The notes under the pieces: model-generated
Database searches by the model: none
The model's input: only the letters and a program-made list of their open reading frames with translations
Told to the model about the DNA's origin: nothing
Virus record (IMG/VR): IMGVR_UViG_3300008110_000127
Coordinates: 1 to 41,458 of that record
Source: a virus
DNA length: 41,458 nucleotides
Strand: one strand, 5' to 3'
In this document: positions 1 to 41,458 of the stretch, piece by piece
How positions within the stretch are numbered: the stretch's first letter is position 1
How the letters are laid out: every line of letters starts with the position of its first letter
Program-made: the position numbers and the translations under genes

Positions 1-593
1 CGTCCACAAGGTTTGTATCCTACTATTTCTCCATCTTTGCGAATAGGAGAATTGCAATCTACCCAACCACCTGTTTTACCTGGAGCACCTTGGCGTTTAA
101 ACCATGTGCGTAATGTTTCTTTTTCCTCTTTAATGTCTTTCCAAATATCACCTTTGCGGCATCGCACTACGGCTCCAGATTTGTAAGCGGAGGGCTTATC
201 AAATTTGCGATCTGCTATGCGCAAGCATCTATCTCTTTTGGTTTTTTTTTCCAAAAGCATTTCTTTAACTAACGACTTTAATCGAGTTTCTAGTAGATTT
301 ACTTGGCCTGTTTTAAAGTAATTTACAGCAGGTATTTTGCGTATTTTTTCGATTAAACTATTAATTTGAGTATCTTTATCAAATTCGGTGAATGGAAAAG
401 TATCAAATTTTACACTTAATATACCAACGTGGTTTGGATTACTTGCTGCACTTTCTTCCTCGTTTTTAGGGGTAAATGTTACAATCGTTATTCCCTCAAT
501 TGAGCGAATATCTGAGATAAGATCTGCTTGGGGAGTGATTGTGGTATCTAAACCTGCTTCTCCGCTTATTTGATATGTTCTATTGTATGACAT
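1..593 (-). CDS. Conserved phage protein with Cys-Gly-Arg tail (3' end outside window)
   Basis: The reading frame is open from the ATG at 593 to the window edge (197 codons), so the C-terminus is missing. The start follows an AGAGGAA purine stretch. The first ~90 residues (MSYNRTYQISGEAGLDTT...) look like a small alpha/beta ferredoxin-like or ACT-like domain, with the phrases DIRSIEGITIVTF and IEKIRKIPAVNYFK. The second half is basic and has WFKRQGAPGKTGGWVDCNSP followed by KPCG at the edge. This W/GGWVDC/CG(R) signature is familiar from uncharacterised proteins of marine T4-like phages and large algal viruses. The cysteines may bind metal. Its place at the end of the head-gene run suggests a virion or head-assembly role, but function is unknown. 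Confidence 0.75.
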   Translation of the reverse strand, partial: MSYNRTYQISGEAGLDTTITPQADLISDIRSIEGITIVTFTPKNEEESAASNPNHVGILSVKFDTFPFTEFDKDTQINSLIEKIRKIPAVNYFKTGQVNLLETRLKSLVKEMLLEKKTKRDRCLRIADRKFDKPSAYKSGAVVRCRKGDIWKDIKEEKETLRTWFKRQGAPGKTGGWVDCNSPIRKDGEIVGYKPCG

Positions 594-608
594 TTCCTCT
601 TAATTGTG

Positions 609-1283
609 TTATTTGTTTTCTAGATAAGAAAGAGCAGCTAAGCCAAATTCATTAAATGTATCTTTAATTATAGATTTCTTACTTGATTCACCTTCGGGTA
701 CTGAAGCTTTGAATTCTTTTACTTTTTGATAATTATCCAATCTAATAGAAGGTATATAAGTAAGAAATAATTGTTCTGTTTCACTTTTAATATCCACATT
801 AGCTATTTCTATTCCTTCTAAGGAATACTCGGTGTAGAAGTAAAGTGGTATTTCTGTTCTTAAAGGTGGGGGTCCCCATCCTATAAAACTTTGTTGACCC
901 TTAAGTTCATCTTCTTCAGTTTCATAACCAAATTGTACTTTCCCTTCCATAAAATCTATATCTAGAAAAGCACTATCACTACCACCGGAAATCTTTTTTT
1001 TAGGGGTAAATTTTACAACATTATTATACTCTTCAAGTGCTGTTCCTTTATACAATTCCATAAATTGGTTAAATATATTAACACCAATTTCCTTAAATTT
1101 CCAATTACTAGGTTTAGCTTTAAAGTGTATATATTCAGAAATGTTTATTTTGCTAGCATCTATCATTTCAATTGGAAAAAATCCAAACCCCTTGCTTTTA
1201 AAAACAACATCTTTAGAAAAATCTATAGAGTTTCCTTGCTCGCTATTGTATACTTCTTTTAATATATCTACTAATTTAATCAT
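609..1283 (-). CDS. Hypothetical head-region protein with capsid-targeting-like N-terminus
   Basis: A 224-residue protein of unknown function. It begins MIKLVDILKEVYNSEQ, a short amphipathic helix ending in L-K-E. That resembles the T4 capsid targeting sequence (MKTYQEFIAEA), which is cut by the prohead protease after (L/I)-x-E. The body is mixed alpha/beta with no motif I can name; a run of prolines and an aromatic stretch (GWGPPPLRTEIPLYFY) sits near residue 135. It lies 2 nt from its upstream neighbour and 15 nt from the next gene, so it is part of the head operon. Packaging into the head is inferred from the N-terminus alone. Confidence 0.7.
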   Translation of the reverse strand: MIKLVDILKEVYNSEQGNSIDFSKDVVFKSKGFGFFPIEMIDASKINISEYIHFKAKPSNWKFKEIGVNIFNQFMELYKGTALEEYNNVVKFTPKKKISGGSDSAFLDIDFMEGKVQFGYETEEDELKGQQSFIGWGPPPLRTEIPLYFYTEYSLEGIEIANVDIKSETEQLFLTYIPSIRLDNYQKVKEFKASVPEGESSKKSIIKDTFNEFGLAALSYLENK

Positions 1284-1284
1284 T

Positions 1285-1908
1285 TTACCAGAAAGTATTC
1301 ATGTTTGCACCTAATCCTAAAGCTTGAGCATATCTTGGTAAATTACAGCTCCAATATCCTGCTTTTGTTCTATCTTTTTTGCTTGAACATCTATGACGGT
1401 CAGCAAATGCTTTTCGTATTTTTGAGTTCTTAAACTTTACTCTTAAATTTTGACCACCACCTGCGGCACCAAAAGATACTTTCTTCACGCGCTTGGTTTT
1501 GGGATCTTTTACGTAGACATAGAATTTTTTACTTCCACCACGCTTTGGCTTGTTCAGTTGAACGTCTTTACCCTTAAATTCTGCTTCAGTTACTTCATCT
1601 TCTTCTAGCATAGGTAGATCTAAAGGTACACTTTCTCCTTCATATAGGCCAAATTCTCCTAAATGAGTTTTGATTAAGTGTTCATCATCTTCACATAAAT
1701 CAATGATGCCGCGAGAGTACATCTTGCGGGCTTCTTTAATTAGCGATAAATGTTTTTCTGAACCTATACGATATACGGTTTCAAATAGAGGGATTTGTTT
1801 GTCTATATGGTATTGTAGACCTTCGGATAGTAAAGATTTTACTTTACCTTCAGTAAGTAAAGGTCCTGTTATTTTAGTTTCGCAAGTATTACATCCGCAG
1901 CTACACAT
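1285..1908 (-). CDS. Conserved basic protein with RHRC...YWSC C-terminus (virion-associated?)
   Basis: 207 residues. The N-terminus has MCSCGCNTCETK, five cysteines in twelve residues, followed by an acidic middle (LEEDEVTEAEF). The C-terminal ~80 residues form a basic module: KKFYVYVKDPKTKRVKKVSFG, then FADRHRCSSKKDRTKAGYWS and a Cys. This C-terminal module (KKF.VYVKDP...KKVSFG...RH.C...K..YWSC) recurs as a stand-alone or appended domain in many marine T4-like phages and remains uncharacterised. The spaced cysteines suggest a metal site. It lies in the head-gene run, 4 nt after the upstream gene. Confidence 0.75.
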   Translation of the reverse strand: MCSCGCNTCETKITGPLLTEGKVKSLLSEGLQYHIDKQIPLFETVYRIGSEKHLSLIKEARKMYSRGIIDLCEDDEHLIKTHLGEFGLYEGESVPLDLPMLEEDEVTEAEFKGKDVQLNKPKRGGSKKFYVYVKDPKTKRVKKVSFGAAGGGQNLRVKFKNSKIRKAFADRHRCSSKKDRTKAGYWSCNLPRYAQALGLGANMNTFW

Positions 1909-1912
1909 ATTT

Positions 1913-3082
1913 TTATATTACGTCTTTAACTGATAATTCTAATCCACTAGCTTTAGGGCCAATTTTAGCCATATTAGCGGGGTATATTCTATAATCTAAA
2001 CCAATTGGTTTATTTTGGTGTTGAGCAATTGTAAATACCGGAGCTATACCTGCATCTACTACATCTTCTAAAGTTTTGTAGATATGGGAAGCTTGAACTG
2101 TAATCGTATCTCCGTTTAAAGAAAAGTCACTTTCTTTCCATGTTCTACCTACTATAATTACTTTTGGCTCTTCAGGTCCAAATATAAAAGTATTAGCTTG
2201 TTCATCACCTTCAATAAAATCAGGTATTACTATTTTACCTAATCTTTCTCCAGTTTCAGAACCATACATTAAATATCTACCTGGTACCTCAGGATTTGGT
2301 CTTAGCTCTAATCCTGGTATTTCTCCAGCTATTGCTTTGGTTTGAAATGTTTTGATAAAGTCGGGAAAATTAGATGCAACCGAAGCCCATCTAAACCCAC
2401 CATCTTGTTTTAAAGAAATATTAGCTACTACTTTCCCAGTATCTGAACCGGGTTGACCTGATAGAAATTGAGCATCAGATTTATCACCTTTACTAGCACC
2501 TGCTTTAGATGAATCTCTTACATGAGTTACATTATTAGATACTTCAGTATATTCTGGAGAGGTGATTTTGATTGTAGCTGTTCCTCCTGCTTCTTCAATT
2601 AATTTGTTTAAAGTATCAATAAATATAGCTTCATTACTTTTGCCAGCCCCACCAGGTTCACTTCGGCTTACAAGTATATTTACTTGACCAAATTCTTTAG
2701 TATCAAATTGGTACATATTAAAAGTACCACTTGGGTTTGAACCTTGTCTTGGAGGGAATACTTTTATATCTATATCTTCACCAAATGTATCTTTAAATGC
2801 TTGTACAAAAACACTTTCGGGTTGTTTGCCAATAGAGCCAATTCGGTTTGGTTTACTTTTCATAGCAAACAAATTGTACTTGTCTCCTACTTGATCTACA
2901 ATTTTTTGTACGGCTTTTGTAGTTTGGGATTTGTTGGGTACTTCCTCGTTTAGTGGAATTTCAACACCTAATTTCTCAAACAACGATTCTAATAACAAAA
3001 CATCCTGACTATTGTTCATGTCAGGATATCCTTTGTTAAATTTGTATGCAAATTTCTTAAAAAATTTATCAAATATATCCAT
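1913..3082 (-). CDS. Large hypothetical head-region protein, possible PD-(D/E)XK-type domain
   Basis: 389 residues. An N-terminal segment (MDIFDKFFKKFAYKF, then DVLLLESLFEKLG) contains L-L-E, a possible prohead-protease site. Residues ~125-160 carry FNMYQFDTKEFGQVNILVSR. Residues ~195-235 carry KGDKSDAQFL and VVANISLKQDGGFRWAS. A D followed some 20 residues later by xSLKQ resembles the core of PD-(D/E)XK nucleases, and similar phrases occur in uncharacterised T4-like phage proteins. I cannot show the full active site, so a nuclease role is only a suggestion. It overlaps the upstream gene by one base (TAATG), indicating translational coupling. Confidence 0.7.
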   Translation of the reverse strand: MDIFDKFFKKFAYKFNKGYPDMNNSQDVLLLESLFEKLGVEIPLNEEVPNKSQTTKAVQKIVDQVGDKYNLFAMKSKPNRIGSIGKQPESVFVQAFKDTFGEDIDIKVFPPRQGSNPSGTFNMYQFDTKEFGQVNILVSRSEPGGAGKSNEAIFIDTLNKLIEEAGGTATIKITSPEYTEVSNNVTHVRDSSKAGASKGDKSDAQFLSGQPGSDTGKVVANISLKQDGGFRWASVASNFPDFIKTFQTKAIAGEIPGLELRPNPEVPGRYLMYGSETGERLGKIVIPDFIEGDEQANTFIFGPEEPKVIIVGRTWKESDFSLNGDTITVQASHIYKTLEDVVDAGIAPVFTIAQHQNKPIGLDYRIYPANMAKIGPKASGLELSVKDVI

Positions 3083-3537
3083 TATACTCCAGCTGGGGTT
3101 TCTTCGGGTGTTGTTTCTTCTGCAGGTGGTATTTCTTCTGCTCCTTCCACATCTGCTCCTGCTCCGGTTTCGGTTTTACCTCCGTAAGTTAGGATACGAG
3201 ACACAGCTTTGGCAGCCATTTCTTCTTCATCTAGATTTAGCAGGTAATATTTTTTACCTTCTACTTGAGCTATCCAACTTCTTGGATCATAGAATAGTAC
3301 AAAATTTTCACCATTTAAAAGATTTACTCGAAATGTTGAAGGACGAGGTGCTACCCAATCTACAGATTCTAGAAATTTATCAAAATCCGTGGTCATCAAA
3401 TTTACAATAACAGCTTTAAGTTCAGGAAATTTAACCAATTCATCGTATGCTAAAGCAGCATCATCAGTTTTGGCTTTGTCCTGGTATACTTGTTTTACAA
3501 GCAATTTTATTCTCTCTCGTAATTCTGATGCTGTCAT
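3082..3537 (-). CDS. Hypothetical head-region protein, acidic C-terminus
   Basis: 151 residues. The N-terminus MTASELRERIKLLVKQVYQD is an amphipathic helix containing L-R-E, again like a capsid targeting sequence. The central part (WVAPRPSTFRVNLLNGENF, then KKYYLLNLDEEEMAAKAVS) is predicted alpha/beta with no recognised family. The last ~30 residues are low-complexity, rich in E, P, T and A, and probably disordered. One-base stop/start overlaps with both neighbours show that this is the middle of a tightly coupled trio. Function unknown. Confidence 0.7.
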   Translation of the reverse strand: MTASELRERIKLLVKQVYQDKAKTDDAALAYDELVKFPELKAVIVNLMTTDFDKFLESVDWVAPRPSTFRVNLLNGENFVLFYDPRSWIAQVEGKKYYLLNLDEEEMAAKAVSRILTYGGKTETGAGADVEGAEEIPPAEETTPEETPAGV

Positions 3538-4748
3538 TATTTAGATAATTTAGCAGCTATTGCCATTTCACGTTTTTTTTCTTTAGATTTGCCTTTGAAT
3601 TGTGGAGCATCACTTTTAGCAAAGTCTTTAATGTATTTGCCCATTGGAGTTTTTGCGGTAAGTTTTTCTTTGACCAGCTCCGCTAATTTAGATTTAATGC
3701 CAAGTTGGCGGTCAATTTCAATGTCACCACCAAAAGAACCTAGTGGTTGTAAAAATACTCTATTTCCGCTTATGCGAACTACTTTCTTTTCAACTCCTTT
3801 ATGGTTGATAATATCTCCAATGTTTAGTAGAGCTTTTTCCTCCATTACGGCATCAATTTGAGCTACTTGCTCTTCACCTTGTAAATAGTGGTGAGCGGAT
3901 GCAATCATATCTTTAGCTTTAGTTACTTTGGATTGCCACCAATGTGGGAAATCTACTTCACCAGGCATATCATCATACTTATCCATCATTTGGTATAGTT
4001 CCATACCATACTTTACTATTCGGTATAAGTCAGATTTTAGCATGTTTGGTTCATCGTCTTGATGTCCTACATCTAGATCTTCTTCTAAACCACGTTCTCT
4101 GCGATATTTTTTTATATCATCCTGGATTTCATCATCCATCATTTGCTTAAGGAATGCAGCTTTAGGATCAGCAGGTAGTTTATCTATTTTGCCTTGCTTA
4201 AGTTGTTGCATCCAATATATCTTGGCTTTATCATCTATATTCTCACCCAATTGTTCTTCGGCTGGAATTAATGCATCATAATCTTCCATGGATAAGATAC
4301 CTCTTTGTTTGCTTAAAGCAATAGTTTTAGTAGCAATATCATGTAAAACCATATCATCAGCTGCTTCTTCTTTGGCATATTCTAGCATGCGGATAAATAA
4401 AGGAACATCTAATGTTACAATATCGATTACATCTGGTTGTTCTTCTTCTTTAACCATAGCTTTTTCTATGGCTGCTCCTCTTTTCTCTTCGTAATCAGAT
4501 AATTTACCATCTTTGTTAAGATCGGCTTTATCTGGGTTTTTGAGAGCAGCTTCTATCATGCCTTTGAGATTTTCTAGATTCATGGCTTCTTGTTTATTTT
4601 TTGCTTGTTTTGTTGCTATTCCGTACATAACTTTTTCTGCGTCCTTACCATATTTTTTAACCAGTGAGCGTTTGTTTTTGACTAGACCCTTAAGAGCAAT
4701 ATCTCTTTGGCTTAGTTCATTTTTGGTAAGTTTACGCTCGTTAAGCAT
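3537..4748 (-). CDS. Head-region protein with EF-hand-like Ca-binding loop
   Basis: 403 residues, highly charged and helical. Residues 76-87 read DLNKDGKLSDYE, a canonical 12-residue EF-hand/dockerin-type calcium loop (D1, N3, D5, G6, L8, S9, E12). Upstream, KKYGKDAEKVMYGIATKQAK is a short module seen in many marine T4-like phage virion proteins. The C-terminus GKYIKDFAKSDAPQFKGKSK followed by EKKREMAIAAKL is another such shared tail. The combination suggests a structural or packaged head protein. Whether Ca is bound cannot be seen. Neighbours overlap or abut (1 nt overlap downstream, 1 nt gap upstream). Confidence 0.75.
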   Translation of the reverse strand: MLNERKLTKNELSQRDIALKGLVKNKRSLVKKYGKDAEKVMYGIATKQAKNKQEAMNLENLKGMIEAALKNPDKADLNKDGKLSDYEEKRGAAIEKAMVKEEEQPDVIDIVTLDVPLFIRMLEYAKEEAADDMVLHDIATKTIALSKQRGILSMEDYDALIPAEEQLGENIDDKAKIYWMQQLKQGKIDKLPADPKAAFLKQMMDDEIQDDIKKYRRERGLEEDLDVGHQDDEPNMLKSDLYRIVKYGMELYQMMDKYDDMPGEVDFPHWWQSKVTKAKDMIASAHHYLQGEEQVAQIDAVMEEKALLNIGDIINHKGVEKKVVRISGNRVFLQPLGSFGGDIEIDRQLGIKSKLAELVKEKLTAKTPMGKYIKDFAKSDAPQFKGKSKEKKREMAIAAKLSK

Positions 4749-4749
4749 A

Positions 4750-5313
4750 TTATCTTTCTACTACGTGTGTTCTAGTAAAGAAAGTAATAGAGTTACCGAT
4801 TTGGTCAGCTAATTTTTGGTCGCCAATAGCTGCTGCACTATCGTAAGCTATTTTTAAGCTATTTTGGATTTCTTGTTCTTCAGCTGATAAGCCTTGGGCA
4901 GGAGCAGCTTCAACGTCAACGTTTACTTCAGCATCCATTTCTTCTTCTGCGGGTGCTTCTTCTTCGTCTTCTTTAGCTTCATCGATCGGCATATCTTCCA
5001 TACCTCCTATATCTTCTACATCTTCAAATTCTTCATTATCAAGCATATCAAAGATATCTTGCATAGTTAAATCATCTTCTTCAGATCCAGGGAAAATGCC
5101 GTATTCTACTTCGCGTCCCATTTTCTCGTAATCCTCGTCTTCGTTTAAAGTAGAAAGGATTTCTTCACGAATTTTGGCTTTAAGCTCAGATTTTTTCATC
5201 TTAGCAGACTTAGGAGCCTCTTGTGCTTCAGTAATTAGTTTTGTGGATTGAGTTTTTTCACCCTTAAATAATGGGTTATTTTTTAAATACTCAATATAGT
5301 TAAAATCGCTCAT
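4750..5313 (-). CDS. Acidic head-core or scaffold-like protein
   Basis: 187 residues. The N-terminus (MSDFNYIEYLKNNPLFKGEK...TKLITEAQ) ends in I-T-E-A, a good match to the T4 prohead-protease rule (I/L-x-E, then a small residue). A lysine-rich helix (AKMKKSELKAKIREEIL) follows. Residues ~60-135 are strongly acidic (EEDDL, EEFEDVED, EDEEEAPAEEEMDAEV), as in internal scaffold/core proteins of T4-type heads. The C-terminal 45 residues (LKIAYDSAAAIGDQKLADQI, then GNSITFFTRTHV) are compact and conserved-looking. First gene after the late promoter at 5328-5337. A scaffold role is inferred from composition and position. Confidence 0.7.
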   Translation of the reverse strand: MSDFNYIEYLKNNPLFKGEKTQSTKLITEAQEAPKSAKMKKSELKAKIREEILSTLNEDEDYEKMGREVEYGIFPGSEEDDLTMQDIFDMLDNEEFEDVEDIGGMEDMPIDEAKEDEEEAPAEEEMDAEVNVDVEAAPAQGLSAEEQEIQNSLKIAYDSAAAIGDQKLADQIGNSITFFTRTHVVER

Positions 5314-5327
5314 GGTTAATTTTTTGT

Positions 5328-5337
5328 TTATAAATAT
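5328..5337 (-). promoter_or_regulatory. Late promoter box ATATTTATAA
   Basis: On the minus strand this reads ATATTTATAA then ACAAAAAATTAACC before the ATG at 5313. It is one of eight perfect copies found close to starts of structural genes, and is proposed as the -10 region read by the gp55-like sigma factor encoded at 28403-29104. Confidence 0.6.
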
Positions 5338-5343
5338 TAAAAA

Positions 5344-5475
5344 TTAGTCTTTGGATCCTTTAGGTTGTGGGGTTACTTCTTTATCTTTAGTAAGTTCTTT
5401 TACTTGTTGTTCACTTAAGTAATGTTTTAAGTAACGCTCTAAATTCCATTTATGGATGTCAAAATTATCTTTCAT
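5344..5475 (-). CDS. Small hypothetical protein (43 aa)
   Basis: A short gene read directly from the sequence: ATG at 5475, TAA at 5344. The product (MKDNFDIHKWNLERYLKHYL..., ending in TPQPKGSKD) has an amphipathic helical N-terminus and a hydrophilic tail. It is credible because its leader (ATATTTATAACATATAC, then TAATATTATGAAA) is almost identical to that of the gene starting at 25268, including the late box. It sits between two head-region genes. The N-terminus could be another head-targeting helix; function unknown. Confidence 0.65.
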   Translation of the reverse strand: MKDNFDIHKWNLERYLKHYLSEQQVKELTKDKEVTPQPKGSKD

Positions 5476-5491
5476 AATATTAGTGTATATG

Positions 5492-5501
5492 TTATAAATA
5501 T
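5492..5501 (-). promoter_or_regulatory. Late promoter box ATATTTATAA
   Basis: Minus-strand ATATTTATAACATATAC, 16 nt before the ATG at 5475. The whole stretch down to the start codon is near-identical to the leader at 25269-25292, showing that the promoter and start region is duplicated as a unit. Confidence 0.65.
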
Positions 5502-5507
5502 GCAGAA

Positions 5508-6083
5508 TTATCTTTTAAGCGATTCTAAATATTTAACCACTTCTTCTACGCTGTTATTTACTAGTTCTACATTTATCTTACCTCTCCACTTTTCAACATC
5601 TCCATCTTCGGAAACAAAAGAATTGTTGCTTTCACTTAATTTTTCTTCAATCCACAGTTTATATTCGATAATTTTATTCTCTATTTCGTTGTTGTGGATA
5701 TTGTTTTCGTATTCTTCCCACTTGCCTTCTTTTCTCAGATTCGCTTCCATATCAATAACACAATTAAAGCACATTTTATGTATATTATAAAATGGTTTAT
5801 CGTTACGATTTTTCATTACTTTATTGCAGCACGGGCACAATAAAGGCATAACGTGATATTTTTTGGCTTTATCAAATTTGGTTAGGTTTTGTCTGATGCC
5901 ATCTTTAATAGTCCATGTTCTGCCTTCTGCTTCCCATATATCTCCTTCGTAGTGAAATTCTTCTTTTTGGGAAAAACCAACGCTTGAGCGGGTTTTTTCT
6001 CCATATTTACCTTGTACAAGATTGCGAAGACGTTGTACGTCTTTTTCCTTGAAGTCTTTCTTTAAAACTGATTCTTTACTCAT
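5508..6083 (-). CDS. Conserved phage zinc-finger-like protein
   Basis: 191 residues. I recognise the pattern from uncharacterised proteins widespread in marine T4-like phages: QGKYGEKTRSSVGFSQKEEF near residue 24, RTWTIKDGIRQNLTK at ~55, a CPCC (83-86) and CFNC (105-108) pair that should hold one zinc ion, RNDKPFY between them, GKWEEYENNIHN (~120) and SFVSEDGDVEKW (~155). It is of normal length for this group. Its start overlaps the end of the upstream enzyme fusion by 4 nt. Role unknown; a DNA- or protein-binding part in head assembly is possible. Confidence 0.8.
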   Translation of the reverse strand: MSKESVLKKDFKEKDVQRLRNLVQGKYGEKTRSSVGFSQKEEFHYEGDIWEAEGRTWTIKDGIRQNLTKFDKAKKYHVMPLLCPCCNKVMKNRNDKPFYNIHKMCFNCVIDMEANLRKEGKWEEYENNIHNNEIENKIIEYKLWIEEKLSESNNSFVSEDGDVEKWRGKINVELVNNSVEEVVKYLESLKR

Positions 6084-7597
6084 AGTCCTAGTTGTTGTAA
6101 CTGTTTGATTGTATTAGCAGTATTAGTGTGGAGTATACCTATACCACCTGCTGCTTCCCATTGGTCTATATTTTTTTGTCTATCATCTATTAGAATAGAG
6201 GTTGGAGAAGCATATTCCTGTTTTTGAGAGGCATATTTTAAAATAAGCTTTACACCAGGTAGTTCTCGTTTTACCCAAACTCTTTTACCTAATTTGGAAG
6301 ATTCTTCACGTGATGGGGCAGACAATAGTATTGGATTATATTTTTTGATATAGTCCCATAGTTGTTTTCCGTCTGGCATCCATTGTAGCGTAATCCAAAA
6401 TTTGGCTCCTGCTTTAGTGAGTGGTTCCCAAAATGCTTCTACTCCATTAGCATCTGCTTGTTGGCTAGTCATACCTGTTAATTCTTGATATCCACGATCA
6501 AAATCAACTAATACACTATCCATATCACAGTATATTGTGTATTCTGTTTCTTCTTCTCTTAAACGAGCTAATTCCATAGCATATGCGTTTAAGCCGAATG
6601 GATCTTTAGATTTCTTTTCTTGTAAACTATCGGTCCAATTTCTAAATGTCATTGTTCCGTTTAGATTAGCTTCTTGTTCTATTTTATCTAGATGGTCATC
6701 TTCTAATGTATTAGTTGTAGCCACATTGCCTAATCTACCTTCTAAATTTTGAATATGGTGGATCATTTCATGAGAAAATGATCGTACTATATCTTTGGGA
6801 TGACGACCTTCTGTATACAACACAATTTCCATAGCTTCTGGATTATAGTAAGCTGTTTTGCCTAGAAATTGTTTTGCATTTTCTTCATCTCCATGCTTGA
6901 ATATTACTTTAGGTAAAGGAACAATGTTCATCCCTTTATCTAGCATGTGTTTGGTTAATGCCTTAATTTTTTGCTTATAGTCAATGTGGTTAGAATATGA
7001 AGCATTTTCGTTTAATATTTCTTGTATTTTACCAGATACTATTTGATACACTTCTTGTTTTTCTTCAGGTGTTAGAACACTAGGTAGGAATGGTTCAAAT
7101 TTTTCAAGTGATACTTTAGAAGCATTTCTAGCAGCTGTACCTGATACTCCACCTTTGGTTATAATAGTTCTAGCCTCAATGTTAGGGTAGTTGGTTATAG
7201 ATTTGGTACGTGAGCTGATGTCTGTAAAATCTTGTTCATTGTCTTCTCTAGCACCTAAAATCCATAATATTTCTCTTGTAGGATGATCTTTTGCAAAATC
7301 ATATACTGCTTTGATTGGTGGTAAAGAACTAGGTTCTATTTTAACCTTAAATGGTAAGTATTTATTGTATATTTCCCAAATTAGTAAAGATTCATCTTGC
7401 GATACACCATCACGTTCTTTAGAACCTACAAAAATTATAAATTCTTCTATTTCTGGGTTTTGTCTAAGTGCTTCTTTAACTACCTCAAAGTGACCTGCTG
7501 TGGGGGGTTTAAAACCACCTGCATATAGTGCGGTGGTTTGTTTTTTTTCCTCTTCGGGTAAGAAGTTTTTAACTATTTCCTTTACTAGTGAATTCAT
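6080..7597 (-). CDS. Three-domain fusion: nucleotidylyltransferase, HExxH metalloprotease, HAD phosphatase
   Basis: 505 residues with three separate enzyme signatures. Residues 25-170 are a Rossmann nucleotidylyltransferase: GGFKPPTAGH (27-36) is the phosphate-binding/catalytic motif and GVSGTAARNA (150-159) the ISGTxxR-like second motif, as in NMN adenylyltransferase or cytidylyltransferase relatives. Residues ~200-325 carry SHEMIHHIQN, an HExxH zinc site (H276, E277, H280), with KIEQEAN (306-312) as a candidate third ligand. Residues 353-505 are HAD or 5'-nucleotidase-like: CDMDSVLVDFD (357-367, DxD nucleophile), LLSAPSR and ILIDDR (468-473). The start MNSLVKEIVKNFLPEEE could be a head-targeting helix, and LRE (346-348) lies just before the third domain. 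It abuts the kinase gene upstream (1-nt overlap). Substrates are not known. Confidence 0.8.
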   Translation of the reverse strand: MNSLVKEIVKNFLPEEEKKQTTALYAGGFKPPTAGHFEVVKEALRQNPEIEEFIIFVGSKERDGVSQDESLLIWEIYNKYLPFKVKIEPSSLPPIKAVYDFAKDHPTREILWILGAREDNEQDFTDISSRTKSITNYPNIEARTIITKGGVSGTAARNASKVSLEKFEPFLPSVLTPEEKQEVYQIVSGKIQEILNENASYSNHIDYKQKIKALTKHMLDKGMNIVPLPKVIFKHGDEENAKQFLGKTAYYNPEAMEIVLYTEGRHPKDIVRSFSHEMIHHIQNLEGRLGNVATTNTLEDDHLDKIEQEANLNGTMTFRNWTDSLQEKKSKDPFGLNAYAMELARLREEETEYTIYCDMDSVLVDFDRGYQELTGMTSQQADANGVEAFWEPLTKAGAKFWITLQWMPDGKQLWDYIKKYNPILLSAPSREESSKLGKRVWVKRELPGVKLILKYASQKQEYASPTSILIDDRQKNIDQWEAAGGIGILHTNTANTIKQLQQLGL

Positions 7598-8397
7598 TAA
7601 GATAAGAATTGTTGTATTTTAGATTGTGCTTCTTCCTTAGAAACAGAATTGTTGATTATATTAGCTACCCCTTCGTCTTGCAATAAAGCAGATACTTCTT
7701 GACTTAATTGTTCTTTTGCTTTTTTAGCTCGAGCTTGTGCTTTAGGATCTTTTTCTTTAGTATCTTGTGGGGAAAATGGTTTAAGATATTTGTCTATAAT
7801 AGATTCTAAATCTTTTAATTTTTCATCCTTTAAAGTATTAGCTACGGATACAAAATTATTACCAAACATTGACTTGTAAGTATCGTAATTTTTAGTTACC
7901 TCAGCCCAAGTACGTAATACAATAGCTGGGGCTAGACTTCTATCGGTACCTCCCGATTTTTCAAATCTATCTTGGTTTTGTTGCAATGAACGTTCCAAAT
8001 CGGTATAAACATACAGCATAAATACATCGTAACCTGCATTTTCCAATTCAGATTTTAGCTCACTCGTTTGTTTAACTGAGGTTGCTGTGCCATCTAATAT
8101 AAATGATTCTTGATTAGCTATAGCTTGTGGAATAGTTTCTTTTTTTAATTTAGATGTTGCTTGAGCCATTGCTTGAGCCGCGGCACTTCTATCCTCGGGA
8201 CCAAGAGATTTTAAATCTAAAGAAATATTGGCTTGTTTTAGTAAGTCTACAAAGGTGTTATCTAGATTGAAAATTTTTAAGCCACCTAAATCTAGACCCT
8301 TTAAAATGAATCCTTTACCTGCTCCTGGGGCTCCCGCTAATATAATAGCTTTGGGATTACCTTGTACTTCTTTTAGCAATTGCATTAAACTAATCAT
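7597..8397 (-). CDS. P-loop kinase (zeta-toxin / nucleotide kinase-like), possibly packaged
   Basis: 266 residues. GAPGAGKG at 22-29 is a clear Walker A motif after a beta strand (KAIILA), and FILDGTATS (~98-106) fits the Walker B/lid region of zeta-toxin-like or small-molecule kinases. YVYTDLERSLQQNQDRF resembles the lid and arginine segment of these kinases. The last 60 residues are a charged helical extension. The first residues MISLMQLLKEVQGNP carry L-K-E and resemble a capsid targeting sequence, as in other genes of this run. First gene after the late promoter at 8411. Substrate unknown. Confidence 0.75.
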   Translation of the reverse strand: MISLMQLLKEVQGNPKAIILAGAPGAGKGFILKGLDLGGLKIFNLDNTFVDLLKQANISLDLKSLGPEDRSAAAQAMAQATSKLKKETIPQAIANQESFILDGTATSVKQTSELKSELENAGYDVFMLYVYTDLERSLQQNQDRFEKSGGTDRSLAPAIVLRTWAEVTKNYDTYKSMFGNNFVSVANTLKDEKLKDLESIIDKYLKPFSPQDTKEKDPKAQARAKKAKEQLSQEVSALLQDEGVANIINNSVSKEEAQSKIQQFLS

Positions 8398-8410
8398 AAA
8401 AAATAGTTTA

Positions 8411-8420
8411 TTATAAATAT
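8411..8420 (-). promoter_or_regulatory. Late promoter box ATATTTATAA
   Basis: Minus-strand TATATTTATAATAAAC, 13 nt before the ATG at 8397. About 30 nt further upstream is a weaker CATTTATAATG, and between them lies AATAAAGGTTATA, a copy of the early start box without a start codon. It heads the head-gene run. Confidence 0.6.
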
Positions 8421-8456
8421 AACCTTTATTTGAACTTCAACATTATAAATGTATGA

Positions 8457-8472
8457 AGGAGCTTTCGCTCCT
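8457..8472 (-). terminator. Hairpin with GAAA tetraloop after nuclease gene
   Basis: On the minus strand AGGAGC-GAAA-GCTCCT is a perfect 6-bp stem with a GNRA loop, 8 nt after the nuclease stop codon. No long T run follows, so termination may be weak or the hairpin may protect the mRNA 3' end. It separates the primase/nuclease pair from the late head genes. Confidence 0.5.
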
Positions 8473-8479
8473 CCAAATT

Positions 8480-9250
8480 TTATCCTATATTTCTTTTTAT
8501 AGTTGTTACAAAACTTTCGCTAGCGGGTTTGTGTTTTGGATTTTCTAGACTAAATATTTTGTATACTGATTTGAATATATCTAAATTTTCCTCTTGTGTT
8601 CTTTCGGATTCGTGGATTTCCCAATTTTTGCCTTTAATTTTCTTGCCACTTTTATCTTCACCTCGTGAAGATGATTTGAGCCAAAGTATACCTACTCGAT
8701 CAATTTTTTTCTCAAAACATTCTTCATAGCATTTAGCATAAACTGCTCCTTGCAAATCGTAGGTGGTTTGCAAATGGTTAGATGTTTTTAAATCTATAAT
8801 CCATCTTTCTCCACCAAATTCACATACCAAATCACAAGTACCTGCTACTTTCAATTCATCTGAAAATAGGTGTACTTCAGTTTCAATTAAAGTAGGATTA
8901 TGTGTTTCCCAAAAATCTACAAAGCGCAATACCATTTTCCAGATTTCAATATCCATTGTAGGATATCCTTTAGAATCTAAATAGTTAATTTCTTCACCAT
9001 TTAAATATGATTCTATAAGTTCGTGGGTCAATGTACCAGCTTCAGCTGATTTTTTTACAATATAATCAGCAGTATAACCATGTCGTTTCAACCATTCTTC
9101 AAAATGTTTACCTTTAGGATATGAATTTAAAACATATGTTACTGATGGGTAATATTCCCCGTTACGTCTGTAATATCTTGAATCTGGGAGGGTGATTTGT
9201 TTGTGATCCTTAGATATCTCTAGGATGCGATTATATGATTTTTTGATCAT
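8480..9250 (-). CDS. RecB-like PD-(D/E)XK nuclease
   Basis: 256 residues with the ordered motifs of the RecB/Cas4-like exonuclease family: GTLTHELIE (72-80), GTCDLV (137-142, with the metal-binding D140), WIIDLKTS (150-157, D153 and K155 of the catalytic D-x-K) and DLQGAVYAK (165-173, the QxxxY motif). No four-cysteine cluster is seen, so an iron-sulphur Cas4 type is unlikely. It overlaps the primase gene by 4 nt, pointing to a role in replication, recombination or host-DNA breakdown. Family confidence is high; substrate is inferred. Confidence 0.85.
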   Translation of the reverse strand: MIKKSYNRILEISKDHKQITLPDSRYYRRNGEYYPSVTYVLNSYPKGKHFEEWLKRHGYTADYIVKKSAEAGTLTHELIESYLNGEEINYLDSKGYPTMDIEIWKMVLRFVDFWETHNPTLIETEVHLFSDELKVAGTCDLVCEFGGERWIIDLKTSNHLQTTYDLQGAVYAKCYEECFEKKIDRVGILWLKSSSRGEDKSGKKIKGKNWEIHESERTQEENLDIFKSVYKIFSLENPKHKPASESFVTTIKRNIG

Positions 9251-10179
9251 AATGTTAGTTTTTTCTCCATTAAACCATAGTAGGTTAAAGGGATTGTGTT
9301 TTGGATTAATTTAGTAAAGTTTTTGAATCCGAGTTCGGATGGATCTTTGCTGGTTAATTCAACTAAGTAAACTTCTTTACCTTCATTTATTAACATTTCA
9401 CAAAATTTTAATGCCTGCTTAATGGCGTCTTTATCTAAAGCTATATAAATTTTATCGATTGCTGAAGTTACTATGCGTTTCATCAAATTGGGTTCAATGC
9501 TTTTACCTAATAAAGGAATAGCATTTCGTTTAATTGCAATAGCATCAAATAGTCCCTCACATAGCACTATTGGGAGATTCCAATTGATCAAATGTTCATT
9601 TGGGATTATATCTCGACTAACGGAAGGATTTCTATATTTTACGTATGGATTTTTTTCAAAGGAACGAGCTGTGAAATAATTTAGGTTACCATCTTTATCA
9701 TAAGTTGGCAATATAATCATGTTAGCATATAATCCTTTAGAACAATATCCAATGTTATATTTTATAACATCGTGTTGACTAATATTACGTTTTTTTAGGT
9801 AGATTAGCGCGTGTTTAGCCATGATATCATTTGGATCAGGACACGCTAGGCTAACATATTCCTCGGGTAGAGACACGGTATTTACCGTTTGAGTATCTTT
9901 AAGTGAATAGGTAGAAGAGGACACTAAAGCCTTAACTTTAGATATGTTTTCGGGGGTAGTTTTACACTGCTTAAATAAAGTATAAATGCTATTTCCTCGC
10001 GTATCGCAAGACCAGCAATGCCATGGGTTTTTGCCTTCTTTGTTTTCCGTTAAGTTAACCTCTAGTTTGGGTTTAACGTGGTGGCAAAAAGGACAATGGT
10101 AGGCATAGTTGTTTCGGGCTGTTGATTTGCCCACTCCTAAAACCGAGTTTACTAATGCTAATAACAGTTGATTTACCAT
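9247..10179 (-). CDS. DNA primase (CHC2-type zinc finger plus Toprim)
   Basis: Makes RNA primers for lagging-strand synthesis. With the start at 10179 (MVNQLLLALVNS) it has 310 residues. The zinc finger is HCPFCH (28-33) plus HCWSC (54-58). A Toprim domain follows with LCEGLFDAIAI (catalytic E), then IYIALDKDAIKQAL (DxD metal site). I chose the ATG at 10179 rather than the in-frame TTG at 10188 because it lies in GGTTATG, the start box used by most early genes here. A host-like promoter candidate lies just upstream. No helicase domain is fused, so the helicase must be encoded elsewhere. Confidence 0.85.
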   Translation of the reverse strand: MVNQLLLALVNSVLGVGKSTARNNYAYHCPFCHHVKPKLEVNLTENKEGKNPWHCWSCDTRGNSIYTLFKQCKTTPENISKVKALVSSSTYSLKDTQTVNTVSLPEEYVSLACPDPNDIMAKHALIYLKKRNISQHDVIKYNIGYCSKGLYANMIILPTYDKDGNLNYFTARSFEKNPYVKYRNPSVSRDIIPNEHLINWNLPIVLCEGLFDAIAIKRNAIPLLGKSIEPNLMKRIVTSAIDKIYIALDKDAIKQALKFCEMLINEGKEVYLVELTSKDPSELGFKNFTKLIQNTIPLTYYGLMEKKLTL

Positions 10180-10184
10180 AACCC

Positions 10185-10215
10185 TCAATATAATATATGG
10201 GGTTTAGGAAGACAA
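10185..10215 (-). promoter_or_regulatory. Candidate host-type promoter for primase
   Basis: Minus-strand TTG (10215-10213), exactly 20 nt, then TATATTGA (10192-10185), one mismatch from TAnnTTTA. The spacing equals that of the early promoter cassettes. The predicted RNA would begin almost at the ATG, so the message would be nearly leaderless. No upstream dyad. May be chance. Confidence 0.35.
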
Positions 10216-10653
10216 AAAATCCTTGGAGAAAAATTTTCCTAAAATGTTGTTATTAAACCAGTCGTTGGGGTGTTCCAAAACCTCGTATATAAATTGGTGT
10301 TTAACCTCAAAATACGTAAGTAATTTTTTATTGTCAACTAATTTTAAAATAACTCGTTCAAATTCGTTGTGTTTGCCTTCAGCTAGTAACTTTTTAATTT
10401 CTATTTCAGACCCATAATATGTTTTCCAATCTGATTCTTTAGTTACTATTTTAGTAGTAGGTTTTCTACCTGGACCTGTTTGTGTAGCTATTTCCTTTTT
10501 TCCTAGTTTGGTTTTCTTATTGTGGTAAAGTACTTTTTTACCAATGTAGGATCTATTTGTAGGGGTATGTGTTACTGTGTAAACAAAACCGTACGTGTTT
10601 TCGGGAAATTGAGAAATATCCTCAATTGTATTCCCTTTATATAACCAATTCAT
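10204..10653 (-). CDS. GIY-YIG-like endonuclease
   Basis: 149 residues. YGFVYTVTHTPTNRSYIGKK (21-40) fits the two-strand GIY-YIG core (here FVY...YIG). It is followed by SDWKTYYGSEIEIKKLL and a conserved FERVILKLV. FEVKHQFIYEVLEHPND supplies the expected glutamate, and WFNNNILGKFF the terminal Asn-rich segment. This is the stand-alone phage type often treated as a homing-type or accessory nuclease. It sits just upstream of the primase gene (24 nt gap to the chosen primase start), a common place for such inserted genes. Activity is inferred from motifs. Confidence 0.75.
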   Translation of the reverse strand: MNWLYKGNTIEDISQFPENTYGFVYTVTHTPTNRSYIGKKVLYHNKKTKLGKKEIATQTGPGRKPTTKIVTKESDWKTYYGSEIEIKKLLAEGKHNEFERVILKLVDNKKLLTYFEVKHQFIYEVLEHPNDWFNNNILGKFFSKDFLSS

Positions 10654-10659
10654 ATTTAA

Positions 10660-10989
10660 TTATTTATCAAAGTTTACTAATATTGTAGTATCTGTAGTAC
10701 GAGAGGTAGGTAAGGGTTTAGCTAGTTTAGCTACTGCTAATAGATTATAAGACCCATCATATAACCCAACAGTTGTAACATAAGGTGCAAAGAAAGAACC
10801 AGTTGCAAAATCGTACAATTCTCCTTCACTACCTGAAATTATGGTTGGGTTGTTGGAATAGTTATATTCATCTGCTCCAATAGTGCATTTATATTGGGTT
10901 TCATATAAAGTATATGAACTTGAAAATGAACAAGTTACGTTTGAACTTGTTATAAATGCTAATATAAAATCAGTATGTAATGAAGGCAT
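10660..10989 (-). CDS. Small fibre-module protein, paralogue of the 12548-13567 C-terminus
   Basis: 109 residues. Its second half (YNYSNNPTIISGSEGELYDF, then TTVGLYDGSYNLLAVAKLAK plus PLP) matches the C-terminal ~80 residues of the protein at 12548-13567 (FNYSTNPSFISGSTGEVIYP, then TTVGLYNDANELLAVAKLSR plus PLQ). It thus looks like a free copy of that module, after the glycosyltransferase and behind its own late box only 4 nt before the ATG. Probably a virion fibre or baseplate accessory subunit; exact role unknown. Confidence 0.7.
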   Translation of the reverse strand: MPSLHTDFILAFITSSNVTCSFSSSYTLYETQYKCTIGADEYNYSNNPTIISGSEGELYDFATGSFFAPYVTTVGLYDGSYNLLAVAKLAKPLPTSRTTDTTILVNFDK

Positions 10990-10993
10990 TTTA

Positions 10994-11003
10994 TTATAAA
11001 TAT
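10994..11003 (-). promoter_or_regulatory. Late promoter box ATATTTATAA
   Basis: Minus-strand ATATATTTATAATAAAATG: the box ends only 4 nt before the start codon at 10989, which would give a nearly leaderless transcript if it acts as a -10 element. Confidence 0.55.
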
Positions 11004-11005
11004 AT

Positions 11006-11938
11006 TTAAACTAAACAACTCTTTAATTTAGTTTCTTGGATTTCATTCCAATAATAATATGAAGCTTTATTTTTATCTATTTCTAAATCTACCTCATATG
11101 GTAATTTATCTATATAATCACCTTTATAAAATAATCCTTTAGAATTGTCAACTACACCTGCATTGTGGAGTATTGGATATTTTTCAACATCAGAATAAGG
11201 ATTTGTAACCCACCCAAAATCTAATCTTTTATCTACAATAGTTTCATGACCAAAATACCAAGCATTCCATAAAAAAGACCACATTCCAGCTGTCCACTTT
11301 TGAATGGGATAATCACTATCGTGTTTTTTTACATAATTAGGTTCTTCATCACAAAAATATTTATACAAACGTACACTATCAAGTTCTACTTTATTCCAAA
11401 ATTCGTAATTAGTGTTTTTAACCATGTATTGGGCACCACCTGAATTGTTGTTTAGTAATTTGGGTATTAATTTATCTATACCAACAATTTCACACATTTT
11501 TTCATATATATAATTTCCCTTTTGTTGGATATAGTCGTAATTTATATATGAATTAGTATTAGATAAGTACCATGCTCTATCATGAGCCATAGATTCAAAT
11601 TGAGGAGGACGAGTAAATACTATATCGGAGTCATGTATGAATAAAGCTTCATTTTCTAGATATGCATGTTCTTTTAAATGGCATTTCATTAAATAAAAAT
11701 AAATAGAAGGAATGTATGTTTTATTTTCTCTATCATCTTTATAGAAAAAAAATCTTACATATGGGTAAGATTGTTGCAATTTAAGCCAAACATCATCAAT
11801 TTTATGGTTATACCCTAAAAGAATATCTATATTATTAGGATTTATACCCATTTTTATGAAGTTATTTATCATAACTTCAACTTGCCATGTGTAATAGGCA
11901 TTAGCAGGTTGGGCGCAAACATAACGTAATTTTTTCAT
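11006..11938 (-). CDS. GT-A type glycosyltransferase-like protein in the fibre cluster
   Basis: 310 residues. The N-terminus MKKLRYVCAQPANAYYTWQV, a Rossmann-like segment and IHDSDIVFTRPP (101-112) with a DxD motif at 103-105 fit a GT-A sugar-nucleotide-dependent transferase. GGAQYMVKNTNYEFW (~168-182) and PILHNAG near residue 260 fit the acceptor and second metal sites. No signal peptide or membrane segment, so it should act in the infected cell's cytoplasm. Its position among fibre genes suggests it decorates virion proteins, perhaps the Thr-rich linker of the 17293-21126 product. Donor and acceptor unknown. Confidence 0.7.
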   Translation of the reverse strand: MKKLRYVCAQPANAYYTWQVEVMINNFIKMGINPNNIDILLGYNHKIDDVWLKLQQSYPYVRFFFYKDDRENKTYIPSIYFYLMKCHLKEHAYLENEALFIHDSDIVFTRPPQFESMAHDRAWYLSNTNSYINYDYIQQKGNYIYEKMCEIVGIDKLIPKLLNNNSGGAQYMVKNTNYEFWNKVELDSVRLYKYFCDEEPNYVKKHDSDYPIQKWTAGMWSFLWNAWYFGHETIVDKRLDFGWVTNPYSDVEKYPILHNAGVVDNSKGLFYKGDYIDKLPYEVDLEIDKNKASYYYWNEIQETKLKSCLV

Positions 11939-11966
11939 TTAATATAACTTTTATTTTTAGGACATT

Positions 11967-12542
11967 TTAGTTAGTTATAACTACAATACCATGTTCATAT
12001 ATAATATTGCCTACGTAATTAGAACCAGATTTTATTCTACCTTCACCATCATCATATAAAGTTCCACTTACTGGGCTTATTATTTTAAAAGAGTTAGGTT
12101 TTATATAGTCACCGAACAATTTAGTAGGGATAGATACAACCCCTATACTTTCAGTTGGGAATGTTTTTTGTGGGTTTAAATTAGTGGTCTCAAAGTTGTC
12201 ATATAACGTATTATATGTTTGAGATGAACCAGATGGTGGAGTAATAGTACCATCGGGGTTAAAACTAGGAACTACAGCATTTGATATTTCACCAAAACTA
12301 CCCGAAAGATAGTTAGTGTAATATAATTGTTTAGCAGAATTATATACTGTTACTTGATATTCTTGGGATACTTGGCCGGTAAGTGATTTGTCAATTAAAA
12401 AATTGCCATTTGTACCTAAAAATCTATCTACACCTACATTGGAGGCAGTTAAAGCACTTGCCCCCCCAAAGTAAAAGTTTTTACTTACTTTGAGAGGGGA
12501 TATTATTACATCTTGGGAATTTAATGTTTTGAAAACAGCCAT
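11967..12542 (-). CDS. Virion structural protein (baseplate/fibre), hypothetical
   Basis: 191 residues, rich in S, T, N, G and beta-strand-forming segments, starting MAVFKTLNSQDVIISPLKVS. Composition, position between fibre genes and lack of enzyme motifs suggest a beta-rich virion protein. A Pro/Ser-rich loop (NPDGTITPPSGSSQTYNTLY) lies near residue 95. It follows the next upstream gene by 5 nt in the same late transcript. No family recognised. Confidence 0.65.
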   Translation of the reverse strand: MAVFKTLNSQDVIISPLKVSKNFYFGGASALTASNVGVDRFLGTNGNFLIDKSLTGQVSQEYQVTVYNSAKQLYYTNYLSGSFGEISNAVVPSFNPDGTITPPSGSSQTYNTLYDNFETTNLNPQKTFPTESIGVVSIPTKLFGDYIKPNSFKIISPVSGTLYDDGEGRIKSGSNYVGNIIYEHGIVVITN

Positions 12543-12547
12543 TCATC

Positions 12548-13567
12548 TTAGAAATCTAACTTTACTCTAACTAGTGCTTCTTTGGTAAAATTCTTTTGGA
12601 GTGGTCTTGATAATTTAGCTACTGCAAGTAATTCGTTAGCATCATTGTATAAACCTACAGTTGTAGGATAAACTTGGGGACTATTGATAAAATATGGATA
12701 AATTACTTCACCTGTAGAACCTGAAATAAAGCTAGGGTTAGTTGAGTAGTTAAATTCTGCATTTCTAGATCTAACAAATACAAAATCTGAAGTGATTGTC
12801 TCTTCTGAGTTTAATTTGAATGAACTACCACTAACTAAAGTTTTATATAACTTTAATACATTTTGCCCATCTACATTAGCAGACAAATTAGTACTTAGGT
12901 TAATACCACCATTAGCTCCAGATAAATCTAATGCCTTACCATTTAATAAAATAGTGGAAATATCTGGGAGGAAAATACCATAAGAACCAGAAGCAGCAGT
13001 ATATCCTGTTCCATTTGTACTAGAATTGTATGCAGATCCATTAGACCCACTAACTACTTGATATGCTCTTTGAGTGCCATAATAGGTAGGTAAAGTAACA
13101 TTTTGAGAATTATCAGTTAAATATAAAGTATTAGAACCGCTTGTTAACTCTAAGTTTAAAGAACCAGGTAGTAATTTTTCTTTATATCTTGCTCTAGATA
13201 CGTTTATAGCGTAAAAATATTCTTGTTCTACTTCTCCAAATTTAAAAACAGAATTTTCATCTTCTAATACTAAACTTCTATATTGTCCATACACAGTTTT
13301 AGAAGGGGATGCTCCGGGCACACTAGCATTATAATATAAAGATCCACTTCCTTTGATGTGACCATAAGCTACATCAAATTGTACTTCTGCACTTGAATTA
13401 TTAGAAGCAGTTTGGTAAACAGATAAATAATAATCCCCAGCAGTTTGAAACTGGGCAGTAGAATAATAAAATGCTGTTAATTCAGGACTATTTCCAGACC
13501 ATACCGTAGATGATACAGCATCAGCACTTACTAAAAAATCTTCGGGGTCAAATCGTTTAAATCCCAT
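12548..13567 (-). CDS. Virion structural protein with C-terminal TTVGLY module
   Basis: 339 residues, starting MGFKRFDPEDFLVSADAV. The middle part has an FKFGEVEQEYFYAINVSRAR phrase, then YKEKLLPGSLNLEL, a pattern I associate with baseplate or fibre-attachment proteins of T4-like phages of this group. The C-terminal ~80 residues (FNYSTNPSFISGSTGEV to the end) form a module repeated as the separate gene 10660-10989. Nine nt after the 13576 gene's stop, so co-transcribed. Structural role inferred from context. Confidence 0.7.
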   Translation of the reverse strand: MGFKRFDPEDFLVSADAVSSTVWSGNSPELTAFYYSTAQFQTAGDYYLSVYQTASNNSSAEVQFDVAYGHIKGSGSLYYNASVPGASPSKTVYGQYRSLVLEDENSVFKFGEVEQEYFYAINVSRARYKEKLLPGSLNLELTSGSNTLYLTDNSQNVTLPTYYGTQRAYQVVSGSNGSAYNSSTNGTGYTAASGSYGIFLPDISTILLNGKALDLSGANGGINLSTNLSANVDGQNVLKLYKTLVSGSSFKLNSEETITSDFVFVRSRNAEFNYSTNPSFISGSTGEVIYPYFINSPQVYPTTVGLYNDANELLAVAKLSRPLQKNFTKEALVRVKLDF

Positions 13568-13575
13568 ATCTTATA

Positions 13576-14235
13576 TTAGGTTGTAGTTTTGTTAATTGTA
13601 ACAGGAATTGTAATTCTAGCTCCACTATCTAATCCTACTACAGTTAAAGTAGTTCTTAGTTGAGAATTAGTTCCAAACAAGGTATTAACTGTTGTAGCTC
13701 TTAAACTAATTTGAGTTCCAATAACAGTTTTAGATACATTAGTACCAATAGTAGAAGTAGAGTTTTGGTTAATAGCAGCTTGTGTGTTAATACCTAATCC
13801 TTCAAATGAAGACATTAATCTAACATCTGCAATTGTAGCTACATATCCACTAGTTTCAAATGTAGAAACGTTATCTAAATAGTTTAGAGTTTGTGGAGTA
13901 ATAGAAAGAGATGCACCTTGTTTTAATGTAATAGCATCATATCCTAAATTAAGAACAGGCAATTTAGCTGTACCACGTGGTAAAGTAGCTAACTTATATT
14001 TCATAATTTGCTGATCATCTGGAAATGCTTCAAGTAAAGGCATTCCTTCAATTGCTTCTCCATAAAAAGCAGATCCTGATGGGTGGTTTGGGTTGTATAG
14101 AGTATAATCTATTTCATCGTCAGAAAGAGCAAATTGTGTAATACGAAAAGAACCATCATTTCGAGCTAGGGCTTCTCTCCCTTTTTTAGTCAATATAGCA
14201 TCAACTGTAATTACGGTATTATTTAAATATCCCAT
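13576..14235 (-). CDS. Conserved virion protein (baseplate/fibre-associated)
   Basis: 219 residues. The first ~110 residues look strongly conserved in related phages: VDAILTKKGREALARNDGSF, then RITQFALSDDEIDYTLYNPN, HPSGSAFYGEAIEGMPLLEA and TLPRGTAK. The rest is beta-rich, with many S, T and N. First gene after the late box at 14257-14266. It is probably a tail or fibre-attachment protein; no T4 counterpart identified. Confidence 0.7.
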   Translation of the reverse strand: MGYLNNTVITVDAILTKKGREALARNDGSFRITQFALSDDEIDYTLYNPNHPSGSAFYGEAIEGMPLLEAFPDDQQIMKYKLATLPRGTAKLPVLNLGYDAITLKQGASLSITPQTLNYLDNVSTFETSGYVATIADVRLMSSFEGLGINTQAAINQNSTSTIGTNVSKTVIGTQISLRATTVNTLFGTNSQLRTTLTVVGLDSGARITIPVTINKTTT

Positions 14236-14256
14236 TTTATTTAAGTATATATTTTG

Positions 14257-14266
14257 TTATAAATAT
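14257..14266 (-). promoter_or_regulatory. Late promoter box ATATTTATAA
   Basis: Minus-strand CATATTTATAACAAAAT, 21 nt before the ATG at 14235; heads the 14235-to-11006 run of fibre genes. Confidence 0.6.
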
Positions 14267-14268
14267 GT

Positions 14269-17200
14269 TTATATTATTCTCTTTTCAATAAGATTCTTAA
14301 GTACTAGATCAGGATTTTGATTAAATACCTCTATTCGGTGTTCAGGTAAAAGAATACCTGGAGAAGAAGCACGTGATACAGGTTCTACTCCTGCTTGGAT
14401 ATCTGCTCCTGAGTAATCTATTGTTCCATTGCCATAAGAGAATCCATATGGCATTTGTTGATTTAAAATTACAAAGTTTTTATTATCTTTATATCTTCTA
14501 ACAACAAAAAAATCAAAGTTAGATGGTTGTCGTGTTTTAATGTTTCCATCTGAATCTGTGTATTCAAATGGAGGAGTTACAACTATCTTTAATTTATTTT
14601 CAGGAAGTTCACTATTCACATCAGCTGGGATGGTGATAGGTTCTCTTCCTTCAACTGATGCTATAGTATAAACAAAAGTTTCATCATTTTCAAATCTAAT
14701 TTCATCACCTTCTTCTAGTGACCAAACATCAGATACGGGATCAAATTCCATAAATCCAGGTTCTACAGTTAGGGGGAAATCAGTACTTATAGATCCTACA
14801 TAATCAAGTCTAGCTTGAAGGAAAGTTGGTTCATAAGTTCCATCATTTTGTTTAATTCCGTAGGTTTGATTTAAAATTGAAGAAGACATATATAATACAT
14901 CTACTGTTCCATTTAATCTTCTCCAAAAAGGTGCGGATGCTTCGTTTTGGAGATTACTATTTGCAGAAAATTTAGAAGTTACTGAGTATTTTAAAACAGG
15001 TAAAGTATTTATATTTACTCCTGGTTTGGTATTATAATTAGGGGTAAATGTTCTTTTCCATTGGATATCATTTTTACTTTCTCCACCAGCATTATACCAT
15101 ATAAATACATCATCTGCTTTACCCCCATGTCTTCCAGTACTTTGAGGAATATTAAATCCACCTTCAGCTTTTAAATAAAAACCAGATCCTTGTTTAAATC
15201 CAGATTGTTTAAATTCTATTTCCCAATCATATTTTACACTAATATCATCAATACCTTTTACAGTTGAAGATACGGTATCATAAAACCACCCCCCACCAAT
15301 TAAAGCTCGTGCTGTGTTACGTGCATTACTATCGGTAGCAGTAGTATTATAAAATGTTTTTAAAATTAATTCTTCTATATATAAACTATCGGGTTCAAAT
15401 GTAAGACCAGATGTAGGATCAAGTACCCATTGATCACCATATGGACTACCTGGATCTTCGGATAAGTTTAAAGTTTTGTAAACAAATTCACTTGATTCAC
15501 CAGGACGAGTAGTAATAGTTAATCTAACTGCAGTTATTTCAAAGTTAGTAGTATTTAAAATATAATTATTAATATTATTATCTGGGGAAGCAGGTGGTTT
15601 TTGGAATGGTATAAGTTTTACATACATAGGTTTTGATGCCTTACTTATACCCCCATAGTAAACATCTCGCTCTCTATATTCAGATAAACCATTTCCACTA
15701 AATCTAGCAGGAATAGTTGAGGTTGTAAATTTAAAAGTTCCGTTTAAAACATATTCATCTGATAGAGTACCATCTGGTGTATTTGCAGGAGTTCCAAATG
15801 GATCATTAGGAAATAATACAGGTGCTTTACTTATACTACTTGTAGTATATACCCCTTCTCCTGGAGTAGGGTTGGTGAATTTTATATCAGGATCATTATA
15901 TATTAAATTATTAATAGGTAATTCAACATTACCAACTGCAGTGTTAGCGGTAGGGAAAATGGATTGGGTAGCAAATATATTTGCTCCAAAATCTGTAAAA
16001 CCAACATTTTCACCAAATCCTACAATAGAATAAAATTTACTACCTGATAAAGATATAGTTGTGGAATTTTCAATACTAGATATCTGAGTATAAAGGATAG
16101 GAACAGGGTATGTACCTATTTTAAATACGGGGGATAATCCCTCGTTTAATTGGAGTAATTCTTTGCTTTCATCTATATTAGATACGGCAGTATTTACTCT
16201 TGTAGGTTTGTTATCATAATCCCTTAATTGGAAAGTATCCTTAAAAACTGAAAAGTTTGTGTCGGATAATATAGGGTCTAATACATTACCTGCACTATCT
16301 ACTAGAAATTTAACATAATAAGCAACTTTGTTATTTAATATTGGGTATGGATCTAAAATTTTACTGAAATATGCTATGTAAGCATTATTTAATTCAACAT
16401 TAGGGATTTTGCCTAAAGATGGGCCTTTACCTTTATCAACCAAAAATACTGCAGGGCCATCACTATATGTCAATTTATTTTGAGTGTCTATTACAGACAG
16501 TGGATTATATTCATTGATTTGTTCTCTAGTTGTAGAACTACCTACATATTTAGAATTTATAATTCCTAATTGAGTGTAATTAGATTGGGGAACGGTTGCC
16601 TTAGTGGCAGTAAAATTTATTAACTGGTCAAAGTTGATAGGAGTTATAGCGTTTACAGAATAGTCAACATCCTGTAGCCATTCATTTGGTCGGGGTTCAA
16701 CTGCATTATTTAATAAAGGATCACAGTCCTGATCTATACTAAATTGTTGATCAATATATGAAAATCCAGTTTCAGCACTTGAAGTATTAGCAGCAACTGC
16801 TGTTGAAGTTTCGGTAGAAGAATCGTTTATAATAATAGAGTTATATAATCCTTTATTATTAGCGTTACTTATCACATATCTTTCTACTTGGGCAGAATTG
16901 GGAGATGTTGGGTATAGATAATTTCCATTTTTATCTTCAGCTCCTACCATTGAAAATTCAATCCACTCTGCTCGATTTATAGTAGAGCTAATATTGGAAC
17001 CTGTAAGTGGAGTGTTTGAAATTTTAATATATTGTACTTTTTCTCCATTGTTCCATAACCAAGCAGACCCACTTGGGGGAAAGTAGGCATCAGATACAAA
17101 ATCAATTTCAGGTACTCCTGTAACATCTTGTGTAGGAGCATATGAAGAAGATGCATCAAAAACTATAGTACCAAAACCTCCTACACTAATTTTATGATAT

Positions 17201-17274
17201 GCTGAAGCACTAAAATATGTGAAGGTTTTAGCTACTGTAGATTGATTAACAATAGTATATTGTAGTAAACTCAT
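14269..17274 (-). CDS. Large virion protein, probable tail fibre or baseplate protein
   Basis: 1001 residues, starting MSLLQYTIVNQSTVAKTFTY. It is rich in S, T, N, Y and G, with no catalytic motif or membrane segment. The sequence reads as successive beta-domains. The C-terminal part (DFFVVRRYKDNKNFVILNQQ, then SRASSPGILLPEHRIEVFNQ) seems to be the most ordered region. It follows the 1277-residue protein gene and has its own late box at 17284-17293 overlapping that gene's stop. A fibre role is inferred from size, composition and order. Confidence 0.65.
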   Translation of the reverse strand: MSLLQYTIVNQSTVAKTFTYFSASAYHKISVGGFGTIVFDASSSYAPTQDVTGVPEIDFVSDAYFPPSGSAWLWNNGEKVQYIKISNTPLTGSNISSTINRAEWIEFSMVGAEDKNGNYLYPTSPNSAQVERYVISNANNKGLYNSIIINDSSTETSTAVAANTSSAETGFSYIDQQFSIDQDCDPLLNNAVEPRPNEWLQDVDYSVNAITPINFDQLINFTATKATVPQSNYTQLGIINSKYVGSSTTREQINEYNPLSVIDTQNKLTYSDGPAVFLVDKGKGPSLGKIPNVELNNAYIAYFSKILDPYPILNNKVAYYVKFLVDSAGNVLDPILSDTNFSVFKDTFQLRDYDNKPTRVNTAVSNIDESKELLQLNEGLSPVFKIGTYPVPILYTQISSIENSTTISLSGSKFYSIVGFGENVGFTDFGANIFATQSIFPTANTAVGNVELPINNLIYNDPDIKFTNPTPGEGVYTTSSISKAPVLFPNDPFGTPANTPDGTLSDEYVLNGTFKFTTSTIPARFSGNGLSEYRERDVYYGGISKASKPMYVKLIPFQKPPASPDNNINNYILNTTNFEITAVRLTITTRPGESSEFVYKTLNLSEDPGSPYGDQWVLDPTSGLTFEPDSLYIEELILKTFYNTTATDSNARNTARALIGGGWFYDTVSSTVKGIDDISVKYDWEIEFKQSGFKQGSGFYLKAEGGFNIPQSTGRHGGKADDVFIWYNAGGESKNDIQWKRTFTPNYNTKPGVNINTLPVLKYSVTSKFSANSNLQNEASAPFWRRLNGTVDVLYMSSSILNQTYGIKQNDGTYEPTFLQARLDYVGSISTDFPLTVEPGFMEFDPVSDVWSLEEGDEIRFENDETFVYTIASVEGREPITIPADVNSELPENKLKIVVTPPFEYTDSDGNIKTRQPSNFDFFVVRRYKDNKNFVILNQQMPYGFSYGNGTIDYSGADIQAGVEPVSRASSPGILLPEHRIEVFNQNPDLVLKNLIEKRII

Positions 17275-17283
17275 TTATTTTTA

Positions 17284-17293
17284 TTATAAATAT
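17284..17293 (-). promoter_or_regulatory. Late promoter box ATATTTATAA
   Basis: Minus-strand AATATTTATAATAAAAATAA, 9 nt before the ATG at 17274. Its first base is the last base of the upstream stop codon, so spacing here is tightly constrained. Confidence 0.6.
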
Positions 17294-20200
17294 TAAAGAC
17301 CACACCCACTTTGACCTGATACTATTTGTAGTGAAGGATTAACTGTTTGTTGAAAATAAGTTGTACCTGCTGCATTGTCCCAAACCCAGAAATTACCAGA
17401 TATTGGATCTACATATCTTTGGTTAGTTAATATAGGAGTAATTGTAGTATCAAATAAAGGATCTCCACCATTACATGGGTTTAAAGTATAGTATAAAGTA
17501 GGAACAGTAGTAGTGGTTGTACTTGTTGTAGTCGTACTTGTTGTTGTGGTTGTAGTAGTTGTAGTGGTAGTAGTGGTTGGAGAAGGTATTGAACCTGATG
17601 TTATAGTATAATTACTATCTGATCCACTAAAAAATTGTAATTGATATACATAAAAATTATTGGGATTAATTTTTAAGGTAGCAGCACACGGATCACCTTC
17701 ATCACCTAATCCTCTTTGTAATTTAACATAAGGAGCAGATCCACTAAATTCACCATTGTAAAATTCGCGTTGATCATCTCTATCGTATGTTACTGTACCT
17801 AATTGAGATGGAAAATATTCATCCCAACTTTGAGTAACATTGTATATGTTATCTACTGTAGTTGGATAGAATTCTGTACCATTAAATTGTTCAAAAGAAC
17901 CACCTGTACCTCCACTGAATCTATAGATGGAAGAACCACTTATATATTCGTATTGGCCTGTATCTCCAGATCCGGTATCATATCCTCTAGAGAATGGTTT
18001 AACTAGACCTTCAAGTGTTTCATTACTTAAGGTAACTTGTGCCGGTCTTACTCTATTTCTTTCTAGTATGTGTTGTTTTACTACTACTCCAGAAGATAAA
18101 CTTGTGCGAGCAGGAGTAAAATCTTTGATCATTCTAAATAGTGAATTGTCAAAGAATTTAATTAAACGGATAAAATCAACAACATCATAGCTATGAATAT
18201 ACTTTTCAAAATATGCATTTCTTAACCTATCAAGATCGGGGTAACTAACAGCTGAGGATGATATTTGTCTTGGGTCACCTATATAATCTCCTAAATTAAA
18301 GTTACCTAATTGGGCGATTATATCATCATTTATTTGGTCTTGTGGTGAAAATGCTACTTCTAGGTAGTTAACATCCTCAGAAAAACTACCAGATACATCA
18401 GAGATTTGTTGTATAGATCTTAAGGGGGATAAAACATTAATATCAGCATTGGAACCAGATGTATTTGCTGCTACTATATTAGATCTAATTTGTATCTTAT
18501 CAGTTACTCTATCTTTAATACCAGATATAAGTTGGTTTTCATTTATTATCTCCTTATTGGTAACAAAATTGCTACTGCTTAAATAAAAATTACTGTTACT
18601 AGCAAATGAAGAAGTTATATAAATTGTTGAACCCGATACTTTAGGGTGAATTGACTGTCTACTACCTGTATCAGATAAAGTACCTAAATCTGCTCTAAAT
18701 ATTAACTCATTAGGAGAAGAATTAACTCCATTACCTTCACTTGAATACGGATTTAAAACATAATCATAAAATACACTAGCACTTATATTGGGGATATAAT
18801 ATCTGATTTCTTGTAGCGAACCAGAGAATGGTAAATAGGTATTTGAACCATATGTTATACTACTAGAATTAGGGAATCTTATAATAGTTCCACTATCATA
18901 GTTAGAAGGACTATATCCTGTAATACTACTTGAAGATACAAATCCTAGCGCATTATTTATAGAATTAGCGGCATATAAAGTAGCGGTATTGCCATCTTGA
19001 GTAGTCATTACTGACCACCATCCTCCATTGAAGAATGGTAAATATACGCTAGCACTTACAGAAGGATTTACTGAGTATGGTATAAATTTTAGGGTACCAT
19101 ATTCATTGTATGGATCTGAGATTGAGCCAGAATATGAACCACTAACTAGTTTTGAGCCTGTATATTCTAATACTAATGAAGCATTACCATTATCTATAGA
19201 CCATAATGATTGGGATAATTGAGTGGGTAATCCTCCGGCATTAAATCTAAATTGGATAGTATTTGGTCTACCACTGTCAAAATTTGTATTAGGGATAAAT
19301 GAAGATGAAAAATGATATTGTCCTTTAGTATCAAAAGCATAGTTAAATTCACGTTGCTTTAAATTTCTATCATCTAAAGAACCTACAATATTTCCTCCAA
19401 ATTCATTTATTCTTAAAATTGTATCCGGAATACCATATGAGGTAACAAGTGCTCTTAATCCCGCAATTGTACCTTTAGTTTTAAGTAAGTATGGTAAATT
19501 GTGGTATATTCTTTTATACAATCTTTTATTAGCATCATCTAATGGTACAACATCACTAGAGGCAGATATTAAAGTATCAATATATTCATACCCACTAGGA
19601 GTAGGTAAAGTTGAAGTTTGATCTGGATATGGGAATAAACTACCTGAAGGTGTTATACCCAAAAATGCTGTGTATAAATCGTTAACACTAAAATTATTTG
19701 CATATAGTTTTATACCAAAATCTTTAATAGCATCTGCTACCAAATCTTTGGATATACCATAATCTAATCTATTATCTGCTGAAAATTTGTTTGTTATATC
19801 TTTTGTATAAATCCAAATATTGTCAAAGTGTTGACCAATCATATCAACAAATAACATATATTGATCATTATCAGAATCATCCCTTAAATATTCGGGGGTA
19901 GACCAATATAACCAATCTTGATTATCTTGATCATAATTTGAAGCAGATAATGCTAAACCACCATAATATGGACTTGCAACATCTGCACTACCTATCCAGT
20001 TAAGAACTTGGGAACTTCCAGTAGAATATAAAGTGTATGGAGGTTCGGAGTTTGATTTGGGCCAAGAATATTGTGAACCGCTATTATAGTATAAAAAGTA
20101 CTCGTAATTATCAAAATTTTTAATTATATTTTGAATAGAGGCAATTACAGTAGCTGTTGAAGAATTAGCAGCTATTAACTCTTGAGCTAAATTATCATAA

Positions 20201-21126
20201 TTTTCAATTAAACTTACTTTGTAGTAAAAATTCTCTAGTCTAGTTTTAGCAGAAGAAAAATGAACAAATTCATTAAAATCCTCGTAATTTACATTAATTT
20301 TTAATCCTTTTTCATTTAATAACGATTGAAGTTGATTATATGAACTTGTAACATTACTCTTTAATAAGCTATCTAATGAAAATTCTTGACTAGTAGAGCC
20401 AACCTCTTCTTGAAGGTTTAAATTAAAATTAGGCCCCGAAATATATTGAAAGTCTTGTACTACAAATGGGGTAAATGGGAAATTAACTTGGTAAGATTGA
20501 GGAGTAGATATTTGCTCTACTATCCAAACTTGAGATTTTAAATCAAATTCTAATGGAAGAGGTTCATATAACTTAATTAATATGGTGGGATCACTAACAA
20601 TACTGTTATCTAATCTTACATTATTGGCTATAACTAAATTATTAGAACCAAAATTGAGATAAAAATCAACAAAATAAGGGGATAAATTTCGGTATTGAAT
20701 AAACTCATTAGTTGAAGATACTATATCTTCATTTGAAATTGTAGTAGAATCTAATCTAATTTCAGTTCTATCTGAACTTATATCTGATATGTAGTATAAG
20801 CTAGAGATTGAAGATGCTAATCTTTTTCTATAAAAATTGTAAGATATAAAATATATACCTTCATCAAATCCTAATCTTGATAAATCTTGATCGGGAGAAA
20901 GCAATACATCTCCATTTTTTACTGTGTATGTTAATAATTCTTGTGTAGTACTAGGGAATATTAAATTTTGGTTTTCATCAAAGATAAAATATTCTATATA
21001 GTCTGTAGATTGAGAAAATACAGTATCTACCTCGAATTGAGCTATAATATTAGTATCTTGAACCGAATAATCTTGCAGCTCAAAAGTAATTGGATCTACA
21101 GGTGTTATTAATATTTGTTCTTCCAT
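17293..21126 (-). CDS. Giant virion protein (baseplate-fibre) with Thr-rich linker and C-terminal tip
   Basis: 1277 residues. From N to C: beta-rich region; KTKGTIAGLRALVTSYGIPD near residue 550, a phrase I associate with large baseplate-periphery proteins of Bacteroidota phages; a LamG/concanavalin-like stretch from ~590 to ~790 (IQFRFNAGG, GGWWSVMTTQDGNTATLYAA, GSLQEIRYYI); FIRLIKFFDNSLFRMIKDFT near 1000; a nearly pure Thr/Ser linker at ~1183-1207; and a final ~70-residue domain with Cys-Asn-Gly and Cys-Gly (LNPCNGG ... SGCGL). The layout suggests a shaft, a flexible mucin-like linker and an exchangeable receptor-contacting tip. Function inferred. Confidence 0.7.
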   Translation of the reverse strand: MEEQILITPVDPITFELQDYSVQDTNIIAQFEVDTVFSQSTDYIEYFIFDENQNLIFPSTTQELLTYTVKNGDVLLSPDQDLSRLGFDEGIYFISYNFYRKRLASSISSLYYISDISSDRTEIRLDSTTISNEDIVSSTNEFIQYRNLSPYFVDFYLNFGSNNLVIANNVRLDNSIVSDPTILIKLYEPLPLEFDLKSQVWIVEQISTPQSYQVNFPFTPFVVQDFQYISGPNFNLNLQEEVGSTSQEFSLDSLLKSNVTSSYNQLQSLLNEKGLKINVNYEDFNEFVHFSSAKTRLENFYYKVSLIENYDNLAQELIAANSSTATVIASIQNIIKNFDNYEYFLYYNSGSQYSWPKSNSEPPYTLYSTGSSQVLNWIGSADVASPYYGGLALSASNYDQDNQDWLYWSTPEYLRDDSDNDQYMLFVDMIGQHFDNIWIYTKDITNKFSADNRLDYGISKDLVADAIKDFGIKLYANNFSVNDLYTAFLGITPSGSLFPYPDQTSTLPTPSGYEYIDTLISASSDVVPLDDANKRLYKRIYHNLPYLLKTKGTIAGLRALVTSYGIPDTILRINEFGGNIVGSLDDRNLKQREFNYAFDTKGQYHFSSSFIPNTNFDSGRPNTIQFRFNAGGLPTQLSQSLWSIDNGNASLVLEYTGSKLVSGSYSGSISDPYNEYGTLKFIPYSVNPSVSASVYLPFFNGGWWSVMTTQDGNTATLYAANSINNALGFVSSSSITGYSPSNYDSGTIIRFPNSSSITYGSNTYLPFSGSLQEIRYYIPNISASVFYDYVLNPYSSEGNGVNSSPNELIFRADLGTLSDTGSRQSIHPKVSGSTIYITSSFASNSNFYLSSSNFVTNKEIINENQLISGIKDRVTDKIQIRSNIVAANTSGSNADINVLSPLRSIQQISDVSGSFSEDVNYLEVAFSPQDQINDDIIAQLGNFNLGDYIGDPRQISSSAVSYPDLDRLRNAYFEKYIHSYDVVDFIRLIKFFDNSLFRMIKDFTPARTSLSSGVVVKQHILERNRVRPAQVTLSNETLEGLVKPFSRGYDTGSGDTGQYEYISGSSIYRFSGGTGGSFEQFNGTEFYPTTVDNIYNVTQSWDEYFPSQLGTVTYDRDDQREFYNGEFSGSAPYVKLQRGLGDEGDPCAATLKINPNNFYVYQLQFFSGSDSNYTITSGSIPSPTTTTTTTTTTTTTSTTTTSTTTTTVPTLYYTLNPCNGGDPLFDTTITPILTNQRYVDPISGNFWVWDNAAGTTYFQQTVNPSLQIVSGQSGCGL
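17507..17579 (-). repeat. ACN-triplet repeat encoding Thr-rich linker
   Basis: Imperfect ACA/ACC/ACT/ACG triplets (TGT/GGT/AGT on the plus strand) encode about 25 residues, nearly all Thr with two Ser. Mixed codons show selection for threonine as well as possible slippage. It separates the main body from the last 70 residues of the giant virion protein. Confidence 0.85.
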
Positions 21127-21128
21127 TT

Positions 21129-21494
21129 TTATGTAAGTGAACCAGTAATTTGTACTCCACTAGTTGTTGAAGCAAGTTGTATTTGGGTATTTAAAAGTTC
21201 TTCTCTTAAATTAGCTATTTCATCTTGCAATGCTCTAATTTCTTCAACATTAGCTTCAAAATTTATATATTCACCACTTTGTTGAACTAAAAATTCATGA
21301 GAATTAGTTTCTCCATTAGGTGGTATATCATAAAACAATTGATTATATAATTCAAAAAATTGTTCTATAGTAGGTTGGGATTGAAGGTCATCAGAAATAG
21401 TTGTAACTCCAAATTCTCTAAAACTAGTATCTATAGTTTTTGAATATTGGTTTTTATCAAATACACTTTTTCTAGTATCTACCTTTTGTTCCAT
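21129..21494 (-). CDS. Small baseplate-region protein with C-terminal coiled coil
   Basis: 121 residues. Conserved-looking core: KTIDTSFREFGVTT, PTIEQFFELYNQLFYDIPPN and ETNSHEFLVQQSGEYINFEA, followed by a heptad-rich coiled coil (VEEIRALQDEIANLREELLN) from ~83 to ~110. It overlaps the 21494 gene end by one base and lies 2 nt before the giant virion protein. It could be an adaptor joining a wedge protein to the giant fibre protein; that is inference. Confidence 0.7.
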   Translation of the reverse strand: MEQKVDTRKSVFDKNQYSKTIDTSFREFGVTTISDDLQSQPTIEQFFELYNQLFYDIPPNGETNSHEFLVQQSGEYINFEANVEEIRALQDEIANLREELLNTQIQLASTTSGVQITGSLT

Positions 21495-22645
21495 TATCCA
21501 TTAACTATTTTAAAGTAATAATTATCATCCTTTACTACAGTGCTACCACTTATAGTAGTTTGTATTAATATTTTATAATATCTTTCAGGTTCTAAACCAT
21601 TCATGTACACATCAAAATAATTTCCTTTAATAGGGTCACAACTTATTTTTGTAAATTTAGGATCAAAATCTACTACAAATTCATTAGTATCTAAATCTTT
21701 TATAGCGTATAAAGAACCACTATTTAGGTATTTGTTGTTAGTGTATACTGAAGTTGTTTGGAATGTTCTAGTAGGGAATTCTTCTCTAACATTTATACCA
21801 AATCTATTTACACTATTCGTATAAAATACACCTGGGTTGTTATCTAATGAAGCATAGAAATTACTAGTAGTGATAGGAGATAAGTTTCCCCCATCAAATA
21901 CTTGATCATCCCATTTCATTTCTAAACATGGGGGATAAATTGTATTTGTATCTACTGAATAGAATTGCATTATAGGTTGGACTGCATCACTAGTGCTAAA
22001 TTCTATTGAATTTTCCCATTTAACTATAAACCCATTATTTTGTATATTAGTATAACCACCAATAGAATTTGAACTAGAATACCATACTTTTACTATATCT
22101 GATACATTTAAACTTAAGTCTTTGGTTGTTCTAATATCAAAACTTTGAGTTGGAGTTAATTTAGTATGGTTAGGATCATTAGATCCAGTATACCATGTTC
22201 CACCACCTGCAAAACTTCCAGAATAAGATCCAGTCACATATGGAGAAAAACTTCCAGTACTCCAGGGTGCTCCATTTTCATATGTTCTATATACCCAGCT
22301 TACACCATTAGTAGTAAAAGGAGAATCTAAATAAGTACCTGATCCATTATTCCAGGAACCAGATACCGCATATACTTCCAAATCGGTTTGTGCTATTACC
22401 CCTTGAGCAGTAGCTATAAAGCATTTTAAACTACTAGAAAAATTAGTACCTCCAATTTTGTTATCTATAACATCCTCAATTTCAGATTGATCAAATTGAA
22501 CTAAAAATCTGAATACTTGGGGTACAGGATCGTAGTTAATATTTAGATTTCCTATCTCAATGATAGAATCAATACCTGTATTCATTACAGGGTAAAAAGA
22601 ATATATACTAGCGTCCTTTGAAGGAAATAATTTGTATACTGCCAT
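21494..22645 (-). CDS. Baseplate-associated protein with DNRLRE-like N-terminus
   Basis: 383 residues. The N-terminus MAVYKLFPSKDASIYSFYPV, then NTGIDSIIEIGNL, resembles DNRLRE-like beta-sandwich domains (SKDA.I....P..N.G.D..LEIG). Further beta-rich segments follow, with aromatic Gly/Ser loops (SGSYSGSFAGGGTWYTGSND). The C-terminus (YFDVYMNGLEPERYYKILIQ) is Fn3/immunoglobulin-like. It lies directly after the gp6-like gene (3 nt), the slot that T4 fills with gp7/gp8-type wedge proteins, though I see no direct similarity to those. Structural role likely. Confidence 0.7.
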   Translation of the reverse strand: MAVYKLFPSKDASIYSFYPVMNTGIDSIIEIGNLNINYDPVPQVFRFLVQFDQSEIEDVIDNKIGGTNFSSSLKCFIATAQGVIAQTDLEVYAVSGSWNNGSGTYLDSPFTTNGVSWVYRTYENGAPWSTGSFSPYVTGSYSGSFAGGGTWYTGSNDPNHTKLTPTQSFDIRTTKDLSLNVSDIVKVWYSSSNSIGGYTNIQNNGFIVKWENSIEFSTSDAVQPIMQFYSVDTNTIYPPCLEMKWDDQVFDGGNLSPITTSNFYASLDNNPGVFYTNSVNRFGINVREEFPTRTFQTTSVYTNNKYLNSGSLYAIKDLDTNEFVVDFDPKFTKISCDPIKGNYFDVYMNGLEPERYYKILIQTTISGSTVVKDDNYYFKIVNG

Positions 22646-22648
22646 TTT

Positions 22649-24490
22649 TTATATAGTTACTACTCTTCCTTTAATATCGGTATTTGGGTATTTTAATTCA
22701 AATATAGATGGATCAAGCGAAGGGTAAATTATTCCTTTTTGTGTAGCTCCTGCTATATCATATGCATATTGGGAATATCCAGAAGTGGTTCCAGCCTTAT
22801 TTGTAATATTTACTTTACTTACAGTTTGAACACCCTCAATATTATCTATTAAAACACTTATATCTCTTAATATTATGGGTTGGTTAATTTGCCAATCATT
22901 TACATTAAAATAATTCTGCAATGATGAAATGCATCTAAATATTACTTCGTTACTGTTATAGTTAGGTAAAGTTATTATTTCAAAGTCACATGCTATGTTA
23001 ATAACAAACGCATCTTTAATTGAAATAGTATCCCCAATCATCCTATATTGATTAATATAGGTTTTTAAATTATTTTTTAATGTGGTAGAAGCATTTGCTA
23101 AATTACCTACTGAGTTATAGGTTAAAACATATAAATCTAATGTAGTATTAGCATCATCTGCTTTGGGTTTTTCAGTATATGCTTTAGCTACTACCCCATA
23201 TCTAGGAGACATACTTAAAGCTCTAATCAAATAATCATCAGCCGTTACATTTCGTAATTGAGTAGAGAAATTTGATATTGAATTTTGTCTTATTTCTTCT
23301 ATACTATCTCCATCTTGACCCCCACTGGCTGCGGATTCATTGTTAGAAGCAACAGAATTAAATATATATTGAGCTGTAGTAGAATTTAAGTTATTTTTTA
23401 AAAATCTAATAGCGCTAGTATTAAGTATAGTTAAATCATTAGCATTAACATTAGATCCAACTCCTCCTCCTGTTAAATATCTTACAGTTAAAGTAGTGTT
23501 AGAGGGTGCAATTCCATAAGTATTTGTAAATATAAAATTAGTAGGGGAATATGCAGTTGTTAATTTATTTTTCTCAAATGGCAAACCTAATCCCACGTTT
23601 GAAGGGTTTGGTATTACATTTTCGTCATTATCACTAGGATTACCAGATCCAAATTGTAACTGTAAAGTAGTAAGATTTAAAAATCTAGTTGTAAATCTAC
23701 GTTGTACTTGTTTTGTTTGTAAAATATAGGGAGTATTATCACTATTTTGATAATTATTAGGATCATTTATATTAGTATTTTTTATACCATCAAATACCAA
23801 TTCCTGTGCTAAATGATCAACTTCATACCATATATTACCGTCGGAATCCACGATATCTATTACACCTGCAATATCTGCCCCGTTAATAGTTACTGTGGAA
23901 AATTCCACGGGAGATCCAAATGAAAAGCTAGTACTATTAATAGTTCCAGATGTTGCCTTTCTTGTTTTTTTAAGTAAATAGTATGTAGGACTTCCACCAG
24001 ATACCTGAGCTACACTTACAGTAGTAGGATCTAAAGAACTGGATATGGTAAAATCTATAGGATCTTCAATTATAAATTTAGTATTAGAAGATCTAGAAGA
24101 TACTTGGGTATTTGTATCTACATAAAGAGCATAATCATAATCCGGTACTATATCTAACCCAACAGTTTTAGAAGGTACTAATTGGTAAAAATCAATATCT
24201 ACGGTAGCTAATCCTGTTGTTTTAGGTTTATACCCAAACATATAGGCCAATTCATATAAATTATTGGATTGCCGTGCGTATTGTAAAAAATTTTCTTGTA
24301 CCTGATTGTCTAAATAGAATGATAAAACATCACCCACATAAGAGGCCATTTCCATAAACATTACTCCAGGAGAAGAAGGAGTAAAGTCTGTGTATGTGTT
24401 TGGGAAATAAGTTTGGGCGTAATTTAGAAGTTGTGATCTAAATTCGTTAAAGTCCTTATTTATATATTTTATGTCTCTATTTACCGCCAT
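22649..24490 (-). CDS. 6: Baseplate wedge protein, T4 gp6-like (baseplate J)
   Basis: 613 residues, close to T4 gp6. The N-terminus INKDFNEFRSQLLNYAQTYF and FTPSSPGVMFMEMASYVGDV, followed by LSFYLDNQVQENFLQ, is the hallmark of this family. SMSPRYGVVAKAYTEKP and the C-terminal RDISVLIDNIEGVQTVSKVN fit the baseplate J-like fold. It joins neighbouring wedges into the inner baseplate ring with gp25. It overlaps the gp25-like gene by one base, the same pairing as in other T4-like phages. Confidence 0.88.
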   Translation of the reverse strand: MAVNRDIKYINKDFNEFRSQLLNYAQTYFPNTYTDFTPSSPGVMFMEMASYVGDVLSFYLDNQVQENFLQYARQSNNLYELAYMFGYKPKTTGLATVDIDFYQLVPSKTVGLDIVPDYDYALYVDTNTQVSSRSSNTKFIIEDPIDFTISSSLDPTTVSVAQVSGGSPTYYLLKKTRKATSGTINSTSFSFGSPVEFSTVTINGADIAGVIDIVDSDGNIWYEVDHLAQELVFDGIKNTNINDPNNYQNSDNTPYILQTKQVQRRFTTRFLNLTTLQLQFGSGNPSDNDENVIPNPSNVGLGLPFEKNKLTTAYSPTNFIFTNTYGIAPSNTTLTVRYLTGGGVGSNVNANDLTILNTSAIRFLKNNLNSTTAQYIFNSVASNNESAASGGQDGDSIEEIRQNSISNFSTQLRNVTADDYLIRALSMSPRYGVVAKAYTEKPKADDANTTLDLYVLTYNSVGNLANASTTLKNNLKTYINQYRMIGDTISIKDAFVINIACDFEIITLPNYNSNEVIFRCISSLQNYFNVNDWQINQPIILRDISVLIDNIEGVQTVSKVNITNKAGTTSGYSQYAYDIAGATQKGIIYPSLDPSIFELKYPNTDIKGRVVTI

Positions 24491-24897
24491 TATGTGAAAG
24501 TTAACTGTAATTCATCGTTTATTCCCGTATTTACAATGCTATATTTGATAATTATATTGATTGTGTTATAATCTTCTTGACCTAAAACTTCAACGGAATC
24601 TACCGCGACATTGGGGAAATTATTCTCTAGTTTTTGTTGTATATCTTCTTTTATAAAATCTAAATTATTACTTTCTATTTGAGTAAATATATAAGCTCTT
24701 AATCCTGCCCCAAATGTTGGGTTAGCAGGTCTTTCACCAGGATTAGTTAAAAAATAATTAATTAAGTTATTTTTAATAGCATCTTTAGTAGTGTAATTCA
24801 AAACAAAAACACCTGCTCCATTAAATGGAAGATCTACACCTATAGCAGTTCTAGGTCTTAAATCATTAGGGAATATTTGCTTTGCACCAAATGCCAT
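24490..24897 (-). CDS. 25: Baseplate wedge protein, gp25/GPW family
   Basis: 135 residues, typical length. Family features: an N-terminal DLRPRTAIGVDLPFN segment, NYTTKDAIKNNLINYFLTNP followed by GERPANPTFGAGLRAYIF (the conserved L.T..GER...P.FG..L core), and a C-terminal strand pair (VEVLGQEDYNTINIIIKYSI). gp25-like proteins start sheath assembly at the baseplate. One-base overlaps with both neighbours. Confidence 0.92.
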   Translation of the reverse strand: MAFGAKQIFPNDLRPRTAIGVDLPFNGAGVFVLNYTTKDAIKNNLINYFLTNPGERPANPTFGAGLRAYIFTQIESNNLDFIKEDIQQKLENNFPNVAVDSVEVLGQEDYNTINIIIKYSIVNTGINDELQLTFT

Positions 24898-25268
24898 TAT
24901 TGTTTATTCATTAAACCCATAATCATATTCATTGGTACTTCTCCTTCAGGCAATCTACCATTGGGTGAAGCTGTATCCATAGAACCGTTTAATTGTAAAG
25001 GTTTTCCTACTTGAGAAGTGTTAAATGAAGCCGCAGTTTCACCTAGTATATTTCTATAGTTTTCTCTAAGTTGTTCTTTTGAAATTGTAGCTGTAGAAGT
25101 AGTAGTAGATGGTGAAATATAACCAGCTGTAGATGTAGGATTATAAGTTTGAGTTTCTACAACAGGTTTAGGACTGCGAATAGCTTCCAATAAAAGATCT
25201 TTTAGCTCTTCTTGTATTGCACCCTTTACTTCTTCTCTAATGATTTTTCGTAATATGTCTAATTTCAT
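24897..25268 (-). CDS. Small conserved phage protein next to gp25 (head- or baseplate-targeted?)
   Basis: 123 residues. The N-terminus MKLDILRKIIREEVKGAIQE is a strongly amphipathic helix with I-R-E and, further on, L-L-E-A. The central part is a Ser/Thr/Pro linker; the end (ENYRNILGETAASFNTS ... MNMIMGLMNK) is short and conserved-looking. The gene's leader, with late box, is almost identical to that of the 43-residue gene at 5344-5475. The N-terminal helix resembles those of the head-region genes, so it may carry the same targeting signal. Function unknown. Confidence 0.7.
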   Translation of the reverse strand: MKLDILRKIIREEVKGAIQEELKDLLLEAIRSPKPVVETQTYNPTSTAGYISPSTTTSTATISKEQLRENYRNILGETAASFNTSQVGKPLQLNGSMDTASPNGRLPEGEVPMNMIMGLMNKQ

Positions 25269-25282
25269 AATATTAGTATATG

Positions 25283-25292
25283 TTATAAATAT
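25283..25292 (-). promoter_or_regulatory. Late promoter box ATATTTATAA
   Basis: Minus-strand CATATTTATAACATATAC, 14 nt before the ATG at 25268. The leader is nearly identical to the one at 5476-5501. Confidence 0.65.
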
Positions 25293-25296
25293 GGTT

Positions 25297-26757
25297 TTAG
25301 AATGCTTTTAAATTATTTGATTGAATATAAAATGCTAGTTCGTTAATTAATATTTGATCACTAGAGCTAAATGATGGGTCTCCTTTAACTAGTACAATAC
25401 CTTGTGAATTTTTTCCAACTGCCTGTCTTCTTTTTAAGTTCCCTACTGCATTTTGATCCATAGCTTGAACTTCTAGAGTAAACCCATTTATTTGATTTAC
25501 ACTAACTACTCCTTCTTCATTAGCTTCACTTGTTAAATCCAATAATTCTTGGGATATAGGTTCTAAATCTATACCTTCTTCTTGAGCACATTCTAAAGTT
25601 AATTTATCTATTCCTTTTAATAGGGACAATATTATAATTAAAGATGCTATTAAAAATATTAAAGCAATTAATATTTGTTTATTTAGTTCTTTATTTTGTT
25701 CTTCAAATTCTTTTAAAATTCGTTCTACCTGTTGAAGGAGAGAAACAGAAGAATAAGGTTGAGTTGCTAAAGGAATTGGCAGGTTAGAAACACTTAATCT
25801 CCCAGCCTTAAATTGATTTGATATAAAAAGTACAGCTGCGGCAATAGCTGTATTAATAGCTATACTAGCAAATATCTGGTTTAATTGTTTTACTATTCTA
25901 TTTCTTTTGGCTATATTGCTTAATAGTAAATTTCGAGGAGGACAAACTTTTTGTTTTTGTTGGGTTAATTTAGTTATCCCAAATGCTAGTAATAAACTTA
26001 GAGCTAATGGAAATAATCTATTTTGAATTACATTCACAACACCCATTATAGCTTTTCTTCTAGCAACTATTATCTTATCAGCAATATTTAAAGCTATATC
26101 ATTTACTTCCTTAATTTTTTTGTTAGCCGAATTTATCAGTTCTGCTAATTCACTTTCAGCAGCTGTTTCTAAATTTAGTAAAGGATATAAATTTAAATCG
26201 GATTTAGCTTCTCGATCAAGTGTTAAAATTTCTTGTGTAGCAGGTAAATACCCATCTTTTGTATATAGAAATTTAGGTTGTAAAAGAACTTTTTGATCAA
26301 ATGGTAAGATTGGGAGATTTATATTAATTTCAAAAGTACCATCTTCTAAGGTAGATGTAGAATATTCGTTTTCATCTAATTTTAAATAAATTGGCTCTTC
26401 AATTATTACTTCTATTTTTACTCCTTGAAGAGGGGTATTTTCTTTTTTATCATATATTCTTCCCTTTATATTAAATTCTTTTAATTCTGGGGTATATTGA
26501 TCTATTGGGGATTTTTTTTCTTGTGGGGTAGTCTCAGCTGTATCTTTTCTTTCTTGTCTTGCTTTTTTTCTTTCTTCTCTTGATAACTTAGGTTTAGAAG
26601 ATGCTTCCTCACTATTAAAAGATTGAATATTTTCTTTTAATTTATTTTCTATTTGGGTTCTAAAAGATGATATATCTAAGTTACCATCAGTAAGTTTTTT
26701 ACCTTCTTTAGAAAGAAGATATGTAGCTGCTAAAGCAAGTAAAGTATTCTCTCCCAT
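25297..26757 (-). CDS. Tail-region membrane-helix protein with carboxypeptidase-regulatory-like domain
   Basis: 486 residues. A charged helical N-terminal region (to ~90) is followed by a beta-sandwich at ~94-182 (FNIKGRIYDKKENTPLQGVK, STLEDGTFEINI), typical of CarboxypepD_reg/CnaB-like folds. A helix (~200-245) then leads to three hydrophobic segments at about 248-265, 294-314 and 361-381, and a hydrophilic C-terminus. A virion protein with three membrane helices between hub and gp25 could be a tape-measure, ejection-channel or tail-tip protein. It lacks the length expected of a long tape measure. Placed 2 nt after the hub candidate gene. Confidence 0.7.
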   Translation of the reverse strand: MGENTLLALAATYLLSKEGKKLTDGNLDISSFRTQIENKLKENIQSFNSEEASSKPKLSREERKKARQERKDTAETTPQEKKSPIDQYTPELKEFNIKGRIYDKKENTPLQGVKIEVIIEEPIYLKLDENEYSTSTLEDGTFEININLPILPFDQKVLLQPKFLYTKDGYLPATQEILTLDREAKSDLNLYPLLNLETAAESELAELINSANKKIKEVNDIALNIADKIIVARRKAIMGVVNVIQNRLFPLALSLLLAFGITKLTQQKQKVCPPRNLLLSNIAKRNRIVKQLNQIFASIAINTAIAAAVLFISNQFKAGRLSVSNLPIPLATQPYSSVSLLQQVERILKEFEEQNKELNKQILIALIFLIASLIIILSLLKGIDKLTLECAQEEGIDLEPISQELLDLTSEANEEGVVSVNQINGFTLEVQAMDQNAVGNLKRRQAVGKNSQGIVLVKGDPSFSSSDQILINELAFYIQSNNLKAF

Positions 26758-26759
26758 TT

Positions 26760-28028
26760 TTATAAGGTTTTAGAAATTTTGGAAGTAAAAGTACTTGATA
26801 CATTTTTAACAGCTTTAATAGTATTATTAAGTCCTACTGCTATTAATGGTGTACTCTTTAAAACAGGTTCAGTAGATAAAGCTTCACATAAAAGTGATAA
26901 CGAATCTAATAATACATTAAACTGTTTTATAAAACTATCACCCATTATCAATGATTCATTAGCCTCAACACCACCTAATCTTACTCCCTTAGTTGATAAA
27001 TTTATATTTCCCCTAGAATTTAACCCAATATCTTCTACTGCAGATAATGAAATAACTTTTTTAGATGATACTAAAATGCTATCAGTTGTTGAATTAAATA
27101 ATAATCTTCCTGAATTTAGTATTATTTGGGGGAAATTATAGGATTGGGGGAAGGTAGGAGAATATTCACTACGAATTCCTGTAAAGTTTACACTTGAAAC
27201 ATTTATTGGGATTTTTTGAGTTGAAGTAATATAAATAGAAGATAAATCATTATTTATATCTTCTACAGTTGGTAACCACCCTTCATCTGAAGAATTAAGG
27301 GGTTGGCCATTTCTTATAACTGTTATAGGATCACCTTCTTGACCTGTAGTTGACCAGTTATTTTGGTATTGGCTTTTAGATTTAATAGTACTTCCTAAAC
27401 GAATACTATTCCCAAATCTCCCTTCAAATATATTATCCCCAGTAAATGGTAAAATCGGATGTATATTAATACGTTCAACAAATTTTCCACCACTATTGTT
27501 GGTAGAATTTAAATTTATTTCTGTAGAATTATCTGTTACTCTTCGTATATTTCCCTCCTCTATAGATTTATAATCTTTTCTTTGAGATTCGGATATATTA
27601 TTACCATTTAAGGGATTTGGGTAAGCATTATGGTGAGGGTGATTCCATAATGATATTAAAGTTAAATAATAATATGTTTCATTATCAGTTAAATTGTTGA
27701 GGGAATCGGTATCAGGTAACCTTACTAAGAATACAATTTCGTTTTTTAATGGAAAAGTTTTAATATTTGCTAATAAAGGTTTAGCTATTTTACTAGTAAT
27801 CTGTTCTCCTTCGGGAAAATTAACCAATTCATACTTTATAATACCAATCCCATTCCACTCACCTAAACTTACAAAATCAGGGTGGGTTTCATCTAAAATA
27901 ACATCAATTACTCTAGCAGGAATTAATTTATTAGCTAAATCCTCAATTCTTCTATTTATATTAGCTAAAGAAGAATCCGGAGAATAAGATTGATTTTGTC
28001 CTGCAAAGCCAAATTTACTTCCTATCAT
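26760..28028 (-). CDS. Baseplate hub / tail spike candidate (gp5-like OB fold)
   Basis: 422 residues. Residues ~35-130 (ARVIDVILDETHPDFVSLGE, IGIIKYELV, KPLLANIKTFPLKNEIVFLV, YYLTLISLWNHPHHNAYP) look like the OB-fold N-terminal domain of gp5/VgrG-type hub proteins, including WNHPHHNA typical of phage hubs. A region with RFGNSIRLGSTIKS and repeated beta strands (SRGNINLSTKGVRLGG) follows, compatible with a beta-helical spike base. No lysozyme domain is visible. The C-terminus is helical. It overlaps the 28025-28369 gene by 4 nt (ATGA). Confidence 0.7.
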   Translation of the reverse strand: MIGSKFGFAGQNQSYSPDSSLANINRRIEDLANKLIPARVIDVILDETHPDFVSLGEWNGIGIIKYELVNFPEGEQITSKIAKPLLANIKTFPLKNEIVFLVRLPDTDSLNNLTDNETYYYLTLISLWNHPHHNAYPNPLNGNNISESQRKDYKSIEEGNIRRVTDNSTEINLNSTNNSGGKFVERINIHPILPFTGDNIFEGRFGNSIRLGSTIKSKSQYQNNWSTTGQEGDPITVIRNGQPLNSSDEGWLPTVEDINNDLSSIYITSTQKIPINVSSVNFTGIRSEYSPTFPQSYNFPQIILNSGRLLFNSTTDSILVSSKKVISLSAVEDIGLNSRGNINLSTKGVRLGGVEANESLIMGDSFIKQFNVLLDSLSLLCEALSTEPVLKSTPLIAVGLNNTIKAVKNVSSTFTSKISKTL

Positions 28029-28369
28029 TTTTTGTCCTTATCAGAATTAATTTTTTCTAATTCTTCCATTAATTGTTGTTTTTCCTCTTCGGTAATCCCC
28101 AGCGATTCTTCACCACTACTGCTATTTAACGCACGCTGTATAATAGTGGCCATTTTAATTAATTGTTCGTCGTTTTTAACGCCAATTTCTAAATATTCTT
28201 TAATGAGTGGAACAATTAAGGTAGCATCCCCTATATCACTAATAAGAGGTTTTAATTCAGCAATTAATCCTGATATTTGTTTTTCTTTGCGTTTTTGGTT
28301 GTCATATATTTCGCTTAAAATATCCGAAAATTTCTTTTTACCAAATACTACATTATCTAAGGATCCCAT
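28025..28369 (-). CDS. Conserved small phage protein (baseplate region)
   Basis: 114 residues, all helical. I recognise the pattern GSLDNVVFGKKKFSDILSEI, then QISGLIAELKPLI, DIGDATLIVPLIKEYLEIG and NDEQLIKMATIIQRA from uncharacterised genes beside the hub gene of marine T4-like phages. Late box 8 nt before the ATG; 4-nt overlap with the hub candidate, suggesting a chaperone or partner of that protein. No catalytic motif. Confidence 0.75.
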   Translation of the reverse strand: MGSLDNVVFGKKKFSDILSEIYDNQKRKEKQISGLIAELKPLISDIGDATLIVPLIKEYLEIGVKNDEQLIKMATIIQRALNSSSGEESLGITEEEKQQLMEELEKINSDKDKK

Positions 28370-28377
28370 AATTTTTG

Positions 28378-28387
28378 TTATAAATAT
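28378..28387 (-). promoter_or_regulatory. Late promoter box ATATTTATAA
   Basis: Minus-strand CTATATTTATAACAAAAATT, 8 nt before the ATG at 28369; first late box of the tail operon, placed just downstream of the late sigma gene. Confidence 0.65.
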
Positions 28388-28402
28388 AGATATAAAAAAA
28401 AC

Positions 28403-29104
28403 TTAAAATTTAGCATATCCGTTTTCAAGATAAAAAACATAATTAATTTTAAAAATATCGTATAATTGATTAGATATTTTAGTTATTTTAGGAGTTTTTA
28501 CATCTATTATTTCTCTGATATAGATATAAAGGGCTTTTTTATTAAAAATTTCTAAATTTTCTCTATTTCTAAAAATTTCAAGTATTGCATCTGCTACCTG
28601 GGCATCATTCTTTTTGGGAAATAATTCAAATATGTTTTGGGTGCAATGTTCAACATATAAATCCAAATATTTATCTAGTTCGTTTTTGGAATTGTCTTCC
28701 ATAGTATAGAAATGAGAAGTACCTTCTTTGTCTAATTCACCAATTTCCGTTTTATTTACTTTTTTATTATAATTTTTAGTATTATATAGTATAAGCCATC
28801 TTTTAACAATAGTCCCAAAATATGAATATGCTTTAGCTCCTCTGGATGGATCAAATAGATGAATTTTAGATAATAAGAAGGTAATTATTTCATGTTGTAA
28901 ATGTTCTAATTCCTCTACTTCAGTATGGTAAAATTTAAAAGTATGGATTATATTTTGAGTTAATTTAAAAAAGGCATAGTGGATATGTCTCTCATATATC
29001 CTACTTCTCTCTTCAAAATCTTTTGAATTATTATATAATACAATATAATCTTCAGTTTCTTGAGTAAAATAATTCTTACTTTTTTTATTTCGTTTTTTTA
29101 TCAT
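28403..29104 (-). CDS. 55: Late sigma factor, T4 gp55-like
   Basis: 233 residues. The segment ELEHLQHEIITFLLSKIHLF and FDPSRGAKAYSYFGTIVKRW (84-103) is the conserved sigma-region-2-like core of gp55-type factors, which direct host RNA polymerase to the -10 box of late promoters together with a sliding clamp. No region 4 is seen, as expected for the gp55 group. The C-terminal tail YVFYLENGYAKF could be the clamp- or polymerase-contacting end. Its presence fits the repeated ATATTTATAA boxes, although T4 uses TATAAATA. Gene is 6 nt after the upstream stop codon. Confidence 0.82.
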   Translation of the reverse strand: MIKKRNKKSKNYFTQETEDYIVLYNNSKDFEERSRIYERHIHYAFFKLTQNIIHTFKFYHTEVEELEHLQHEIITFLLSKIHLFDPSRGAKAYSYFGTIVKRWLILYNTKNYNKKVNKTEIGELDKEGTSHFYTMEDNSKNELDKYLDLYVEHCTQNIFELFPKKNDAQVADAILEIFRNRENLEIFNKKALYIYIREIIDVKTPKITKISNQLYDIFKINYVFYLENGYAKF

Positions 29105-29110
29105 AAAAAT

Positions 29111-29377
29111 TTAGTTTTTGTACTGAGAGAGGATGTTTTGGATTTTCTTAAGTTCGTTGAAAAACCAACCAATTTCGTCATCAGATTTAAAAATTTCTTT
29201 TTCGTCTATCTCCTTTATTTTCTTTTCAGAATTTTTAATTATTTCTGAAATTGATGAAATATATTTTTGTTGAGAGACAATTATATCTTCTGCTTTTTCG
29301 TTTTTGACCAGAAGATTAATGGTCGTGTATCCTAAGATCACGACCATTATTCCTAAAATTATTATAGTTTCTATCAT
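29111..29377 (-). CDS. Single-pass membrane coiled-coil protein
   Basis: 88 residues. Residues 2-24 (IETIIILGIMVVILGYTTIN) form one membrane helix and the rest is a charged helix (VSQQKYISSISEIIKNSEKK), then FKSDDEIGWFFNELKKIQNI. The DDE.GWFF..LK.IQ ending recurs in related phages. N-terminal anchor plus outer helix would suit an i-spanin, but also many accessory proteins; no lysis gene is next to it. A divergent late box (GATTTATAATATG) lies across the upstream gene's stop codon. Confidence 0.65.
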   Translation of the reverse strand: MIETIIILGIMVVILGYTTINLLVKNEKAEDIIVSQQKYISSISEIIKNSEKKIKEIDEKEIFKSDDEIGWFFNELKKIQNILSQYKN

Positions 29378-29378
29378 A

Positions 29379-30158
29379 TTATAAATCGTCTAACATATTT
29401 TTTAAACCTACGCTAGACAAACTGCCTAGAGCTTTGGTTTTTACATTAGTTTTATTATTCAATGTAAAACTTTTTTTTGGCTCCTCCAAATTATTTTGTT
29501 TTTTCTCTTTAAATTTAGGCAACCATTCTTTTTCAAATTCCACTCTTGCAGCTAATAAATCTGCCTGATGTAAAATATAGGGTAAACAAGTTCTAGGCTT
29601 TTGTTCGGGCATAAAGTTTAATAAGTACTTTTTATTTCCTTCATCATATAACCCATCATGTGTCTGAATAGCTACCATCTCATTAAAGGTATACTGAATA
29701 CCATGAGATTGGAGTAGAAATAATCCTCTATCAGGAACGGAGGAAAATGGGAGTTGATTGTTAAACATGTAATCTTCTCCTAATTTATCTTTTCTCCATT
29801 GATCAGTCTGGGGGATATACGACTCATGATTCGCATCACCCATTTTGCCGAGGTCATGATTAATAGCGGAAAATACCAACTCTTCTACCGTAAAAGTTGA
29901 CATATCTGCATCGAACTCATCCCATACTGAGTGTAACTTAATAGCGGCTTGTACTACTCTATTAACATGTTCTACATATCCTCCAGGAAAAGCATTATGG
30001 TATTCTTTTTTATGAGCGGCAGGCATCAATACCAACCTATCTTCATATCTTTTATAGAATTCTAATAATTTTTCTTTTCTAGGAGAAGAAATATATAGAT
30101 CAATATTCTTCAAAAATTCGTTCCAATTATGTTGGATTTGTTCAGCTGTTAATTTCAT
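29379..30158 (-). CDS. HD-domain phosphohydrolase
   Basis: About 259 residues with the start at 30158 (MKLTAEQIQHNW). HD-family metal residues: HAFPGGYVEHVNRV (first His), SAINHDLGKMGD (the HD pair), LLQSHGIQ and AIQTHDGLY, and LHQADLLAARVEFE (last Asp). This type is common in T4-like phages near the late sigma gene and may act on nucleotides; substrate unknown. An ATG 6 nt upstream would add Met-Val, but that triplet is part of AATATAAATGGTTATG, a version of the early start box, so I place the start at the second ATG. Confidence 0.8.
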   Translation of the reverse strand: MKLTAEQIQHNWNEFLKNIDLYISSPRKEKLLEFYKRYEDRLVLMPAAHKKEYHNAFPGGYVEHVNRVVQAAIKLHSVWDEFDADMSTFTVEELVFSAINHDLGKMGDANHESYIPQTDQWRKDKLGEDYMFNNQLPFSSVPDRGLFLLQSHGIQYTFNEMVAIQTHDGLYDEGNKKYLLNFMPEQKPRTCLPYILHQADLLAARVEFEKEWLPKFKEKKQNNLEEPKKSFTLNNKTNVKTKALGSLSSVGLKNMLDDL

Positions 30159-30174
30159 AACCATTTATATTAAT

Positions 30175-30372
30175 TTAAAATCTATTTACTTCGTTAGGTG
30201 ACATAGGTTCTGCCTCTATCATACTTTTTAAATCTTCAATTACTTCCAATCCCTTTTCTATATTTTGAATATAAACTTCTACAGGTTCTTGTGTTTTAAC
30301 AATACGTTGTAGATTGATTAAAGTAGATTCAAGATATTCTACTTTTTTCTGCATTAAGCTTCGATTTCTCAT
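30175..30372 (-). CDS. Small coiled-coil protein
   Basis: 65 residues: MRNRSLMQKKVEYLESTLIN, then a second helix up to AEPMSPNEVNRF. It is all-helical with heptads and likely oligomerises. A similar short protein precedes HD hydrolase genes in related phages (from memory, not searched). The leader is unusual: polypurine, with TATAAATAAATAAAATAAAA directly before the start. Confidence 0.65.
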   Translation of the reverse strand: MRNRSLMQKKVEYLESTLINLQRIVKTQEPVEVYIQNIEKGLEVIEDLKSMIEAEPMSPNEVNRF

Positions 30373-30379
30373 TTTTATT

Positions 30380-30448
30380 TTATTTATTTATATTTCCTAC
30401 CCCCCGGGTTCCATTCCCTCTTCTTCCCTTCTCCTCTCTTTCTCTCAT
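30380..30448 (-). CDS. Possible 22-aa micro-ORF in polypurine leader
   Basis: ATG at 30448, TAA at 30380; product MREREEKGRRGNGTRGVGNI plus Asn-Lys, very charged. It lies wholly in the leader between the promoter at 30468-30498 and the gene starting at 30372. The purine bias of the DNA alone would produce such a peptide, so this may be only a regulatory leader. Confidence 0.2.
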   Translation of the reverse strand: MREREEKGRRGNGTRGVGNINK

Positions 30449-30460
30449 TTCTTTAAATCC
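30403..30460 (-). promoter_or_regulatory. Polypurine leader tract
   Basis: On the minus strand this is almost all A and G (GGGATTTAAAGAAATGAGAG, then repeated AGAGG/GAAGGG units, then ACCCGGGGGGTAGG). It is much more G-rich than the surroundings. It holds several ribosome-binding-like GGAG/GAGG sites and could recruit ribosomes or a translational regulator before the gene at 30372. Confidence 0.4.
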
Positions 30461-30467
30461 CGTGATA

Positions 30468-30498
30468 TAAAGTTAATTAAGAGAGATGGGGGAGTCAA
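30468..30498 (-). promoter_or_regulatory. Host-type promoter TTG-N20-TAACTTTA
   Basis: Minus-strand TTG (30498-30496, overlapping the stop codon of the upstream gene), exactly 20 nt, then TAACTTTA (30475-30468). It fits TAnnTTTR with the same 20-nt spacing as the early cassettes but lacks the dyad and GGTTATG box. It would drive the coiled-coil, HD hydrolase, membrane protein and late sigma genes, making the sigma early or middle expressed. Confidence 0.55.
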
Positions 30499-30914
30499 GT
30501 TATCTGTAAAGACTCTTCAACAAGTTTTTTGATTTTAAATAAGTGGCTACATTTTTCGTATTCTTCTTTTTCTTCAAAAAAAGATATAGACGTATTTATA
30601 TTTAATATTAAACCCTCAAAATCATGACATTTTAAAGCATCAATATGTTGTGTATTTTCTACATCAATATCTTTAATATAAAAAAATGCTCTATTAAATG
30701 TTATAAATCTAGAAGAAGAATCTATGTAATCTTTATCATAATTCAAATCCGCACTATCAAGAAACTTTTTAAATTTTATATTAAATATAGTATTATTTCT
30801 AATAATTTTATTAAACATTCCTATTTTAACATAAGGATTATCCATAAAGTTTTCATAAACTTCTATGGTATCCTCATTTTGAAATAAACTAAATATATTA
30901 TCTTTAGGAATCAT
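30495..30914 (-). CDS. Hypothetical phage protein
   Basis: 139 residues, no recognised family. It begins MIPKDNIFSLFQNEDTIEVY. The C-terminal 50 residues (ALKCHDFEGLILNINTSISF, FEEKEEYEKCSHLFKIKKLV) form a helical hairpin. I know similar endings (yFE..EEYE.C..L.KI.K) from short T4-like phage proteins, so the C-terminus is probably the conserved part. Upstream the minus strand has GTATTTATGATTGC, a degenerate late-like box. Confidence 0.65.
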   Translation of the reverse strand: MIPKDNIFSLFQNEDTIEVYENFMDNPYVKIGMFNKIIRNNTIFNIKFKKFLDSADLNYDKDYIDSSSRFITFNRAFFYIKDIDVENTQHIDALKCHDFEGLILNINTSISFFEEKEEYEKCSHLFKIKKLVEESLQIT

Positions 30915-30948
30915 TTAAAAGATTGTCATATTTGCAATCATAAATACG

Positions 30949-31431
30949 TTAGGTGTATTTTTTCCCGATTAATGTAATAATATTTTTAGCTTCCTCCAAA
31001 TCTACCTGGAAGAATTCTCTTTGATTGCTTATTCTATATTCTTTTAAAGCCATATGTACTTCATTTTCCATTAAATTCCCATCAAAACATCTAAAAGCCC
31101 ATTCTACTTTAAAAGGTACTACTACACCCGTAGAAGATGAAATTTGTTTTGCTCTTAACTCTGGAGATAAATTAGTATATCCTATTTTCAAAGCATCAGG
31201 AATGGTAGGGTTAGAGAGAATGTAGATCCATTGGTTACCTTCTCCTCTATTAATATAGATATCATTTCTTTTAGATAAATAATAAGTAACTTTTTCCCAT
31301 CCTTTACTAGCCATTTCAGAATTAGGGTGCGAACTTATAGTATAATATGAAGCTCTATGGATATTCCTATTTACAGTATCATCATCTAACGGGATATATT
31401 TTTCGGCTTGTTCAAGAGTAATTTTTTTCAT
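30949..31431 (-). CDS. T5orf172-type GIY-YIG nuclease-like protein
   Basis: 160 residues. WIYILSNPTIPDALKIGYT (68-86) is the degenerate GIY-YIG core of the T5orf172/Mug113 family. It continues with SPELRAKQIS, a helix carrying the expected arginine, PFKVEWAFRCFDG, NLMENEVHMALKEYR (catalytic-type Glu and His) and REFFQVDLEEA. The first 60 residues (KYIPLDDDTVNRNIHRASYY) may bind DNA or a partner. Starts 14 nt after the GC hairpin that follows the DUF932-like gene. Nuclease activity is inferred from motifs. Confidence 0.75.
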   Translation of the reverse strand: MKKITLEQAEKYIPLDDDTVNRNIHRASYYTISSHPNSEMASKGWEKVTYYLSKRNDIYINRGEGNQWIYILSNPTIPDALKIGYTNLSPELRAKQISSSTGVVVPFKVEWAFRCFDGNLMENEVHMALKEYRISNQREFFQVDLEEAKNIITLIGKKYT

Positions 31432-31444
31432 AAAATTTAAATAG

Positions 31445-31463
31445 AGGGGGGTTTAACCCCCCT
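31445..31463. terminator. G6/C6 hairpin
   Basis: Plus-strand AGGGGGGTTTAACCCCCCT: a 7-bp stem with loop TTTAA in an otherwise AT-rich gap between the DUF932-like gene and the nuclease-like gene. A T-rich run (TTCTTTTT) follows on the plus strand only; on the minus strand the tail is TCTATTTAAATTTT. For the leftward transcript it may be a partial terminator or 3'-end block that lowers expression of downstream genes. Confidence 0.55.
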
Positions 31464-31468
31464 TCTTT

Positions 31469-32272
31469 TTAATTAGCATACTCTAAAGCCTTAGAAAACA
31501 TCTTTTTGTTCAACTCCAAATCTTGTTGGAAGTTCTTGATTTTTCTAGCACTTCTAGATTTACCTTTAAGTGTTTGATAATCGAAATTTCCTTCAAGAAT
31601 ATTTTCTTGAATTCGATTAAACACTTTCCACAAATCAGTTCCCATATCTTGGTTTCTTTGAGGAGTCAAAATAGCTTCAATAGCATTAATATCGTATGTA
31701 TTTTTGCTATTTTCAACTCTTAGATCCAACAAATCTTTAGCTAAGGATACAATTTGATCTTGTTCCAATTCGGTGTTAACCATTTGATTCATTGCCTCTA
31801 CTGTTAGAGGAAGATTCTCAACCAATTTTTTGATTGTATCTTGCAATTTTTCAAAATCATAACCCATGTGACGAACCTTAATTTCATCAAACTGTTCAGT
31901 TGAAACAACCAAACCATTCTCACAAATCATTCTAAACAAACCTGCAGTAAAAACAAAGCTATTTTTACCATCGTGTGAATTAGTTAATAGAATTTGAGGG
32001 AAAACTGTATCATTATCTGCACCATTGATAACAACATCAGGATTTCTGAATACAACTAGGTGTTTTTGATAACCTGCATTTTTACGTGCTTTAACTTCTT
32101 TAGCATCTGCAACTCCCCATCCCAGAAGCTCCATATCTCGGATTACTCGGTCGGTAGGAATGTGAGAGTACTTTTCAGAAGTACCTTTAGCTCCATGATT
32201 TGTAAAAATTGAAGGAGCGATTGATCTAATTTGTTCAATAGTTTTGAACTCGGAATTTTGTAGATTTAACAT
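31469..32272 (-). CDS. DUF932-like phage protein
   Basis: 267 residues. The stretch LLGWGVADAKEVKARKNAGY, KHLVVFRNPDVVING, FPQILLTNSHDGKNSFVFTA, GLFRMICENGLVVS is the signature of the DUF932 family (plasmid/phage/defence-island associated, function unknown). The C-terminal half is helical (AIEAILTPQRN, DLWKVFNRIQENILEG). Normal length. It is transcribed alone from the cassette promoter at 32315-32345 and followed by the G6/C6 hairpin, so it is probably a strongly expressed early gene. Start box AATAAAAGTTATG. Confidence 0.8.
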   Translation of the reverse strand: MLNLQNSEFKTIEQIRSIAPSIFTNHGAKGTSEKYSHIPTDRVIRDMELLGWGVADAKEVKARKNAGYQKHLVVFRNPDVVINGADNDTVFPQILLTNSHDGKNSFVFTAGLFRMICENGLVVSTEQFDEIKVRHMGYDFEKLQDTIKKLVENLPLTVEAMNQMVNTELEQDQIVSLAKDLLDLRVENSKNTYDINAIEAILTPQRNQDMGTDLWKVFNRIQENILEGNFDYQTLKGKSRSARKIKNFQQDLELNKKMFSKALEYAN

Positions 32273-32314
32273 AACTTTTATTGTTTTTTATTGTTGTAAC
32301 CATTAACAACACCG

Positions 32315-32345
32315 TAAATATACGATAGGCTTCCTGCGGAGCCAA
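32315..32345 (-). promoter_or_regulatory. Early promoter cassette A (DUF932-like gene)
   Basis: Minus-strand TTGG (TTG at 32345-32343), exactly 20 nt, TATATTTAC (TA box 32322-32315), then GGTGTTG. The leader begins with a hairpin: TGTTGT/ACAACA arms at 32306-32311 and 32292-32297. It lacks the CGCGAA dyad, but at the same distance has a different near-palindrome, TTGAAAGCTCTCAA (32364-32377). Confidence 0.75.
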
Positions 32346-32448
32346 GTTGCCTGTGGAGTACTTTTGAAAGCTCTCAATAGCAATGCCAGCTTTACCACAC
32401 CACCCCCTCTTATCCGTATATACAATTCCCATTATTTTCAAAAATAAC

Positions 32449-32480
32449 TTGCCACCCCTAAAAAATATTATTATATTTAA
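32449..32480 (+). promoter_or_regulatory. Rightward host-type promoter
   Basis: Plus-strand TTG (32449-32451), exactly 20 nt, TATATTTAA (32472-32480), then an A-rich, hairpin-free leader to the ATG at 32521. It uses the same spacing as the leftward cassettes and faces away from promoter A, so 32273-32520 is a divergent control region. Confidence 0.7.
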
Positions 32481-32520
32481 ATCAAAAAACATACAAACAA
32501 ATAAAAAACATTTTATTTTT

Positions 32521-32667
32521 ATGAATGCATTATTAATCATAGGTTGGGCAACGTTGGCAACGTGGGCGATCCCAAACACTATTAAAGATGAAGAATTAAG
32601 ATATGGGATGAGGCTAGTACTAGGATCCATGTCAATTGGGGTATTAATTGGGGCTTTAGCTTTTTAG
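32521..32667 (+). CDS. Two-helix membrane peptide (48 aa)
   Basis: 48 residues with two hydrophobic segments (ALLIIGWATLATWAIP, then LVLGSMSIGVLIGALAF) joined by a charged turn (NTIKDEELRYG). The start is the ATG at 32521, preceded by AAAAAACATTTTATTTTT. The same leader phrase precedes the next gene, which settles this start over any farther upstream. First gene of the only rightward unit. Holin-like topology is possible, but nothing else supports lysis. Confidence 0.6.
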   Translation: MNALLIIGWATLATWAIPNTIKDEELRYGMRLVLGSMSIGVLIGALAF

Positions 32668-32688
32668 GAATAAAAAACATTTTATTTT

Positions 32689-32991
32689 ATGATTACGATA
32701 AAAAGTTTTCCACTGCAAAACTACACACGGCAAGTAGAAAAAGCCGTGGTTGTGTTTGGTTCCCCCACATGCCCCGCATGTAAAAAATTAAATGAAATTA
32801 TTGTTCCATTGCTTGAACAAGTCCACACGGATGTAGAATTTATGTTTCTGGATGGGGATAGATTTGAAAGTACTGCTGATTATTATGATATTGAATTTTA
32901 TCCCACCTTGGTTTATTTTGTAAGTGGGAAGGAAAAAGAAAGAGTACAATCTACGAATATAAAAGAAATTGAAAAAACTTTATTTAAATAA
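32689..32991 (+). CDS. Thioredoxin-like protein
   Basis: 100 residues with thioredoxin topology: VVVFGSPTCPACKKLNEIIV contains the redox pair C28-P-A-C31; FMFLDGDRFESTADYYDIEF and the cis-proline strand FYPTLVYF follow. Typical length for a phage thioredoxin or glutaredoxin. It probably reduces ribonucleotide reductase or other phage enzymes; the partner is not in this window. No signal peptide, so cytoplasmic. Leader AATAAAAAACATTTTATTTT matches that of the preceding gene. Confidence 0.85.
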   Translation: MITIKSFPLQNYTRQVEKAVVVFGSPTCPACKKLNEIIVPLLEQVHTDVEFMFLDGDRFESTADYYDIEFYPTLVYFVSGKEKERVQSTNIKEIEKTLFK

Positions 32992-32999
32992 AAAAAAAC

Positions 33000-33398
33000 A
33001 TGGCAACATTGGTATTAGTATTTACGTTAGGAGTTTCATTTGGGATGTTAGCTGTCCTAGGTATTGTCAAAGCAGCAGAAAAAGACTTTAATAGTGGACA
33101 AGATACTTTGGAAAGATCTTTAAAAGAGTTAGAAGTTGGTTTTAAACAACTGGATCAAAAATATCTAGATCTATATGTGGAGGTTGAACAAATGCGAACT
33201 ATCCTTAAGAACAATGGTTTTGAAAAAGATGTGGATATCCCCTCTACTTTACGTACCTTGAGTGAAAAGGTAGAAATTGTAAAATCAAATCAAGATTTTG
33301 ATAGAAAAACACAAGCTAAAGCTATTGGTAGTTTGGCTGATGATGTAAATAGAGTTAAAAAGTACGTAACACGTATTGCCTCTGGTAACGAATACTGA
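33000..33398 (+). CDS. Membrane-anchored coiled-coil protein
   Basis: 132 residues. An N-terminal hydrophobic helix (ATLVLVFTLGVSFGMLAVLG) is followed by ~105 residues of charged helix with heptads (LERSLKELEVGFKQLDQKYL, VEVEQMRTILKNN). The topology resembles i-spanins, but equally phage membrane scaffolds. It follows the thioredoxin-like gene by 8 nt and ends this module before the bidirectional terminator. Role unknown. Confidence 0.7.
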   Translation: MATLVLVFTLGVSFGMLAVLGIVKAAEKDFNSGQDTLERSLKELEVGFKQLDQKYLDLYVEVEQMRTILKNNGFEKDVDIPSTLRTLSEKVEIVKSNQDFDRKTQAKAIGSLADDVNRVKKYVTRIASGNEY

Positions 33399-33491
33399 TT
33401 TTTTTATATATTTTCCATACCCAAAAAGGTTTTTTTAAAAAAGAAGGTTGCCGCTTTATGTTTTTTTTCCAAAATGGGTAAAATGGAAAAA

Positions 33492-33517
33492 GGCCCCCTT
33501 TATGGGGGCCATTTTTT
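33492..33517. terminator. Bidirectional intrinsic terminator
   Basis: Perfect 7-bp stem GGCCCCC/GGGGGCC (33492-33498 and 33504-33510), loop TTTAT, followed by ATTTTTT on the plus strand and by TTTTT on the minus strand. It lies between the converging rightward module and the leftward early operon. Confidence 0.85.
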
Positions 33518-33529
33518 AAATAATGAGAT

Positions 33530-33752
33530 ATTTGTATATACTTGGTCGGGATGAAAGATTTTAGAAGCTGTGTTTGTTGTCCTACATCCTTTCTCCCGGC
33601 ACCCACGCATATATGGACACCTACGCGTATGGGCATATTTACATAATATATACGGTATACCGGCCAAATAATATATGCGTAAGTACGGACACAGGTAGGG
33701 GTACCCTATACGGAATACCCCATTTTAAAAATTACGGTTATGTGTGTTTATA
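33530..33752. other. Non-coding, palindrome-rich convergent gap
   Basis: No credible reading frame. It contains several short perfect palindromes within 100 nt: CATATATG (33608-33615), TACGCGTA (33622-33629), CGGTATACCG (33653-33662) and GGGTACCC (33699-33706), plus repeated TATACGG phrases. Composition differs from the surroundings (more C and G, CG dinucleotides). Function unknown; see findings. Confidence 0.5.
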
Positions 33753-33968
33753 TTATTTTATCTCAATATCCTCTTCTAGTATCACTACAGTCTCACCCTG
33801 GATATAACAGGCTTTGATTTGATTAAATTTTTCTAATGCTTCCTCCTCAGTATTAACTAAGGCTAAACATTGGCTACCCGCCCAAATAAAATACTTGGTT
33901 ACGATATCCATTTTACTAGTATCCCACCTTGTTTCTTTCTCGATTTTAAATTTCATATAGCTGTTCAT
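33753..33968 (-). CDS. Small hypothetical early protein (71 aa)
   Basis: MNSYMKFKIEKETRWDTSKM, then YFIWAGSQCLALVNTEEEAL and a strand-rich end (IQGETVVILEEDIEIK). Alpha/beta, no family recognised. Start box AATAAGTTATG, a variant lacking one G. Last gene of the unit driven by cassette B and followed by the palindrome-rich gap. Confidence 0.6.
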   Translation of the reverse strand: MNSYMKFKIEKETRWDTSKMDIVTKYFIWAGSQCLALVNTEEEALEKFNQIKACYIQGETVVILEEDIEIK

Positions 33969-33987
33969 AACTTATTATTTTATTATT

Positions 33988-34263
33988 CTATTCTACGTTG
34001 AATATCATTTCTGATAAAGCCATTTTATAGCTGGTTCTTTGATTCATCATATCATATGAGTACAAACTAACATACTGTTTAGTTACCTTATCTATGTTCA
34101 TTGTGGAACCGAATAACTCAGCTCTACCAATGGAATAAGATGTATCTCTAGAATATGTAAACATATATGTTTTATATTCTATACCTTTGTATGTGAATGG
34201 GATACCAGATTCTAATGTTCCATTATTATACTTACCTACAAAATTAAATTCAATACCGTTCAT
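33988..34263 (-). CDS. Small hypothetical early protein (~91 aa)
   Basis: MNGIEFNFVGKYNNGTLESG and a run of beta strands (GIEYKTYMFTYSRD, AELFGSTMNIDKVTKQYVSL), probably a small beta-barrel. An ATG 6 nt upstream is part of the box AATAATGGTTATG, so the start is taken as the ATG at 34263. Eight nt after the 34272 gene. Function unknown. Confidence 0.6.
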   Translation of the reverse strand: MNGIEFNFVGKYNNGTLESGIPFTYKGIEYKTYMFTYSRDTSYSIGRAELFGSTMNIDKVTKQYVSLYSYDMMNQRTSYKMALSEMIFNVE

Positions 34264-34271
34264 AACCATTA

Positions 34272-34628
34272 TTATTTTATAAGTTTAACCTTTGGATTAT
34301 TCACTAATGATATTTTAACAACATTATGACCATATTGTGTATGTTTAACAGCACCAAACTGCTTTAACAACGGATAATACTTGGTATAATTTAGATGAAG
34401 ATCATATATAACAATAGATTTCTTATATACATAAACATGAATATATGGATCTGTACCTACATAAAATGTATCCTTAGGTAACCATGGATTATCCTGGAAT
34501 CCAATCCAACAATCTCTAACTACTAATACATTATCCTCACTCTCAACTATACTACCTTCACTCCATTTCCATTCCCCAAGGATGAATATTCTGGGATCGC
34601 ATGTACTCAATTCTGTATTCAATTCCAT
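34272..34628 (-). CDS. Small hypothetical early protein (~118 aa)
   Basis: MELNTELSTCDPRIFILGEW, strand-rich with many W and Y (KWSEGSIVE, VLVVRDCWIGFQDNPWLPKD, YIHVYVYKKSIVIYDLHLNY). No family recognised. First gene after cassette B. Its leader contains the start box twice: AATAAAGGTTATA without a start codon, then AATAAAATGGTTATG with the start at 34628. Confidence 0.6.
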   Translation of the reverse strand: MELNTELSTCDPRIFILGEWKWSEGSIVESEDNVLVVRDCWIGFQDNPWLPKDTFYVGTDPYIHVYVYKKSIVIYDLHLNYTKYYPLLKQFGAVKHTQYGHNVVKISLVNNPKVKLIK

Positions 34629-34689
34629 AACCATTTTATTTTATATTATATAACCTTTATTTAATGTACGTTATTTAAATAACAACACG

Positions 34690-34720
34690 TAAATCTACGA
34701 ACAAATCCTCAGGTCTCCAA
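34690..34720 (-). promoter_or_regulatory. Early promoter cassette B
   Basis: Minus-strand TTGG (TTG 34720-34718), 20 nt, TAGATTTAC (box 34697-34690), then GTGTTG. The -33 box sits in an inverted repeat CCTCA...TGAGG. The leader starts with the perfect palindrome GTTATTTAAATAAC (34670-34683). No CGCGAA dyad; the matching position holds only CAACAAATGGTTAATA. Confidence 0.75.
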
Positions 34721-34770
34721 GCAAGACGCATGAGGCTTTCAACAAATGGTTAATATGTTTTTTGAAAATT

Positions 34771-34878
34771 TTACAAAAACATTAAAAAAATTACAGTTAA
34801 AATAAAAAGAACGCCACTTATTAAAGCAACTTTTTCAGAAAATTCAATTTGTTTTTGTCTTTTTGTTTGGTTTTCCAT
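34771..34878 (-). CDS. Single-pass membrane micropeptide (35 aa)
   Basis: Found by reading the minus strand: ATG at 34878, TAA at 34771. The product is a basic head (MENQTKRQKQIEFSEKVA) and a hydrophobic helix (LISGVLFILTVIFLMFL). The clear polar/hydrophobic division argues for a real gene. TATATTTAAT, a good -7 box, lies about 20 nt upstream, though no TTG stands 20 nt before it. Function unknown. Confidence 0.45.
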   Translation of the reverse strand: MENQTKRQKQIEFSEKVALISGVLFILTVIFLMFL

Positions 34879-35170
34879 TTTTTTACATATAAATTAAATA
34901 TAACTTTGCAAATTCAACAATTGGCACACGTGAGCATCTTTCTTATTTGCAATTTTTATATGTGTTTTTTGCAAATAGTGCAATTCGTGTATATATTTTG
35001 CTTCTCAATCAGAGTTTATTGGCAAGCAATAAATGTTGGTTAGTAATCAATACCTCTCCCCCCCTATACCACATATACTCCATTCCACATACTATCGCTA
35101 TTCCATTATCCATCCACTATAACACACACCATTTATTCCCCCCGTTTATAGTGTTGGACACACGTTGTTA
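34879..35170. other. Gene-free gap with TTGCAAAT repeats
   Basis: No convincing gene on either strand. It holds several copies of TTTGCAA/TTGCAAAT (around 34909, 34949, 34969), and the phrase TTTGCAAATTCAACAATT also occurs, with one change, beside cassette C at ~37101. TTGGCAAGCAA near 35020 resembles part of the cassette spacer. It may be a decayed cassette. Confidence 0.4.
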
Positions 35171-35449
35171 CTACACACCCTCATTAAACGCATCATATAG
35201 CTCCACCCAATTAACATTATCAATATCAATTCCATCATTCACCCGTACAATATAATTTTCCATTGTTTCATATAGGTGATTAGCATCTGTTGAACGAGTA
35301 GCTCGACGATACATTAGCTCATCATCCGTTATCCAATTGTAGGTATTCCACGTATCCCAATTGGTCCATCCGTTGTATGTTGTTGTGGTTGTTGTAGTGT
35401 TAGTGTTATTCATATCTGGATTTATTATCGTTATTATTTCTCCCCCCAT
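35171..35449 (-). CDS. Conserved small phage protein (NWDTWN motif, DUF7249-like)
   Basis: 92 residues. The core TYNGWTNWDTWNTYNWITDD, then ELMYRRA, matches the small phage family with a (N/G)WTN..TW....WI..DE signature (I believe DUF7249; not checked). A short Thr run (NTNTTTTTTT) precedes it. Two starts are possible: the ATG at 35449 overlaps the upstream stop as TAATG, and an ATG at 35413 gives a protein starting MNNTN. Function unknown. Confidence 0.65.
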   Translation of the reverse strand: MGGEIITIINPDMNNTNTTTTTTTYNGWTNWDTWNTYNWITDDELMYRRATRSTDANHLYETMENYIVRVNDGIDIDNVNWVELYDAFNEGV

Positions 35450-35688
35450 TATAGCTGCTTTAGTTTATAGCCTTCGGGTTCGGGAGCATTATGTTCTACA
35501 TTAGCTGCATCCCATCCCTTATACCATGCTTTCATTATATCCATAGCAAGTTCTTGAGGCATATCATCAATATTACTATCTAATAATTTCATAGCTCTAG
35601 AATCATCAAAGAATGCTCGCTTTAATCCTTTATTGAATGCCTTATCACCTAAATGAGTAGCTAACCAAATTTTATCTTTACTTTCCAT
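35449..35688 (-). CDS. Small hypothetical early protein (79 aa)
   Basis: MESKDKIWLATHLGDKAFNK, then KRAFFDDSRAMKLLDSNID, ELAMDIMKAWYKGWDAANVE and a short tail. All-helical; the AWYKGWDAAN segment is reminiscent of small phage helical proteins. One-base overlaps on both sides show translational coupling. Function unknown. Confidence 0.6.
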   Translation of the reverse strand: MESKDKIWLATHLGDKAFNKGLKRAFFDDSRAMKLLDSNIDDMPQELAMDIMKAWYKGWDAANVEHNAPEPEGYKLKQL

Positions 35689-35876
35689 TAGAATCTTAGT
35701 TTACCTTGATTATTATCCTTTGGTTCCGATTTAGTAATAGAAGCTACTGCCCATACCTCCCCAATCATTATAATAAGTGAAAGAATAGGATTAACATTAT
35801 ATCCAATCCAAACCAAAGTTCCTATATTAATAGTTGTAAATACTATTAGAAGTGTTGTTATTGTTAGTCTGTTCAT
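35688..35876 (-). CDS. Small two-helix membrane protein (62 aa)
   Basis: MNRLTITTLLIVFTTINIGT and NPILSLIIMIGEVWAVASIT are two hydrophobic segments, followed by a hydrophilic tail (KSEPKDNNQGKLRF). Preceded by AATAAATAATAATATG rather than the GGTTATG box. It may insert in the host inner membrane; no function known. Confidence 0.6.
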   Translation of the reverse strand: MNRLTITTLLIVFTTINIGTLVWIGYNVNPILSLIIMIGEVWAVASITKSEPKDNNQGKLRF

Positions 35877-35898
35877 ATTATTATTTATTTATCTAAAT

Positions 35899-36183
35899 TT
35901 AATCTCTATATAAAAACATTGAAAAATCTACTTCAATACCTTTTTGTTTTCTAATTACATATTGGATATTCCAAAATGCCTTGTATACATGGCCTGCATG
36001 TTCAGGATTAGATGAATATTTAGTTCTCCACATATACTCACCACCACTCATTCTATGAGAATTCAATAACCATAATTGATCTCCCTTGATAAGACGATTT
36101 ACTATTTTATTTTGAGCGGGAGTGAATTTAACATCCTTTACCAATTCTGTAAATTGTTCTAAATTCAATGTTGTATGAGCCAT
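35899..36183 (-). CDS. Small hypothetical early protein (94 aa)
   Basis: MAHTTLNLEQFTELVKDVKF, then TPAQNKIVNRLIKGDQLWLL, GGEYMWRTKYSSNPEHAGHV and YKAFWNIQYVIRKQKGI. A helix pair with a winged-helix-like feel (NRLIKG...) but no clear family. Start box AATAAAGGTTATG. Confidence 0.6.
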   Translation of the reverse strand: MAHTTLNLEQFTELVKDVKFTPAQNKIVNRLIKGDQLWLLNSHRMSGGEYMWRTKYSSNPEHAGHVYKAFWNIQYVIRKQKGIEVDFSMFLYRD

Positions 36184-36198
36184 AACCTTTATTATTTA

Positions 36199-36507
36199 TT
36201 ATTTTTGAACTACTTTAAGAAATGGTTTAAAATCTGTTTTATATTCATTACTTAGATTAGCCATATTAATCATAGTATCAATAAACGATTTTTTAGCAAA
36301 TGTCATATCTGAACTACCAAATCCCTGATCTTCAGGCCAATCTTCAAAATCTGATATAACATCACTTAGTGCCACATATATAGCATCTGTTATTGTAACT
36401 TCTCTACCACTCCACTTACTAATAACTGGGAATGCTTTTTCGATAATATCGTATCCTTCTATTTGTCTAGCGGATAAAACTGAGGTTAAATTGAATGGTA
36501 ATGCCAT
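36199..36507 (-). CDS. Small hypothetical early protein (102 aa)
   Basis: MALPFNLTSVLSARQIEGYD, then FPVISKWSGREVTITDAIYV, FEDWPEDQGFGSSDMTFAKK and a helical end. Acidic in the middle. No family recognised. Start box AATAATAAAAGTTATG. Fifteen nt before the next start in the cassette C unit. Confidence 0.6.
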   Translation of the reverse strand: MALPFNLTSVLSARQIEGYDIIEKAFPVISKWSGREVTITDAIYVALSDVISDFEDWPEDQGFGSSDMTFAKKSFIDTMINMANLSNEYKTDFKPFLKVVQK

Positions 36508-36515
36508 AACTTTTA

Positions 36516-36758
36516 TTATTTATTTAAGGTTGAATTATTCATTACTGTATCTAAAATGATATTGTATGCATCTACTGTATCATATCCTTGTCTGTCATAA
36601 AATGAAATAATATCTCCTATACTATTACACTTGTTAACTTCATTTTCTACACCCTTAACATACAATTCAAATTCCTCTTCTTGTAATACATCCCCCCAAA
36701 TAGATAATGAGGTTTCGCTTTTAATAATTAACTCTTTTAATTCATCAAATGTTATCAT
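36516..36758 (-). CDS. Small hypothetical early protein (80 aa)
   Basis: MITFDELKELIIKSETSLSI, acidic and helical (EEEFELYVKGVENEVNK, then DRQGYDTVDAYNIILDTVMN). No family recognised. Start box AAATAAAGGTTATG. Acidic small early proteins often bind and inhibit host enzymes, but nothing specific supports that here. Confidence 0.6.
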   Translation of the reverse strand: MITFDELKELIIKSETSLSIWGDVLQEEEFELYVKGVENEVNKCNSIGDIISFYDRQGYDTVDAYNIILDTVMNNSTLNK

Positions 36759-36774
36759 AACCTTTATTTTTTAT

Positions 36775-36963
36775 TTAATTATATCTTTGCATTATAATAT
36801 CTGCAAACGCATAAAACTGATCAAAATCATCCTCTCTCATTAATGCTACTGCACTTTGGAATTCTAATATAAATGCATCTCGTTTTGGTGTATCATCTCC
36901 TAATTCAAGATCATCTGCTAAATTGATAATTTCTTCTAGTGCTTGTTTTTCAAATTTTGTCAT
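36775..36963 (-). CDS. Small acidic early protein (62 aa)
   Basis: MTKFEKQALEEIINLADDLE, then RDAFILEFQSAVALMREDDF and DQFYAFADIIMQRYN. All-helical, strongly acidic. First gene after cassette C; start box TAATAAAGGTTATG. No family recognised. Confidence 0.6.
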   Translation of the reverse strand: MTKFEKQALEEIINLADDLELGDDTPKRDAFILEFQSAVALMREDDFDQFYAFADIIMQRYN

Positions 36964-37027
36964 AACCTTTATTATATTATAATGTTAAATAATTATTTAC
37001 GTTTCGTTAACCTGTAACTCAACAATG

Positions 37028-37058
37028 TAAATCTACGAACGATTTTTTGCTTCTCCAA
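37028..37058 (-). promoter_or_regulatory. Early promoter cassette C
   Basis: Minus-strand TTGG (TTG 37058-37056), 20 nt, TAGATTTAC (box 37035-37028), then ATTGTTG. The -33 box lies in the inverted repeat TTGCTT-GGAG-AAGCAA. The leader has a 4-bp hairpin (GTTA/TAAC, 37006-37018). Drives the run from 36963 to 35171. Confidence 0.8.
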
Positions 37059-37077
37059 GCAAGTAACAAGGAACATT

Positions 37078-37093
37078 CGCGAAACAGTTCGCG
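37078..37093. promoter_or_regulatory. Upstream dyad CGCGAA-ACAG-TTCGCG (cassette C)
   Basis: Perfect 6-bp inverted repeat with 4-bp centre, starting exactly 19 bp upstream of the TTG. Also framed by CAAGGA/TCCTTG (37067-37072 and 37097-37102). Probable regulator or activator site, or an RNA hairpin at the end of the upstream transcript. Confidence 0.7.
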
Positions 37094-37132
37094 CGCTCCT
37101 TGCAAATACAACAATTTAGCTTAAGTACTTTG

Positions 37133-37375
37133 TTAGTCCCACCACATATTACCAATTCTATCCCATTCCCTACTTCGTGTAAGAGTAGCTTTGTGTAGTG
37201 TATTATAATCTACTTGTGACTCTGATCCCGGATACTCTCTCTTTAGTTTCTTCTTGAATTCTACTAAATTCTCAGCCCATATATCATTGAACCCTCCGCT
37301 CTTCCAATTGAAGAGGTATCGGTATTGTCCTCGATAGTTCTTTAGTAACGGTTCTCTTTTATTTTGCTTTAACAT
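37133..37375 (-). CDS. Small hypothetical early protein (80 aa)
   Basis: Start at the ATG in AATAAAGGTTATG (37375), giving MLKQNKREPLLKNYRGQYRY, LFNWKSGGFNDIWAENLVEF, KKKLKREYPGSESQVDYN and a WDRIGNMWWD end. An in-frame TTG farther upstream lies inside the leader and is rejected. Basic, Trp-rich, alpha/beta. Unknown function. Confidence 0.6.
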   Translation of the reverse strand: MLKQNKREPLLKNYRGQYRYLFNWKSGGFNDIWAENLVEFKKKLKREYPGSESQVDYNTLHKATLTRSREWDRIGNMWWD

Positions 37376-37407
37376 AACCTTTATTTTTATATTCAATTAT
37401 TTACCAA

Positions 37408-37746
37408 TTATTTTTTCCACTCCTCATCATCTTCATTTATGAACATACCTGGACCTGGATGCTCATCAATCCCCATTTCCCATAGAAAATTATCCTTATC
37501 CAATTCAATAGGTTCGCTAAATATAAACTCCCAATCAATCAAAGTATACTTAGAATGACTGTTACAATAATCATACAATAGGTTTTCGATAGCCTTCTCC
37601 ACCTCACCAGGAGCAGCAAACATAACAGGATTGGGATCTACTCCCTTGATAATAAACTCGGTACCACCTTTTGGTTTCCAATATGGAGTATCATTGTCAC
37701 TATAATTTTCATAATACTGCGCTGTAATTCTGATATCTGCTTTCAT
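37408..37746 (-). CDS. Small hypothetical early protein (112 aa)
   Basis: MKADIRITAQYYENYSDNDT, then WKPKGGTEFIIKGVDPNPVM, EVEKAIENLLYDYCNSHSKY, TLIDWEFIFSEP and GIDEHPGPGMFINEDDEEW. The N-terminal ITAQYYENY...WK.KGG.EF phrase looks like a small conserved phage family. First gene after cassette D; start box AAATAAAGGTTATG. Confidence 0.65.
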   Translation of the reverse strand: MKADIRITAQYYENYSDNDTPYWKPKGGTEFIIKGVDPNPVMFAAPGEVEKAIENLLYDYCNSHSKYTLIDWEFIFSEPIELDKDNFLWEMGIDEHPGPGMFINEDDEEWKK

Positions 37747-37817
37747 AACCTTTATTTTATATATGTTAAATGATATAATACTATTGATTTAATACGTCAT
37801 AACTCAAATCAACAATG

Positions 37818-37848
37818 TAAATCTACGAACGATTTTTACGAAAGCCAA
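37818..37848 (-). promoter_or_regulatory. Early promoter cassette D
   Basis: Minus-strand TTGG (TTG 37848-37846), 20 nt, TAGATTTAC (box 37825-37818), then ATTGTTG. CGAAAG/CTTTCG arms flank the -33 region. The leader hairpin has 7-bp arms TTGATTT/AAATCAA (37806-37812 and 37784-37790). Confidence 0.8.
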
Positions 37849-37867
37849 ATTTTGCGCATGGAACTTT

Positions 37868-37883
37868 CGCGAAACAGTTCGCG
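37868..37883. promoter_or_regulatory. Upstream dyad CGCGAA-ACAG-TTCGCG (cassette D)
   Basis: Identical to the cassette C dyad, again exactly 19 bp upstream of TTG. It ends 3 nt before the stop codon of the upstream gene. Confidence 0.7.
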
Positions 37884-37886
37884 CGT

Positions 37887-38162
37887 TTATTGAACACTTT
37901 GCAATAATTGAATTCGTTCCATTCCAACAGTTACGTCTTCTTCTCTAAGATAACCAATAACACCATCTGCTACAGGAGTATCATATACTACATCCCCATC
38001 ACTATCTATTACTGCTAATTCATATAAACCCATTTTACCACCATAGGAATAATTACTTTTTACTATACTAGCTCCATATCCATTTTCAAACATAATGCTA
38101 GCTCTAATACCTCCTATGTGATTAGGATGTTCTACAAATTCTAAATCTTTAAATGTTTTCAT
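37887..38162 (-). CDS. Small hypothetical early protein (91 aa)
   Basis: Start taken at the ATG at 38162 (MKTFKDLEFVEHPNHIGGIR), which has AAAGGATAATAAT before it; an in-frame TTG 24 nt upstream overlaps the neighbouring gene and is less likely. ASIMFENGYGASIVKSNYSY and ELAVIDSDGDVVYDTPVADG suggest a small beta-sheet protein; similar V.H....G..A...F.NGYG phrases occur in phage proteins of unknown function. Confidence 0.65.
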   Translation of the reverse strand: MKTFKDLEFVEHPNHIGGIRASIMFENGYGASIVKSNYSYGGKMGLYELAVIDSDGDVVYDTPVADGVIGYLREEDVTVGMERIQLLQSVQ

Positions 38163-38166
38163 ATTA

Positions 38167-38403
38167 TTATCCTTTATATCGTTCAATCATTTTGTACATA
38201 AAACGAGGTAAGCAATCATCATCTTCACTATCGTTTTCTACGATCGTATATTGTTCACCAATGATAGATTGTAACTGAGATTCATCTACTCGTCTCCAAT
38301 AACCAAATCTAAGGAATGGTGTATTATTACCGCCCCAAACTCTATCTATAGTGAATGGACCAAATGTTTTTTCTAATGTGTCTAATGTTTCTTTATTTAA
38401 CAT
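38167..38403 (-). CDS. Small hypothetical early protein (78 aa)
   Basis: MLNKETLDTLEKTFGPFTID, RVWGGNNTPFLRFGYWRRVD, then an acidic stretch (ENDSEDDDCLPRF) and MYKMIERYKG. No family recognised. First gene after cassette E; start box AATAATAAAGGTTATG. Confidence 0.6.
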   Translation of the reverse strand: MLNKETLDTLEKTFGPFTIDRVWGGNNTPFLRFGYWRRVDESQLQSIIGEQYTIVENDSEDDDCLPRFMYKMIERYKG

Positions 38404-38433
38404 AACCTTTATTATTTAATTTTTATTCTATAG

Positions 38434-38450
38434 TATAACACCGTGTTATA
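38434..38450. promoter_or_regulatory. Palindrome TATAACACCGTGTTATA in leader E
   Basis: Perfect 8-bp arms around one base. The same 17-mer occurs in leader F (40030-40046). Between TSS and start box, so either an operator or a second leader hairpin (on the minus strand TATAACAC-G-GTGTTATA). Confidence 0.6.
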
Positions 38451-38480
38451 CCATGCGTACGCTTTAAACGTACAACAGCG

Positions 38481-38511
38481 TAAATCTACGAACGCTTCCT
38501 CAGTTCTCCAA
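38481..38511 (-). promoter_or_regulatory. Early promoter cassette E
   Basis: Minus-strand TTGG (TTG 38511-38509), 20 nt, TAGATTTAC (box 38488-38481), then GCTGTTG. First leader hairpin GTACG/CGTAC (38457-38461 and 38469-38473), then the palindrome at 38434-38450. Drives 38403 to 37887. Confidence 0.8.
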
Positions 38512-38530
38512 CAAAATCACATGGAACTTT

Positions 38531-38546
38531 CGCGAAACAGTTTGCG
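38531..38546. promoter_or_regulatory. Upstream dyad variant CGCGAA-ACAG-TTTGCG (cassette E)
   Basis: Same position (19 bp from TTG) as in C and D, with one base change that breaks one pair of the dyad. Confidence 0.6.
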
Positions 38547-38590
38547 TGTTTCTTGAAATTACTTCAAAAAAATATAAAAAAATTGTTAGT

Positions 38591-38770
38591 TTAAATTTTA
38601 CTTACTAAAGTTTTGTCAACAGGATACGCAGTACCTTCTTCTGTTCTACAGACATAGTAAGTTCTTTTTACTGATCCATATTCCACTTCTCTAATCTCTT
38701 CAAATACACCTATGTGGATCGTTCCTGCGAATGGAAATCGCACTTTATCTCCTTTTTTTAGTTTAGACAT
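38591..38770 (-). CDS. Small SH3/KOW-like early protein (59 aa)
   Basis: Read directly: ATG at 38770, TAA at 38591. MSKLKKGDKVRFPFAGTIHI, GVFEEIREVEYGSVKRTYYV, CRTEEGTAYPVDKTLV is a five-strand pattern with the KKGDKVRF opening typical of KOW/SH3-like barrels. Its start overlaps the stop of the 46-residue gene upstream (13 nt), so it is translated as part of the chain 39201 to 38591. Ligand unknown. Confidence 0.65.
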   Translation of the reverse strand: MSKLKKGDKVRFPFAGTIHIGVFEEIREVEYGSVKRTYYVCRTEEGTAYPVDKTLVSKI

Positions 38771-38898
38771 TTTATTTTTACTACTTTATTCCCTTTTAGT
38801 ATTAACCATCCACCTTTTTTATTCCCCGCTACATGATAACCTTTTATATCATTTAGAGCAGCGTATATAACTGCCTGATCATATTCTTTAAATATCAT
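38758..38898 (-). CDS. Small hypothetical early protein (46 aa)
   Basis: ATG at 38898, TAA at 38760. MIFKEYDQAVIYAALNDIKG, then YHVAGNKKGGWLILKGNKVV and a short end. Alpha/beta, with a basic GNKKGGWLILKGN hairpin. It overlaps the genes on both sides, which supports translation. Function unknown. Confidence 0.5.
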   Translation of the reverse strand: MIFKEYDQAVIYAALNDIKGYHVAGNKKGGWLILKGNKVVKIKCLN

Positions 38899-39040
38899 CT
38901 AACACCCATTTTAGTACATTAATTTTTTCATTCGCTACCAATATAGCAATATCTCCCTCGGTAGGATTTTCTCTCTTAATTTGTGAAATCCAATTCTCTA
39001 ATTCTACAATCAATAGTATAATATCTCTTTCAGTCCTCAT
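38888..39040 (-). CDS. Small hypothetical helical protein (50 aa)
   Basis: ATG at 39040, TAA at 38890. MRTERDIILLIVELENWISQ, IKRENPTEGDIAILVANEKI and NVLKWVLDDI: a helical hairpin. Eleven-base overlap with the next gene and 2-nt spacing to the upstream stop. Function unknown. Confidence 0.5.
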   Translation of the reverse strand: MRTERDIILLIVELENWISQIKRENPTEGDIAILVANEKINVLKWVLDDI

Positions 39041-39042
39041 AT

Positions 39043-39201
39043 TTAGCTCTTTAGTCGTTCCCTAAAAATATGTTCAAACGTTTCATTAAATCCATAATCT
39101 CCCCTAACAGTATACTTTACACCTTTAGGTTTTAGATCACCATCACGATTAATTTTTCCGGAATTAATGTTAAATACTTTTCGAATAATATCAGTAACCA
39201 T
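39043..39201 (-). CDS. Small hypothetical basic protein (52 aa)
   Basis: ATG at 39201, TAA at 39045. MVTDIIRKVFNINSGKINRD, GDLKPKGVKYTVRGDYGFNE and TFEHIFRERLKS. Basic and compact; the middle reads like a beta hairpin. It lies 30 nt after the coiled-coil gene stop. Function unknown. Confidence 0.5.
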   Translation of the reverse strand: MVTDIIRKVFNINSGKINRDGDLKPKGVKYTVRGDYGFNETFEHIFRERLKS

Positions 39202-39231
39202 AGTTTTTTATATTTTAGTTTTAAATTAATA

Positions 39232-39999
39232 TTAAGCTAATACTTCTTTTGGAGCTAGTAGATTAGAATATCTAATAATAAATCTTTCTAAATGCATCAA
39301 TCTAACAGTTGCTGTAGTAAAATCTTCATCTCTATGACCAATATATTTTACAACTACTGATTTATTTTTAGTAGATAACAACTTAATATAAGAAAGATAT
39401 CTAGATTCTTTATTATTGATATCTAATGTTGCAAATTGATCCATTTTGAAATGTACTCCTTCTTTAAGTATATCATACATTTCCTCTTTTTCAATTTCTC
39501 TTAGAGATAATTTTAGTTCACGTAATTCTTTTTCTAGAATACCTATTTCACGATAAACCTCTTCGGTTTCATTACTACGATTTTTCATTAGAATATTCCA
39601 ACCTGAAAGAATATCACTTTTATTATCAAGTAACATTTGACCTACTTTACCAATAATAACCATTCTATTCAATTCAAAATCACCACTTGTATTTGTAGAA
39701 TAGAAAGAAGTTGAAATAACTCTCTCTTTTTCTTCCCCAAAAGAATAGGATGGCATATGAATTCTAAAACTAACCAATTCTTCTCTATAGATACCATCTC
39801 TTAGAGCACAAATTGTAAATGTATCATATGCATACCTCAAAAAATACTCTTCAGATACGATATTATGTTGGTATAGAAATGGAGTAATAAATGCAGATTC
39901 TAGATCTTGATAAGTTTTATTAATAATCTCTACTTTCTGATCTAGAAATGATATTTTCTGTTTTACTTCTTGGATTTGATTTTCAATTACACTTTTCAT
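39232..39999 (-). CDS. Coiled-coil early protein (~255 aa)
   Basis: The largest gene of the early region. With start at 39999 (MKSVIENQIQEVKQKISFLD) it opens with a coiled coil. A central alpha/beta part follows (EEYFLRYAYDTFTICALRDG, IYREELVSFRIHMPSY), then a second long coiled coil (EEVYREIGILEKELRELKLS). The end is basic (SVVVKYIGHRDEDFTTATVR). I do not recognise the family. First gene after cassette F; an ATG 6 nt upstream belongs to the box AATAATGGTTATG. Confidence 0.65.
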   Translation of the reverse strand: MKSVIENQIQEVKQKISFLDQKVEIINKTYQDLESAFITPFLYQHNIVSEEYFLRYAYDTFTICALRDGIYREELVSFRIHMPSYSFGEEKERVISTSFYSTNTSGDFELNRMVIIGKVGQMLLDNKSDILSGWNILMKNRSNETEEVYREIGILEKELRELKLSLREIEKEEMYDILKEGVHFKMDQFATLDINNKESRYLSYIKLLSTKNKSVVVKYIGHRDEDFTTATVRLMHLERFIIRYSNLLAPKEVLA

Positions 40000-40029
40000 A
40001 ACCATTATTATTTATTTTTTATTATATAA

Positions 40030-40046
40030 TATAACACCGTGTTATA
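40030..40046. promoter_or_regulatory. Palindrome TATAACACCGTGTTATA in leader F
   Basis: Identical to 38434-38450. It lies downstream of the first leader hairpin TTGAGC/GCTCAA (40063-40068 and 40051-40056) and upstream of the start box. Confidence 0.6.
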
Positions 40047-40073
40047 TCAATTGAGCCTAAACGCTCAACACTG

Positions 40074-40104
40074 TAAATCTACGCTGAATTCCTCAGGAAA
40101 CCAA
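40074..40104 (-). promoter_or_regulatory. Early promoter cassette F
   Basis: Minus-strand TTGG (TTG 40104-40102), 20 nt, TAGATTTAC (box 40081-40074), then AGTGTTG. The -33 box lies between CCTC and GAGG arms. Drives the five genes from 39999 to 38591. Confidence 0.8.
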
Positions 40105-40123
40105 GCAAGACACGAGGAGCATT

Positions 40124-40139
40124 CGCGAAACAGTTCGCG
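40124..40139. promoter_or_regulatory. Upstream dyad CGCGAA-ACAG-TTCGCG (cassette F)
   Basis: Identical to C and D, again exactly 19 bp upstream of TTG. Confidence 0.7.
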
Positions 40140-40168
40140 CGCTCTTTGCAGGTCTTTCAAACAGAATT

Positions 40169-40432
40169 TTATTTTTTCCATTCGTCATACCCGTAATCTA
40201 AAGCCTTCAAATAGTTAGTGATGGTTAGATTATCTTCTCCACCTCTCAATGCTGCTTCTACTTGCAAGTATCTATAAGCAAATTCCATTACTTCGTACAA
40301 TACACTATCCTCATCTGCACTCCCTACTATATAATCAAATGTTGATTGATATTCAGGAAATTCATCTACTAATTTGTGTTTAAATAACCAAAACCATTCT
40401 TGTAAGTTATTTTCTGCAGTTTGTTGTGTCAT
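40169..40432 (-). CDS. Small hypothetical early protein (87 aa)
   Basis: MTQQTAENNLQEWFWLFKHK, then LVDEFPEYQSTFDYIVGSAD, DSVLYEVMEFAYRYLQVEAA and an acidic helical end. No family recognised. Its start overlaps the upstream stop by 4 nt (ATGA), so translation is coupled. Last gene of the cassette G unit. Confidence 0.6.
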   Translation of the reverse strand: MTQQTAENNLQEWFWLFKHKLVDEFPEYQSTFDYIVGSADEDSVLYEVMEFAYRYLQVEAALRGGEDNLTITNYLKALDYGYDEWKK

Positions 40433-40653
40433 AGTTTTTCTAGTTCTTCTTTTACATATTCCATAAACAATAAATTAAGATTTACTTTCCATTCATCATC
40501 TTCTGAAGAATTATTTTTTCTATTTTTTAATAGGGTAATTACTTCATCTATTGATATTAATGCACATTTCTTTGCTGTATATTCATCAATATATCCTTGA
40601 AAAGTATAAAGTATCATATTATACAATTCTTCCGCTTTTTCTTTAGGTATCAT
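40429..40653 (-). CDS. Small conserved-looking early protein (74 aa)
   Basis: Start at the ATG at 40653: MIPKEKAEELYNMILYTFQG, YIDEYTAKKCALISIDEVIT, then LLKNRKNN and a helical end. A TTG 15 nt upstream would add Met-Lys-Ser-Lys-Asn but is a weaker start. PKEKAEEL...A...A.I..DEII is a pattern I know from many phage genes of unknown function. Confidence 0.65.
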   Translation of the reverse strand: MIPKEKAEELYNMILYTFQGYIDEYTAKKCALISIDEVITLLKNRKNNSSEDDEWKVNLNLLFMEYVKEELEKL

Positions 40654-40657
40654 ATTT

Positions 40658-40945
40658 TTAGACTTCAAGAACTGTGTTTACAAATGGAATAATATTATTT
40701 GAAATGTAGTATTGCATCTTAGCTACGTCTTCATGTGTTTTTTTAGATGCACAATTAAGACAAACTAAATCATATCTGGATTGATGATATTCAATTGAAT
40801 TATCATTTCTACTATCACCTCCTTTTGGTACCAAATATATTCTTCCATTTCCTTCCCCACTATCAATTTCATATTCCGGAAAATTATCATTTACGTACTG
40901 ATAGAATCGGGAATTGATTTGTCTTTTAATTTCAGTTTTGTTCAT
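40658..40945 (-). CDS. Small hypothetical early protein (95 aa)
   Basis: MNKTEIKRQINSRFYQYVND, then EIDSGEGNGRIYLVPKGG, EYHQSRYDLVCLNCASKKTH and a helical end. One C-x-x-C (CLNC) is present, too little for a firm zinc claim. Start box AAATAAAGGTTATG. Function unknown. Confidence 0.6.
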   Translation of the reverse strand: MNKTEIKRQINSRFYQYVNDNFPEYEIDSGEGNGRIYLVPKGGDSRNDNSIEYHQSRYDLVCLNCASKKTHEDVAKMQYYISNNIIPFVNTVLEV

Positions 40946-40963
40946 AACCTTTATTTTTTTATA

Positions 40964-41152
40964 TTAATATTCAATAATTTGATCAGTTGGAATAAGGAAT
41001 GATTCTGTTCCTTCTTCTTTACCATCTAATATAACGATGGCGTGTCTTTTTGAATCTGTTTTACCTATATATCTAAATGTAGTTCTAATGTTACCATAGT
41101 AACTAACATGTATATAATTCTTATCTACTACTAATTCATCTAATTTTTTCAT
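40964..41152 (-). CDS. Small beta-rich early protein (62 aa)
   Basis: MKKLDELVVDKNYIHVSYYG, NIRTTFRYIGKTDSKRHAIV, then ILDGKEEGTESFLIPTDQII. The strand pattern suggests a small SH3-like or OB-like barrel. Start at 41152 within AATAATGGTTATG. First gene after cassette G. Confidence 0.6.
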   Translation of the reverse strand: MKKLDELVVDKNYIHVSYYGNIRTTFRYIGKTDSKRHAIVILDGKEEGTESFLIPTDQIIEY

Positions 41153-41181
41153 AACCATTATTTTTGTTTAAATCAACAATG

Positions 41182-41212
41182 TAAATCTACGAACAAAAAA
41201 GCCGAAAGCCAA
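41182..41212 (-). promoter_or_regulatory. Early promoter cassette G
   Basis: Minus-strand TTGG (TTG 41212-41210), 20 nt, TAGATTTAC (box 41189-41182), then ATTGTTG. The leader is short (hairpin TTGTT/AACAA, 41175-41179 and 41164-41168). The -33 box is the loop of a perfect hairpin (next entry). Drives 41152 to 40169. Confidence 0.8.
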
Positions 41213-41221
41213 GCTTTCGGC
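41201..41221 (-). terminator. Perfect hairpin plus T run overlapping promoter G
   Basis: Minus-strand GCCGAAAGC-TTG-GCTTTCGGC followed by TTTTTTG: a textbook intrinsic terminator for the upstream gene, whose loop is the TTG of cassette G's -33 box. Terminator and promoter share bases. Confidence 0.75.
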
Positions 41222-41231
41222 GGGGAACTTT

Positions 41232-41247
41232 CGCTAAGCAGTTTGCG
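41232..41247. promoter_or_regulatory. Upstream dyad variant CGCTAA-GCAG-TTTGCG (cassette G)
   Basis: Same position (19 bp from TTG) as the other four dyads, with three base changes from the perfect form and weaker symmetry. Confidence 0.55.
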
Positions 41248-41272
41248 CGCTTATTGAAAATCTTGCAACTAT

Positions 41273-41458
41273 TTATTGAAAATTTATATAATCTGCTTTT
41301 ATGGCATCATTTACTTCTTTATTTAGTAATTCTAATTCAGATACCAAACTCTTTAAAAACTCCTGTGACCATAATCCCCAAGTTCTACTATCATTTTCAG
41401 CGAAATAATAGAATCCATCTACTTTAACAAATTCACCTACTATAATACCGTTTGATTT
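41273..41458 (-). CDS. Hypothetical protein, C-terminal end only
   Basis: An open frame enters from the right edge and stops with TAA at 41275, giving 61 residues: SNGIIVGEFVKVDGFYYFAE, NDSRTWGLWSQEFLKSLVSE, LELLNKEVNDAIKADYINFQ. The N-terminus is outside the window. It ends in a helix rich in E and L. It is followed by the dyad and hairpin of cassette G. Function unknown. Confidence 0.6.
   Translation of the reverse strand, partial: KSNGIIVGEFVKVDGFYYFAENDSRTWGLWSQEFLKSLVSELELLNKEVNDAIKADYINFQ

Follow-up and report, generated by a model that had tools for sequence, protein, structure and literature searches.

The seven copies of a composite element that recur on the minus strand of IMG/VR record IMGVR_UViG_3300008110_000127 (here 'the window', the whole stretch of 41,458 nucleotides that was analysed) are probably strong early promoters, read by the host RNA polymerase and carried on recombining, PeSL-like cassettes in a marine T4-like myovirus that infects Bacteroidota. 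PeSLs are promoter early stem-loop cassettes of T4-like phages, reportedly the subject of work by Arbiol et al. in 2010 and Comeau et al. in 2014. Support for this reading comes from the excess of the pattern over shuffled sequence (seven copies vs. 0.015), the placement of TTG at -23 in three sets of sites (61/65, 98/98 and 24/24), the strand bias in ten related records, a core found in 68 viral vs. 7 cellular stretches, a different box (TATTTATA) before the structural genes of Flavobacterium phage immuto, leader hairpins (16/22 vs. 3.1 expected), reassorted cassette halves, and a -33/-7 layout like that of Flavobacterium johnsoniae promoters (PMC6847099), with the T4 early promoters serving as model (PMC2988021). 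It is weakened by the lack of G at -5 (0/67), by nested terminators being a minority and by immuto-type sites that have no leader hairpin.

In the proposed mechanism, modelled on T4 early promoters, host RNA polymerase with its primary sigma factor would contact two elements, TTG(G) at -33 and TAnATTTA at -7, across a constant distance of 20 nt. Initiation would follow 4-5 nt past the -7 box, which puts the predicted 5' end at TGTTG or just within it, and each copy would turn on a few small genes as a short unit. A hairpin at or beside the 5' end would open most window-type transcripts and probably protects them from decay. The intergenic cassette would hold the promoter core, with some copies also ending the upstream unit by a stem-loop, and because the cassettes are alike, recombination between them may add, remove and re-pair gene blocks, as proposed for PeSLs.

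Sequence and spacing of the seven sites

On the minus strand the sites read TTGG, 19 nt, TA(G/T)ATTTAC, one or two bases and TGTTG, with the first T of the TA box at plus-strand coordinates 32322, 34697, 37035, 37825, 38488, 40081 and 41189. All are intergenic, and each heads, in the coding direction, a unit of one to seven small genes, which bears out the separate small transcription units proposed in the earlier note on this DNA; the gene starts given there agree with the ORF starts, save for two-codon start ambiguities. Copy 1 (32307-32345), which carries the TATATTTAC variant, heads the DUF932 gene (31469-32272), copy 2 (34683-34720) ORFs 34634 to 33753, copy 3 (37020-37058) ORFs 36963 to 35171, copy 4 (37810-37848) ORFs 37746 to 37133, copy 5 (38473-38511) ORFs 38403 to 37887, copy 6 (40066-40104) ORFs 40005 to 38591, and copy 7 (41174-41212; TTGG-N19-TAGATTTAC-AT-TGTTG) ORFs 41158 to 40169. 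Three plus-strand ORFs lie between copies 1 and 2 (32383-33398), and the plus-strand ORF at 32689-32991 has a thioredoxin-like look from its CPAC motif.

The gap from TTGG to TA is 19 nt, i.e. the previously claimed 20 nt from TTG to TA, in all seven sites, and a gap scan of the window returned these seven at 19 with stray single pairings at 18 and 25. TTGG-N19-TAKATTTAC occurs seven times, always on the minus strand, whereas 200 dinucleotide shuffles had a mean of 0.015 and never more than 1. TAKATTTAC-N(1-2)-TGTTG also occurs seven times, and 0 times in the 200 shuffles; all the composite copies listed earlier are thus present, far above the density of 20-nt spaced matches in shuffled sequence. 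Site 34697 has a single base between TAC and TGTTG where the other six have two, so the full pattern with NNTGTTG after the box fits six of the seven. The third base of the -7 box is G in six copies, and in 6/7 copies likeness reaches about 60 nt upstream of TTGG. An Rfam scan of the window gave no match.

Phage identity and spread of the family

No near-DNA match to the window was found among phage records. Its baseplate wedge protein and its DUF932 protein are 46.9% and 42.4% identical to their counterparts in Flavobacterium phage immuto, a 160-kb myovirus whose record annotates T4-type gp20, gp23, sheath and tube, and judged from these proteins the window represents a fragment of an immuto-related, T4-like myovirus.

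In the spacing searches TTG was omitted from the query and its offset read afterwards. Among viral contigs TTCGTAKATTTACNNTGTTG matched 68 stretches, and TTG stood at -23 in 61 of 65 distinct window-type sites and GG at -21 and -20 in 65 and 64 of them. The immuto form, TATATTTAGGTATCAATAATTA, gave 98 distinct sites, every one with TTG at -23; these site counts overstate independence because the sites share descent, and cluster representatives were used in the folding tests. In the complete immuto genome TTG lies at -23 in 24/24 gene-proximal TA(T/C/A)(A/C)TTTA(G/C) boxes, all of which sit 19-39 nt upstream of a start codon. The TTCGTAKATTTACNNTGTTG core was found in 7 stretches of bacterial and archaeal genomes (257 Gb), in none of them with TTGG in place. 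Across ten related records the pattern counts fell nearly all on one strand, with few in the reversed-pattern control. The spacing therefore recurs in both window-type and immuto-type sites, and the spacers, as the earlier note remarked of the window copies, vary widely in sequence whilst their length stays constant, here across phages whose proteins are about 42-47% identical.

Two minor observations concern single sites. Near 7490 on the plus strand of L075, a Paludibacteraceae MAG contig, the core has TTG, not TTGG, at the same offset, through chance or a prophage. The box TAAATTTAC is palindromic, and in sites that carry it (G001:C1:96337-96368, G002:C1:9604-9635 and G004:C1:1185-1216, minus strand) the leader hairpin gives an other-strand TTG at the right distance, and with it an apparent divergent match.

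Leader hairpins, nested stem-loops and the upstream block

In 16 of 22 distinct leader clusters of the window type, TGTTG forms the 5' arm of a hairpin with a folding energy no higher than -3 kcal/mol; shuffling the rest of the leader gives an expectation of 3.1 of 22. Folding returned no leader hairpin with a TGTTG arm in immuto-type leaders, nor in a few short window-type leaders. A role for TGTTG as third promoter box, the part given to it earlier, was ruled out since immuto-type sites without TGTTG keep the spacing; the motif is better explained as the 5' arm of a hairpin in the leader, at the predicted start. In the window (minus strand) leader hairpins follow copy 1 (32292-32311; TGTTGT...ACAACA, with the fold of the relative L123 8958), copy 2 (34670-34683; GTTATTTAAATAAC, from sequence), copy 3 (37004-37025; weak, from the fold of the identical leader in L120 17929), copy 4 (37784-37812; TTGATTT...AAATCAA, with the fold of the close relative L120 19143), copy 5 (38457-38473; GTACG-TTTAAAG-CGTAC, from sequence and fold, then the palindrome ATAACACGGTGTTAT), copy 6 (40051-40068; TTGAGC-GTTTAG-GCTCAA, from the fold, identical in L120 16337) and copy 7 (41164-41179; TTGTT-GATTTA-AACAA, weak, from the fold of the identical leader in L120 15217). 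The palindrome, at 38430-38450 and 40030-40050 on the minus strand, also occurs in the leaders of several units and in relatives, past the first hairpin.

Copy 7 contains an intrinsic-terminator-like stem-loop, GCCGAAAGC-TTG-GCTTTCGGC plus a T run (41191-41224, minus strand; sequence and folds), nested around its TTGG and recurring in the relative L122, where it scored best. Strong nested terminator stems were present in 11% of window-type clusters (6% in shuffles) and 18% of immuto-type clusters (4% in shuffles). A stem-loop joined to the promoter was clear in the copy at 41189 and a minority of relatives, moderate stems showed no general enrichment, and the nested terminator was rejected as a general rule, being a trait of a minority of copies only.

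Six window copies share a 66-nt gapless block that ends at TTGG (-85 to -20; gapless alignment of 38 sites, minus strand), at 41209-41274 in copy 7, at 40101-40166, 38508-38573, 37845-37910 and 37055-37120 in copies 6 to 3 and, more weakly, at 34717-34782 in copy 2. The block is absent from copy 1 and from immuto-type sites, where the -33 element, the spacing and the -7 box persist. Its central 6-bp hairpin has modest pair support, RNAalifold on the block gave no pairs and no consensus fold, and its outer stem was no better than slid controls, so that a conserved RNA structure of the whole block was rejected and only the central hairpin is left as possible.

Putative early and late boxes

In immuto the early-type boxes stand mainly before small ORFs, and also before DksA-like, endolysin and DUF932 genes, whilst the terminase, portal, sheath, tube and tape-measure genes are preceded by TATTTATA instead, 12-76 nt upstream. 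From this division it is reasonable to infer, by analogy with T4 (PMC2988021), an early timing of the TTG-N20-TA-box promoters. Among enriched intergenic 8-mers TATTTATA ranks first in immuto and in G001, a relative, and is one of the highest in the window (minus strand, e.g. 28388, 11004 and 8421); it occurs throughout NC_055915 and is a likely late promoter.

The minus-strand gene at 28403-29104 adjoins structural genes and encodes an unannotated 233-aa protein, the only sigma-like protein recognised in the window. Its N-terminal half aligns with sigma domain 2, with a PF04542 match below cut-off; its structural model has a mean pLDDT of 57, and among the 50 matches listed for it nearly all were sigma domain 2 (best Z 10.0). 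A PDB sequence search with the protein gave no match. Its identity is 45-46% with immuto gp118 and 72-100% with proteins of many marine viral contigs, and we regard it as a candidate gp55-like late sigma factor. At 8453 on the minus strand TTTGG, a GGAGGAGC-GAAA-GCTCCTTC hairpin, TACATTTAT and AATGTTG follow one another, combining early-like spacing with a late-like box.

The -7 box and what may read it

Promoters of the Bacteroidota primary sigma factor have the form TTTG / TAnnTTTG; those of F. johnsoniae show a -33/-7 layout with a weak -33 and a start 4-5 nt past the box, a nearly invariant G at -5, and G virtually absent at the third and fourth base (PMC6847099). The phage sites resemble them in TTG near -33, in TAnnTTT at -7 and in an intergenic position close to a gene, but differ in having A for G at -5 (of 67 gene-proximal phage sites 64 have A, 3 have T and 0 have G), in their strong -33 and invariant 20-nt spacer, and in the G at the third base of most window copies. 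The match of the -7 part to TAnnTTTG that had been claimed does not hold, the actual box being TAnnTTTA with the G of host promoters replaced. Through the A at -5 and the third-base G the phage boxes depart from a strict host consensus, and with G at -5 in none of the 67 sites they are not filed as canonical members of the primary-sigma class. T4 early promoters also go beyond the host consensus while using host polymerase (PMC2988021). Like them, the sites described here are many, dispersed and near-identical, have conserved bases beyond the basic elements and head small, putatively early gene units of a T4-like phage, differing in host sigma and box sequences and in an early timing that is assigned here by analogy (PMC2988021).

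A phage-supplied or phage-modified factor, such as an injected or early-made sigma or polymerase-binding protein, that read the promoters in place of the plain host holoenzyme would account both for the consistent A at -5 and for the rigidity of the spacing. The preponderance of A (64/67, G in 0) where F. johnsoniae has its nearly invariant G, the weakness of -33 in that host (PMC6847099) and the near confinement of the core to viruses would suit such a factor, which we nevertheless consider unlikely, as TTG at -33 and TAnnTTT at -7 are host elements, T4 early promoters surpass the host consensus with host polymerase (PMC2988021), and the sole recognised sigma-like protein (28403-29104), adjoining structural genes and matched in domain 2 only, fits late promoters better. 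Equally doubtful is a distinct early class, TTG-N20-TAnATTTA(C/G), that would avoid the host's G at -5, with a phage-carried or phage-modified specificity factor, a 5' hairpin on the transcripts and the core as exchange joint for gene modules, while a separate gp55-like sigma would read TATTTATA as late promoters.

A primary role of the copies in binding or recombination (as signals for replication, packaging or homing), with a secondary likeness to promoters, would agree with repeats running at least 60 nt upstream and with copies marking exchange points. This is very unlikely, however, given that each of the window copies precedes a gene unit, in coding direction, that 24/24 immuto copies are found 19-39 nt before a start codon, and that copy 1 and the immuto-type sites, without the upstream block, keep -33, spacing and -7. 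Slighter still is the chance that the fixed spacing reflects recent common ancestry of duplicated intergenic DNA without functional constraint: within the window clade homology is clear for the upstream halves and for some of the leaders, yet the TTG-TA spacers differ widely at constant length across phages with such divergent proteins. The A at -5 raises a direct question about -7 box recognition by the Bacteroidota primary sigma. In the literature searched no study turned up that maps the promoter classes of T4-like phages infecting Bacteroidota, and promoters are not mentioned in the paper on Baltic Flavobacterium phages (PMC7077304).

Cassettes and proposed gene exchange

Upstream halves, leaders and downstream genes occur in differing combinations among six related records, some of them short fragments, and suggest shuffling. 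Behind one and the same upstream half, the gene that begins MTKFEKQ carries leader L2 in the window and leader L0 in G002. Leader L0 is found before four gene families, L1 before three and L2 before four, one family call having a doubtful start; a promoter-plus-f25 unit is present in G001, G003 and G004 and absent from the window and G002; and the unit map of G009 is strongly reordered. The dispersed, uniform early regulon of the earlier note is supported in part, as a promoter-like family with a rigid spacer, whilst 'uniform' overlooks what look like recombining cassettes of the PeSL kind.

Gene-block shuffling has been proposed at the PeSL cassettes of T4-like phages (PMC4503421). As far as can be checked through a citing paper (PMC4503421), the window sites are PeSL-like cassettes: they bound reassorted gene modules in the six records, they lie in a T4-like myovirus (the immuto relative), and each holds a promoter-like core with fixed spacing and putative early activity. 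The likeness covers a probable early promoter in intergenic cassettes that are dense in a plastic region of small genes, signs that gene blocks have been shuffled at these cassettes, and, in some copies, stem-loops; the differences are a Bacteroidota -33/-7 grammar in place of the sigma-70 one, a stem-loop clear only in a subset, and the 5' leader hairpin and 60-nt upstream block added by the window clade. This is not a wholly new kind of cassette because PeSLs have been described in other T4-like phages. The composite early promoters would form a widespread family at joints where phages swap small-gene blocks, a sign that PeSL-style shuffling also runs on a different promoter grammar, and they offer a testable early class, with a candidate late class, across many marine phages, as well as strong promoter candidates for Flavobacterium genetics. 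Throughout 32000-41458 on the minus strand, AATAAAGGTTATG or AATAATGGTTATG stands before gene starts with GG very near the start codon, in a phage whose hosts are SD-poor.
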